Positions 1-64,000 of a stretch of DNA of 64,000 nucleotides are shown piece after piece (positions within the stretch are counted from its first letter, which is position 1; the number at the start of each line of letters is the position of its first letter). Location of the stretch: the NCBI GenBank assembly GCA_016800925.1, contig JABCPU010000115.1, forward strand, positions 62,001-126,000, written 5' to 3'. A program made the position numbers and the translations under genes. The stretch is from Suillus spraguei. Taxonomy: Eukaryota > Basidiomycota > Agaricomycetes > Boletales > Suillaceae. The notes under the pieces are model-generated. The model searched no databases. It saw only the letters and a program-made list of their open reading frames with translations, and was not told the DNA's origin.

Positions 1-1
1 A

Positions 2-2751
2 GTCAACATAGATTTAGATGATATCAATCAGGCGAGTCCTGCATAAATGTCTATCTAAATGTCTATTGATTTTTGTTTCAGACGACAGTCTACATTCCAT
101 TCCATGATTCTGGTAGCATAAATATACTTTCTATCCGTAAAATCCAGCTGAAATAGATGATTTAGACGATGTGAACACCGATACAACACCGCCATCCCTA
201 TTCCCCGAGCGAGATTTTCATCAAGGATGTCAGCTTCGCTTTCAAGCATGCAGAGCAGCTTGGGGCAAATGTTTAAAGAGGATGCAGGTGTGTGTTTCAC
301 TCTTTTTTTTCCTTTCGAGAGTCTCACATCAACAGGAACTCATTCACTCACTGCACGCGCCGGTTGTGGAGAGTGTTGTCGAGCAAGTTAAGAAGTCTTA
401 TATGGATGAGCTTCCGGGACTACCGTACCCCGAGTTACCAGTCATATCCGTCACATGTATGTTTGCCTACTCGAGTTGAAACACTGCCCTCCAGTTCTTA
501 TTCTGACAGCATCTAGCATGTCATCTTCTCTCTTCGACGAGATTTCCTTCCAACTAGAGGAAAACACAGACGAGCTTTTCGAGGACACAAATGACCATTT
601 TGTGACACACGTCTTCCCAAGTGATTGCACAACTATTACGGGAGCCATGAAGACAATTGTGTCAGGTTTTGTATCCCGATCCCCTACCGGAGGACAAGGT
701 ACTTGCACGTCACTCCTTGCCTATCTAATTTATTGATATTTCAATACCTTCAGACATAAAACGCAAGCCATCTACCTCCCTAGCAACATATGATATTGCC
801 CTCCTTGAGACATGGTATCGAGCCGTATGTGATGCACGAGGTGAGGGGCTTCAGAATTCCCTTCCTGCTGTTTGCTGAGCGAAATTAAAAGACGATCGTC
901 ACCACAGGTCACGTCTGATAGTTATAATGCATGACTTCGAACAACTGGAACCTCAGGTGGTTCAAGACATGTTTGAAATTTGCAGGTCAGACAGTTCTTA
1001 AATAATGTTTGTCTTCTTATCAAATATTACTTAGCTCATACATCCCGCGCTTACCATTGGTATTTATCCTCGCGCTGGCCTCGCCCCCTTCCCCATCTTA
1101 TATTCGTGCCACATACCCTCACGCTATGCTAGCACTGCTGCGAGTGAGAGACTGCCCTTTTCCGCTAGCTGAAAAATCACTGCACAACATTTTATTAGAG
1201 GTTTGTCGAATATTGATGACACCATGAAGATGCTTACAGAATCTATTAAGACATTTTTTGATCCTACATTCGAGCCAGATATCATGATCGGCCCGACAAC
1301 CATCGACTTCGCAGTCGAGTTTTTTACTCGTCACAGCTCATCACTTGATGGTTTATTATCTATACTTCAAGTATGCCATTTCTTCTTGCCATTGTCCATA
1401 ATTAATGCAAGCAATAGCTAGCTCACATGAAACATTTTGAAGAGCCCCTCAGCGTCCTCGCCCCTGCTCAAGCACTAGGATGGTCCAAAGATGCTGCTCA
1501 AGTGCTTCTCACACCTGACGCTTTCCCCTTCCTTGACGCCCTTTTTGCTCGAGTGCACGGATCAACGCTCATCGTGCCTGTAGAACATGCCACTAGTTGG
1601 CGAAGCGCCACTGTCGATTCACTCCTATCTTCAGTAGAGACTGCACGTGATATTTTCCGACTACGCGTGAAACTGTTCCGTGTAGCATTTCGGCTTATAC
1701 TCTGTGTTCGCCAATTCATGCTGGTGCATGAACGTAAGTCCGTCCAGGGTGACCAGACGGTGCCCGATTTGATGTGCTTGGCGTTGCGAGGACGCCTAGG
1801 TAGTGTATACGGTCATTTGTGTTCTATGATCAAGTGTGTGAATTTTGGTAGCACTCTTGACGGGAGCAGCTGATCGAGTTATTGATCTCTGTAGGACGCT
1901 GCCCGCAGCACAACTTGAAGACTTTGCACGGGTAGTACACGATTTCTTTGAGGATATTCTCGAGGACGTAAAAGCAGAAGAAAACGAAGTCATTTCGCGC
2001 GTAGAAACAGCATATAAGATGCTCTGTCGGGATGCAACCACTCAGGACGTATCCAGTCTGCTCGGAGACTGGCTGTCGGAGTATTTCAAGTATGTACTAC
2101 AGTTATTATTGCGGTTGATTGATCTAAAATTTATAATCATCCAGGTTACGCATAGTTGCACTGGAAGATGCACCGTTGTGGGATATCTGGTACACCGGCT
2201 CGACGCCATTTCCGTGCGAGGTGCTTGGCGATTAAATCTTACTGTTATTAAATGGATGCAAGCTAATTCGCTCCCTCTTTTTCTCGTTCCAGCTGATCAA
2301 TCCATCGCCTCGCGCCTCGATCCTCGCGGGATTGATCCATCCCCATGACTACATCTCTCCCGGACAACTGAATGGGGATGATGAGGATGATGACCTGCCT
2401 GACATAAGTATCCTATTCAAGGGCTATCTGGAAAGCGCGAAGATGATCAATGTCTATGACTGGTTTGAGTCATTCGTGGTCTTCTTGGAAGCTCGGAAGC
2501 GGCGAGTCGGAGAGACTCGTATTGCTGATGTTACGAGTGGAACCTCTAGGACGCCATCGAAGAAGGGAAAACAAAAGCAGGCGGAGGACAAGGTCATTGA
2601 TGAGGACACGGGAGAAGATGAGGAATGGCTCGTGGAGGTACAAGCGCGGTTCATCCATGCTCTTCAGGAGCTAGATTACCTCGGATTCATCAAGCATACT
2701 GGGAGAAAAGCAGACCACGTCATGCGAACCGTTTTCGACTCTCCGGAATGA
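2..2751 (+). CDS. ORC3: Origin recognition complex subunit 3 (5' partial)
   Basis: Subunit of the origin recognition complex, which binds replication origins in the nucleus and helps load the MCM helicase. The window opens inside the first coding exon. Exons read in one consistent frame: 2-31, 82-112, 148-287, then from 336 onward with introns near 458-491, 700-753, 842-907, 987-1033, 1201-1240 and 1371-1421. Landmarks include YIPFHDS near the N-terminus, a middle HMKHFEEPLSVL segment, an acidic linker (DDEDDDLPD) and a C-terminal winged-helix ending ELDYLGFIKHTGRKADHV, the usual ORC3 finish. The first intron (32-81) starts with GC rather than GT but keeps the frame. The true start codon lies upstream of the window. 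The family call rests on recognised motifs and overall layout, not on an alignment. Confidence 0.85.
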
Positions 2752-3801
2752 TATGTTGGGTGCTGTTGTTTATTTTGATCCCCAACGGGGGGAGAGGTTT
2801 TGTAGAAAATAAATGACATACTGTGTCCGTCATTTTATGCTTAGAAATAATCTACCTTACCGGGTGCCGTCACGGTGTCTGACTTTGTTATCATCCCTGA
2901 AGGCTTGAATGTAAGCACGCTGAGAGTTCCCATAAAATACCCTGCTGCAGACGGTCCGTGGTGCTCCATATTTTTCACAAAACACCTTCTGTTGTACGAC
3001 ATACTAAGTTTACCCGAGACCGTGTGCCCATTGCCAAGGGTTGTACACGCCGCCCATTATGATTGGCGATCCAAGAAGCATGTGCATGCTGAACAATACT
3101 TACATTTATATGGCCACGACATTGTTATTGTAATCAAGTTGGGCTGACATCGTCATGCTCAATACAATGAGTCTTATACACACGGGATGTCAGATCTTGG
3201 TCTTGTGCTTCCGGCATCAGCCGGCATTGAGTTTTCCGTTTACGTCGATCATCATGCATATGGATCATAGTTGCACCGCGCCGCTCAAGACGTTCACAAG
3301 ATGCGTCGAACACGATATTCTTTACCCTTACAGGGCGGCTCATAACCGACCCATTAACAAGGAAATGCATCAGTTCATTGCCGAGGTAGCAGAGAAAGGT
3401 CTAAATTCGCCATAGGTGAGACTTCGTATCAGTGACGGCACTGACGTCTGACTAGTTCGTGGCAGTCGTATCAGGTTGGTTTGCCCTCACGCATGCGACT
3501 ACTATGAGAGAGTGTATTTGAACTATTATTGGCTAATGAGAGTGGCATGTGCAGAATATTTGAACCAGGCACAGGGGGTAGTAGGCGACGGTTGTTCAGA
3601 CGTGGCTGCTGTCACCTTGTGATTCTTTTTTCCTCTCAAGGTCTTAAAAAGTTCGAACTCCGTTGACTGTCTCCCCGTCGCCTTGCTTAGTGCTCACTCC
3701 TGAGTCCTCTCCTTCGTTTTCGTATCAATTTGCGTATACTTTGCTTTTCACAAGCACCCCACACTCTCTTGAATAACACTCATTCTCCACAGTAGAAAGC
3801 A
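2752..3801. other. Intergenic, no supported gene
   Basis: This stretch separates ORC3 from the wall-protein gene. Short open frames exist (for example 2875-3147 and 3155-3415), but they show no recognisable motif, no plausible splice partners and low-complexity composition. The last 150 bases are pyrimidine-rich, with CTTAAAAAG at about 3644, compatible with a fungal promoter and 5' UTR for the gene starting at 3802. Confidence 0.5.
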
Positions 3802-4667
3802 ATGTTCACCAAGGCCGTCATTTCCCTTGTTCTCGCAGCCTCCGCGCTCGCCAATATCTTTGTGCGTATTCATTCCCAGATTTCTTGTCGACGAATTGAC
3901 ATGATTCACCTGGCCATGAAGATTACCTCCCCTGTGGCAACTACCACGTTTACTGCTGGTCAGCAGGCGACTATCAGTTGGCAAGACGATGGCACGACTC
4001 CGAGTCTCACCTCTTCAAGGCTGCTCTCGTTGGTATCTATACTGGCAATGCCGACCAACAGGTCAGTCATTAGTCAACAGTAAATGAGACAACAATCTTA
4101 TTTTTGGCAGACATTACTGCAAACTGTTAGTACCAGTATTGATGTGTCGACCACTTCGTCGATTACTTTCACCCCCGATGGGACCATTGGTCCTAACAGC
4201 AATGAATAGTAAGGGACCTGCTCTGTCTGGTTCCTCTACCAGGTCGACTCAACTTTTTTCTAGTTTTGTTCGCTTCACATCATTGAACCTAAAAGATGCT
4301 ACAAATTCTCAGTTCCCTGCAGAGGCCTTCTCAGCTAAATTTACGTGAGTGGTTTTTATGTCTCATCAAAGCTCACTCACCACGTGTGTTACAGATTGAC
4401 TGGCATGACCGGAACATTCAACTCTACTCTCCAAGCTGAAATCGACGGGCAATCGACGGCACCCATTGGCGCGACTGCAACTTCTAGCGCTCCGGGAACT
4501 ATGATGACCATTTCCATGACCTCGGCTACCTCTACCTCCGGTTCAAAAACATCCCTTCAACTTCAGCTACTGCTGCCAAGACTGGCGCCGCTGGCAAGGT
4601 CGGCGTTACTGGCATCACATGCCTCGTTGGCGCCGCTGCATCTCTCCTGGGGGCAATGCTTCTGTGA
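3802..4667 (+). CDS. Kre9/Knh1-like GPI-anchored wall protein, one apparent frameshift
   Basis: Small secreted protein of the Kre9/Knh1 N-terminal (Ig-like) family, expected at the cell wall. It starts with a signal peptide (MFTKAVISLVLAASALA), followed by ITSPVATTTFTAGQQATISW, the family's opening strand pattern. Later exons give EYFVRFTSLN (the TAT codon is split by an intron at about 4210-4262) and LTGMTGTFNSTLQ. After a Ser/Thr-rich linker, the expected hydrophobic GPI signal (GVTGITCLVGAAASLLGAMLL, stop 4665-4667) is one frame away. A single extra A in the A5 run at 4545-4549 would join the two. Read as given, the protein instead ends at 4719 without a GPI tail. The missing base is probably a sequence error, but a real disabling mutation cannot be excluded. 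The paralogous gene ending at 16926 has the same architecture and is intact. Confidence 0.7.
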
Positions 4668-4719
4668 TCATCTAATCTTGATTTGCCGTCTTATCTTGGG
4701 TTATCTGGGATGCTCTTGA

Positions 4720-5099
4720 TGAGGTTTTTTGTCAATACAGTGTGGTGGTAGAATATTCTTGTAACGGGATCAGAACAACTAATTTCGATTGCTAATTCCT
4801 CTGCGTGCGTGTAATAGAACGACTGGTGAACACTATGCATGGAGGGTGCCGGGTCTGACTACCGACATCAAATCTACTCAAAGGGATTTGTAAAAATATC
4901 AGTCATGCTGCAATAGGTTGGTGCTCAGCGCCAAGTGAACGTAGCCGTCACTGCCCTTGGGTGGTCCAGTTGGATTCCAAGTAGCAACTGCGTTGCAATG
5001 AAGCAAAGTGAACTGTCCAGCGCAACTGAAACGATCTCCACCAACCTCGCGGTGACGTTTATGGCACACAAAAAATAGGCCTGTATACTGACGTTGCAC
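4720..5099. other. Convergent intergenic spacer
   Basis: This spacer lies between the 3' ends of the wall-protein gene and UPF3, which point at each other. It presumably holds both 3' UTRs. Open frames here (4899-5099 and others) are antisense shadows with no motif. Confidence 0.5.
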
Positions 5100-6691
5100 C
5101 TAACCACCACGAGAAGCTCCCCTACCTCTGCCACGCCCTCTCCTCGGCGCCCCCCCTCTGCTAATATGTGATTCAGCAGCTGCTGGACTTTCAGGGACAC
5201 GGTTAGGCTGAGGGCGTTGCAGAATAATAGGGTTCCCAGGAGTGTGTCCATCCCGCTGCAGAATACTGGGGACAATGGGACTGGAAGAAGACGATGTAAG
5301 GGTGTCTTTAGGTTTTCCCTGAACATTTGCTTGCGCCGCATCACTCGCGGGGGCTGGTTGAGCATCTTTCTCGCGTTTCTTTCCTCCGCTAGGACCGACC
5401 GCGCCATTTAACGCAGCCTCGAAGTGTCGTCCCAGACCAATAACTGGACGTCCCCTGCGACTGTTTGCGGGTGGTGCGGCCTCTGCGCTGGCAGGAGTAG
5501 GCTGTACCGCTGGTTTAGGAGGGAGAGGCGCAGCAAGAACTTTGGGCGCCTGCTGGCGACTCTGTGAGGGGCGACGTTGCCGAGGAACAGCAGGTGCTTG
5601 TGGAGGAGGTTTGGCTGGTAAATTAGCAGGCCCTGCAGAAGTGCCTTTCGCCGCGGAAGGAATTATCTGTGCGGTCTGAGCAGGAGTGCTAGCTTTCTGT
5701 ACTGCTGCGGCAGCTGCTGCAGCGGCTTTCTTCGCCTTCCGGCTGAGGGGAGCGGCAGGTTTGGCTTCTGGCTGTTTCTGCAATACTGCAGTAGGGGCGG
5801 CAGCTTTCTTCTTGACTTCTTCTTTCCTGGCAGTAGATGCGGCGGAAGTGTCCTTGTAGTGTGCATGATTACGGAGGATAGCTTCCTTGTCCTTCTGAGC
5901 TGACTTCTCTGCCTTCAGCGCTTCAAGGAGAGGCGTAGTTTTTGGCGCGGCGGGTGGTTGAGATGCTGCAACTGCTCGTAAACTGAAATCAGGAATAATT
6001 TCACCATACATCACGCGATCCTCACTCAATGCTTCAAGGGACGCTTGCTCGGACTTCTCAGTGTTGTTGAGCGTTTCGAGAAAGAAATGTAATCTTCGTC
6101 TATAGATCATTTGAGCATGATGGAAATTTCACCGTTGATCCAACCGCACCTTTATCAATCGTTGCATTTCTCGCATCGGCCTTTTTCTTCTCTGAGGGTA
6201 TCTTCTGGAACGGAGCGAACTCCACTACTGCCTGAGACTCATTGCCTGCAACAAAGATCACTCGACTGCAACTGCGCTATGCTCGATTATCACAAACCTG
6301 CCTTGTCCCTAAAGAGATGACCATCGTATTCACGGCTGAACGTCGCAAGCACCTCCTCACTCTTGAATGCAATATACGCTCGTGAAGAGACATTCTCTTG
6401 GTTTGCCCTGCCAACACAACACACCGCAGCACTGAGTCGCTCGCTCGCTCCGTGAGCATAGAGTACTAGAACATACCTCTTGCGCAACTTCCCGGTATGA
6501 TACACTTTCCAAGCGACAGAGTCATCTGTGACCCATGTTTGAACGCTCTGCCAGAATATCTCCTCGGGGAGATTGGGAGGTAGGCGGCGGACGACGGTTT
6601 TCAGGCGTTCATTTGCATTAGCTGGTGCCTGTGGCTTGAGATCTTTCTGCTTCTGCTTAGCTGGATTGCGCTTGGGTTCTGCAACGGACAT
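5100..6691 (-). CDS. UPF3: UPF3, nonsense-mediated mRNA decay factor
   Basis: Smg-4/UPF3 family protein that links the exon junction or terminating ribosome to UPF2/UPF1 in nonsense-mediated decay. Start chosen at 6691 (MSVAEPKRNPAKQ). The RNP-like UPF3 domain follows: KTVVRRLPPNLPEEIFWQSV, then after an intron (about 6482-6413) SSRAYIAFKSEEVLATF and REYDGHLFRDKAGNE, then VVEFAPFQKIPSEKKKADAR and DEDYISF. The next expected residues (LETLNNTEK) are in another frame. One extra base beside 6080 restores the reading, so a single-base loss is inferred. The long C-terminal tail is Ala/Pro/Lys-rich and ends in RGG boxes (RRGRGRGRGASRGG), common in RNA-binding proteins. Introns also lie near 6297-6246 and 6149-6098. 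The start has no competing ATG in a better context. Confidence 0.83.
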
Positions 6692-7289
6692 CGAACTGCA
6701 ACGGTGCAAGTTGCATGCGAGGGGGTCTGCAGAATCTGTGCTAGCAAGTGCATGCTTATTATGGTAATTTACTCTCACTATAATGAAATCTCAGTTGCCG
6801 GACGCCACAGACAGATTCCTTGGACAATGTACAGTCGCGGCGCACGTTCTTTGAAGCTTCACCGTCAAAATCCCTCGTCAATGTAGTGGATAAGAATAGC
6901 GATAAATAATCTTCGAAGAGACTGATCAATGTCAGCCCTCGACTCTCGAGAGCGGTCGAAATACCATCGGACCGCTGGTGTGTATGGCTGGTCGTTGTAC
7001 GCGTCACTGCCTTGTGCAATGCGGAGCGGGTGTGGAGCACGTTTTGTGCTTTTACTCGAGATCTAGGCTGGGCCGTGATGGACTTCATTTTTTTTTTTAT
7101 TTGATGTTTCTCTCGTATGACGCTTTGTATAGTGAGTGTTTATGCATCAGACCCAGACTGGCCCAATATTTCTGTAAAGCAAACGTGCACCCAATGATCA
7201 AAGCCCACTCCCATAACTCAGGGAAGCTCCAGGCATAATCATTATTTACATGTTTCGTGCGGTAGAGTACCTGGAATGTGGTCATACTA
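6692..7289. other. Intergenic; left edge of a tandem duplication
   Basis: Upstream region of UPF3. From about 6892 (GCGATAAATAATCTTCGAAG) onward the sequence is repeated at 13857, so the edge of the duplicated unit falls here. No gene is supported; short open frames are not conserved between the two copies. Confidence 0.55.
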
Positions 7290-9020
7290 CTAGTACATGC
7301 CACCGCTAGTTGATACGTTAGTGGGATCTTGGAAAGAAATTGTAGTTATGCCAGTTCCTGCCTCGGAGTTGGCCATGAGTTTAGCATGATATTGTCGAAT
7401 GCTTAAGATGAGGCGGGGGCCTAGTACGAACATCTGCAAGGGCAACAAAATGTTGAGAATGCCAAAGTAAACTTGAACCCCCACAGAAATTGAGTTCTAT
7501 AAAAATGATCAGTGGTCGAACGTAGATCAGTCGTAAATTGGCATACCCAGATCTCTGGAGATATCGAGCCCAAGATAAAGCAAGAAACGGCGGCAAAGCT
7601 AAACATTCAGAATATCAGCACAGCGAAGATAGTCGCATCTAAATTAGGAGCTTACAACGTAAAGTAAAGCACGTGGGTCTTTATTAACACCGTAAAACAG
7701 TCCCCGATGATTTGTCCTGTTGATCTGAATCGCCGCGATTCACAGATGTGTTTTACAGCAACCCTAATTGCAAGGCACAGTGCAAGGACCTCCCACACAG
7801 CTCCAAGTATCCAAGTTGTTGCTGTCAGCCTAGCTGAGACAACCCCGCCCATGTTGACACACTGATAGGTACCAGAGAGAATGAACTCCTCTGTGATGCA
7901 TTCCATAAGCCTAAGTGTTTAAGACATCCATTTACAATGAAAGCTTACCAAACGAATAGTGGTCCCGTTGTACTGCCATGATCACTATACTGGTGATTGT
8001 GAGAGCCAGGAAGACTACAACAAGAAAGGCGAGCATGATTCTGGATTCCTGATACATGGCATGCAGCCGAATAATCATAATGGCTTGTAATTGTGTTAGT
8101 CGAGTCAAGCATTGAGGTACTGCAACTAAAATAGCTCACCACCTAGTGTAACATTTTCGACCACAGAGATACACGATTGTACAATAGAGATAACATTACC
8201 TATACAAAAACTCAGTCAGCGATGAGACTTGGAGTGCTAAATGATTTAAATGAACTCACAGCTACTGCAGTTATTATATCGAACTAACAAGCTAATCTAG
8301 AATACCACTCACCCCTTGATAGGAGTACAGTGAGTTGAATAGGAATGGCAACCCCATCAGTGCACAATGCTACTCACTAGATCCGTCAACGAGATCGACG
8401 GGATAGTCCCTGCATGCAGCCGGTTAAAATAGATGATCAGTGTATTGGAGGAGACATACCCAGAATGAAGATGCTGATTATTAGCATAGTGTCAGCTTGC
8501 TAGCCTTGAAAACACAGCGAACATACAAAGAGTATAGTATTCCACCATAGCGAACCTGGAATATGGTGTCAGCACAATCAGTGCATTGTTCTTATAGTAG
8601 TATAAGTTGCTTACACAAAGATACAGAACCGTCACGAGGGAAAAATGGTGTTTCTTCCCCGTATTAACTTATCATGTTATCCATCTGATACGGGAAGCTG
8701 CTCACCCAAACCAGCTCGAGCTATAAAATCATTCTTAGTTAGATAGTTGCTCCTGTAATATACTAACCAACCTCCTGTCCGAACATCAGTGCTGAATCAT
8801 ATCATTGGAGCCTATCAGTATTTCAATAATCTTCCTGATAGGGATTACTTGCTCACCCCAATCATATACTAGTGCAGTAGATGATGCGACTGCGAAGACC
8901 ATAGTCAAAGATAGAGTGAGACTTTGTTCAACTTCCTCACGAACCTGCAACGTAGTTGTACATCAAATCGAAATTAATTCGAGGCCACCAACTAGGATCA
9001 TTTGAGACTAGAGTCATATT
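6892..9020. repeat. Tandem duplication unit, copy 1 (DUF6533 part)
   Basis: The stretch matches 13857-16215 almost collinearly, including intergenic sequence, every exon and most introns of the DUF6533 gene. Copy 2 carries about 200 extra bases at 14274-14480, bounded by two near-identical CAGTCTCGG-A/T-A-AGAAGACTG sequences. Both copies are followed, at very different distances, by sequence of the Ser/Thr-rich GPI protein gene, which shows the original unit held both genes. Confidence 0.8.
7290..9017 (-). CDS. DUF6533-type multipass membrane protein, copy 1
   Basis: Agaricomycete membrane protein with the DUF6533 N-terminal domain; no biochemical role is known to me. The start at 9017 reads MTLVSNDPSWWPRINFD. 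About ten short exons follow: VASSTALVYDWALMFGQE, LELVW, LVTVLYLCVRYGGILYS, a segment with RLHAMYQESRIMLAFLVVVF, the cysteine-bearing loop ITEEFILSGTYQCV, a helix WEVLALCLAIRVAVKH, and the last exons VGVQVYFGILNILLPLQMF and LGPRLILSIRQYHAKL, ending at 7290. Several hydrophobic stretches long enough to cross the membrane are visible, so a seven-helix-like topology is likely. Splice sites and frames work throughout, so the gene appears functional. The sister gene starting at 16210 differs mainly in the tail and loops. Confidence 0.8.
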
Positions 9021-9741
9021 CAGGGGAATGCCAATGATTGTCAATGGAATCGATAATGGATGACTTTCCGTAGGCTGAAATATTCTGATTAGAATATCAT
9101 ATCATATATTTACCCTTATTAGGCAGGTGTGCCGCGATGCCGGTGTTCATTTACAGTCAGTTCGTAACCATGTGTCATCTACCCCCAATAGACTTTACAG
9201 ACGACTTACATCCGTTTTAGGCCACTAACGCCAGCGATATCCGCTGACATAATCAGCCTTGCTTGAGATGCATGTCACACAATGCGGCACCTCGCGCAGT
9301 AATACTGAGGTACGTTTCAACTTTTCGTCAAGTACGCTAAAGTCTTTCTCTCCCGCCACTATCTAGGTGATTCTAAGTGCCCAGCACGACATCCCCAGTT
9401 CTCTGTGCCCACTAATGGAGTGCCTACCTGACCTGTATGCCACCGGTGCCTCCAATCTCGCCCAATGCAACCTAGTAGTATCGATTTCCCGTCACTTCTT
9501 ACGTTCTATCTGTGAAAACTTCCTCTTGAACAGTCAAAATCAAGCCGGCACCATTGTATTCTCTTCCTTTTGGCTTTGCGCGCTCCCGTTGCACTGTTAC
9601 TAGCGCAGGGTCCATGACTATTTTTTTTACTATGAATATGCCCACCCCTTGCATCCGACGGCTCAACATACACTTCTAGCATATAAAGGTCGTGTACCGG
9701 TAGCCACAAGGTAAGTAACTCAAACACTCAGAGTCCGTTCA

Positions 9742-9951
9742 ATGTCTGATACTACTATTCTCTCCCAATCTCATAGCCAGGCGATTCCCGAGTTGCGCTA
9801 TGATGGCGCAGGGAATGCATATATGTGTGATGACTTAGGAAAGTGGCGGGCCCACCCAGGGATCGCACAGACTGTCACTCGCGTGCAGCGGTCTGAAGGC
9901 TCTCAGGCGTATGAGGTAAGACTTTGTCGTTCTTGTACTCGAGCAGCTTAG
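9742..9951 (+). other. Short unrecognised open frame inside the element
   Basis: A 69-codon frame beginning MSDTTILSQSHSQAIPELRYD, with a possible donor after QAYE at about 9915. I recognise no domain. It overlaps the C-terminal end of the antisense open frame that carries the transposase fragment. It could be the first exon of a second gene carried by the element, or chance. Confidence 0.2.
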
Positions 9952-9989
9952 ATAAGTATCATGTTTCAATGTACCTGTGCAGCTTGAAT

Positions 9990-10434
9990 AGTAGTTGTTT
10001 TGCACCTCCACCCTAACTAACCCTATGAGTCCGGCCCGAGGTATTGGTGTCTCATACCAGGCTTGCGCAAAACCTGCAGTAAGTAGTGAGGAGAAGGTGG
10101 GCACATCAACGCCCATTGTAGTGATGAAGGCTCTATCATGTTGACTATCGTATAGCACCTTCCATGGGGTGTTGATACGAGGATTTGGAAGTAGTTGGGG
10201 TCGGCAAAGGTACAAACGATGTGGGTGCCGAGTGTCAATGCGCTCTTGTTGTGATACCTCACTCCCGGCAATGATAGCAGCAGCAAGCACCATAAGTCTC
10301 TCATCGTCATCGAAATGTTCAGCCTCGTCTTTGTCGAGAAGCAGCTGCTGGACTGCAAAGCTATCGTCCATCAAGGACCAGACTAAATTTAATTGAATGA
10401 GCGTACGGGGGATTATTCCAGTATAGATTAACAT
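9990..10434 (-). pseudogene. Truncated DDE (Harbinger-like) transposase fragment
   Basis: The minus strand reads a typical N-terminal region of agaricomycete DDE_Tnp_4-like transposases: an acidic stretch DKDEAEHFDDDERLMVLAAA, then RLYLCRPQLLPNPRINTPW, HDRAFITTMGVDVPTFSSLL and WYETPIPRAGLIGLVRVE. The catalytic DDE core that should follow is missing; after about 9990 the frame runs into unrelated sequence. The fragment lies wholly inside the 41-bp inverted repeats. The family call rests on motif resemblance from memory. Confidence 0.55.
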
Positions 10435-10509
10435 ATCAGCGATGTTTGGTAAATTTTGAGACTCCGGTATATTCTAATCAGAATATTTCAGCCTACGGAA
10501 AGTCATCCA

Positions 10510-11624
10510 ATGATATGTGTACGATATATAGTCTCACTAGATATAACACCTGGAATGTTATCAACATTTACGTTATGAACCCTGCCATAAGGTCATTGAA
10601 TCAGTGGCAGAGAAGGGCTGTGTTGAGTTGCACGCTGCCAGGTCTCGGACACGTTCTGCAAAGTAATACCAACTCAGATTTTACAGTGAACCCGCTGTGT
10701 CACAAACGCATAGCGTACTCATACAGAAAAATACCTACTTATATATATGCCAGCCAACGCTAAAAGCCTAAAACCATGCTGCCGACGCCCGGTAATATTG
10801 CGCCATCAATCCCGAAGATTCCCGATAAGTGTCGAGCTCGTACCTCGACCCCTGACATCCAACAGACTGTACTGAGAAGAAAGGGAAAACGGTGTTCGCC
10901 AGCTCGCGTGGCTTTCGTGTGGAGCCAGTTGCCCACGTTTTTTTCGCTTACCTACCACGGGTCTTCTGGGATTATGAGACGAACGGGGAGGGAGCGGGCG
11001 CGCTAGCTAGATAACAAGGTAAATCTCAGTCTCTTGAAAAGAGCTGTATTGACGGTTAAAGTACCTAGATAACAAGGTAACTAAACGCTCGTTAGCCAGG
11101 GCAAAACGGCGACTGTTGACTAGGTACTTACATCTCAGTCTCTTGAAAAGAACTGAGATGTTTTTGCGCTTGAGCGCCTACTATAACGTGAGTGGGATAG
11201 CAACGAAAATAAAACTAATCAAAACGGCATATTGCACAGCGTAACGACGTCGTCAACGCTGGCACACGCTATTGGCCGTTCTGGCCTTGCGCTCGGACCA
11301 TTCTTCTTATCACTTCCCGCTGGTACCTATCTCGGATCCTTCGGCCTCTTCCCTCTCGGATCGCTCGGATTCCAACAGGTCTTGCCTGTTTTAGGATTGC
11401 AGCTGAGGCCAGGGAGCCAAAAAGGAGTGCCTCGGCACTCCTTTTTGGCTTCCTGTGCCGAAGGCACAATGGACAGTGGACTCGTATGCCGGGAAAAGCA
11501 CCAGTTGCTTTTCTAGCTTAATTTGTCACTTAATTACATGAAAAGAAGTATTTACAAACGTGAACTCGGACTTAGATAAGCATCCTGTAGTCTGAGCGCT
11601 CGCAAGACGAACTGGTGCCATAGG
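10510..11624. other. Spacer with short repeats and a perfect palindrome
   Basis: No gene is supported. Two short repeats occur here: CTAGATAACAAGGTAA at about 11007 and 11067, and ATCTCAGTCTCTTGAAAAG at about 11024 and 11132. A palindrome at 11416-11449 has 16-base arms (GCCAAAAAGGAGTGCC) around a 2-base loop. The open frames at 10776-11006 and 11232-11516 have biased composition and no motif. Confidence 0.5.
11416..11449. repeat. Perfect short palindrome (16-bp arms, 2-base loop)
   Basis: Arms 11416-11431 and 11434-11449 are exact reverse complements (GCCAAAAAGGAGTGCC), and pairing extends a few bases further with one G-T pair. No gene overlaps it. Such a structure could extrude as a cruciform or be the trace of a small inverted insertion. 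Confidence 0.75.
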
Positions 11625-12740
11625 TTAGACTCGTGACCAGCCCCTCTATGAGGCAAACCGTAAACCTGAGTTTGAATTTGGATCAAGAGCGGATTCGACG
11701 TCTGTCCAATGAGAAAACGAGTGTTTTTCAGGATGATACGATATAATTGTCTTGCTATTGACGCGACGCAAATTATACCTGCAAATTCAATGGACCAATC
11801 TTCCATCATCCAAGATGCTTCTCTTGATGCACTGGATCGTTTTGCGCGTGATTTAATCAAAGAACGACTACCTATCAATTATATTCAGACACTCAATAAT
11901 AACGACAAAACGGATGCGCTACGAGCATGCTTGATTGTCTATGTTCTGACGTCAACGGCCATAGTGCCTCCTTCACCATATCCATCTCGTTACTGACAGT
12001 ATCCGATACATAAGCAATTGCATGGGGACGGAACCAGTCCAGTATCCGAGCTCGACCCCGCGAGTCTGCAAATAAGCAATCGAACATCTTCTCGAGTTTT
12101 CCTTTTTGGCCTTGCCACGTAGAACTCTCCTTCTCCTGCCTAGAACGGTTGTAAATCCAGTCACGATTGTAGGCAAAATCGAGTTCCGAAGGGTCCAGGA
12201 TCGTGAGTATGAAGTCCATGATTGATATGCGGCCATCACGGAGAATTTGACAGCAAACTTGATGCGTTCGTGTGACGAGAGTCGTGGGGAAGGGGCTGCA
12301 GCAATGTGAGAGACATCCAGGAGTTCATTCGTTGTGATATCAACAAAACCAGAGTCCACGGAACAATTGAAGTCGGCATTCAGAATTTTCGAAGAGCCTC
12401 GCATCCTGATTGCAAGCTGGAATTACAGCACAAAGAGCAATTGATAGCGATAGAAGAAGATCATAGATATAAACATGGAGTGGTGGACGGATGAGGCTGC
12501 CCAGCAGCTGGCAACCTAGCGTACTCCAACGTCGCCCTCAATCAGAGATGACTTAATGTATGTACCAGAATAAGACTTAGCAATGAGTTAGCAAAAGCTC
12601 ACGTGATTCTGATATTCCTAAACGGACTTATTCATCACGTTACTCTGAGAATCCGCTCTTGATCCAAATTTAAACTCGGTTTTACCAGTCCCTCTATTGA
12701 CGGTTTGGTTTGCCTCATAGTAGAGGGGCTCACCAGTCTA
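11625..12740. mobile_element. Non-autonomous hAT-like element with 8-bp target duplication
   Basis: The same 8 bases, GCCATAGG, flank both sides (11617-11624 and 12741-12748). The element begins TTAGACTCGTGACC and its other end reads, on the opposite strand, TAGACTGGTGAG. Imperfect inverted repeats extend about 70-90 bases inward and share GCCCCTCT, ATGAGGCAAACC and TTTGGATCAAGAGCGGATTC. An 8-bp target duplication and TAG-type termini are typical of the hAT superfamily. No transposase is present, so it would need one supplied elsewhere. Inside lies a protein-coding-like fragment on the minus strand. Confidence 0.7.
11893..12404 (-). pseudogene. Unrecognised gene fragment carried inside the hAT-like element
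   Basis: Two minus-strand frames look like real protein sequence: one with SSHERIKFAVKF (from 12404) and one with MDFILTILDPSELDFAYNRD and LFADSRGRARILDWFRPHAI (from 12219). They could be joined by one intron near 12235. Neither belongs to a transposase I know. Because the frames sit wholly between the inverted repeats of a non-autonomous element, a captured host-gene fragment is the simplest reading. I cannot name the parent gene. Confidence 0.35.
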
Positions 12741-12748
12741 GCCATAGG

Positions 12749-13242
12749 TGACCATGCAATCGAGAAATGCTGGTACACTTGCGAAACTTGACTTATTTTC
12801 ATCAGAGTTGTAAGTCTATTGTCATATTTTATCATTTGCTACCAATTTGCTTATCTTATATATCATTGTCTACCTTTGTCTTTGCCTATAATCTCGATCT
12901 GATCTTACCAACTACAACTAGGAAAACCATCGTCTCGGTGATTTCCTGATGCTCCTGTCTGGTGTAACTAGTAAGTATACGGCGAGCTTGAAAATGGCGG
13001 TACAAGCTCATGATTCTTCCCCACTAGACGGCAAAGGGGTTGCAGTGCAATACTGCTCCAACGTTCGTTTTATTCATGTGAATCATGTCCTTCCACGAGT
13101 AGCTGCCATCTGGCTGGGTCTGCCTTGCGAGTCTAGCCCGGGCCAACCGAAGGGTCAGGCAGAGTTCAAGGTACCTGCAGATAGAGCTTATGCGGTGTTC
13201 CAAGGTCTTTTTTCGACTGTGCTGTCTATACCGTCATTAGCA
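12749..13242. other. Spacer without supported gene
   Basis: A 133-codon frame (12949-13350) overlaps this spacer and the next feature, but it has no recognisable motif and its end reads through duplicated non-coding sequence. Nothing else is visible. Confidence 0.45.
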
Positions 13243-13856
13243 TACCGAGAGTTACAGGTGCCTTCACTAAATCCGACAAAGATAAGACGTCAGCCGATTG
13301 AAAGCTATGGGATTATCAACAATCAAACGTATGAAAACTGTCAAGAATAATATATCAAAGTGTGAGGTATTGCCATCGGAAATTCATCAAATGTTTGGAA
13401 GTATTCAAGGAGAAAATAAAGGTATCGCAACCACAACCCTCCGATCCTCTAAACCACCAACACTTGAGAATACGAGAGCGCCTGCTAACGCAAGAACGAG
13501 ACCACCGGCCAGTGACTCAGGTTGAGGCACCAGAGCGCGGGGTCGCGCTTGTGGCAGGGCTACAGTGGCCGCAGGTCGTGCCAGAGGAAGTAGTAGAGAA
13601 TGGGGAAGGGGTTCTTGTAGTGCAGGGCGAAGTTGGGGTTAGCGTGGCGGATGAGCTAACGTGTGTAGGATTACTTGACGTAAAGCTACTTGGCACGAAA
13701 GATGAGGGAACTGACCCAGTGCTAGAACCACCTGTAGAGGTATAGGATTAGCTGCTGGGGTCCTAGATCCTGTGGGGGTTACAGCCGAACTGTCTCCAAG
13801 TGTCGAAGATCCGGCTACAGTGATAGCAGAACCACCTGCAAACGTTTAAGATCCAG
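13243..13856 (-). pseudogene. 3' remnant of the Ser/Thr-rich GPI protein gene (copy 1)
   Basis: The sequence corresponds to 16697-17345, i.e. the 3' flank and C-terminal Ser/Thr-rich exon of the intact gene ending at 16926. Shared stretches include GCATACCGAGAG and AAAGATAAGACGT, the GPI-tail region (CGAGAGCGCCTGCTAA) and the repeats up to AGATCCAG. The reading frame is broken by many small indels. At about 13856 the homology stops exactly where the second duplication unit begins, so the 5' half of this copy was never present or was removed at the duplication junction. It is not a functional gene. Confidence 0.75.
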
Positions 13857-16215
13857 CAGCGATAAGATAATCTTCGAAGAGACTGACCAATGTCAAGCCT
13901 CGACTCTTGAGAGCGGTCGAAATACCATCCGCCGATGTGTTTGATTGGTCGGTACCTATGACTAGTCGGTACCCAAGTTGTACACGTCATTGCCTTGTAC
14001 AATTCAGATCGGGTGTGGAGGATGTTTTGTACTTTTTACTCGAGATCAAGGCTGGACCATGGCCGTGCATACTAGTGACTTCATTTGATGTTTCTCTCGT
14101 ATAACGCTTTGTATGACTTTTGCGAGCAGTGCCAGTGAGTGCTCATGCATCAGATGCAGATTGGCTCAATATTTCTGCAAAGTAAACGTGCATCCAATGA
14201 TTAGTGACTAAAGCCCTCTCCCATGACTCAACGAAGCTCCAGATAATTTACATGTTTCGTGTGGCAGTGCTCAGTCTCGGACAGAAGACTGTATTGTCAT
14301 GTAACTAGACGTAGGTATATCTACAATAAATCATTATTAGTAGGATAATTATGAGTGAATGTGTAGACGTACCCTCAGTCTCGGATAGAAGACTGAGGAA
14401 GATGAGCATGTGTCAAGTGAGCGCTTCGGAAGTAACCGGAATAATATATACGATAAGTGAAGAAACGACGAACAAAGTGGGCATGTGGTCGTGCTACTAG
14501 TACTTACGTGCCACTGCCAGTTGATACGTTAATGGGATCTTGGAAAGAAAGTGCAGTCATGCTAATTTCTGCATCGGAGTTGGCCACGAGTTTAGCATGA
14601 TATTCTCGAATGCTTAAGATAAGGCGGGGGCCTAGTACGAACATCTGCAAGGGCAACAAAATGTCGATAATGCCAAAGTAAACTTGAACCCCTACAGGAG
14701 TTGATTTCTATAGAAACGATAAGTAGTTAAACGTAGATCAGTCGTAGACTAGCATACCGAGATCTCTGGAGACATCGAGCCCAAGATAAAGCAAGACACA
14801 GCGGCAAAGCTAAACATTCAGGAAGTCAGCACAGCGAAGATAGTCCCGGATCTAAAATTTTTAAGTTACGCACAATGCAAAGTAAAGCACGTGAGTTTTT
14901 ATTATCACCCTAAAACAGTCCCCGATCACCCTGAATTGTCCTGTTAATCTCAACTCGCAAGCGTGTTTTACAGCAACCCTAATTGCGAAACACAGTGCAA
15001 GGATCTCCCACACACTGCCAACTATCCAAGTTGCTGCTGTCAGCCTAGTTGAATCAACCCCGCCCGATCTGACACACTGATAGGTGCCATCGAGATCGAA
15101 CTCCTCTGTAATACATCCCATAAGCCTGAAGTGTTCTAGGACATCTATTTACAATGAAAGCTTGCCACATGTGTAATTGCTGTATTGTATTGCTATGATC
15201 ACTATACTGGTGATTGCGAGAGCCAGGAAGACTACAACAAGAAAGGTGAGCACGGTTCTGGATCGCTGATACATGGCATGCAACCGAATAATCATAATGG
15301 CTTGCGTAATATGTTAGTCAAGTCGAGCAAGGTACTGCACCTAAAGTAGCTCACCACCCAGCATAACATTTCCGACCATGGTGACAGACGATTCTGCGAT
15401 GAAAATGACTTTACCTACAAAAAAACCCAGTTAGTGATGAGGTTTGGAGTGCTAAATGATTTCAACGAACTCACAGCTACTGCAGTCATTATATTGAACC
15501 AATGAGTTGATCAAAAATCCCACTCACCCCTGGGGATACAGTGAGTTGGGTAGGAAAGTGCACAACACTACTCACCAAATTTGTCACCGAGACTGACGGG
15601 ATACTCCCTGCATGCAGCTGGTTAGAATACATAATTAGTGTATTTAAGGAGACATACCCAGAATGTAAATGCTGATTGTTAGCGTAGTGTCAGCTTGCTA
15701 GCCTTGAAAACACAGCGAACATACAAAGAGTATAGTATTCCACCATAGCGAACCTATATGGTGTCAGCACAATCAATCCACTGCATATAGTATAAGCTGC
15801 TTACAAAAAGATACAGAACCGTTACGAGGGAAAAATGGTGTTTCTGCTCCATATTAATATCATGTTATCCATCTGAAGACTATGGGAACTGCTCACCCAA
15901 ACTAACTCGAACTATAAAATCATTCTCAGTGAGACGGCTGGTCCGAGTTCAGTAATGCACCAACCAACCTCTTGTCCGAATGTCAGTGCTGAACGATATT
16001 ACTGGTACATCAGCATGTCGACTCAACGGAGATAACTTGCTCACCCCAATCGTATACTAGCGCAGTAGAAGAGGCGACTGCAGAGACCGCAGTCAAAGAT
16101 AAAGTGAGACCAAATCAAGTTGGTCTGATTCACGAACCTGAAACATAACTGGTCGTCCAATTCGACCGAATATGCGGCCACCAACTAGGATTGTTTGAGA
16201 CCAGTGTCATATTCA
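13857..16215. repeat. Tandem duplication unit, copy 2 (DUF6533 part)
   Basis: Partner of 6892-9020. The left junction joins the truncated GPI-gene remnant directly to sequence homologous to the UPF3 upstream region, with a few bases (AGCGATAA) common to both sides, as expected for a microhomology-type tandem duplication. The right end continues into the intact GPI protein gene. Confidence 0.75.
14504..16210 (-). CDS. DUF6533-type multipass membrane protein, copy 2
   Basis: Paralogue of the gene ending at 7290, same exon pattern. It starts MTLVSNNPSWWPHIRSN at 16210 and continues through VASSTALVYDWALTFGQE, the cysteine loop EEFDLDGTYQCVRSGG, WEILALCFAIRVAVKHACE, and the last exons VGVQVYFGIIDILLPLQMF and LGPRLILSIREYHAKLVAN, ending at 14504. 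The frame is open with usable splice sites, so it looks functional. Substitutions fall mostly in loops and the tail (for example GTGITTI versus EISMTAL). Function is unknown. It sits head-to-tail with the GPI protein gene 716 bases upstream, both on the minus strand. Confidence 0.78.
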
Positions 16216-16696
16216 AGGGATTAGGGAAGTTGAATTTGGAGGCTGATTTAGACGTCAATTTTGCTTTTCGAAAATGAAATCAGCTTTGGTGGATTTGGGA
16301 CAGATTTCGACTGGTCAAGCGTTGCCAACATATAGGTCGGACCTTCAAACGAAACCCACTGCCGAGCGAAGTGACTAGTAGCACAGCGCTTCTTTCACTG
16401 CTAGGTTTGAAACCACAGTAGCAGCTAGAAAGACTAGTAGTAAAACCTCCGTACTAGCTCCGGGACTTTCGAACAATGTGTCCGTAATATTCTGTAAGCG
16501 CTCACGATCAAGAGTTGATCATACTAATCTTTGGGGTATGATAAGATGATAATCATGATGAGCTTAAATTCTGTACCATTTCATTCAATTCCGAAGATGT
16601 CATTCGACACACAGGACCGTGTTGACAAGCTGAAATGTCACAAGCTGACGTGACTTATACACACCTCGTCACGGTTTATCAAGCATCGATAAATAC
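16216..16696. other. Spacer without supported gene
   Basis: This is the region between the DUF6533 copy 2 start and the 3' flank of the GPI protein gene. It would carry the DUF6533 promoter. No motif-bearing frame is seen. Confidence 0.5.
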
Positions 16697-16925
16697 TAGC
16701 ATACCGAGAGCTAAGGTGCCTGACTAAATCTGACAAAGATAAGACGTTGACCAGTTGAAAGCTATGATATTATCAACAATCAAATGTATGAAAACTGTCA
16801 AGAATAATACATTAAAGTGTCAGGTATTGCCGTTGGCAAGTCATCAAAACGTCTCTGAAAGGGTATTCAACGAGAAAATAAAGGTATGCAACCACAACCC
16901 TATGATCCTCTAAACCACCAACACT

Positions 16926-18023
16926 TTAGAATACGAGAGCGCCTGCTAAGGCGAGAACGAGACCACCGGCCAGTGAGGTTGAGGCACCGGAGCGGATAGC
17001 AGCACCAGATTGAGTGGACGACGGGGTCGCGCTACTAGAAGTGGCAGTGCTACTGTGGCTCGTGCCAGACGAAGTAGTAGAGGATGGAGAAGGGGTGCTT
17101 GTAGTGGCGGGCGAAGTTGGCGTTGATGTGGGAGTTGAGCTAACGTGTGTAGGATTACTTGACGTGAAGCTACTTGGCACTTGAGATGAGGGGACTGACC
17201 CAGTGCTAGAACCACCTGTAGTAGAGGTAGAATTAGCTCCTGGTGTCCCAGATCCCGAGGGGGTTCCAGCCGAACTACCTGAACGTGTCGCAGATTCAGT
17301 TCCAGTAGTAGTAGAACCTGAAAACGTTGAAGATCCAGAAGCGCTGCCAGGAGTAGAACTGCTACCTGAACCAGAACTTCCAGTCATACCATTAAGGCTA
17401 TAAGGTGTATTGTCATCGATTATATATTGAACAGACGAAAGGGCACTAACGTAAAAGTACCAGACCAGCCCTGGTAGCTGGCACCGGTTGAGGTGAACAC
17501 CAAGTAGCTGCGTCAAACATTAGATGCAACTCATGTTGAAATAGAAGTTGAACACACTAGCCGCCATTGTCACCGGCAGACGGGTTAGGCTGTACAATTA
17601 TATTCGGTTATTAGAGAAGCGAGAAATATTAAATGAAAGACACGTACAGTGAACGAGAAGGTATTCGTGTTCGCAACGTTGACGGATGGAAGCGACTGCA
17701 CGAGGACCTGCGAGACAACACGCGTAAGTCAGGTCACCGGAGTGGGAACTTCTTTACCATCTCGCCGTTGTACAAGCCAACAGTGCATTCTCCAATGTCG
17801 CTCAAGACAGGGCTTTCACCATTGTCAACCCACTCCACTGGGCAGGACTGACCTCCATTGCAAACGGTTGATTGTACCGGGTTCGTGACCTGTTTGAAAC
17901 CAAAAACAGTCAGAAAAAAAATACAGAAATGGCATGACAACTGACATAGACAGAAGCTTGAACGAGCGCAAGACGCATGGAGACAAGGAGAGCAAGGGAA
18001 ATAAGAGACTTGAAAGGAGACAT
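16926..18023 (-). CDS. Kre9/Knh1-like Ser/Thr-rich GPI-anchored protein
   Basis: Secreted wall protein. The start at 18023 gives a signal peptide (MSPFKSLISLALLVSMRLALVQA). The Ig-like Kre9/Knh1 domain follows over several short exons: VTNPVQSTVCNGGQSCPVEW, ECTVGLYNGEM, VLVQSLPSVNVANTNTFSF, PNPSAGDNGGYYLVFTS, then SYQGWSGTFTLNGMTG. The rest is one exon of Ser/Thr/Gly/Pro-rich sequence (likely O-mannosylated) ending in a hydrophobic GPI signal (TSLAGGLVLALAGALVF, stop at 16926). The layout matches the gene at 3802 but with four cysteines in the folded domain and a longer stalk. All introns are GT-AG and keep the frame. A broken copy of its last exon lies at 13243-13856. Confidence 0.78.
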
Positions 18024-19821
18024 CGTGAAAGGGGCTTGAATTAGGATCTTGGTACTTAGTAGTACAGACAAATTTTTTGGGGGGCTGATGGGATACAAGA
18101 ACAAAAGCTGAGGGAGCGTGATGAAAGAACGTCGAATTTATGGGCTCAGGGAAGCGAGGAACGTTGCCACCATGAATGGAATGGATGTTAACAATTTACA
18201 CAAAGAATCTGAGCATTTGTTTACGTACAAATAACTTAGTTGCAGAATTTGATCATTTCCCACGTTGAATCCCGTTCCAATTGATTTCCCAGTTTCAAAC
18301 AAAATCGCGGCATACTAACTCCGTTTTAGGATAAGTAGTTGAGTCGGTCGGCCTGGTCGGTCTCGAACCGAGAGGACAACAATTAACGTGCAATTCATAA
18401 CCGAACAGCAACTCGGTGCTTAACAGCATCACTGACCTCCATTTAATCATCCTCTAGAAGTTGACCTCAGGGTCACCACGAGGATCCAGTCCCATCCTTT
18501 TATCTTTATGTCAAAGCCCTCTTTCGCCGCGCTTCAATGCTGGATCGAGACTCGGCAAGAATCACAGCGTACCGTTGCCATCTAAATGCCATTCAACCCG
18601 CATTATACCCATGGCAAGGGTGCTCCTAGTGACACGTCATATCCGTGAGGACTTGTGTATGTGTTGTGTTGCTAATATTCCGAAACACATGAGTGACGAA
18701 CTGATGAAGTCCAGCCTGAATCGGTGCTAGTCGCGAAGTTCTTCCGCGACATTTTTCATTGACATAATCGACTCTGCCCCCCAAAGCATTGGCCTAGCAC
18801 TGCCTAACATAACACGGGGATTGTATCCAACGTGTGGCCGTCGAACGTCGTACAAAATCTGGTTCCATTTGAAATGAATCATGGCCTCAACGCCAAATCA
18901 ATTGCACGTTGTCAGGTTAATTGCCGCAATTCTCCGGCAGCATGAATCTCGTATACACCGATCATCATGTCTACAACCTCTGTGGTAAAGACACAGTTTC
19001 TCAGCATATGCATGCTGCAACCGTCACTTCAGGGAAAGTATCAGTCAGACAGACGCAGCCACAACAATCGCCAAGCATCAAGTGTGATTCCCTGGAGTCT
19101 TTCAGAGTCTCGATCGCTCCCCGCGATGGAGACTGAAGTCATCTTATCTGGAAGACGGATTCTCCCGTCGATGCTAATGCGGTATCTTCATCCCAATATC
19201 GCTTTGTATAACGTGCTACCGAACTTTGATAATAATCTAGGTGATAACCTCAGCGCTTTGTCAATCACTTTTCAAGATTTTAGCCTTTCGCGATCTGTCA
19301 CTTCAACCATCCTTTTTTTGGACCCAATCGCCAACCTTCTAAGCTCTCGTCAGATTATCACTGCACGGCTCGTCAACATTTCTCTTGACAGATTTCTGGA
19401 ATCTAGAGTATACACCTTGGGCGGAATTGGCGCTGACAACAGAGGAAGGCGAAGGGATCGATTCCGAGCATGGAGGATTCGACCGTCTCTACCTATGATA
19501 TCCTGTGTCCGGAGCTGACACCGTAACCAGTGATTGACGCCAGAAACGTCTGGTGATCGTCGGCTGATGAACATGAATATAGAACGACCTTCCCATTCCC
19601 GCGCCAACCAATATACGAATGGTCTTCAAGTTGTGTTGTTACACGTCAATAGCCGACACAATGGGCAAGAAAGACAGCCGTTCGGGAGCATTGCTGCCAC
19701 AGGATGATTGTGGCCACAGTGGCATAGTTGTGGCACATCGCAGAATAAAAAGAGTGCGACAGCAAGGCTATCCTGACAATCAAAAGTCACTCCAAACGAC
19801 TCTTGCACAATCCTCGTACGC
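18024..19821. other. Long stretch without a supported gene
   Basis: Holds the GPI-gene promoter and then about 1.6 kb with no recognisable gene. The largest open frame, 18967-19518 on the plus strand, has no motif, a composition like random translation, and overlapping frames on the other strand. A tRNA-like T-arm near 18360 is discussed among the rejected items. Confidence 0.45.
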
Positions 19822-20298
19822 ATGTCAACTACCCCAATACCAACGAGAGGTTCTGGCGATCTGTCTCAGGTGTATGGCGACGACCGGTCGAACAAAGAAG
19901 TCTTTCTTCAGGCCACTGGGTTACACAAAGACTCTGACCACAATAAACCCAGACACGTCCTCATCTACTGGGTGAACGCCGTTATTAGCGATGGCATTGA
20001 AGTCTGGGATATCACCCAGCTTGAGAAGCACGGGAACGGGCACCAGTACCATTATCCAAACGCGCTCAAGGTCAGCACAAAGGGACGCCCACACAATCAG
20101 ACAATATCCTTGGGGATATTCACGTCGGAGCAGCGCGAGCAACTGCTTGAGCTCGCGGCGGATGTAGAATATGATCAAATCACCACCGAAAGTCGCATCT
20201 GGATGCGTAACCTCCTTGCAAAGATGGTGGAAGAAGAGCTCATTTCTCACGACTTATTTAATACCATCCGAGAGGGCGTACCACTTCCTTCTGCATGA
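19822..20298 (+). CDS. Small conserved fungal protein of unknown function
   Basis: A 158-residue single-exon frame starting MSTTPIPTRGSGDLSQ. The body alternates hydrophobic strands (HVLIYWVNAVI, QTISLGIFTSEQ) with a C-terminal helix (WMRNLLAKMVEEELI). The order resembles a large group of uncharacterised basidiomycete proteins with an NlpC-like outline, in which a late YxxxTxxSRxW motif takes the place of a C-Q-x-W motif. That resemblance is weak and I assign no activity. There is no signal peptide. The coding call rests on length and amino-acid pattern. Confidence 0.5.
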   Translation: MSTTPIPTRGSGDLSQVYGDDRSNKEVFLQATGLHKDSDHNKPRHVLIYWVNAVISDGIEVWDITQLEKHGNGHQYHYPNALKVSTKGRPHNQTISLGIFTSEQREQLLELAADVEYDQITTESRIWMRNLLAKMVEEELISHDLFNTIREGVPLPSA

Positions 20299-20935
20299 GG
20301 TTAGAGTTGCAGAACATGGTTCTGCCGAAAATGAACTCAAGGTCCCTTATTGTTGACAGGATGTACTTTACCATTTAATGTCAGTATGGTTCGATTGCCC
20401 ATGGCAATCTCGTTCAGTACTTTGTGAACCCCACATATGTAAGTATTGTATTGCTTATTTTGTCTTAATATGTATGCATTTTATATATTATTTATACGCA
20501 GCCTACACATTCCTGATCTCCGGTTCCTCCGAGTCGTTAATGCTGAGACTATTGTTAAAAGGAAGTAAGTTTCAAGTTACCAGTTCATCTTCATGGAGTC
20601 ATCTCCTACAATGCACACACGTTCCACTAAGTAGCAGTCAGTCTAGCCAGATGCATTGTCCACGCTAGTCACATATAGCGAGTCTCGAATCTGATCACAG
20701 TTCTACTCAGCTTGCAGTTTGCCGGGTGCTTGCTTCCGAACGAATTTCACTACCATTCTTTAGAAGATCCTGGAATAGAAGAACGTCTTACATATGACAG
20801 AATCACCTACGATAAATTGTTGCCCTTGACTACCACGACGTGTGGGAGAGGGCGTCATGATCTAGTTTCCAAGAATTATGCAATACAATTGAAATGTTTC
20901 GCTAGTTGAAATGAATAAAAATCACGAGTTGTAGC
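20299..20935. other. Spacer without supported gene
   Basis: AT-rich, with only short frames (20378-20668, 20712-20909) lacking motifs. Nothing identified. Confidence 0.45.
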
Positions 20936-20941
20936 AAAAAA
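20936..20941 (-). terminator. Pol III terminator of the tRNA-Ala gene
   Basis: Six A residues on the plus strand read as T6 four bases after the tRNA 3' end, a standard RNA polymerase III stop. Confidence 0.7.
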
Positions 20942-20945
20942 CTGT

Positions 20946-21018
20946 GGACAAATCCGGACTCGAACCGGAGACCCCCCGCATGCTAAGCGGATGTGATAAC
21001 CAGCTACACCATATGCCC
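20946..21018 (-). tRNA. tRNA-Ala (AGC), intronless
   Basis: A 73-nt cloverleaf: acceptor GGGCATA with TTTGTCC (one T-T mismatch and one G-T pair), D stem GTG/CAC, anticodon stem TCCGC/GCGGG with loop TTAGCAT giving anticodon AGC, and T arm TCCGG-TTCGAGT-CCGGA. The internal A box (TGGTGTAGCTGG) and B box (GGTTCGAGTCC) are present, and a T6 follows. A near-identical gene with a 9-nt insertion lies at 26081-26162. Confidence 0.9.
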
Positions 21019-21117
21019 CACAAACGCAACTCGCTCCATTGCTTTCAACTGTTGACTCATCGAACAGATTTCTAATTCGCGACTCTTGAATCTTGATCAA
21101 CTTGGACAACCTCTACG

Positions 21118-21558
21118 ATGGCTGGCACGATAACGATCAAACTTGTATTCAGCGGTGGACTTGAGTTGTTATTTGGCAATGAGCAGAATCAATCAGTTCT
21201 CATCCCTTCATTTGTGCCATCTGATAATTCTACCCACTCTTCTTCATCCTCATCTTCGTCTACTACCTCATCACACAACGACATCCATTCCACGGGAGAG
21301 ACGAAGGCAGCAGACCTGGAGTACTTGATTTATCACCTTCGTGATCATCTACTCAAAGAGCGCCCGGAATTGTTCATGGAGAATGGGACGATGTGCGTTG
21401 TCTTTGTTTCTATTGAATATTTACCTCATGGTTTATCTAGCCGCCCGGGGATCCTTGTGCTGATTAACAACACGGACTGGGAGCTTGAAGGAGAAGGTTC
21501 CTATCAACTTTGCAATAACGATGAAATCGTCTTCATCTCAACGCTACATGGTGGATAA
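21118..21558 (+). CDS. URM1: URM1, ubiquitin-related modifier
   Basis: Sulfur carrier and protein modifier that supplies sulfur for 2-thiolation of tRNA wobble uridine and can be conjugated to proteins (urmylation). It begins [19 protein letters not shown] and ends in the diagnostic GDEIVFIS-like strand [14 protein letters not shown] with the free Gly-Gly C-terminus. [19 protein letters not shown] is the conserved core. A 48-base intron (21393-21440) splits the codon before RPG. Because its length is a multiple of three and it has no stop, the unspliced frame also stays open (146 versus 130 residues). A Ser-rich insert (about residues 38-60) makes it longer than the roughly 100-residue yeast protein. 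Confidence 0.9.
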
Positions 21559-21914
21559 AAGTGTATCATCGAGAGAACCACGAGCTATGTTGTTCATGAT
21601 GTCGGGCTGGGGATGAATAAGATCCTCTCATGGCTAAACATCCCGCTAGCAATGATCGCCCACTTCTATAGAAGTGAACGAAACGCGTTGCTTCGCGCCT
21701 TCAGCTCACAATAGTACGGACATCGCCCCATGTACATCGCCTACTAGATGTGGGCTACACATTCAATCGCACTTCCAGTCAGGATTAAAGCAACACGTGT
21801 GGATGCGAGAATGGCTAGCGAGCTTGAATGACTGTCTGAAGGTAAATGCTTTGTAACGCATATTAGTCTATAATCTTGAGAGAGAATGAAATGATCACAC
21901 ACATAGTCGGACCG
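21559..21914. other. Convergent spacer between URM1 and MTG2
   Basis: Both neighbours end here, so it should hold two 3' UTRs. It contains a possible small frame (21674-21856) with no recognisable features. Confidence 0.45.
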
Positions 21915-23711
21915 CTAAACCTTTACCGTTCTAGCTTGCTGAACATATTTCTGCATTAGCACAACCACCTTCTTGAGGTTCTGGCTCATCTTTGCTGAAG
22001 TTGGAATGACGTCGAGTATGCGCTCCCCGTCTGGCGTCTTCACGACCATATCCGTTTTAACGTACTCCTCGAGCCTGCGCAGCTTTCCACGCGCCTCTTC
22101 CACTGCGTCCGGATCTCCTTCACCACCCAACAAGTCCGCTTTGTTCGCTATAACCATATGAGCTTTACCGCTCATGCCTGGTTGGTATTTCTCTAGCTCG
22201 TCTTTCAGATCTCTAAGCTCATCCCATGGTTCTGGGCGAGACAAGTCCACAACATAGACAAGTGCGAGGGATCGTTCCATTGAGCGCAGGAAGGAATGGC
22301 CCAGACCAACATTTTCTGATGCGCCCGATATGAGCCCAGGATTGTCTGCAACAGTGAATCGGAAAGTCTCATGAATGTCAAAGTCGTGACCTGGTTCTAT
22401 GTCAGGCCGGGGGAATCAGATGAATTATCTTGTAGGCGCAATTGTTCTTCAGGATTTTCTACGTCGGAAAGTTCGCGCTCCCGGAGGCGTTCCTCCTCAA
22501 TAGCAGTTTCGTCGAAAATATTTTCACCCTGAAGGGCGCCTTCGAATGTTCCATCTTCTGCTACACGAATGACACCAACGATAGGGTTAAGTGTAGTAAA
22601 CGCGTAGCCGGCAACTTCGGTCTTCGCTCGACCGCCAGTTAATGCGCGAAGAAGAGTGCTCTTGCCCGCATTCGGCATCCCAACGAGTCCAATATCCGCA
22701 AGAATCTTGAGTTCGAGGTATAACGTCATACGCTCACCCTCATGTCCGCGCGTCGCAAATTTGGGTGAACGGTTCATGGGTGACAAGAAATGCGGATTGC
22801 CCAACCCACCAGTGCCACCCCGGGCAACGACATGCCCTAGCCACTCCTGCTGACCCGTTCCAAGAGGTGCATCATCAGAAGTAACGACTTCCTCCATCTT
22901 GTCCAAGTCGAGATTGATGGGTGATAGCAGCCTCTGTTTCCTAGCCCAGCGCCTAGCCCTCTCCTCGCGGTACAGAGCTGCCTCCGCCTGTTTGAACACA
23001 TCGCGATTGACATTATCATCCGCATACCGCGGATAATGTAACCATCTGTCATCCCGAAGCTTCGCACGACGTTCCTCGGAACTGAGTCCCTGCAGCGACT
23101 CCTCTTCCGCTTCCCATTCATCCTTTGCGCGCCGTGGGTCGCCTGGAAGAAGTTCGCGTATCACCGTGCCTAGAGGAACTTTTATGATCGTTGGTGGCGC
23201 GTTTTTTCCATTCTGCCATGTCCCTTGGCCATTTCCGCCTGCGGCGCCTCGTACGCGTTTTGGGATGGATGAAAGAGTTGTGAGGTTGGGTGTAGGGAGA
23301 ATATAGACGTCGCCTCCACGTCCACCGCTACCTCCTGAAGGAGGTCCCATGGGCTTCCATTTTTCTCGGTGGAAAGCAACACATCCGTCACCCCGTTGCC
23401 TGCATGGTGTTGAGTATGTATGAGTGAATCCAGACGTGTACACACCTCCTCGAACGTTGATTATAAGATTGTCGAGGAAAGATTGACCCTACACGATGTT
23501 ATTATCAGGTGGTACGCGTATACATAGAAGTGGAACTCACCCCTTGTCTTCGCTTCCACTCTGTCTTTCGTTTCCGTCGAAGGAAATCTTGCAAGTTCTC
23601 GCCATCCTCTTGCGTCTCTACAGCAGCACTCGAAGCTTCCTGCCGTGCTGCGCCAGTGCAGTGAAATAGCCGTCTCTGTCTGGATAGAGACCTGCACAGT
23701 GGTCTTAACAT
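21915..23711 (-). CDS. MTG2: Mitochondrial Obg-family GTPase (MTG2-like), two apparent frameshifts
   Basis: Obg GTPase that assists large-subunit assembly of the mitochondrial ribosome. The start at 23711 gives a basic, hydroxylated presequence (MLRPLCRSLSRQRRLFH). SFLDNLIINVRGG is followed by the glycine-rich Obg fold (FHREKWKPMGPPSGGSGGRG, RGAAGGNGQGTWQNGK), then the G domain: G1 GMPNAGKSTLL, switch region YAFTTLNP, G3 DNPGLISGASENVGLG, G4 ANKADLL, and SA-type G5 PTSAK. A long insertion with many Glu/Arg residues sits between the Obg fold and the G domain. The conserved reading breaks twice: one extra G in the run at 23391-23394 (plus-strand C4) restores GGNGGDGCVAF, and one extra C in the run at 22409-22413 (plus-strand G5) restores the approach to DNPGLI. 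I treat the gene as functional with two base-calling errors. Confidence 0.82.
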
Positions 23712-24000
23712 ACAAGTGATGAGTTTCAATGTGAAAACCAGATGTAGTAACTAGAGCGAATGAGTATTACAAACACTGAACGCCGTATAGTACTAGTAAC
23801 TACTACTTCCGATCCCGAAACATACTAGTACCATGTTTTTACAATTGACAGAAGGTCATGCATGATGCTACCTACTCTGATAGTCCTTATGTCTGAAGTA
23901 TGAGCAAAATTGTAAGCTACGAGAAATATACAAGTCATCGACAAGGGTCAAGATTGTCAGATCGAGGTACGTCATTCAATTACATCCCATCAGTCTGTCT

Positions 24001-25170
24001 TCACTTTCCTGCTGTCAAACCCAATAGATGGCCTGGTGTCAGTGCATGCGCGGGCTCTTCTCGTGGTCGTCTTGTTCGTGGCTCGTTCATTGAACTTGAC
24101 GGGGACGCCGGCTTTGGTAGCAGTTGTGGTGAGGTTGCGAGCGTGGAGGTACTGATGCGCAACAATAGCGATGCGGCAGTTTCATCCTCTGGAGTGTACA
24201 CTGGAGAGGACGATGCCGTGTCACTGGGACTCCGTCGTGGAACGAAACCCGAAAAACAAGGTTGAATATGTGTGACCGATTGCGGAAGGAATGTACTTGG
24301 AGAAGGAAGTGTCAGAATAGGTGGGATGCCGAAGATAGAGGAGGAGCCCGTGAATATTGCGGAAGTTGGAGGTGTTGGGAGCTGCTGTGATGGAGACTTT
24401 GAAGAGCTCGGAACTGGCCGGGTGGATGGTGACTGGGACGAATTCAGGGCTCTCCGAGTCCGTTCTGGCGATGAATGTGGAAGCCAGGTAGAAATGGATG
24501 GTAAGCGGGAGGACGAATCCTCAGCGGACCCCACTTCGGTCTTTGCACCACTTTCCTGCTTAACGTCTTGTTTCCTTCGCTTGGCCTCTCTGGCGTCCGA
24601 AGAAGATGGGTGAATGCACTGCTTGCACCCATCTTCTTCGAGGCGCTTCACCTTCTCTGTCAGGTCCTGAAGGTACGCCACCGTCCGCACCAGGATCTCA
24701 AGTTTGAATTCCTTTTCTCCTGCTTTCGATTTTCCTTTGCCCTTCTTAGGTTCGTTGTCTTCATCCTCATCACTGGCCTCTGCAGTTTCATTGAATCGCT
24801 TGTATTCTGCAGGTACAAGCTCTCTTAATGCAGCCAGGGCATCGTTAATTTTTGTGCGCCTAGCTTTTTCAATGAGCGAGTGGTTGATCTTCCGCTGAGC
24901 TTCACGTGCTGCGCGTGAAAGCGCCCCAGGTTTGCGACCCCGACGTTTGAGTTGTGGTGCTGGGGGAGGAGTATCGTAAGCGTCATCTTCAGTCTGGTCG
25001 TCGCTGGAAATCGTGCTAGAGGGTCGACAACGGTCTGACTGCGGAGCTATAACAGCAGCGCCTGAAGCTGAACGCAAGCGCTTTGCCCTGCGTGGAGTGG
25101 TTTCAGCGTGCATGTCCATCACTGCTGGACCTTTGAGAGGTGCAATTGCAATGGGTCGGAAGAGATGCAT
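24001..25170 (-). CDS. bHLH transcription factor
   Basis: A 389-residue single-exon nuclear factor. After a short N-terminus come an AT-hook-like KRRGRKPG and a basic helix-loop-helix domain: basic region REAQRKINHSLIEKARRTKI, helix 1 NDALAALRELVP, a loop lengthened by an acidic and then Lys-rich stretch (ASDEDEDNEPKKGKGKSK), and helix 2 FKLEILVRTVAYLQDLTEKV. NHSLIEKARR is the usual DNA-contact pattern for E-box binding. The C-terminal half is Ser/Pro/Thr-rich low-complexity sequence, as in activation domains. The basic region resembles fungal regulators of phospholipid or phosphate genes, but I cannot assign a specific orthologue. The start at 25170 is the first ATG; a second Met at residue 18 is an alternative. 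Confidence 0.78.
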   Translation of the reverse strand: MHLFRPIAIAPLKGPAVMDMHAETTPRRAKRLRSASGAAVIAPQSDRCRPSSTISSDDQTEDDAYDTPPPAPQLKRRGRKPGALSRAAREAQRKINHSLIEKARRTKINDALAALRELVPAEYKRFNETAEASDEDEDNEPKKGKGKSKAGEKEFKLEILVRTVAYLQDLTEKVKRLEEDGCKQCIHPSSSDAREAKRRKQDVKQESGAKTEVGSAEDSSSRLPSISTWLPHSSPERTRRALNSSQSPSTRPVPSSSKSPSQQLPTPPTSAIFTGSSSIFGIPPILTLPSPSTFLPQSVTHIQPCFSGFVPRRSPSDTASSSPVYTPEDETAASLLLRISTSTLATSPQLLPKPASPSSSMNEPRTRRPREEPAHALTPGHLLGLTAGK

Positions 25171-26071
25171 GACAGTTCATATTCGCATCCGCAAGGGCTT
25201 ATGAACGACATGCGACACGTTTGTCAAGCAGTGATTGGCTAGCATCCCGGACCCCGTAACGGATGGACAGCATCACAGTGGCCTGTAATGCACCCTATAC
25301 AACGTGCTTATAATTACGGGCAGTCCTGTCGCAATCCCTCGCACGACTGGTTTTGAGCGATCTTATTGGCCCTTCAAAAAAACGCACGTGTGCCAAGGGT
25401 TCAAGCGCTTACCTCTTATCATCCTTTCACACACAAGCATTTCCCATTCATTGAGGGAAATTCGCCGGTGGAGCCACGAAATGCCGAGCATGCAATCCAC
25501 GTACAATATCCGTTTACAGTGAATCTTTCCGCGTCATGGATACTTGTACGGTGGTGGCTGTCACTAGATATATCATGGAACATGAAATGGTGAAAGACTC
25601 AACAGACAAAATCATCCAGCTCTCCGGAGAGAACCTAGAGAGTCCACAGATGCCAGCTATCGGTCGCGCCGTTCTATCACGAAACATGACCTCCATACAG
25701 GTGGCGCACGAGCGCGATGATAATCATATTATTAGTTTTCGGCAAACTTGTATGTATAAATAAATGCTCAATGATCGATTGGGTACTCTTTGAGCGCTCG
25801 AGCTTGAAGCGAGTCGATATCTGGTTTATATCTACTTGGTGTATCGAGTTTTACTCGACTACAGTTGGGCTATATATAAAATTCCCACATGAAATCCCTC
25901 TTCCGTTCAAGTTACCATTGGCCACATGTCTTTCCTTACAGTATCCACCTATTGTAACGGTTGTAACGTTCAAGGTACAAGACTAACAAAACCTTCCCCG
26001 CCCCCTGAGCATCGGGGCGGCATTAAGTTTAATTATTACTAAATATTATTAGGTCTCCATGAATGCACATC
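25171..26071. other. Intergenic region without supported gene
   Basis: Promoter side of the bHLH gene followed by AT-rich sequence. The frames at 25536-25763 and 25717-25986 lack motifs. Confidence 0.45.
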
Positions 26072-26076
26072 AAAAA
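26072..26076 (-). terminator. Pol III terminator of the second tRNA-Ala gene
   Basis: A5 on the plus strand is T5 just after the tRNA 3' end on the minus strand. Confidence 0.6.
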
Positions 26077-26080
26077 CAGT

Positions 26081-26162
26081 GGACAAATCCGGACTCGAAC
26101 CGGAGACCCCCCGCACTCAGCCCATGCTAAGCGGATGTGATAACCAGCTACACCATATGCCC
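26081..26162 (-). tRNA. tRNA-Ala (AGC) with a 9-nt intron
   Basis: Every tRNA position is identical to the gene at 20946-21018, but nine bases (TGGGCTGAG) are inserted one base 3' of the anticodon. Removing them restores the same 73-nt cloverleaf with loop TTAGCAT. Position 37/38 is the canonical site of nuclear tRNA introns, so a genuine short intron is likely. A and B boxes and a T5 terminator are present. Confidence 0.85.
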
Positions 26163-26436
26163 CATAGAAGTGCGGAAGCACAAAACCATACGGAGACGAC
26201 GGCAAGTACAGGCAGCACAGGTAGACGTCGGACAAATCAACATAGCAACATCTGATGTGTGTTCATTTCTACTGTTCACTTCACCATACAGTAATGCATT
26301 CACCTCATTGCCGACACAAGTAGCTCCCCAGAAGCCCTTCAATGTTTTTCAGCCCGCTGAAACAACCTACACCTCCGAGGACTTTTTAAAAATCAAGTTT
26401 ATTGTCCTTCGGGATCGAGGACCCTATGTTGAGCAC

Positions 26437-27960
26437 AAAATGCGAACCCGAAGTCATCGAGCACAAGTGTACTGAAGAACCTGGAACTACTAGATGAGCG
26501 GCCACGGAGCGTCGAGTTGCGCACTCAAGTTCGAGTCAGACTGAGACTGCTAAAGGGAGACGAGGTTTTGCTTGGGTCGCGACTCCCTTTGCATAGACAT
26601 TCCTTTCCCTTCTTGAGCTACGTCCAATCCCATCTTGTTTGCATTTTTAATATTTACTTACTAGTAGACGTAATCAATGGAAGAGATAGCCATCAGTGTA
26701 CTAGACAAACACTAGAGGTAAATTCCATGACAAAAAGAGATTTCTGGCGAGCATGCGCAGCGCGTGGCTACCTCGCTGCGACTTCACTGTAGTTGTCCTC
26801 TGGGCCCTTGTGGTATTTGAGGGGAATGAGACACTAGAATTAAATGCAATAGAAGAGGGGGCGGGGAATGAAAATGAGTACGACCAGAATTTTGAAGACA
26901 ATTCAACAGCGGTCGTCACTCACAACCACAATGCCTGCCGCAGTGATAACTGGCACACAACAGATCATCTCTGCTGCACCAAAGCTAGTGAATATTTTGC
27001 AGTCTAGCAAGTTCTGGACGTGCGGACCTCAGACTGTATGCTTACAGCTGCCCACAGACCATGCGGAACGATCATAGGGCCATGACAGGATATACTGTTC
27101 CTGTTTTTGTGTGGACCAGAATCACCGCGTTTCAAAATAACGAATGTGGCAGCTGCTACGACTTTATTTTCTCTCAGTCACGTTCCTCGCTGTATCTATG
27201 TCTCATGTATCGACATCTGACTTTGGTTCTGCTGCTGGCTTCAGGGCCTGCTTTGGGCTGAGATCTGCTACCTGTGCAGCGGAGTGCCTCCGAGTCCAAG
27301 TGCCTGTCGCCTTCAGCGACTAGGGCAGGTCGGAAGGCCTGCGGAGCCTAGGTCGAACTTCCCTTCCTGTGGGTTATATAGCGTCCATGAGTTGAACCCG
27401 CGAACATGTGCGGTAGAGTCTGGATCCATTGAGACAAATGAAGTATGATCAACCTAGTCTGCATGTCAAAGGTGTCCAGGAGCATGGAATTCTAACCCAT
27501 ACCAAGTACTGAATGCAGCTGTACGTTTAACGGCTTGGGGTTGAGCAATTGATAGGCACTACTAGTATACTGGCACCCTTCAAGGGGCCTCGGCATTGAA
27601 CACTCTGATGAAGGTTTTATATATCCGTGATTCGGTCTCCCCCTACTACCACCTAGTCTAGTGTTCAGTCTCCCACTTCCTATCGGGATTATGATTGAGC
27701 AAACTACACGATAATCACTTATTGATGCCAAGACGACTGATGGGCCTCATTAGAATCAATCAATCTTTGATTCATCTCTATATTTTGAATTTTGGATCGC
27801 CTTTGAGCCACGGAACTACAACACACATGGTCCCAGTTTGAAGGGACGAGTTTCTTTTTGGGCGAAGGATCACAACAGTGTATTTCAGTTAGTATGCGCC
27901 AGGTATTAGAGGAATAGTGGGGACTACTACAAGTACAGCTCCTGAGGTTCAGATGCCCCA
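26437..27960. repeat. Segmental duplication, copy A (HET gene body lost)
   Basis: Blocks here match 31757-36370 in the same order. Matches include the CGAACCCGAAGTCATCGAGC block (26440), the AGTGAATATTTTGCAGTCTAG block (26985), the relic of the HET gene's first exon (27150-27429), the downstream block ending CCATACCAAGTACTGAATGC (27517), and a block around GAAGGGACGAGTTTC (27840). Similarity is broken by many indels. The second exon of the HET gene and its flanks, about 1.9 kb in copy B, are missing between about 27140 and 27150. Confidence 0.7.
27150..27429 (-). pseudogene. Relic of HET gene exon 1
   Basis: From ATG at 27429 the frame reads HVRGFNSWTL where the intact gene reads GVHGFSSWTL, then hits stops and indels. 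It aligns with exon 1 of the HET-domain gene at 34994-34708. No second exon follows, so this is a dead 5' fragment. Confidence 0.65.
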
Positions 27961-28136
27961 AAACGGTTGAGATGTCACAGTGTGCCCTTTCAAGATCGTT
28001 GTCTTGTAAATGTGGAGACTTGTACTATCGTGAGGACTTGCTTGTCGCTTGCAAAGTTATTCATAGCATATGGTTGCATATTGGACATATTCTAATTACG
28101 CTGCATAGAATTTCTAACGACCAGTATATTGACCTA

Positions 28137-29579
28137 TTAACCCGTCTCCTTCTCAATCTCTTCAGCCATCATGTCTGTCAGCATTCTAGCCAGCGCTCCC
28201 GCAATTTCGATCGCCTTTTCTCTATCACACTCCCGCAACTTGCGCACGATGTGCGAGTTAAACTTGTCGGGATGGAATCGAAGGATCTCTGCCTTCAGTC
28301 GGTCCTTCCGCGACTTGGTCTCCATTCCTGGGCGGAGGGGGTGGAAGATGAATTCCTCCATGTTGCGGCGGGAAATATCATCGGGGGATGTGCAGCCTTG
28401 CTGAAAGGTGGGCCACGGCATCTCGCAGAGCATGACTGAAGTTAACGTTTTGCTCAGTTTGAGCTCTTGCCATTTTCCGTCGTAGAGCTGGAAAAAAGCG
28501 ATGAGATCCGCTTGAGATTTGTTGCGACGAAGTTCTTCTTGGCGCTGTCTCTCTTGCCGTCGAGCTTCTTCACGAAGGCGCTGCTCTGCTTGCTCACGGG
28601 CCCGACGTTCAGCTTCCTCCTGGGCTTTACGGAGAGCCTCTCGTTTGGCCTGGAGCTCGCGCTCGCGCTGCTCACGAAGACGTGCATGTTCCTCTGCGCG
28701 GCGCCTAGACTCTTCCTGCCTGCGTTTGATTTCTTCTTGTCTACGCTTCTCTTCCTCTTGTCGCTGACGTTCCTCCTCCCAACGGCGCAGCTCCTCCAAA
28801 TGGCGAGATTCCTCCTCTTCCTTCTTCCTCCGGGCGTTTTGCACCAATCGTAGGGCAGCTTGGCGGTCGCGCTCTGCGTGCTCCAACTCACGTTGCGGAC
28901 CCAGCGCTTCAGCGCGTGCGACGATCTCTCTAGCATCTCCAAGTGTGTGCTTACGCAGCTGATCGAGGCGGAGCTGTTCAAGCTGCTTGAGAAAGATACG
29001 ATCTTCAGCTGTCATACCGTCGGTATGCATAGTCTTCAGGGCGACATTTTCGAGGCTGTTAAGAGTTTCCACCGCTTTTTCGCGCCTGAGTTTCGCTGGG
29101 TTGCTAAAGCGGGGGCCTTTGCGACGGAGTCCTGGACGAGTGACTGTGAGATGGTAAGTCAACCGTTTGTGCCAGTGTTTGCGGCGTGGGTGAATGATTT
29201 GACTGGGGGAAGCCTTGGTAGGAATGCTCTTCTTAAAGACCTTTGGAGTAGCATTCTTGGGTAGACGACTGACACGGGCGATGTTAGCTGAGGCAGGGCT
29301 ACTCGAAGGGAAGTCGACGTACAGCGAAGGATTACGCGAAAAAATGGAGGGACGAAAGTAAGACTTCTTCGGGGGGTTCAACATCCTGAATCCAGCAGGT
29401 GTTTGCGGGAAGAAGGGGATATGACGGTATGGTGACTTGAAGAACATATTTCTTGCAGGTGTTGGGCGTGGACAAAGTGTCTTGAGGTGTTGTGTTGCGA
29501 TCTTGGAACATCGCGTTCGCATGGAAGTGCGACCTTTTAACGGTTTCAACTGTGGACTTGTGGGTGTGTAAATGACCAC
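28137..29579 (-). CDS. Coiled-coil protein with C-terminal HPDKF motif (NFKBIL1-like)
   Basis: A 480-residue single-exon protein. The N-terminal third is basic and Pro/Ser-rich. Residues about 235-365 form a long charged coiled coil built of Arg/Glu/Gln repeats (EERQRQEEEKRRQEEIKRR). The C-terminal domain contains DLIAFFQLYDGKWQELK and AEILRFHPDKFNSHIV, followed by a helix AGALARMLTDMM. A J-domain-like HPDKF after a coiled coil is the layout of NF-kappa-B-inhibitor-like 1 proteins and of many uncharacterised basidiomycete proteins. I infer no specific function. The antisense strand shows long open frames because of the Arg/Glu codon bias; these are shadows. The start at 29579 could be replaced by the Met at residue 20. 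Confidence 0.7.
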   Translation of the reverse strand: MVIYTPTSPQLKPLKGRTSMRTRCSKIATQHLKTLCPRPTPARNMFFKSPYRHIPFFPQTPAGFRMLNPPKKSYFRPSIFSRNPSLYVDFPSSSPASANIARVSRLPKNATPKVFKKSIPTKASPSQIIHPRRKHWHKRLTYHLTVTRPGLRRKGPRFSNPAKLRREKAVETLNSLENVALKTMHTDGMTAEDRIFLKQLEQLRLDQLRKHTLGDAREIVARAEALGPQRELEHAERDRQAALRLVQNARRKKEEEESRHLEELRRWEEERQRQEEEKRRQEEIKRRQEESRRRAEEHARLREQRERELQAKREALRKAQEEAERRAREQAEQRLREEARRQERQRQEELRRNKSQADLIAFFQLYDGKWQELKLSKTLTSVMLCEMPWPTFQQGCTSPDDISRRNMEEFIFHPLRPGMETKSRKDRLKAEILRFHPDKFNSHIVRKLRECDREKAIEIAGALARMLTDMMAEEIEKETG

Positions 29580-30468
29580 AACTCATGGATCAATGTGATT
29601 TTCTGAGGAGTTTCGGACTCCGCGATGTAGTGGACGTGATAACATATTGTCCTTCTCCGCTTCAGTTTAAACAACAAGTTGCTCCAAACTTCAGAGTCCC
29701 AAAGAGCTAATGACCGGTGACCACTAAGTTCGCATCCCTTGGGAGTTCGGCGGCATTTTTAACAGTAGGTATGCCCTAGCTAACCACCAGGCTCAAACGT
29801 CAGTAGTCAGTCTTGCGGTCAGCAACGTACCGATATCATGATATGATGATTGATCTGATAATGACTCTCATGACGTGTCAATGGTTCGAAGGCCGCACAT
29901 GTGTTTGAACTTGGTTGTAGAATCTGCTTTGGAACGGTCGAGTCTCTGAAATAAGTCGACACAATCATGATAATGAAGTAAAGCTGATAAAACTCCATCG
30001 AGTTGATCACCCATTCAACAGACTCCGAAAGTTGTCCATGTGGCGGTGATTTTGGACGCCACGCTCAAGCGCTCAGGGTTCCCACGCCGGTCTGCCACAA
30101 ACCACTGAGTCACTTCGCTAGCAGTCTAGTAGCAGAGCGCACCGATCAGCGCTCAGCGCTTAGGCTGTGATCACGCCAGGTCCGCCCTAAATCAAGGAAC
30201 CCGCCTGGATAGCATGTGACCGCCCCTGGTCCGGACAACTGTCCTGAAATGGTAGCTTGTGCGCAGCGAAGATAAAAGAGTGGACAAAGCGGCCAGTTGA
30301 CGTGGTCAAAGCCCAAAGGAATCTTTCATCCGCACTCCCGCCAAAGCAAGGCCTGCGAGGAAACGTATTTGAGTGGTTGACGAGCTTTCCAGGTTTACTA
30401 ACATCTCTACTGTTACTGAACGGTTTACTTTGCTTTCAATACCTATACCCCTATCACACGTCGCTACA
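29580..30468. other. Divergent promoter region
   Basis: Lies between two genes transcribed away from each other (minus from 29579, plus from 30469). GC-rich patches with repeated CGCTCAGCGCT-like words occur at about 30065-30170. No gene is seen. Confidence 0.5.
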
Positions 30469-31498
30469 ATGCCATCTCACATTCCCAAGGTCACACGCCA
30501 GAGCAAGGTTAGCAATCCCAGTGGTTATTACCTCAGATGCCGCGATGTAGATGGCACGTCTGTTATGATCACTCAAACTGCTACTGGTCTTGGCGCTCAT
30601 ACGCGCTGGATCTACCCCGAGCACGACACCAACGATAATGAAGAAGAAACTAGTATGGAAGTAGACGAGAGGGGGACGCCACACCACCTCCGAGAACAAC
30701 AACGTGCTTCCCTCAGACTCCTATGACCCAGCATGCGTTCGACGCGGGTTCTGTCCTTCGCACACCTGTAAAGAGGCCCCAGCCGCTTCAGCGCAGCCCC
30801 GAGCGCATCGGCTTCAAAGGGATCGACTTCTGGCACAATAATTCACCGGAAGTTTGCACTGTCGAGCAGACTAGCTCCTGTATTCGCATGAGATATGTAT
30901 TGCAGAGCCCCATCGCTCTGTCACGAACTTGACAAAAGAGCAAATTCTTGAGTACGAGTTCCATAGGAACCACGAGACCTTTTTGACTCAAGTGGGAAAA
31001 TTACTAGGCCACGAGGAGAGAGAACGGGTGGCAAGAGAAATGAATTCAACCTTGCCAGTAGTGGATGCATCTGCTGGTGCGGGCACCGCAAGATATGTTC
31101 ACTTTGCCTCGCCCGCGCCGTCTATCTTTATCGAAGAGGAAGAGGATACATCAAAGTTTGGAGTTGGACCTGCGGGTGAGAGATTGAATTCGCAAGGTCT
31201 CCCCATGCTCGGATCACATGGGACTGTCATAATCGACCCCACGTTCAAGCCCCAAGTTCGACCGATGCTACCTGCCCCGAAGGCCCCGCAGATACAAACT
31301 GAACCTGCGGGCCAAGATAACACTGAGCACATCGGCAGCATCACCGTCGAGGGGAGGGAATGGCAGGTCTACAAAACCTTAAGGCCTAAAAAGGACGGAC
31401 AACCCCGAATTATCAGGTCGTCTCCCGTGCAACCCAGGATACGTAAGCCTCGGAAGAGCATGGGGTCATCGCCTCTAACGAGGCAGCCTACTATTTGA
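30469..31498 (+). CDS. Hypothetical protein, two apparent frameshifts
   Basis: Start at 30469: MPSHIPKVTRQSKVSNPSGY, then an acidic patch (NDNEEETSMEVDE). An extra G in the G5 run at 30671-30675 would carry the reading into TPVKRPQPLQRSPERIGFKG, and the next intron runs from about 30852 to 30905. A further extra C in the C4 run at 30908-30911 would join to NLTKEQILEYEFHRNHETFL. The last exon reads openly to 31498 with a basic C-terminus (RIRKPRKSMGSSPLTRQ). Basic, proline-rich and otherwise disordered, it could be nuclear. I recognise no domain. Both frame problems fit the window-wide pattern of single missing bases. Confidence 0.5.
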
Positions 31499-32911
31499 TT
31501 GACATCATTTAAGGGCAGTGTAGTCAGTTCGAAACTTGTAGCTTATTAGGAGGGCATACCTCATCACGAACTAGCCTCAGTAATATGGTCGTTATACTAA
31601 TACTTATATAGGTACAACTTGCGTACTCACCACATATAGACTGTAACTCCTCTCAGGATCACTGCGAGCATGGTTTGGCGTGAAACTCGTGCGGGCTGCT
31701 TGCTGAGTTGAACATCAATTAATGTTTAAGAGACAGTGTACTTGTCAGATAATACAAAATGCGAACATGAAGTTATCGAACACCACTGCACCGAAGAACC
31801 TGGAATTAGATGAGCTGGCACGGAGCCTATCTTCGAGTCAGAATGGTAATATTGGGAAAGGGACCCGCTTGGGTCACGACTCAGGCCTTGACTAATGAAG
31901 TTTATTTCCTTTTCCTTATTGAGTTGCGTTCAGTTGTCAAGGCTGCGCCCACCGTGAATACATAGGGGAGTTTTTGCTAAGACATTTGTCAACAATTGTA
32001 TTAACCGAGGGGTCGTCAATTTACACTTATGGCACTGGTCGGCCATTTCCCGGACGTTCTCGAGAGATGGGTCGTGGCACAGAGGCAAGAAGCGCATTGC
32101 CATGTCAGCCGTTTGGTTGAAGACAAAAGCCTCATGTCTATTCCTATGTTCGTGCCTCATTACATCCCGACTGCAGACGTACAGTAAGAGGATTGTGATT
32201 GATACATCAACCTTGCCTTATTTTCCGACTTAATGCCCAGTCATATGCTAGCCTGAGTTATAAATCCCAGTGAGTAATTCCCAACCTTTCGGCGCTTTTC
32301 CAGCTCAAGTTCTTGATCATGGATTTGTATCATAACTGTTTAGTGTAACGTCTAAAAGAGACCCGTGCCACGAAGCGTTGACATCTGTGCGAGCACAGTG
32401 CAGGATATGTGAGTATCCGTGCATAAAGCTGAATATTTTTCAAATTTTGACTCGATAACAAATACATATCAGGTCTTAGCCTTCCCCTGAATTGCGATCA
32501 TGAGATTCATCTCACTCACCACTACAATGTCTCCCACAATAATAGTTGGCACAGCTACCACACAACAGATCATTGGCCACCGGTGCGCCCAAGTTAGTGA
32601 GTACTTTGCAGTCTAGTGAGTCCCAGACATGCGAGCTTCAGACTGTATGCTTACGGCTGCTCACGGACGATGTGGAGTACGGAACGATCATAGGTCATAA
32701 CAAGGATATACTGTTCCTGTTTATCTGTGGACTGATGGACTACACAGTCACTGAGCTTCAGAATTGTGAATGGAACAACTACTGCGACTCGGTACTTTGA
32801 TTTGAAATTACTGATGACATGATGTAGATTGTGTACCAATGATCTACAGGGCTCTTGGCATTAGGGCGACTGTGATATTAGTATACCAAAAAAACCAGTG
32901 AGACAGAACTA
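31499..32911. other. Left part of segmental duplication copy B, no gene
   Basis: The stretch from about 31757 matches copy A near 26437. The open frames at 31930-32160 and 32546-32800 are not preserved between copies. It forms the 3' flank of the HET gene. Confidence 0.5.
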
Positions 32912-35900
32912 CTAGTCGAGGATGATAGGCACTGAACCCTGATTTAAGATGGCACCAATAGGTTGCCAAGCGCATACTGTACCGATCTTCCTAAAGATAT
33001 TTGGGCCCACTCTATTCACCACAATCCAACGATGAACCGTCTGTGCTGGTTCCGAGGTAACATCCACGATCCAACAGTTCCCCATGTTTGGAGGGCTCTT
33101 GCAATGTATCCATGCCAAAACGACGAATGGCGTCTTGTGACCTTCAACTTGGAAGCATAGAACTCTCTTATTCCACCCTCCAGTCTCATGACCATAGGTC
33201 AACATTCGCGCGAAGTTCATCTCCTCCATAAATTCGAAACAACGGTTTAAGGAGCTTGCATGAAGTGCGGCAGAAAGTGCTTCTTGAGAACCTTCAAGCG
33301 CTTCCGACACGACCATATCTGATGTCGCAAGGCCGTGCTTGAGTTGTTGTATGATCGGATCCGTGTTGCAACCGTTGAATGTCAGGGACCAGGTACAGGC
33401 GATGATCCTGTTCATCTCCCCTCCCCCATCCCCAATGTTGATGCTTGTCCCCAATACGCATCCTACGAACCGCACCGCAATGTGCAATCCATTATTGGTT
33501 ATCTTCATATACTCCCAGTTGTGGTGGTGCATGGTTTCCGGGTGGAGCCCGGCGAGAGCAGCCCCAGGAAACCGTTCGTCCCAAAGAGTAGGGGCTGTGA
33601 TATGGGGCATCCAATGTCTCCCCTCTGTTGCATCGGGTTCCGGAGAGTCATGTAGCAATGGCCATACTCTTCCTAACATTATGGCTTTTGCTATCATGCG
33701 TGCCCACATAGATTCAAGCACTGCAGTGCCCGGACTGCGGTCAGAGGCTTCAACTAAATTTATTGGCACTTTCTCTTCGTTACTGAGCAGCCCATAAAGC
33801 CCCAACAGATGGTCCACAGCGTACGTGCATCGTTTGTGGCTGGTTTGCCGGATGAGGCTAATCAGGTTCACATGTCCGTTCTGCTCCAGTTCTTCCTTCA
33901 TTTGGAAAAGTAGGTTTCGCCTCTGCCAATTGCGTGGGGCAGAAATGACCAATTCCTTGTCTGGATGGATGAAGTTATAATCGGTTCCCCCTTGTGGTTT
34001 TTTCAGAGAGCCATTCCGCAATATCTTGTGGTACCAGTCAAGTAAGCGTCGTAATAAATCAACGCGCAGTTCTTGTCCATCGAGGAGGATGTGTTTGTTG
34101 GGTAACAGAAACTCCTGGTACGTCCACACTCTCCAGAACCATTCATCTCCGACGACAGCATCAAGCACTGCGATACTTTCCCAAATCCTTGGCGCATTAT
34201 CTTGCACAGAGGCATTGGTATCCATGATATTGCACGAGAGGTCCACGAGTTGTGCGTGTGCCAGCGGGAAATTTAAGTAGTCGTTGGGCACTACAAGGCA
34301 GGCTATTGCGTTGCGATAATAGTGGTTCATTTTCGGAATCTCGACAGCCTTTTCTTCGTTTGCCTCTTGGCTGTTGCTTTGGTTGATGCAGATGACGTCC
34401 ATCCACATCCATTTGACCCCTTTATCTGCCTTGCAGTAAGCCAAGATCATGTCCCACTTTGCGGGGTCTGAAATAGCAACAGGCCATTTGACAGTGGGCA
34501 GGATCATTCGGTGTTTGATCTCTCCCCACACTTGTGAAACTGCAAGGTAAGGTGGAATAGTATGACCTGTCTCCAGAAGGTACGTCTTTTGATCCTTCAA
34601 AACCTCATGCTCACAGTCATAGAGACGTAGTGGGGCTTTCACAAGGCTATAATAAGCAGATGCACAACATTAATTCGATGACAAGTCTAGTGTGATCTAG
34701 CTCTCACATATTTTCTCTCAGGTCACGTTCCTCGCTGTGTATCTCGTTATCTATGTCTCCTGCATCGACATCTGACTTTAGTTCCGCTACCGCCTCATGG
34801 TCTGCTTCTGGCTGAGATCTGCTAACTGTGCAGCGGAGTGCCTCCGAGTCCAGGTGCCCGTCACTTTCAGCGATTAGGATAGGTTGGAAGGCCTGCGGAG
34901 TCTGTCGGAATATGAATAGGTCGTCTCCCTGCAGGGTTTTTAGTGTCCATGAGCTGAACCCGTGAACACCCTGCGCTATAGGTTCTGATTCCATTGAGAC
35001 AAGTGGAGTGTAGTCAACCTAGTCTACATGTTAAAGATGTCCGGGGAGCATAAAACTCCAACCCATACCATGTATTGAATGCAGCTGCACGTTTGGTATT
35101 TGAGCGATTTGTAGATGGCACTCTTGGAGACAATTTGATGATGAAGTTCTTATGGTAAGTATATCAGACCCTTTTATTATGTGGGTGAAGTCGGCGGCTA
35201 ACCGATCAGTAAACCGATGAGTTCTTGCTGGCGATTATACTGATGCATTGACATATATTGCCTTGCATTCTAATTTTACCTAGGTCATTATTTGGCAAAA
35301 CCTTTTCTATATTGTTCTTACCAGTTCTCTGATCAGTACCGATGGGTACTGCATGATCCTCGCATAGCAATAAGTACAGCATATTGAAGGTAGATTCCGA
35401 CTAGTTCCAAAGATGGCAGCACGAATGATCCATTTGAAACAGACTCACCGGCAGTAGCACAGACGTTGACCTGGAATGTCTCAAACAGCGCCTGTTTGAG
35501 AAAGGGGCTTAGTTGGGCACTGCCGGAAACTATCAGTAGGGCCTGGATGCTGGGAATCATCAACCTATCAATATGGTTGAGAGCCATATGCTGGGATTCC
35601 GAATTGGATGTGCACACTCACTGTTTGGAAGCACCGCCGCGGTCGGCGATCGCAGACTCACAGCCGCAGTGGCGCAGCATTTTCATGATACTGGGTGGTC
35701 CGAGAGACCCTGAGACTCCTCCCAGAGTCCCCCTAGTGTGCAGTCTTCTGTTTCCTATCACCAAGCTATAGTTCTGAACTTCTGGTTGTCTCATATGTTT
35801 CGTGCTTGGCGTTCTCAGTGGCCAGTAACGTGTTGATATACACTTACGTAATTAAGTAGAATATCATCTCCGCATATATTTTTCCTTAGACAAACAAGAT

Positions 35901-36370
35901 TCTTTTGTTATTATTATTCTCATTGCATGGTCTTGCACCCCGAATTCTAACCATGTGATATGTTCTGCGAGTGTTGCCTTACATATACGAGGTGTCAATG
36001 CTGTCAAAATATGTGGTGACTGTGTGGAAACTTGAGCTGGAGGTTCCGCTGGTCTGCCCTGCGGTGAGCTAGCGCCAGACTGTCGCTAGTGCAAGTTTGC
36101 CTTGATACTAATTACTCAATCGATCATCTCTACATGATCTAGTTCGCCTTGCAAAGCGATGAAACTAAAACGAACATGGTCCCAATGCAATGAGATACTG
36201 GCCAGTGCAGAATTCAAGTGACCTGGAGATATGTCACACAGTGAAAGTAAAGGGACGAGTTTCCATTGGGGTAAAGCTTTGATCTGACTCTGTACTGTGG
36301 CTCATGTATTTCAGCTAGCATGCGCCAGATATTAGATGCCAGGAGCAGCTGGGGACTATAGTTTGATCCA
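31757..36370. repeat. Segmental duplication, copy B (contains intact HET gene)
   Basis: Partner of 26437-27960, in the same orientation. This copy retains the complete HET-domain gene in its middle. Its downstream part (34995-36370) carries further shared blocks, for example the 35040-35100 block ending CATACCATGTATTGAATGC and the AAGGGACGAGTTTCCATTGGGG block near 36249. Confidence 0.7.
32912..34994 (-). CDS. HET (heterokaryon incompatibility) domain protein
   Basis: A 673-residue protein in two exons (34994-34708 and 34646-32912) joined across a 61-base intron. HET domains trigger incompatibility-type cell death when a partner senses non-self. The diagnostic motifs are present in exon 2: PPYLAVSQVWGEIKH, GVKWMWMDVICINQ and, further on, WFWRVWTYQEFLLP with a Trp-rich centre. 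The N-terminal 95 residues, acidic and unlike known domains (MESEPIAQGVHGFSSWTL), form exon 1. The C-terminal part carries no recognised domain. No frame breaks are present over 2 kb. The gene sits inside a duplicated segment whose other copy has lost it. Two NACHT genes lie 6 and 20 kb downstream. Confidence 0.85.
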
Positions 36371-36791
36371 TTATGCACACCGGCGCTATGAACACCAAAT
36401 GGCAGGTGCCTGACCACCAGCGAATATCGTTGTGATGTCATGCGATTTGCGCGCTAGCCTTCAATACTAGGGAGAAGCACCGGGTCACCAGTCACAGGAG
36501 CCATAACATGATGAATAAACTCTGCAAAACAAGAGAACTGCATTGTAAACCGAAGGGATGTATTTCAAGCAAGGGTACGTCACCTCAGGTGGCACTTCTC
36601 AGTGGTATTTTTAAAACCTAGTCTCACCGATGCTCTTCATCTTATCCTGCTTGGGCCTTGCACGCTTTCTCTGGACTGCAAGCACCTCGGCCCTTTTCGA
36701 CGGTTTGTATAACTTTGCGTGTCTCGCCTTCGCAATGAACGATCATCGATGGTTGTGGTCTCTTGTCTCTTCAGCATGTCACATAGTGATG
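34995..36791. other. Right part of duplication copy B and spacer
   Basis: HET promoter side and decayed duplicated sequence. A minus-strand frame at 35333-35617 (LMIPSIQALLIVSGSAQL) has a hydrophobic segment but no recognisable family or splice partners. Nothing else is supported up to the end of the FAH gene. Confidence 0.45.
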
Positions 36792-38552
36792 TTACAATCT
36801 CGCAGGTAGCACTACCCCGCGACACTCTCCAAATCCTACTCCTCCTTGGAGAGATCTGCCAGTGCACCAAGCCGTGAATACAACTTCGTCTCCGTCTTGT
36901 AAAAACATTCGGTCAGGGAAGTGCTTGCGTTGTTCAATGAGGGAACAGAGGGAGGTTGCGTCCTGTGGAGGGATGAGTGAAGGTACGTTAGAATTTGCAG
37001 AGACGAACCTCTCCAGATAACGTCCCCGTTCCTATTAAATCTCCAGTACGCATGCGGCATCCCGTGAGCGTGTGAAAGGCGAGCTGCAAAGATCACACGT
37101 AGTATTAATACACCTCAGCAGAGCAAATAGAAACACGGCGCACCATCTGCCGAAACGTCCAATACGAATTCCTCAAGCACGATCTCGCCACCGCCACCTC
37201 TCTTTCCACCGATCCACCTGGAATCACACTCATGCTGACTGAGATATCATACGTCACATCACCCTTATCCACAAGGTACGACGGAACCCTCCGGATGTCA
37301 TGTGCAATCTTGAATGGTTCCAGCGCATCGAGGGTGACCACCCACGGGCTGATAGTGCTTGCAAAGTTCTTTGCGTTAAATGCTCCAAAGGGGAGGGTTT
37401 CTGGGATTTGTATGTCCCGCGCTGTTTACGTACACTTAGCATATGCACACGCCCGCCAGCAACTCCAAAGGAAATTGAAAGAAGATGCAAAATGAAGAAA
37501 AAAGAACGCACCGCTCCAATCATTCAACAACACAGCTCCAAATATATGTTCCTCTGTTTTGTCCACAGGCACACGTTCAAAGTGCTCTGTGGGGATACCA
37601 ATGAAAAAAGCAAGTTCAAGCTCAAAATCGAGTTCATTCGTGGGTGCAAGCGAGAATCCTGTTGTCCGAGCGAGTGTCCTCGATTCCACAGGAGTGTCTG
37701 ATGGAAGGTCGTCGAGGGCTCTGTCTTCGAGGGGTCCAGAACTTTCTGGGGATGCGCTTGTCGGGAGATGACCAACTGGCCGCACAATAGGAGTACCAGA
37801 GGGAAGAATAGTAGATACACGTCCTGAGGCTGCACGAGGAGGATGGAACCTTTTTGATATATATGAATTAGGTTCAATGGTTTGGAGGAGGATGCAAGAC
37901 TACATATCAGCATCAACACCCCCATGTCCGTGTCCTGAATGTGTATTTTTCGCATGCTGAGTCGCAAACATTAAGCTATCTTCCCTGAATGTAAAATGCC
38001 GTCTATATATTTAACACTTACTGTCTTTGAACTGGTGAAATCTGTGAAATCGCCAATATCAAATGGGAGATGCATCTTCGCCTCTACTTGCTTTACAGTG
38101 CAGCGCTCGAGAAGGGAGGGGTTCGAGTGTAGGGGAGAAGAAGGTCGGGACAAGAGTGACTGGATGTATGTGCGGACGCAGGATGTAGTGGGCCTCCCAA
38201 GAGCAGCGAAGGCATTGAGAGTTGTCTGCATATATCGAGTGGAGTGAACATGGCATTAAAGGCGAAGCATGAAAAGTGGATTCGATCACCTGTGTGAAGA
38301 CATCACTCGGAAATGTGATTTCGCAATCCGTGAATATTCCCTGAAGTGCGAGGACTTTGAGGTCAAGGATATGTTCTCCGATGGCTACGCCAGGACGTGG
38401 GTGGGGCTGCAGGGCATAATCAGGACCGACTCATATGAATTATTAGACATAAGATGCCGGACTTGGGATTCGGTAGAGAATATACCAAAGGGGATGTTGA
38501 CTAATGAAAATGGCGAGTCTGCAGGGATAGGGATGATGCTTTGCGAAGCCAT
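36792..38552 (-). CDS. FAH: Fumarylacetoacetase
   Basis: Last enzyme of tyrosine and phenylalanine catabolism: hydrolyses 4-fumarylacetoacetate to fumarate and acetoacetate. Start at 38552: MASQSIIPIPADSPFSL, then GIFSTESQ, PHPRPGVAIGEHILDLKVL, TTLNAFAALGRPTTSC, KQVEAKMHLPFDIGDFTDF, GRVSTILPSGTPIVRPVGHL, ELDFELELAFFIGIPTEH, EEHIFGAVLLNDWS, ARDIQIPETLPFGAFNAKN, STISPWVVTLDALEPF, NSYWTFRQM, LAFHTLTGCRMRTGDLIG, and the C-terminus VVFTAWC followed by GVGFGECRGVVLPAR. Acidic metal ligands in the ELELAFF and NDWSARD stretches are in place. At least eight short introns give a continuous frame. The H of the usual YHGR active-site stretch appears replaced in HPPRAASGRVS, which deserves checking. Confidence 0.9.
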
Positions 38553-39120
38553 GTTACTGAAGCTGGGATCCACTGCCTGATACCAGTGTCCGATAACAGG
38601 ATTCACGTGGACTTAAGAAGCACATCCTGAATGAGATATTTATAACAAGCGTGACGTTCACACCTCTTGTTTCTCTGCCGCGTCGACCGTTCACCCCATG
38701 CACTTTGTCGACTTGGCTTTCTTTTCCCCGCCCTTCTCTCCATCGTGCGGTTGCACGATTTAGCACCTCGCTAACACTTACGGTAGCAATCCCTGAAGAG
38801 GTAGATTTAGTCAAGACACAACGATGCGGCCCATCCGCCTTCGCAGCTCACCTTTTCTAAAGCTCCTTCGAGGCCGGGAAGTGCGCGCCCTCGCCCATTT
38901 TTCTCCCTTAATCGCACCCTTGTACAAACGTAGCACATTCATTCAATTGGAACCAAGTCGTTTTTCTCTCTGCACGAACGACATGCAGTGTAAACCTCAA
39001 AGACTTATCGACATCTCCCGCCCATCATTGACATTCCCCGTCGGCATCTGAGCGGCACGGTTACCATACATAAAAGAAATAAAACGAATATGCGTGAAGG
39101 ACCTCTTCCCAAAGGTAATT
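38553..39120. other. Promoter side of FAH, 3' side of SEC11
   Basis: Both neighbours are on the minus strand. CG-rich pyrimidine tracts near 38650-38760. No gene. Confidence 0.5.
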
Positions 39121-40205
39121 CTACTCCCGTTGTATGACAGCTAACAGCCCGAGACCTCCGAGAAGCGCGTATTTAAGTTGCGGGAAATCATTCTAGGTGG
39201 TGTGATCAGCATTATTGAGCATAAAAGATGCGCCTCCAAGTGGGACGCGTATATACAGCTGGGACGGTAAAAGAGGCTCACCATGGCAATCGTCACGTAG
39301 CCAATGTATGGAAGGAACCTGAGGATGAAGTATGTGAGTGAATTGGAAGTGTGGTTAAGAAATTGAGGGGGAAAAGAGATGTGTCAGGCTGCGCAAGCTT
39401 TACCTTGCAACAAAATGAAAAGAATGTGAAAAACACGTACCCGCGAACCTTGCCAATGATATGTCTTCGGTCGATCCATTCAAGGCCCTGGTAGAGATCG
39501 ATGTCATCGACATGATTGTTGTCGCCTTTCGTGAGCATCAGTTGATGTTCCCCTGTCGGGAGTTTAAGTTTTGCGAGTCTGGGGCAGGGCAGGTTGTAAT
39601 TAATCATGGAATGTCCCCCGCAACGAACTACACCACAGAAACTCACCTGCTGTTGAGGAAGCGGTTTTCCGTAGAATTTTCAAGTGGGATGAAGATGTCC
39701 CTGGTCTCCAGGACCCGGTGTACGATGGGTATTTCGGCGCCAGGGATCCTGTACACTGTGATATCACCTGTGTGGTAGCGTTGACCTGGGGGGTTGGTGA
39801 GGAAAAGAAGGTCACCACGATAAAACGCTGGTTCCATCGAGCCACTGCGGACATAGGATAAATTAGCATGCAAGATCCAGTTTAGGGTAGGGAGAAATAG
39901 AGGTTTGAAATTGAATGCCTGATCATACACACCTTAGGACAACGACAATCGGAGATTCTGTGTTCAGGATCAGGCCGAGCCCTTTCCATAGCATGAGGCC
40001 GGATGTAATGACAGAGGCGAAGTTGAGAATTTGGAGCAAAAACTATAAGAGCCGAGATAGTCGACGCATATGGAGTCACGTCAAGGACACGTTGGCACAA
40101 ATGAAACAAAAGAAAAAGTCAGTTCTCTACAGAATAGTTGACAGCGCTAGGACAAACGTGTCGAAACCCTAGTCGACGGAACGTCTTGAGCTCGTCTGAG
40201 AACAT
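39121..40205 (-). CDS. SEC11: Signal peptidase complex catalytic subunit SEC11
   Basis: ER membrane serine protease that removes signal peptides during translocation. The start at 40205 is supported by [16 protein letters not shown]; a 5' intron of about 113 bases then gives [20 protein letters not shown]. The catalytic Ser lies in [17 protein letters not shown], and the His box is [10 protein letters not shown]. The Asp-containing stretch follows as [19 protein letters not shown]. The C-terminal helix continues [13 protein letters not shown], then after a last intron [19 protein letters not shown] with stop at 39121. Length and order match the family (about 165-180 residues). Six or so exons, all GT-AG, frame continuous. 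Confidence 0.92.
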
Positions 40206-41040
40206 CACTACCGCACGAATCAAAAATTGGGTAAGATAACTCGAGTGGTAAGGAAATGCAAGTCACAAGCAGTAAGTCCTGCTATGTATGCATAGCATGA
40301 CCTTCAAAAAAGGAAATTGGTGGCTGTGCCTCGCGTTTGCACACGTGACTGGCAATGCACATCGATTAGACTAAGTAACTTGTTACTCTTTGACTACTTG
40401 TAATGTCTCCTCACAGAGTCCTTGGATCTTTCTCTGTTATCCCTGCTGTTAATTCGTGTCGAGGATGCGAGTCTTGATTCAACCGTGTCGTTTTTTTTTG
40501 TATAATTGCAATGTGCCGCGAACTGTTATAACTTATTGATAATCATCGGCTGTCGAGTCCACGGAGCTTCTCGACATTCGATGTCACTATCAACCCTGCA
40601 AAGAGGTCAAAGCATGCTAAAGGAGGCAAAGGAAAGGGGAAAAAAGGACTGACCCGCGTTTCAGCGGTAGTGACTCGCTCGATGCCGATTATTTGTATTT
40701 ATAACAGCCTGCACTTTACCTGATGAATTTGTAGCACATTTTAGTCCTTGGAGTCGAATACGATCAAAATTTCATCCCACTATATAATTAGTACACAGAG
40801 CTACCGACTGACCCGTGGGCTCGGCCGCGAGCGGCCCTTCGCGTTATTTTGAAGAAAGCACTCTTCCAGCTTCCGCGTCATTTTTTAATGCAGATAGTTA
40901 TGGTACGCGGACGATCAATTCCCAGTCCGCAGAATTCATTTTATCTGGTGATTGGCACTACGAGTATCCTTTGCTGTGTACTATGTACTAGTATGTAAAA
41001 CAGTTTGGTATGTAGATACCTAGGTAGTGGTGTAGGGTAC
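40206..41040. other. Intergenic spacer
   Basis: SEC11 promoter side and the 3' flank of the NACHT gene. No gene is seen; the T9 run near 40491 and AT-rich stretches are unremarkable. Confidence 0.5.
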
Positions 41041-44000
41041 TTATTCATTTACCGTCTCTGAGTTTGTACCATTTATATAAAGGAAATGGAAATTTGCTGT
41101 AGGGGATTGCTTGTCAATCTGCAAGTCCTTCCGGCCTCGTTTTGATGGGGTAGGGGCGACGGATCCATTTTTGCTGTTAATGTGAAGCTCATCTAATATA
41201 CGTTTTGCAGGTCTACGAACATCTGAAACAATGGCGTTGGGGATTTCTAAACGAGTCGGTGGTAAGGGTGGTGGAAGAGGAATAATCGAGGAGACGCGCC
41301 ATGAGGCTGATGGCCATGACCACGTCTTTGAGGGAGCTAGTGCATCCTTTGTTGACGTTTTGAAGATGACCGGCAGGATTTCATTCGACTGTAAACAAAC
41401 ACGTCCAGGTTGATTGTAAGTAAAAGGTGTGTCATACAAGTAAAACATTAGGAGAAAGTTGGTAAGGCCAAAGTACACACCTTTGCAAGTGTCTGCACAG
41501 CATGCAACACAACGAGGCAAGACTGTAGACCCTTCAAACACCACTGCCTTTCGAGCCAAGAGAGGAGATGACGATTCCAGAAAATCTTGAATGTGTGGTT
41601 GAGCGTCTCATCCCATGGATTTGGAGAACGTGAGAGATGAATGGCCCAGTTTTGACATGCATACTTAAGAGCATCAGAAGTTGATCGACTTCGTTCCAGT
41701 GCTTCGTTTGCAAAAGTCACAAAGGCATTCATGGCATGAATAATCTCCCTGTCTGGTGAAAAACGAGATTCTGACAATGCAGGGGTGGAATGGTCCTGGT
41801 GCCTAAACGCGACGAACGCAGAAAACATCAAGAGATCTGGTAAGCTCTTGAATTGCTGGATTGCTTGGAAAGCTGGAAGCAAAGACGCTTCTGGGCAGAA
41901 TCCACACTCGCTAATTGTTTCAAGTGTGCTCGTGAATTCTTCCATTGTCACCCAGACAGAAGCCGCAGGAGTCAATTGCCATGCTTCGCCACAGGGCATT
42001 TTCAGCCATTCTCGCCCGTTCTGGGTCTGCAACCAGGCTCTCCCGTCTCTAGTCTGCAGCCAGTCTCGCCCGCTCAGCGTTTCCAGCCACCCTTGTAACC
42101 AGTCTTGCCCGCACTTCGTCTTCAGCCAGTCCCGGCCACACTTGATCTGCAGCCAATCTTGTCCGCCCCGGGTCTTCAGCCATATTTTCGCATCGCGAGT
42201 TTGTAGCCAGTCTTTCCCACAAAGTGTCTGCAGCCAGTCTCGCCCTCCTGGCGTCCCTAGCCATGAGTTTCCTCCCATGGTTTTCAACCATTCCTTCCCC
42301 GACTCTGTCCGCAGCCACAATCGGCTGCCTAACTCGGGGGTCTGCAGCCAAGTCTCTCCCTCGGGAACCTGCAGCCAATCCAGTCCGTCACGGGTCCTCA
42401 GCCACCTCGTTCTTTGTATGTCATCACTGTGATGCAGCCAGATCTGATTCAATAGTGACCGCTCCGTCTTCGGCACACAGATTACCACACTTGGAATCCG
42501 CGAAAAGTCCTCCAACATCCAGTAATATTTCGTCGGCCGCAGGGATCGCCTACCTTTGGTTTTCAGCCAGTCTTTCCCGCCCTGGCTCCCCAGCCAAGTT
42601 TTCCCCAACAGACTTTCCAACCATTTCCTTCCGCACTGTGTTTGCAGCGAGTCCTGACCCTGCTGACCTTGCAGCCAATCATTCCCACCTTTCGTCAGCA
42701 GCCAAATGTTACCACCCAAGGACCACAACCAGCGTTGCCCAGCCCAAATCTGCAGCCAGTCCTTTCCTCCCTGAGTCTGTAGCCAGTCATGTCCCCCCTG
42801 GGTTTGCAGCCAGTTCTCCCCACCCATAGTACACAGCCAGGTTGTCCCTCTTGGAGTTCGCAGCCAGGCACACCCGTCCTGCGTCCCTAGCCAGGGCTCT
42901 AAATCTGAACTACGATCCCCTCGAAGCCATAGTAGAGCAAAGAGAACTGACAGTGGCTCTTGTGGCTGAACGAGGAAGGATAACGATTCTTTTAATCTTG
43001 TGGGATCTTGAGACTTCATAGCTCGGCTGTGCTTCTTCAATTCTGAGAGCATATCCAAGAGGGCTGAACGATCCGGAATCTCTTTCATCATCAAACGGAA
43101 AGAGGAGTGAGCGAGTAAGGAGTGGGGTGATGGAATGTCGTGAACTTGAAAAAGGTGGCAGTTTGAGGGGTCAGAGACGTAGTCACGAACTGACGAGTGA
43201 TAGATGTTCACGGGAAGATTGCTGTCGGGAGGGATGTCCATGACAGACCGTAGCTGCACTAGTACTGTCTCGACGTCCCTGCCCAGGCCGGGCCCAAGAA
43301 GTTTTGAGAGTTGCGATATTGGCAGAGGATCTGCAAGGGCAGCGACGATGGACAGGTGCTGGTATGCCCGCTTTGGGTCGGCGCAAGTGGAGAGGATACA
43401 GTCGTACAACTTGTACACCTCTGTTCCTGGTAGCAATTCACTCGCCAGATCCAGCATGACTTGAAGCTGATCGCGGGGATCACGATCTCCATCGTCAATA
43501 AACTTCATCATCGTAGACGCCACTATGAAACGTCTGCCCGCTCGGCTGGCCAGCCGCTCAAGCTCATCCTTTGATGGCTGGGGAAAATCAGGATGACGAC
43601 TTTGCAGCTCTGTGAAGGAATGATGCAAGAAAATATAGATGTCCTTGTCAACATCTGCACCATCTAACGAGATGGTAGCAGCAACGCCCTCCCCCGAAGT
43701 TTTCACGGGTATCTCGCACACTAACGGGTGTACCTCGACGTTCTGAAAGGCTTTACAGATATGCGATTCAGAGCGACTCGTAAGCAGAATGTGGGTCACA
43801 GGGAGGTCAGGTTCACGAAGGGCCCGTGCAAGGTAAAGAATGAGATCAGCAAGTTCGGTTTCAGACGTGCATTCGTCAAGGGCATCAACAACAAATGTCG
43901 AAGGCGGACATCCACGCAGTCTCAATTGAAGCCTTCGGAGAGGTTGGATGAACAATGCCTCCGCCTGGTCACGAAGAGACTTGTCAGGGTCTAGAAGAGC

Positions 44001-44441
44001 AGGATTATCCCGGATAGTTCTGTTGATGTCCGTCCGGATACTGGGAAAGTTGCTGGCAAGTTGGTATACAAGTGTCGCAAAGAAATAACCAGTGGTGCAG
44101 CGTTTCGTATGCTTTCGCGAGAAAAAGAATGTTCCCGCAAGCCGCTTTTCGACATGCGTCTCTTCTGTCACTTTTAGATCTCTCATCGTTTCGGCCACAG
44201 TGAAAGCGACAGCAGACTTTCCGACGCCTGCCGTGCCATGCAGCCAAATGAGTCGACTCTCCCCTTGGTTGTTTAGTAACCAGTGAATGTAGTTCAGAAG
44301 CTCCACTCGGGTCCCTTGTAAACATTTCGGGTGGGGCCGGCGTTCACGGGAGTCATATTCAGCACCCTTGACAGCAACCTGAGACAGCTTTTCCCAAGTC
44401 CCTTCAAACGATCCAGAAGCTATTGAAGAGATCAGAAGCAA
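41041..44441 (-). CDS. NACHT (NLR-like) protein with about 31 nine-residue Trp-Leu repeats
   Basis: STAND/NLR-type protein. Counting from the Met at 44441: a linker, a NACHT NTPase with P-loop GTAGVGKS (69-76), Walker B FVVDALDE (183-190) and the sensor-like HILLTSRSE (218-225). A winged-helix/superhelical part follows, ending near residue 500 (IYHSSVRDYVSD is the usual NACHT tail). From residue 517 to 829 come about 31 copies of a nine-residue unit W-L-x-T-x-x-G-x-[DE] (for example WLQTQGGKD), interrupted once after WLKTKGRRS. A helical C-terminal region follows. After an intron (about 41479-41400) a basic tail with KRGRK ends at 41041. Upstream, minus-strand sequence to about 45000 contains probable 5' exons (WVIRSSAASTSISLSIN and HTDYWTAETF), but I cannot place the start codon, so the true N-terminus is longer than shown. 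Role in non-self sensing is inferred from family only. Confidence 0.8.
41955..42893 (-). repeat. 27-bp coding tandem repeat array (W-L-x-T-x-x-G-x-D units)
   Basis: On the plus strand the word CAGCCA recurs about every 27 bases, encoding the Trp-Leu pair. Units are not identical: Trp, Leu and the Gly are nearly fixed, Thr is common, while the residues between vary. A 35-residue non-repeat insert and two units of irregular length (11 and 12 residues) break the array. The array's reading frame is intact from end to end. Confidence 0.85.
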
Positions 44442-44990
44442 CGGAGATTAGATATGGAAACACTGACAGTAACCTTGACTCATTTGAATTAACGATAACT
44501 TGCGTCGCAGATTATGAACTGGAACTAGTTTGGGAAGTGCTAGTACTATGATTAGAAATCATGAGGGCGAGGTATCTCAAGGAACAACGTACTATCACGT
44601 GTGTGCTCACAAAGCCTTGAAAACTATGCTTAGATAGAAATGTTTCGGCGGTCCAGTAATCAGTGTGTTCGATGATATTAATGGACAGCGAAATAGAAGT
44701 GGAAGCTGCGGAAGAACGGATAACCCACTGTATATCAGCGTCAGTGAGACTGAGCTGTACGGGTACGTCCTTGCTGTACCAGCAGCCTGTGCGAATGCAG
44801 TTCAATGCACAATTCGTCCGCCGGCCCGTGAAGTAAATTATGTAATATTAGTTCCGTTGCTAATTATTAGTTGCCACTTGCCAGCTTAATACTACTTACT
44901 ACATACTCCACTCACAACAGTATTTGTCGTCGTGCCAGGGACAAGCTCTCGGAAAGTCAAGCTCAAAGGTACAGGTATTAGATCAGAAAG
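44442..44990 (-). other. Probable 5' exons of the Trp-repeat NACHT gene
   Basis: Minus-strand frames with good splice signals are visible at about 44745-44620 (WVIRSSAASTSISLSIN, ending FLSKHSFQGF) and at about 45045-44925 (VPLSLTFRELVPGTTTNTV). They resemble the C2-like/adaptor N-termini found before NACHT domains in agaricomycete proteins. No in-frame ATG is found for the outermost exon, so a further exon or a sequence error is likely. Confidence 0.45.
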
Positions 44991-46678
44991 AACAGCATAA
45001 CATGTTACAAAGCTTGCACAATTGCCAATGGTTGAAGCTACTGCTTCAATAGCAGTTGCAATTGGATCAAAGGCATGTTACGCAACTCCATTCCACAGCA
45101 TCATTGCGAAATTGTCCCGTAGTGGCTTAGCAAGAATACGGAATTGGTGCCTTGTTGTAACTTGTAGGTGCTATCGTTGCTGCTAATATGTCCGTACCAT
45201 CATCTGTTTCCCTGCTGATTTTCGACAGGCAGAGTCTAGGCTCCCTCACCGCCGCGGCTTTGTGCCAGTGGACTTTGCGTCAGGGCAATATCTTATTTTT
45301 TATTAACGTTGGTTATTGCGTAACGACAGCTCAAAAGGATGCCTGGAGCGTGACCCGGAGTATGTTACGAGGTAAGTTCCATTTAGTATTTCATTATCCA
45401 TAATATTGCTGTGGTCTAGACTCTGAAATTGCCCTCCTTACCCAGCCTCGAGGGCTCAAGCGCTCGTGGGTTTGATTGCTTGCTCACAAGAATTTTGAGT
45501 ACCGAGGAGAGGTTAACAGTTCATGGGATCAACACGCTGTTCTTGTCAGACGTTGTCTGTGACAAATCTGCGCCCGTTATCACCATGTGAGAAACCTATC
45601 TTGTCGTTCAACATCCTGTCAAGAAATGATGGGCGCGTGACAGTTGGCACATTTTATAGAGGTATTTATTGACATGAGTGGATTTATTTTTATTTTTTAG
45701 AAATGCCACCATAGCTAAAACAGCTGCTCGTTATGATATATGCGATGTAATTTTGATGCGTGTACATATCAAGACACCATATGATAGGTGTGAAGCAATA
45801 TTAAGAGTATTAGGATGCCACTGGCGTCTGAGGGAGCAAACCCCGAGCTGAGCTTACAATATGCAGCATTTGTTCAGAGTGGTTGCTGTGACAGTAGCCT
45901 AGAATCCACGCCGATATGATTGCCAGGGTGAGGGCCTTCAAGGCTTGACTAGCTTGACTACGCATTAGGGGTGATTATAACAGGATCTGGCCGACATGAG
46001 AAATGCTGCCGTCAAGCGTTCAAATTTGGCCTAAATGTATACTTTAAAATCGACAGATGCATGCGTGTATAATACACGCAGGAAGGCACAAGGTACTTTC
46101 AGGTATACATCATCATTAAAATTGGATATGCAATTAGTTATAGATCCTTGTTTATTGATTTCTACGCGACCTCCGCACAGGCTCTGGATGTGAATAAGGC
46201 TCCAGGAGTCAGTTTTTAATGAACAGAGCAATCTTTTATATAGAAATCGTAGACAGTGATACACAAATTCTTGACTCAGTAACCTCGGATCATGAGAAGG
46301 ATGACGCTGAGTGCAAAATTTAAAAAAAGGCTGCGAAGGTCGGTGGAAGGAAATAGCAACGTGGCCGGCACGCATGAGTCCTAGGTTTCAAAGCGTAAGT
46401 ATTCAATATTCAGCACTTAACCGCAGGCACCGAAGCGGAAATTATAAGGTTAGTTGGATGTAAGTCGTTTGACAGGGGTGTTTGTTTATCCCGTTTAAAG
46501 GTCTTACGGGGTCTCGGACCTAGAGCACCGCTGTAGTCACTGGAGGTGCTCTCGTCACCTTTGCTATTTTCTTCAGCGCTTGTTCTTGTCTTCTATCAAG
46601 TCGACGACGACAACGGCGAACCACGACGACGAACTCCTTTCGCTGACCACTTGAATTCTACTTGGAGGTCTGCTTCTG
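44991..46678. other. Long spacer without supported gene
   Basis: Divergent promoter region for the NACHT gene and the Zn2Cys6 factor plus about 1 kb of unremarkable AT-rich sequence. The largest frames (45188-45403, 46031-46375) have no motif. Confidence 0.45.
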
Positions 46679-49600
46679 ATGGACCCGAGTAGTAGCGGTG
46701 AGCACCTTGCTCAAGCAATTGGACCGTGAGTCCTTCATCCTCCTTCAGTTACGACCTTTCTTCTTTCTTCTCTCTAACATCATTCTAGACAAGTTCGCTC
46801 TCGTGTAACCGTCGTTTGCGCAGAGGTGTGTGCAAATTTTATTGCTGTGCTAGCTCACTCACTAGTCTAATTAGTGCAAACGTCTTAAACTGAAATGTGA
46901 TCGTCGAGCTCCATGTGGTTCTTGTACCAAGCGTGATACAGTCGCCAGATGTATATACTCCCCTGCTGCCGCTGAGAAAGTGTCCGTCCATGTCTCCTTT
47001 CTTCTCTTGCCAAATTTGATTCCTCCATCCCAATAGTGACTTGCATTCACTCAACAACAGACTCATAGCAGTTGAGTCACAGCTCGCTCAAATATCAGCA
47101 CCAGGTGTTCGCTTTCCCTCCTCTTCTTCAATGTCGACAACTCTCCAATTACCTATCCATACCGTCAGCTCGTACAACCCACACGAAGCCACCATGGACG
47201 ATATTACAGCTATCTGGTGGGAAGAGATTGACATTCCAGAGTCGTTACCAGCACAATCGTCTAGTTCCGACTCACAGGAGGGATATATAAAATCAGAACC
47301 TGCGTCTCATTCCTCCTTGCTCTTACCGTCTTCAAATCCCTCGACGTCCCTTCCTCTCCCCCTGCTGCTGCCTCCAATTTCCTGCTACTATGTTCCACAT
47401 CCGTCCTCATCCTCTTTACCACTTTTTACGAAATCTCTCCTCTCTCATCTCCCGTTCGCCCCACGCCGCCGCACCCGCCTATATGAGCATGCAGAAGAAG
47501 CCCTCAGGATGATCCCCGGACCTTGTTTCAGCTGGCGCGTCTGGAAAGAACGCGCAGAAGGCATATGGAGGTGGGTAGAGTGTGAGAGCACTTCATGTTC
47601 AACAAACGACTCTTCAGACGAGCCATCTCGTTCGAATGCATCAACAAACACGAACACCTCAAATACTTCCTCTCGTACACCCACGGACACAAGTAAGACA
47701 GACGCAACCCGCACCATTTTTTTCGGCCCACCGCCTGCCCCTCCACCTTCGCCTCCTCCTTCGCAAAAGGCTCTATTCCAGACTTCAAGCAGGGCCCTTG
47801 CTCCATCTCTCCCCTTATTCGCATCTGTTTCGGGTGCCTTCGCATTAGCGCTATTGGTTGAAGAGAGCGCCGCTAGCGCTAGCGCCGCCCTTCACAGCTC
47901 CAGCCCCACTCACCCGGGACCTCCTCCTGAATCAACAGGACCTGAAAGGGCCGCACATAATGACAGGACGGGTACCTCACTAGGGCCAAAGAAGTCAAGA
48001 AAAGATCCGTCACCGAAGGAAAACCTCACCTCTCCTGCACTTCTCCATGCGTTGTCTCGGCAAGCGCTCTGTGTGTGGGAAGGTGGCGTGGCCCTGTCCA
48101 GTTCAGGGTCGAACTCAAATAGTGCACTTGCGAGCGAATACGACTTGGATTATGTATCTGCGATTGTGCTTGGGGTGCTGTTTGTAGTGCTTTGCGATAA
48201 AGGATGTACGACGGAGAGACATGGTAATGTAAGTGCTGCGAGCAATACGAAGGAGGGATGGATTCTAGGAGAGGTGAGTAGCATATTGCCCTCGTTTCCA
48301 ATCTTTTTGCGAGTTGCGGTGAATCGGGGCGGGCACGCGACTTCTTGATAGAAGTTGCACACGGAGCCTTTCAACTTTACTTCTCTGCTTTGGATCCGGC
48401 CTCCACGATCCGTAGATCCTTCCCATCACATCGTGATCGTCGTGATCGTTCCTTTTCTGGATCTTAACTTTCCCTGTGCGACTGCTTCCGTCGCGTTTCG
48501 ACTCTGATATTCATATCTTTTAATTGTTACTTCTCCCTGTTCATATTTCTGCCTCTGCAGTTGGCTTTGTTACCCCGCTGTATCTTCACAATTTTGCACT
48601 TCGATCCCAACCGGATGCGTAACGAAATTTCAACTGACTCCCACTATCACAGATCGGCAAACTTGTCAACATCGCACGTACGATGGGACTCGGTGTCGAC
48701 CCTGATCTTACGCCGGCAAGTACGGCTTGTATGAGAGCGAGGCGCGCCGGCGGGCATGGTGGGATATTTGGTGGTGGGATGCGTGAGTTGTTGAATTGCA
48801 TCATCTAAACAACGTTAACTTAGTTTCTCTACAGATATACGTCCACTCTATCTTCACGTGCTCCGCTCATCCCTCTGCACGCGTTCAGCACCCGCCTACC
48901 GCTTGACGTTGACGAGGAAGTGTTCACATCTGCCTGTACGTCCGCACCTCTCCTGAGTCCGACGGGCAAAGAGGGTGTGGGAAGATGGTTTGGGATGAGA
49001 GTAAGGTCAGTGATAACCTACCTGCTCCCTTTGCGCGTCCCTAATTTTTAATCACTACAGACTCGCACAACTTGTAAAAGACATTAACTTCCGCACTTCC
49101 TTGCTATCCTCCGTTGAACGTCCCTCAGTCCTATTATCCCTGGAGCACGCATCCCAATGCGAAGGCGAGATCAAGCAATGGCTATCAGATCTTCCACCCG
49201 CATTTCGGATGGGGAACGAGGGGATGGGTGAGGAGTCCTGCGTACCTCCTCGCTCTTCCGTGGCGCTGTCATCGAACGCAACTCATGGAGGCACACCACC
49301 GACACTCCTCGCTCAGCGTCTCGACATATTAATGACGACGCATAGACTGACCATGGGGTTGTATTTGCCATCCTTACGTCCCCAATCATCCCCATCATCC
49401 CAATCTGACTCTCACCCTAATGTGAGACATGAACCTAGCCCGCAGACACATCAAGCACGCGTTGGCGCGCTCACAGCTGCGCATGGACTCCTCGGAGCTG
49501 GGAAACATTTTGTCGAGCTTGCATGTGCGCGGCCTGATTTGGTCAGGAGAAAGGATGGGCTTGGATTAAGTCTTTGTTGTGGCCTCATATCTGATGTTCA

Positions 49601-51266
49601 TTCAGGTATCTTATTTTCGTTTCCTTGCTCGCTTTAGTTTTCTGATCACGTGATAGGATTTTGCCGGGCAGTTGAAATGGGGTATTCGAAAGCGTTGTTT
49701 GACGCCTCTGTCGTTTGCGCTACTAGTGCTCTTCGTGATCCAGGGGCCATATGGGCGCGCACGGCTGTGGAGGATGCTAAGATGGGTCTTGGGCTACTTC
49801 GGGACCTTCGGGAACTCTGTCCTGCCCTGGATGTGAGTGTTCTTGAGGCGCTCATCCGGAAACTCGATTCGGGTGGTTCAGGTGCTGGGAGTGGGCCCAA
49901 GAGGAAGAGAGAGGGGTGGGATGAGGGTGATGGCCGGGATGCTATTCCTATACCTGGTGGTTCGGGTGCGAGTGGTAATGATGAAGAGTGTGTTCCTCTC
50001 ACTCCCGTCCCTGTCGTTTCCACCCAGGAACTCAAGCTACGCTCTCCATCTCGTGTTGGTTCCAATGCCAGTGCCACCGATAACGCCTCTTTCATTAATA
50101 ATGCCAACAAGGATAATTCGGCCTCAGAATCAAGACGGACATACCCTGCGATTGTTATTCCATCCAAGTTTCCGCCTCGGAAGGATCGTGTAAAAGATCG
50201 AGATTTGCTCAAGGACGGTCAACGAGAGCGGGGGGACAAAGACAAAGACCGCTCAAAGGAGAAAGATAAGGAACGTAAGAAGACCTCGTACCCGTGCGTT
50301 GGGTTCCGCGTGCGCCCTGGGAAGGAGTCGTCTCCGCTTGCCAGGGTGCGGACTACGAGCGGTGGCACGCCTACGACAACGACAACACAGGGAATGACTG
50401 GTCAATCAATGCCGATATCTAGTCAGCCGGTCCCAGTGTCAGATCAATCGATGCCAACGTCTAGTCAATCGATGTCTGCGTCCCAGCACTCGGTGATATC
50501 TCAACCACCTTCTGTGGTTCCCCTTCAGCCGTCTTCTCTGGCCTCAACACCCATTGATCGGTCTTCCTATCGTTCTACGCCTACTTCCATGTCGCAAGAA
50601 GGCGGGGTCGATTTCTCATTACCGTTCGGGGCTGCCTACGAGCCTCAGCCTCAGGTATGTTTCCCATCCTTTTTTTTTACACATCCACATCCGTTCACTC
50701 GCTCAACGCAATTTTAGACTACTCAAAAATTTACCCCTTATGACTACGCCAGCTCCTCTGCTTCACCATTTTCATACCCAGACACCCCCCAATATGCGCA
50801 ATTCAGCGGCCCTCCCTCCACACCAACATCGTTTGCCCCTCCGTCCCAATTGCCCCATTACTCAGGATCCGCTCCCCAGCCGCAACCATCTTTCCCTGCA
50901 CAAATACAAGCGCCTCAATTCCCTGCATCTCAAGCGTCCTACAGCGAGCACCCTCCTCCGTCTCAACAACAGCAACAGCCGAGTCGTTTTAGCTTTGGCC
51001 CACAATACCCTGAAACTGGCCTTGTGAGAGAGTATTATGGATCACAGGAGAAGCAACCCGCTCAACGGCAGGGATATCAGCAGGAGTATTCTGGGGAGCA
51101 GCAAGCGGTATATGGCGTCAAAACATCAGTAGACCAGCACGTTACATCACAGCAGGGCTATGCGGGGGGACATCAAGGGTATGTGGAGCAGACGTGGACT
51201 GAGGGTAACGAGGGTCAGTATTGGAGCTCATATCCTACGCAGCCCCAACTGCGTTATCAAGAGTGA
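46679..51266 (+). CDS. Zn(II)2Cys6 fungal transcription factor, one apparent frameshift
   Basis: Binuclear zinc-cluster regulator. The start at 46679 gives MDPSSSGEHLAQAIGP; after two short introns the DNA-binding cluster reads CAECKRLKLKC, DRRAPCGSC and TKRDTVARC, i.e. C-x2-C-x6-C-x5-C-x2-C-x8-C exactly. A dimerisation stretch (DLHSLNNRLIAVESQLAQI) follows, then a long Ser/Pro-rich segment, then the fungal-specific regulatory domain: IGKLVNIARTMGLGVDPDL, ESEARRRAWWDIWWWDA, RLPLDVDEEVF and AQRLDILMTTHRLTMGLY. One extra G at 48715-48716 is needed to pass from DPDLTP into KYGLYESEARRRAWW. The C-terminus is Gln/Pro/Tyr-rich and ends LRYQE. About nine exons. Target genes unknown. A decayed copy of the last exons lies at 53288-53900. 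Confidence 0.8.
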
Positions 51267-51848
51267 TTTTCCCTCCCCTTACCTTCTCCTTCCTGCTCTT
51301 TCTTTCGCTTTGGTCCCAGGTCTTCCCTTATGCAACAAATACCCTCGTTATGACTGTTATGCCTTCATGTCGTTCCTTGTCAATGCTTGCCCTCGCCATC
51401 GCTATGTACGTCTACGTTACTCACCGTATCCCCTGTTTTCATCGTCGTATCTTCCTGGAATTCGTCATTAGTTATGCCTTTCTGATTGTTTCCCGCAACA
51501 GTTCCTGCTTATTCCTCTTTGCTTATCTTGTCTATTCGTCACGTCCTCGTTCATCCATCTCCATCTCTATCTGTGTACATATCACGCTGCTTTGATTAAT
51601 GGCTGGAATTACTGATTTTTTTCGTTCCAAGTGTATTTTTGTTTCTTCTGTGTATTTCTTTAACATTACTCTCGGTATATATACGAGCCATCGACATTTA
51701 CATTAATTCATAGATTCACTTTTGCTTCTTCATTGTAGCCTCGTTGTGGTTTTCAATGCTCAAGTGTGCGTCCCAATGCATCATGCAACCCTTTATATGC
51801 GCACTTTTCATAAATCGCACTTAGCGTTTGGTGAAGTTATAAGAATCG
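51267..51848. other. 3' flank of the transcription factor gene
   Basis: Pyrimidine-rich 3' UTR-like sequence. The open frames here (51221-51595) are low-complexity and not conserved. Confidence 0.45.
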
Positions 51849-52990
51849 TTAAGGTTGATTCTTTCGTAACTGCAGAGGAAGGAACAGCGATGTGAAAATC
51901 CCTGTACAGACCAGGGCAATCGTATAATCCATGCGTGGTGGAGATTCTTGATAGATAGCGAGAAGATGGACGTAGCGGATGCAAGGGGCTCGTACGATTG
52001 ACACTCCCAGTCGAGCAGTCCTATTTGTTGCACCAAAAGACACTTGGCTCGGAGACGCCGCGGCGATATAGACAAATAGGCAAGCTGAAAGGGGTCGTGG
52101 TCAATATAAAGAAAAGTGATATGATGTGGGAACTGACAATACGCCAGATTAAATATCATCGAGAGAGTAAGTTGTAGGTCAGCAATCGTCCACACCATGA
52201 AGCTCGGACCCTGTGCTCTTGCGACAGCCCTGAGGATGGGAAAAGTAATGATCATCAGGATTCCAGCAGTCACTGTCGCATAATATATTACCTTTCAGCC
52301 GAATTGATCATGCAGATCAACGAAGAGGATCTGGAACAAGCCATTAATAACACCGTACTAGATAGCTAGAATGTTGCCGATTTGCAGGGAGATCTCACCG
52401 AATTCTAGCGGTGTCGCAAAGTACGTCACGAAATGCGATGTCAAGAAGTGACAAAGCGGCACAGTTTCCAGCAGCTATGGTCACTCTGAGTATCAATAGC
52501 GAAGGGGTAATGGCTTATTGTCATCGACGTGTGCATGTGCTCAGGGAATTAGATGGCCGTCTCATGGCCATGAGTGATATTCTTTGTGATATATCCCCCT
52601 GAGGAAACGGCCGAGAGTTATGCTTGTAGTACAGTATGTCAATCGTCAGTCACCAGCTGTTTATGCTTGCATACTAGCTCGGAATAACGTGATGTGCCTG
52701 GGCCAAGTTGGTAGAGTCGGTAATCTCCACCATCATGCTTTTGATTACGCCAACGTTGCCGTTCAAAGCACGTCTGAGTGTTGGAAGGCGTTAGAATAAG
52801 ATACATAATCAGAACCATCACGTACAGAAGAATAAAAAGATCGAAGCTTAGTTGTAGATTCTGTCCACTCGGATCGGCGGCAAAACGGCGGTTTCCCATA
52901 TCAACCAACAACCCCAAACCTGAAGCTTCTGAACTTCATCCAACGTGTGCAACTTGATAGCGGGCAGGGAACCGACAGAAGAAAAATATA
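51849..52990 (-). pseudogene. Decayed MFS transporter
   Basis: Minus-strand pieces match the last third of major-facilitator multidrug-type transporters in order: ATPLEFGEISLQIGNIL, then TAGILMIITFPILRAVARAQ, FMVWTIADLQLTLSMIFNL, SPSQVSFGATNRTARLGVS and SATSIFSLSIKN, then DYTIALVCTGIFTSLFLPL. They fall in different frames with stops between and at least one shift inside IVRA/PLASATSI. The Gly and Asn in FGATN are the family's hallmark. Upstream (52639-52990) a hydrophobic frame (LFILLYVMVLIMYLILTP) with a following Arg-rich loop fits the middle of such a protein. The N-terminal half is not found. Several lesions are more than single-base, so this is a true pseudogene. Confidence 0.6.
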
Positions 52991-53287
52991 GTGGGAAGGA
53001 AAGGGCGGCCAATGTCTATTTACCCGGGTTTGAACTTGAATTCAACCATGATGAAAACGTAACGTGACCACGCTGAACCTCCAAGTCGATAGAATTCAAA
53101 CATCCTGCATCCTCAATGACAAACAGAACTTCGGTCATATAATGAAGCTCCTGCTGAACTGGGAAGAGCTGATGGAAACTCTGACAGTGCTGCACCCAAC
53201 CAGTGGGCAAGTGTCACGCTAGTATCCAATGAAACCTCCTGCCAGTGTCCCTTGTGTTATCATACCGAGCACTCTGTATATGTCAAT

Positions 53288-53900
53288 ACCTCATCAGTCG
53301 ATGCCAACGTCTAACCAGCTGATGGGTCTATATTCCAGCTGTTGGTGACATCCCAGCCGCCTTCTGTGGCTCATCTCCAGCCACTCGTTTTGATGGCTAT
53401 TGACTTTTTACCAGTCCATGTCCATGCCTGTGACGCAGGATTTCTCGTCGCGTCTCGGGGCTACGCACAAGACTCAGTCTCAGGTGTGCTTCTCATCCTT
53501 TTCATCACACCCGCTCGTCGCCTTGCTCGCAACCTCAGCCTATCGAACACTCCGCCTCCTGTGCCTACGCCAGCGCATTCTTCTCATTTTCTTCTCATTG
53601 ACACGCCCATGTATAGTATTTTAGAATGCCCTCGTCTCCGCCAACATAATTTTTTCCCTCAATTCCAATCGCGGACCTGCTCCGCAAGCGTAACTGTCTT
53701 TTCCCGCACAAAAACGTGCTCCTCCTTCCTCCATCCCAGCAGCTGAGTGCTAGAGTCGTTTCAGCTTCGGTTGCAGTACCATCAGACTGTATTTGTGGGA
53801 GGGTATCATGGGCTATAGGAGAAGCAAGCCTCTCGATAATAGAAGAATTATTATTGGGATCAGCAAGGCGTGTAAAAATCTATCGGTCAGTGCCTTGAGT
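53288..53900 (+). pseudogene. Decayed duplicate of the transcription factor's last exons
   Basis: Sequence parallels 50445-51120: TCGATGCCAACGTCTA, CCGCCTTCTGTGGCTC, the intron-spanning CTCAGGTGTGCTTCTCATCC, and GAGTCGTTTCAGCTTCGG, in the same order. Stops and indels disrupt all frames. It lies 2.6 kb downstream of the intact gene, beyond the MFS remnant, so a segment was copied and then decayed. Confidence 0.65.
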
Positions 53901-54721
53901 CACAACTGAGGGATATATTAGGGCGTAGCAGGAATACAGAGTAGATGTGAACTCAGAGGAGCAATGCTGTGTACTGGAGATCCTGCGCAGTCTCAACCAC
54001 GACATCAGGTCTCTCCTTTCTTTTCTATTTCTGTTCAGCTTGCTCAATTCTGAGTTTGCAGTGTTCACCTAATATCGTGTCTACTAAGCCTTCATGTTGC
54101 TCCTTGTTCATGTTATGCTCTCCTTATCACTATGTGTACGTCTACTAGCATCTACGTAGACTTGCTTCTCAGGTTGTCCCATCATCTTTTCGCGTTTCGG
54201 CGACATTAATGCCAGTGGTTCAATATTTTGAGCTACACAACGGGCCCTAATCATTACAAGGTAGGAGGGGACTAGTGTTTACATGATGCACGTACTCGTA
54301 CTGATCGATGATTGTACATGAAATTGTGAAACCAGCGCGTGTTCAGGATCTCAAAGAAGGCCAAGAATAACGGCCGTAAAGTACATCTCCTCACCCCAGA
54401 AGATCGATGACTGCTATAGTATTCTGCGCGTGAAGATGAGAGCACCGAAGGTTAGAGAATGAGTATTACCCACCTCAAGACTAAGGCAAAGGGCCTCTGT
54501 AGATGTCGAGTGCATACTCGACATCTACAAAGGCTTTGCTGGAAAAGCTTCCAGGCTTGGTCAACTGAAGAAAAAGGGAGGTACCAGTTAAGCCTGTATC
54601 TTCGCCCAACTGTTGTAGCATCCTAGTAACTTCGGTCTTCTTGATAATAATCGAACAAGTGACTGGATACACGCATCCCATTACGCCATAAAACTGGAAG
54701 TTGAGTTTAATGAAATCATCA
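53901..54721. other. Spacer with a perfect hairpin
   Basis: No supported gene. Contains a hairpin at 54498-54529 and a 66-codon minus-strand frame (54481-54681) without a recognised family. Confidence 0.45.
54498..54529. repeat. Perfect hairpin, 14-bp stem and 4-base loop
   Basis: Arms TGTAGATGTCGAGT (54498-54511) and ACTCGACATCTACA (54516-54529) around GCAT. Outside any confident gene. Confidence 0.75.
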
Positions 54722-57700
54722 TCATCTTTTCCGGAGTGTGTAGTGTTGCATTAAGGAACTGATCATGATGTAAAGGTCGTCGTAAATGGATCTGCAGACT
54801 TCACCAACTAGTAAATATCGATGATATAGTTGGGTGAAAGTGGTCACTCACGTGATAGCTCCCCCTCGAGTATTCCTGAAACAACGAATGCACAAATCGG
54901 ATCAGGGTTACCATGGTAGGCAGTGACTGCAACCGAAAACTCGACGAGTTGGGATTCCTCAGTAGCATCAATGACCACCCCCTTAATTCTAGTCCACGGT
55001 TTATCAGCAGTGAGGGCCGCTGCTTGAACCTTGGGAAACCACGTCTCATTTGTAGCCCAGCTCCACATGTCTGGATGGAGGTTTGCTGTTGCTGACAGCC
55101 CTGCGTTTTTCTCGAGGAGATACGGGATAATATCTCCGTAACATTCGTCAAGAGCAATATGGAGTACTGTTCTGGCTTCCTATCTTGCAAAGAAAGATTA
55201 CAAGACGGCTCGACAAGAGCTTTTACGACGCATAGTTCCGGATGCCATTTGTGAGACACATTCCAGGGGGGCACCCGAGGAAATAATGGATAGGGGTATG
55301 ACCATAGAATCTGAAATCGACATCCGCACCGCGTTGACGAAATTTGCGGATGGATTCGTGTGAATAGTTGTTTGCCCTGACAGCCATGTGCAGAACATTG
55401 TTAGGTAGGCTGACCCCTGTTTGTGATAGCAAGAAATCCACGGAAATCTCACTTCCAGTCCCAACTGCCCACGACATTGGATCATAGTAGCCGTCATAAA
55501 TACGGAGAATTGGTGATATAATCCGACTTTGACGAAAGAAGGTTTGTTGGGATCAACGCCCGACGTCAGGAGAACACTGAGGCAGTCAGGGTTCTTGGTT
55601 ATGGCGAAAATCAACGGGGAACCCCAATCAGGGGCAATATCCACATCCAGTAGATGGGGGTATTGCTTGACGATGAATTCAACCATCCATGGTTTCCCGT
55701 GCTCGATTGGGATAAATAGAAGTGAGGGCAAAGTCACCGTGGCACTCAACCACCTATCAGTAGGAGGTGACCCTATACCTACATACTCAGAGCGTCGCTT
55801 GAGTTGCAAGCACACGATGTTTCTTGGTGTTTCGAAGAAACTCTGAGTTCAACCGTGACAGGGTATCCATCACGTCCGAATCATGATCCAAAACATGTCC
55901 AAGATGCTTCCATCCTTGGATTGCATAGCTAAGCAACGGATGGTCTTTGCTGACATCCGAGATATCAGCACGATGTAATGAACGACATCGTCCTGGATCT
56001 TTGCCGATACAAATATCAGTTTCTTAGCTCATATATATGAAAGATGGCATTGCACCTTCAAGTTTTGTGCATGTATCGTCCACAAAGTCGCATAGCACAT
56101 ACGTAATTAACAGTTTGCAGATTCGTGCATGCATGTCTGAGACCGATTTGAGGATCTTATCAGGATGACTGATCAAGTATTCCTGGTTGCATGGCGCATC
56201 AGCGGATGAGTAGAATGACGAGTTTAATATATCATACTTTGACACTATAATGAGATAGAGCGACGATGCCAGTTTTCTCGTTATAGCTCACGAGGCTTCC
56301 GCACGCGGTCACGATATCCATAGGGTCCATAACACCAAGGTTCGGATTAAGATTTGATCGTCCGACTTCAATCGTCATCGCTTCGTTAAGCTGATCAAGC
56401 GTCAACGGGGTAAACGTCCCGGCAAGCCAAAGCAAACAACTCCGGGCAATCTGGTCATCGCTTCGTCCTCTTTGTTTGATGGCCTGAATAATCCTATCGT
56501 ACGTCTCGTAAAGTCCAGCTGGAAGGTTATCCAGGGCTGCCTCAATATCGACGTGTCTTTTGCAAGCTACAATTTCGTCTAGTTGACACTGAACCCAGCG
56601 AAACCTGTATACAATCATTCAAATATTTCCGAGGAGTGAACGAAAATTACTTTACTTACATGCCATCAGCCTTTTCTAACAATCTCTCTAAAATTGTCTT
56701 CTTCAGCGCGTCGGAGAGGCGTGATAATTTCTTCTGAGTCTTCAGCTGCTCAGTAATGTGCGCACATATGTCTGCTTTCATCTGTTCTGCGCTATCCTTC
56801 AGCATCATGGTGGGGAGATCGTTAAAGGCATCTTGGATGTCTGGTTCGCTTCTACCGGTGACGAAAAGTCGTAGTCGAGCATCTTCAATTAAGTTTACGA
56901 GATATCCGACCAGGTCGGGGTAGTCCTTGCATTCGTCCAAGGCATCAATCACGAGGACTGGTCGGTGAACTAGCGTAGACACTTCAATAAGAAGCTTTCG
57001 TAGAAATCCCAAATCTGTGGGATGCAGTTTTGCATCGTTTTTTTGCTGCCGCAGGTTTCGCAGAGAATCAAGGTGCCCGTTTGTGTTCGATTCTTGCTGC
57101 TCGACTATTTTTGTGATCCAGTCAACTTGAGATTGTCGAAGCAGCTGAACAATCAAGGATCGTAATACTGCAGCCGCGCTCGTTGTTCGGTCGTCTCGGA
57201 AATTGCAATAGAAGTAACCAAGTGTCTGTGGCTCTGCTTTATCGCTACCCTGAATGTCGTCGATGACAGCGGAACTGATTGTTCAGAAGTCAATCTAAGA
57301 ACTCTCCGGACAAGTCCAAACTTACGCAAGGATAGTCTTTCCACTCCCAGCTATTGCAAGCATCAGCATGCTGCGATCACTGATGAATGTAACGAAACTT
57401 ACGCTGGCCATTCAACCATAGGAATGCATGATCGGATTTATTCCAGGCCACATACTGATCTGCGTGGAAGATCCAACGACCGGTCTCGGGGTTGCGCTGA
57501 CGACAGGAGACATCGTGTTTCTCAATACAAGACACAGGGCTCATCCATTCAAGTAACTCCTGGCGTTCCTTGTCTATGCATGTTGAACAACTTGAAGGTG
57601 AGAAAGTAGTTGATAGTAAGCCACTCACATTTCTTGTGCGCCTCCTGCGCCTCTTTTAATTCCTGATTCCTCGACTGACTTCTTTGACACCTCGATCAAC

Positions 57701-58182
57701 TTCCTTGAGTGTGTTCCTGGCGCTGGATTAGCATAAGTAATCATGACGAGCGAGTCAACTAACCGCGAGTCTATTGCTAGAACCGTTGTGATGTCACGAT
57801 AAAAGCCTCTCAATCTCTCAGCAATCGCCACTGCTTTCTTTTCCTTGAATGGCCACATCAACTTAGATATCGTACCCATTCTCTTGTTCTCCTGCTCGTT
57901 GGGTAGAAGAACCTTCAGTTCTCTCTGTAACTTTGTGACTGGTCCATTTTCGGCCATCAGTTTTGAAAGCACATCGCGGAGATTATCTGGAAGAGAGGGA
58001 TCTTTCTCGATCTCTATAACGGTTGTCAGGACTCCGAGGATTGAACTGAGCTCATCAAGCAGAGTTTGGCAGGACGAATCAGCGTCGTGGACGGAAGCAA
58101 CATATCCATACAAAAGAGCTGAGGCTTGGGCTATCGTTTGAACGAGCTGAATAATGGTCACGCCACTGGTGATGGGATCCAT
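54722..58182 (-). CDS. NACHT-ankyrin (NLR-like) protein
   Basis: STAND protein. Exon 1 (58182-57625) encodes a fungal STAND N-terminal helical domain, MDPITSGVTIIQLVQTIAQA, like those of Helo-like signalling modules. A linker exon has WMSPVSCIEKHDVSC and GRWIFHADQY, then the NACHT domain over three exons: the P-loop is split by introns (WLNGQ, AGSGKTILA), followed by YFYCNFRDDRTTSAAA, Walker B VLVIDALDEC, FVTGRSEPDI, and the winged-helix part DIEAALDNLPAGLYETYDRI. After VALSHYSVKEYL come ankyrin-type repeats: GSPLIFAITKNPDCLSVLL, NNVLHMAVRANN, DFRFYGHTPIHYFL, TVLHIALDECYGDIIPYLLE. The last exon ends at 54722. One extra T in the TTT run at 55535-55537 restores the frame inside the ankyrin part, and a missing G near the GTAAAAG donor at about 55218 is suspected. 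About 950 residues; at least ten exons. Confidence 0.75.
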
Positions 58183-58660
58183 CTGGACAGTGGAAGATGT
58201 AACCCTAGCACCGCCGCATTAATTATTGAGGGTAGACGCCCATCGACCTATTTGTAACTGCCAGCGAGACCCTGAATGTGCATTGGCGCTTAAGTATTGT
58301 AAATAAGAATTAATATAAAGCACATCAGCATAACTTGAATGAGTTTGGATGAGGGTGTTACCTGAGATCCCAGGCCCTTCGAGCATCTGGATTGGATTCT
58401 GAGACTAGAAGAAACGACTATAAGTTAGTGCTGACTGACTATTTTGGTCAACACTGACTTGGAGATTTAGAAATTGAACATGCCAGGATCAAGAGCAAAT
58501 CATCTCTTTTCACATTTTATCGGGAATTCATATCCTTGCACTCGGGACTCGCATCGCAACTATCTTGTCATCACTTTTTCGAAGGGGACTGACGTGGCTA
58601 AGGTGCTCAATATTTCCATCGCGTTTGCTATCACATATATAATGGGCCACCGAGTATGAT
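58183..58660. other. Divergent spacer
   Basis: Lies between the NACHT-ankyrin gene start and the protease remnant. No gene. Confidence 0.45.
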
Positions 58661-59102
58661 ATGACTTTCCGGCGAGTCATGTTCTCCTTGTTAGCACTCC
58701 TGGATTTGTCAGTCATGGGATCTCCCGTCGAAGTTCGCAATTCCACCATCACGCTCCCCATGACCAGGAGGCTAACATTCTCCAATGTTACTGACCTCTT
58801 GCGGCATGACGAAGCTCTCGTGGCGGCTCTGAGAGAATACAACACGCATGGCAGACGTGCTACTGTCCCTTTGACAACCTTTCATTGGGGCTACACCGTA
58901 TGAGTTGGCATTGGCGATCCCACCAGAATCTGTAAGTTCAACACTGAGAAAACATGCGGCTGCTGATGTATTATTGAAGACCACTTGATTGTCGACAGCG
59001 CTAGCGCGATCACATGGGTTTGCGCACTGAGTACGTGAGCAACACCGGCATGACCACTGAAGAGCCTGTAGCGGTCAATTACGGTTATGGCTCCTTTGAA
59101 GG
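58661..59102 (+). pseudogene. Truncated aspartic protease (A1 family)
   Basis: Start at 58661: a signal peptide (FSLLALLDLSVMG), then a pro-region typical of basidiomycete secreted aspartic proteases (SPVEVRNSTITLPMTRR). After FHWGYTV an in-frame TGA precedes VGIGDPTR. The first catalytic motif should read DTGS but reads DSAS (LIVDSASAITW), and the frame breaks at 59015-59021. VAVNYGYGSFEG is the flap-side strand; sequence then ends at a probable donor followed within 20 bases by the inverted-repeat element. The second catalytic Asp and the rest of the enzyme are absent. The changed catalytic motif and truncation make this a pseudogene even if the one-base break is an error. Confidence 0.7.
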
Positions 59103-59117
59103 TATGGCATACAACAA

Positions 59118-59665
59118 CATCAGGAAATTCACACATTCCTTGACGTGCCCTTATGTGGACTTATTTACACTTAACTGCCTTGGTGAAATTGAATCTACTT
59201 GTCCAAAATTTCAATGTGAATGAATTCAGAAAAAAAAAGTTGAGATATATTAATATACATGTTTTATTGTATTTCGCACTCAAAAAATATAAGATATGCC
59301 AGGTGAATGATGTGAGAGAGAGCAAACAAGTTTTGAGATAAGTGAGTTAAGCTGATTAAGCATGTTAAGGAATGTGTGAATTTCCTGATGTTGTTTGCTC
59401 TCTCTCACATCATTCACCTGGCATATCTTATATTTTTTGAGTGCGAAATACAATAAAACATGTATATTAATATATCTCAACTTTTTTTTTCTGAATTCAT
59501 TCACATTGAAATTTTGGACAAGTAGATTCAATTTCACCAAGGCAGTTAAGTGTAAATAAGTCCACATAAGGGCACGTCAAGGAATGTGTGAATTTCCTGA
59601 TGAAGTTTTGAGATAAGTGAGTTAAGCTGATTAAGCATGTTAAGGAATGTGTGAATTTCCTGATG
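59118..59665. mobile_element. Fold-back element: two perfect 212-bp inverted arms plus repeated 61-bp spacer
   Basis: Arms 59118-59329 and 59391-59602 are exact reverse complements over 212 bases, including a 9-base A/T run. The spacer 59330-59390 (GTTTTGAGATAAGTGAG...) reappears exactly at 59605-59665. All outer and inner ends carry CATCAGGAAATTCACACATT or its complement. The unit 59118-59390 alone is a 273-bp MITE-like sequence bounded by 24-bp inverted repeats. The flanks show CAA immediately before 59118 and after 59665, a possible 3-bp target duplication. No protein is encoded. Confidence 0.8.
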
Positions 59666-60110
59666 CAATATCATAAGTTGAAAATACCTACGATTAGTAT
59701 CTACATCAGGAAAACCCTCCCATGTAAACTTAGACAAAGCTGCTCACATTGGATCTTTTTTAGCGCAATTAATGCAAACTAGACATATTAGACGAACTAA
59801 GCACCCTAGCCAGACTTTATTGCTGATTTTCAATTAGCCATACCTTACTGCAATTAGAACAATTTGACTGTCCTTGTAGACGACTAGGAAAGGCTTTACA
59901 TGCCCTAGGAAACACTGATAGGAAGACTTTCACACTTCGAATACACGAAAAAATTAATATGATTAAACTCGGGTATCAGGCTACAGCAGCGGTAAAGTAT
60001 GATCTAAACGAGGAAAACATAGTGAATGGTGAGATATAGCGAGCGGCAAGGTATCAAGGATTATAGGATACATTGAATTCCTGCAAAATACGGCATGTCA
60101 GTGAGATATT
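59666..60110. other. Spacer, no gene
   Basis: AT-rich. A partial copy of the element's end (CATCAGGAAAA) occurs at about 59705. Nothing else. Confidence 0.45.
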
Positions 60111-62311
60111 CTACTCATCGTCCATGCCATCGAGGTCCAAGAGTGCTAGATCAGTGTCTTTGTCATAGACACCAATTGTGTCACGACGGAAACCTCTGCA
60201 AGTAGCAGTAAGTCAGAAATGTGTACACCAACTTGAATGCAGACTTACTGAACCTCCTCGTAGATATCGGCCATCATTTTATGAAACTTAATGGGAGCGG
60301 TCCTTTGGATTTTCTCCAACAACGCCACGTGGTAGGTATAGATGTCACAGAATTGGTTGCCTGTGAACTTGAAGTCGTCACCTGCCTTGTTCTTCTTTGC
60401 AATAAGAGTAGCGTGAATCTGACAACAAATAAGATTAATGAGAAGATAAGTGCGAACACGAACTTACAGCTGTGCTGACTATTGCTACCATGGGGATGGG
60501 AACCTCTGGCCAACTGGCCTTGTTCTTCGCAATGTCAACGAAGCGTTGCGCAAACTGCGAACCAATAGACTTCGCGTTTTTGAAGAATACCTCATATAGA
60601 GTGTCAACAACAGGCTGCCCTTGGTATGGTTTCTGTCGTTTTGGTGAAGGAAGACCCTCTGCCTTGATGCAAGGTGTCAGTGCAATGTCAAATTCTCGCC
60701 CGAAAAAAAACTAACATCAAATATCTGCGGAAAAATATAGGAATGACTCACAAGGAGACGGTCAATGATGGCATCGCAGTTATGACTGAGTCGGAAGTAT
60801 CCTGGGGCACATTTATAGGCGACATCCTTGATATCAGTGCGAAACAGGCTCGCACGAGCATTGATCTACAGTATGTGTCAATATTAAACCATGATAAGAC
60901 AGATCACTTACTAGATTGGCGAGTGCCGACAAATACTCGTCATCAACATACATCCGTTTCTCAATCGGCACTGTCTTGTGGTGCTTTGCAGCCTGCAATA
61001 GGATTTCACGTGCATAGGAGTTCTTGGCCACAAGTTCAGGGTATCCATGCTTGAAAGCAATGTATGCTTTGACCTTGAGGATGCCGTGTTGAATCACCTT
61101 GCGAAGATCCACATTCTGGTCTGTAAGTCGAACTGGCCCAGTCTTTGTGTAAACAAGATTAGCCATGGGGTCAGCATGCGAAGACTCGGACATGGAGGGC
61201 TCAGGTTTGATATCAAAAACGGAATCTTTGTCTTCTTCATCTTCTTCAACTACAGAGGAGCGCTTGTTGCTTTTGCTGACACGTTTGAGAGGTTGCAGTC
61301 CAAAGGATGACCTCGTCATTGGAGAGTCCCACATGGGGACCTGTTGAGTAAATTTTGGAAGTTTAGCAGAGTCGGAATCAAAATATAAGTTTCAAACTTA
61401 CTTCGGCAGCATATTTCTTCTCTTTCGCACTTGAAGACTTGAATTGAGAGCCCCATACAGGTGGTGGAGGTGTCGGTGACTGGGATGGGTCGTTTTGAGG
61501 TCTGCCAGACGTGCTCTTCACAGGCTTTCCCTGCTGTGCATTGGCAATTGCAGGAACCTTGAAGGTCGCACAGATTACTTATGTAAGCTAGTAGTGCGGA
61601 AAACTCACCTCTCCAAACAGTGCTTCTACGATGCTCTCAACTGGCTCTGAATCTGAGTCCGACTCTTCAATATCGGTAATTCTATCAGAGGCACTCTGCT
61701 TGCTGGCATCATCTGAATCGATATCCGACTGTTCAATGAAGACACGAGCTACAACTTTCAATCATTAGTAAGACTGTCTGTCCCGTGGGAACACGCAATG
61801 CTGACCTTTCTTCTTTGACCACTGAGGTTGGCTAACCTCGACATTGTCCTCAGAGTCTGAAGCGAGAGGTGGTGGCCGCTCTAATCTTTCTGTAAGCAAG
61901 TTTGCCTTTGTGGGCACTGACTTGGATACTTACTGCTGCTTTTGCTGTTTTCAGTTCTGAGGAGAGGCGCTGGTGTCCTTGCTTTTGTCGCGTCACCTGC
62001 ATTTATCATAGTGAGTCATTGTAACATGTGAGCTAGTAATCCTGACTTACTTTTACTAACTGGCTTGGCTCGGACCTGTTTTGGAATAGGTGCAATATCG
62101 TCAATGGGTGAGCGTTCACGCTTGCGTGTCCGCTTTTTTTGAAGTGCTCCCCACACTGCCACTTGTGAGTGTGAATTTGTATGATGACATGGTGCTTACC
62201 TGGATTTTCTAGAGCCTGGTCTTTTGCTTTGCGTCGTACTTGAACCAAGTGAGTTTTAAGCATGTTGTCATGAATTTTGCGCTTACACCGTGGATGCACA
62301 GGCGTGTCCAT
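60111..62311 (-). CDS. DUF6532 domain protein
   Basis: Agaricomycete-specific protein with a C-terminal DUF6532 domain. Start at 62311: MDTPVHPRCKRKIHDNMLK, a basic opening. Short exons follow with a basic segment (RTRKRERSPIDDIAP), Ser/acidic-rich disordered linkers and PEPSMSES. The DUF6532 core reads VIQHGILKVKAYIAFKHGYP, YAREILLQAAKHHKTVPIEK, SALANLINARASLFRTDIKD, and then NAKSIGSQFAQRFVDIAKN, GNQFCDIYTYHVALLEKIQ and FRRDTIGVYDKD, with stop at 60111. At least ten short GT-AG introns; frame continuous. The role is not known to me. Members are very numerous in mushroom genomes, often near transposons, which fits the probable transposon gene starting 1.5 kb away on the other strand. Confidence 0.8.
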
Positions 62312-63856
62312 TGAAGGCGAGACAAGGTTGGAAGGAGTGAAAAATAAGAAGGAATGAATGTGAGAGTGTGTTTCTGCTACGGAAAGACCACTTCAAAAGG
62401 TGAGTGAGTGTTTTTTTTCATTTGAGTCAGCCACTCAATTTGAAACAGTCTGCCTATTATATGTACCATAACGCTGAGCGCTGAGCCAGGGTTGACCTTT
62501 CCCTGTCTGGCTTAGTCCGCTATTTGGTGAGTTTTTGTCAAAAAACTTAAACACAGCCTTACAAAGTGCTAGTGCACACACTCGTTTTCTCCTTGGTAAC
62601 GTTCCTGTCATCGGGAACATTCTTATTGGTGGCCAGATAATTGGATGAAAGGCGTTTCCTCCATTTACCGACTACCAAGAAGCATTCTTGTTACAATCGT
62701 ACGTGCCCCTATTCATTCTCTACTACATTTACCTTGTACATTACGTAACATGCCTCTGACTCATATGCTCAACGCATTTGTACTATAGCTGCCTTCCTTT
62801 CTTTGGATATGCACTTACATTCCCACGTCTCCTTTGGTCCGTGTGCACATATTGGTCTATTTAAGCACGGTGTACTTGTAGTAGATTCTTTACTTTAATC
62901 TTACTGGGTTTTACCTGGAATCTCCTTCGCTTAGGTCTCCAACCTAAGTTGTCTTGAATTGTCTCTAAGTCTAAGCACTCCTTAGCCTTAGTCTCTATTC
63001 TCATGGATACCTCTTAGACTTGTCTTTGAGGCTGAACCCTTGATCGTACTCAGAACGCGTTCCTTGTACTTTCACCTTGTCCTCTTTTGGGCATTGTAAG
63101 AACTTCCCAGCAGACTGTCTGTGTCTTTTCACTGTCGCTGGTGACACCACCCCAGTTCGTAACAATTCTCTTCCCCACTACCACCCTCTATGTTCAGTAC
63201 ATTCAAGTACTATGGTGCTCCCTTCATTTACGAACTATCGAGACGCTTTCCCCATCACCGCCCTCTATGTTTAGCACGTTCTACTACTTTCCCTCCAGGC
63301 TGATAATGGGTCCGTCGGCTGGGCACAGCATTCCTCCATTACGAACTATCGTGCTTTACTCCCCATTACCACCCTCTTTGTTTAGCATGTTTCATTTACT
63401 TTTCCCCCTGGTCCCGTCACCCAGGCTAATCGGATGCAGGTCATTTTGTCCATTTATCATGAAGCAGCCTCCTCTCCATTGCCACCCTCTGTCTGACTCG
63501 GACGTGTTCAACTACTGCGCCTGGCAAAAGTCATTTACCTGCGCTGGCATGCTCAGACATGTTCAACTACTGCGCTTGGTGAAAGTCATTTACCTGTGCT
63601 GGCATGCTCCAGACATAATTAATGAGTTGCTTCCATTGCTGCAAGATTTGGATTTGCCAATACTGCGCATATGGCATCCTGTCATCACTTACCCAATTTT
63701 TTTTACTTCGGTAGAGCCTCGCCTTTGACATGCTGGTGACACCACCTCTCTTTTCTGGCCATCAGAATTGCGATTCACTTGTACTGTTGGGAGATGCGTT
63801 GTGAGTGATTTTCAGACACCCAGTGTTCAATTTTTTTCATAAAATTAATACAGAGC
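62312..63856. other. Divergent region with imperfect tandem repeats
   Basis: Lies between two divergently transcribed genes. Imperfect repeats: TTACGAACTATCG...ACCCTCTATGTT units at about 63160, 63230 and 63340, and a 55-base-period duplicate of GACATGTTCAACTACTGCGC at 63501 and 63556. A frame at 63087-63728 crosses these repeats but shows no protein-family features. Confidence 0.5.
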
Positions 63857-64000
63857 ATGCCTCAAATAACATGTCCCACCTGTGATAAACAACTTGCGTC
63901 AATCACAGGTTATAGCCAGCATCTCGCAAAGACCACCAATCCTGACTGTCATGCCCTATACCTTTCCTCGCAGCAATTTGCTCCAGACCCACCAAACGAA
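63857..64000 (+). CDS. C2H2-type N-terminus of a probable Plavaka-type transposon protein (3' partial)
   Basis: After an acceptor-like pyrimidine tract, ATG at 63857 opens MPQITCPTCDKQLASITGYS and runs to the window end without a stop (48 codons). CPTC followed by QHLAKTTNPDC forms a degenerate C2H2 zinc-finger pattern (C-x2-C ... H ... C). Short zinc-finger starts of this kind introduce the large proteins of Plavaka (CMC-class) transposons in mushroom genomes. The assignment depends on sequence beyond the window. Confidence 0.45.
   Translation, partial: MPQITCPTCDKQLASITGYSQHLAKTTNPDCHALYLSSQQFAPDPPNE

Follow-up and report, generated by a model that had tools for sequence, protein, structure and literature searches.

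A Trp-Leu nonapeptide array as a candidate sensor repeat in a NACHT-type protein of Suillus spraguei

Alpha-solenoid repeats such as TPR, ANK and armadillo use units of about 30-40 residues, each made of two or three helices. In fungal NLRs, a survey of 5,616 proteins recorded WD, ANK and TPR sensors, with only 52% of the C-terminal parts matching Pfam (PMC4986451), and a 2023 review lists the cues that these receptors sense via their diverse C-terminal parts as a crucial open question (PMC10197012). The closest described systems are HET-E and HET-D, the WD40 NLRs of Podospora anserina, which are described as combining a NACHT domain with an internally repetitive sensor that has an invariant frame, few hypervariable positions and differences in unit number (PMC12222747, PMC4986451). 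The Suillus spraguei protein analyzed here, encoded within a window of 64,000 nucleotides (the whole stretch of DNA that was examined), resembles HET-E and HET-D in all of these respects. However, it has a nine-residue unit rather than a WD40 blade, no HET effector in front, and a further conserved domain behind the array.

Gene model and organization of the array

The array is contained in a 999-residue stop-to-stop frame on the reverse strand (41448-44447). Joining the inferred exons listed below gives a protein of 1098 residues with a single terminal stop, in which the domain order is NACHT, winged-helix part, Trp-Leu array, conserved C-terminal domain and tail exon.

44474..44483, reverse strand: inferred exon 1, with the ATG and first residues MSQ; annotated homologues also begin MSQ
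44420-44473, reverse strand: intron between exons 1 and 2, 54 bp, GT-AG, frame kept
41481..44419, reverse strand: inferred exon 2, running from the NACHT part through the winged-helix/helical part and the array to the C-terminal domain
43761..44291, reverse strand: nucleotide-binding domain of NPHP3_N / NACHT type, with the P-loop at residue 65 of the 1098-residue protein
41952..42929, reverse strand: Trp-Leu nonapeptide array, including the N-terminal lead-in LWLRG... and the closing unit GxAWQxTPAASVWV
42450..42539, reverse strand: irregular stretch in the array, pLDDT <50, model residues 627-656
41481..41945, reverse strand: C-terminal helical domain of about 155 residues, conserved in array homologues and modeled as helices by AlphaFold2
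41389-41480, reverse strand: intron between exons 2 and 3, 92 bp, GT-AG, in frame through to the stop
41041..41388, reverse strand: inferred exon 3, a tail with basic clusters RRPAKR and KRGRK; a similar tail is present in P0014 and P0041

The original prediction of an NLR-type NACHT protein is borne out by a Pfam match above cut-off, which includes a GxxGVGKS P-loop, as well as by a fold match. Only 64 residues precede the P-loop, and these gave no Pfam match and thus no effector domain N-terminal to NACHT; short N-termini are common among basidiomycete NLRs (PMC9815663). The array occupies the usual sensor position between the winged-helix part and the C-terminal domain. It is not the C-terminal end of the protein, as had been proposed, since the ~155-residue domain and the tail exon come after it.

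There are 32 W[LQV] anchors at residues 507-832, 31 of which lie from residue 519 to 832 (window 42893 to 41954), in good agreement with the predicted count of about 31 copies and with their predicted position. The array contains 23 WL-x7-WL pairs, whereas 20,000 shuffles gave 0.07 on average and never more than 3, which rules out a chance origin. Anchor spacing is mostly nine residues, and self-identity of the protein is 0.345 at lag 9 relative to 0.03-0.09 at the other lags from 1 to 39 except 18, 27 and 36. When 27 units are placed in one register, Gly occupies position -3 (counted from Trp) in 25, Trp is present in 26 and Leu in 26, while the neighboring residues vary. The unit proposed earlier, W-L-x-T-x-x-G-x-[DE], is therefore correct as to its fixed Trp, Leu and Gly, but not as to its acidic residue, which precedes Trp in only 14 of the 27 units. 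The array is broken by an irregular stretch of 43 residues (W627 to W670) and has register slips at W670-682, W700-711 and W783-787; at residue 600 there is a Ser in place of Trp with the register kept. The reading frame is maintained over about 1 kb of array. Elsewhere in the six frames of the window there are two isolated WL pairs and no second Trp-Leu array.

At the DNA level the units are old. The proposed 27-bp near-tandem repeat is visible as a self-identity of 0.463 at lag 27, but Tandem Repeats Finder reports just 2.7 and 2.4 copies at two places within the array DNA. Comparison of the units with one another gives a pS of 0.53-1.16, and thus saturation, at the eight positions that have real synonymous sites, so the units are too old for useful dN/dS among themselves. 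By comparison, pN is 0.04 at Leu, 0.08 at Gly and 0.39-0.61 elsewhere except at Trp. Because pN is low at Leu and Gly while pS is saturated, the core of the array is held at the protein level. A DNA-only repeat is also ruled out, as Trp, Leu and Gly are kept while synonymous sites vary. The per-position dN/dS comparison suggested by the original prediction accordingly recovers a constrained core without demonstrating diversifying selection.

Relatives of the array and change among them

An array-driven search found 118 proteins, and all 65 that carry a species name are from Suillus (16 species) or Rhizopogon (2 species), with S. weaverae contributing nine. Related strings had been anticipated in other mushroom proteomes; among the species-named matches of this search, the array appears to be restricted to these two genera. 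One of the 118, P0118, is RTX-like. When the C-terminal domain was used as the query, 63 proteins were found, 62 of which were already in the array set. In P0119, an annotated S. placidus NLR, the NACHT part runs straight into the C-terminal domain without an array, which may be a true loss or may reflect annotation of the array as an intron. A profile search that scored the 7,995 candidates sharing most words gave 139 matches; among the 120 matches listed, the array has other partners as well, with WD40 in P0025 and P0187 (S. decipiens) and DUF6699 in P0200. The lead-in pattern is present in 34, and the closing pattern in 31, of the 37 homologues that have both array ends. Three further proteins have unusual arrangements. 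P0120 has a Trp-Leu array beside a Cys-rich end, P0205 has similar units of the form S-P-x-G-Q-x-W-L-x, and the P0113 model has, after a few units, a long ERESVAGDT-type repeat that looks like the Trp-Leu array in another frame.

No Pfam, NCBIfam or PHROG family matched the array of the window protein above its curated cut-off or with a convincing E-value, no ANK, TPR or WD40 profile matched it up to E 1, and no convincing solved-structure relative was found by sequence search. The claim that the unit is unlike known sensor repeats thus holds, with the qualification that the Pfam RTX profile, which stays below cut-off in the window protein, passes it in some relatives. We recognized no published description of a Trp-Leu repeat in a literature search that lay mostly within sources other than subscription journals and preprints; the repeat screen of PMC5472282 took in units of 30-43 residues. 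Within the scope of these searches, the array would constitute an undescribed class of sensor repeat in a known kind of receptor.

We compared unit numbers in 27 proteins that have NACHT, both array ends and the start of the C-terminal domain, with the provision that these counts may be altered by assembly or gene-model errors. Some pairs differ greatly relative to the identity of their NACHT regions (P0008/P0091, 54 vs 21 units at 94%; P0029/P0109, 38 vs 7 at 87%; P0004/P0094, 58 vs 21 at 84%), while others are stable (P0009/P0014, 33 vs 31 at 92%; P0003/P0030, 38 and 38 at 85%). Adjacent units are more alike than shuffled ones and this excess drops with distance, a pattern that would be expected of single-unit duplication. 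The predicted gain and loss of units is thus seen between some close relatives, but not in the first 12 units of this copy, which are collinear in orthologues of four species. For this reason gain and loss appears to characterize the family more than it does this particular gene.

The apparent orthologue group has six members, namely the window protein, S. plorans P0014, S. weaverae P0009, S. brevipes P0015, S. hirtellus P0083 and S. occidentalis P0041, with the orthologues 77-84% identical to the window protein. P0041 was left out of the substitution counts, as its model breaks inside the array. In the four other orthologues the first 12 units contain gaps in only 2 of 432 cells; in the second half, there are extra units in S. 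brevipes and S. occidentalis. Relative to the window protein, Trp and Leu each change in 0 of 68 cases over both halves and Gly in 1 of 68, while Thr at +3 changes in 17 of 67 and the NACHT region in 135 of 1640. Position -2 changes in 26 of 48 cases (first half, four species), and positions -4, -1, +2 and +4 change in 16, 14, 12 and 11 of 20, respectively (second half, two species, where the register is less certain). Pairwise over the five proteins, the variable positions differ in 160 of 596 comparisons (26.8%), the core plus Thr in 28 of 476 (5.9%) and NACHT in 296 of 4100 (7.2%). Fixed Trp and Leu with varying residues in between, as originally described, is therefore seen both among units and between orthologues, with Gly as a third fixed residue. 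Note that fast change is not peculiar to the variable positions of the array, because the C-terminal domain also differs from that of S. plorans P0014 at 40 of 155 residues (25.8%). In the irregular stretch (residues 628-668), 62 of 78 aligned cells differ in two orthologues.

These rates bear on whether the array serves as a passive spacer, or is decaying in the manner of a satellite repeat, recognizing nothing and with variable positions that are simply unconstrained. The pN of the variable positions, given saturated pS, fits relaxed constraint equally well as diversification, and the irregular stretch, the register slips and homologue models that finish in a frameshifted repeat (such as P0113) are all congruent with decay. 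However, Trp, Leu and Gly are kept along the whole length across several species, the ends of the array are conserved, the frame has stayed open over its length, and nine-residue spacing is strict in most of 117 proteins. We consequently regard a passive spacer as unlikely.

Predicted fold and the RTX question

Across 3,229 units from 205 proteins (leaving out six RTX-like proteins, P0121, P0205 and P0214) the consensus is G-[RQK]-[DE]-W-L-Q-T-x-x. Units were counted only if there was a Trp nine residues before and after, so Trp is at 100% by construction; Gly is present at -3 in 87.4%, Leu at +1 in 91.5% and Thr at +3 in 78.8%, with Ser, Thr, Asp or Asn at this last, cap position in 88.7%. 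Pro is seldom seen outside +4 (15.3%), Val, Ile and Thr together do not exceed 4.3% at any position but +3, and a charged residue is present at -2 in about half of the units and an acidic one at -1 in 62%. These rules fit a short helix that would begin after the Thr cap, with Gly, Trp and Leu on one face.

A full AlphaFold2 run (979 residues, 50 homologues; mean pLDDT 74.9, pTM 0.52) models most units as one helix of 6-8 residues followed by a short turn. Its pLDDT is 80-87 at model residues 501-620, below 50 across the irregular stretch, 55-68 at 661-700 and 69-81 at 701-830. A second run with the array only (130 residues from its first part, with a rough alignment) yielded helices in the second half at pLDDT 72-91, but mostly strands in the first half at pLDDT 45-57; the remaining four of its five models had mean pLDDT of 42-49. 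The fold prediction that had been called for thus returned a helix per unit in the full-length model and low-confidence strand in the first half of the array-only model, and we consider one helix per unit to be likely on the basis of these models.

Charge pairing within the unit is complementary in three of five position pairs at i+3 (z -3.6, -2.8, -2.2), at i+4 for -5/-1 (z -2.9) but not for -2/+2 (z +2.0), at i+5 for -1/+4 (z -4.7) and in two pairs at i+1 (z -4.2, -2.9), with no complementary pairs at i+2 (z -0.9 to +3.8). This agrees with a helix and, with many pairs drawn from related sequences, is suggestive only. The hydrophobic moment of the helix segment is 0.44-0.46 at 80-100 degrees, falling to 0.14 at 160-180, but the full unit shows only a weak contrast (0.36 at 80 vs 0.30 at 180). 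RTX control units, which form a beta-roll, also peak near 100 degrees (0.22 vs 0.07 at 180), so this measure cannot tell a helix from a beta-roll and was set aside as evidence.

A calcium-free or degenerate relative of RTX that folds as a beta-roll must be weighed against this helical reading. The two repeats share a nine-residue period with G-x-D-x-L in register. PF00353 reaches 20.8 bits in the window protein (below the cut-off of 23) and 76.9 bits in P0025, a precomputed PF00353 label is present on 36 of the 118 array relatives (RTX-like P0118 among them), and P0021 is called RTX toxin-like in one source. There are also weak matches to solved RTX proteins, as well as the strands in half of the array-only model. 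The RTX consensus, however, is XUXGGXGXD with a calcium-binding turn (PMC6891781), and GGxGxD occurs in 0 of the 3,229 units, so membership by consensus was rejected. Where RTX has a free position the array has Trp, and where RTX has its two glycines the array has Thr and Gln/Pro/Glu. RTX units from the six RTX-like matches do keep the GGxGxD residues (82 units, each taken after a perfect unit, which biases them to the consensus), and in P0121, described below, Asp stands at the corresponding place in only 4 of 38 units. Furthermore, the three alignments shown to solved RTX proteins have single stretches with i-Evalue 0.15 or worse, the full-length model is helical in the array, and RTX proteins are mostly secreted and Gram-negative (PMC6891781), whereas the array sits in an intracellular receptor context. 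An RTX relationship with a beta-roll fold is therefore, in our assessment, quite unlikely.

Proposed function and a possible bacterial counterpart

The best reading is that the array represents a new type of sensor repeat, specific to its lineage, in a fungal NLR. Its place in the protein, fixed frame, fast positions and unit turnover match NLR sensors such as HET-E and HET-D, from which we infer a recognition domain by analogy; sensing, autoinhibition and a role in non-self recognition or defence are proposed on the same grounds. More specifically, this would be a NACHT-type NLR in which the ANK, TPR or WD40 sensor has been replaced by a nonapeptide solenoid of about 30 units that serves as an evolvable binding surface, which we judge to have about an even chance of being correct. 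In such a solenoid each unit would form one two-turn helix, with the Thr at +3 capping the helix that follows; against this role, the Thr is itself changed in 17 of 67 orthologue comparisons. The packed face would consist of Gly (-3), Trp (0) and Leu (+1), leaving -4, -2, -1, +2 and +4 more or less exposed. Fast change at the exposed positions, together with gain and loss of units in the family, would generate the evolvable surface, and the solenoid would hold the NACHT part inactive, to be released on binding of a ligand or non-self variant, in the way that the WD40 sensors of HET-E and HET-D act. The predicted stacking of helices with variable residues on the outside is similar to that of TPR, ANK, TALE and armadillo repeats, but the array would have a single helix of about 7 residues per unit.

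Similar units occur in P0121, a protein of 680 residues whose 38 units follow one another without a break in register (pattern x-G-[RK]-x-[WF]-L-x-[TS]-x). Its likeness to the window array extends to its closing unit, AGKAWQAST, which is near the Suillus GxAWQxT, but P0121 has a nuclease-like domain instead of NACHT and often Phe instead of Trp. Its first 310 residues resemble the PADLOC PD-(D/E)XK family RTasPDDEXK (E 3.5e-12) and are 25-30% identical to plasmid proteins of Streptomyces, Rhodococcus and Embleya, several of which are annotated as UvrD-helicase. P0121, a single sequence, is probably bacterial, and it is possible that its units and the fungal units are alike by convergence.

Searching with P0121 by tblastn gave 4 phage and 23 plasmid records, and searching with the window array gave 4 plasmid and 2 phage records. 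In candidate L001 the match sits opposite an annotated gene, and in L002 the match is to the nuclease-like part. Candidates L003, L004 and L006 were rejected as Trp-Leu arrays upon translation, as the matches lie off the annotated frame or strand over other repeats, and L005 proved to be RTX on translation. The annotated genes of L003 and L004 (Salmonella phage, plasmid), which adjoin superinfection-exclusion genes, carry a different nine-residue repeat, SAATNTGxx. Pattern scans of genome contigs gave 15 and 53 matches, and of viral contigs one scan without a match and others with 18 and 382, none of which was confirmed (by tblastn for the genome contigs); with two to six short patterns each, these scans are weak evidence of absence.

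A wider reading is that there is one undescribed class shared by bacterial and fungal immunity, in which each nine-residue unit would be a Thr-capped helix of ~7 residues, perhaps the shortest alpha-solenoid unit. In the NLRs of Suillus and Rhizopogon this module would act as a hypervariable immune sensor, and in bacteria it would be attached to a PD-(D/E)XK nuclease-like domain of the phage-defence kind. We hold this combined reading only tentatively, as possible but doubtful; if the helix-per-unit fold and the bacterial link were confirmed, it would amount to more than a new sensor repeat in a known kind of receptor.

The coupling of similar units to a nuclease-like domain in P0121, as well as the basic clusters of the tail exon, could also suggest that the array reads DNA or RNA in a TALE-like manner. 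The period, however, is 9 and not the 33-35 residues of TALE repeats (PMC3978159), and the net charge of the arrays is near neutral, with +9 over 326 residues in the window protein and a median of -0.7 per 100 residues (range -9.5 to +5.6) in 36 homologues. As this near-neutral charge disfavors nucleic-acid binding in general, we consider a TALE-like array very unlikely. Least probable of all is an amyloid-like or polymerizing stack that signals by assembly, since, even though the units are rich in Gln, Gly and Thr and signaling motifs of this kind are described for fungal NLRs, Agaricomycetes included, the known motifs are short and N-terminal (PMC9815663), and the charge at -2 and -1 and the rarity of Val and Ile noted above argue against it.

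Returning to the sensor-repeat reading, a sensor whose nine-residue units combine a fixed core with five free positions would be unusually simple, and strains of ectomycorrhizal Suillus could then be directly compared for unit number, surface residues and incompatibility type. Should the fold of one helix per unit hold, the unit would also offer a very small module for the design of binding proteins.

The window contains several other features, of which the frames, genes and tRNAs are all on the reverse strand. A HET-domain frame of 585 residues (32915-34669; PF06985, E 7.3e-13) lies ~6 kb from the NLR gene, and a second NACHT-type gene lies ~12 kb away (56659-57282 and 57628-58218; NPHP3_N, E 7.5e-19), with an upstream frame that has a sub-cut-off PigL_N match (23.2 bits, cut-off 27.2). 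The frame at 39643-39933 has a sub-cut-off Peptidase_S24 match. Also present are tRNA-Ala (AGC) at 20944-21018, an Obg-type GTPase at 22400-23488, a helix-loop-helix protein at 24004-25176, tRNA-Leu (TAG) at 26079-26162, and a 55 bp tandem repeat of 2.2 copies with 89% matches at 63497-63616.
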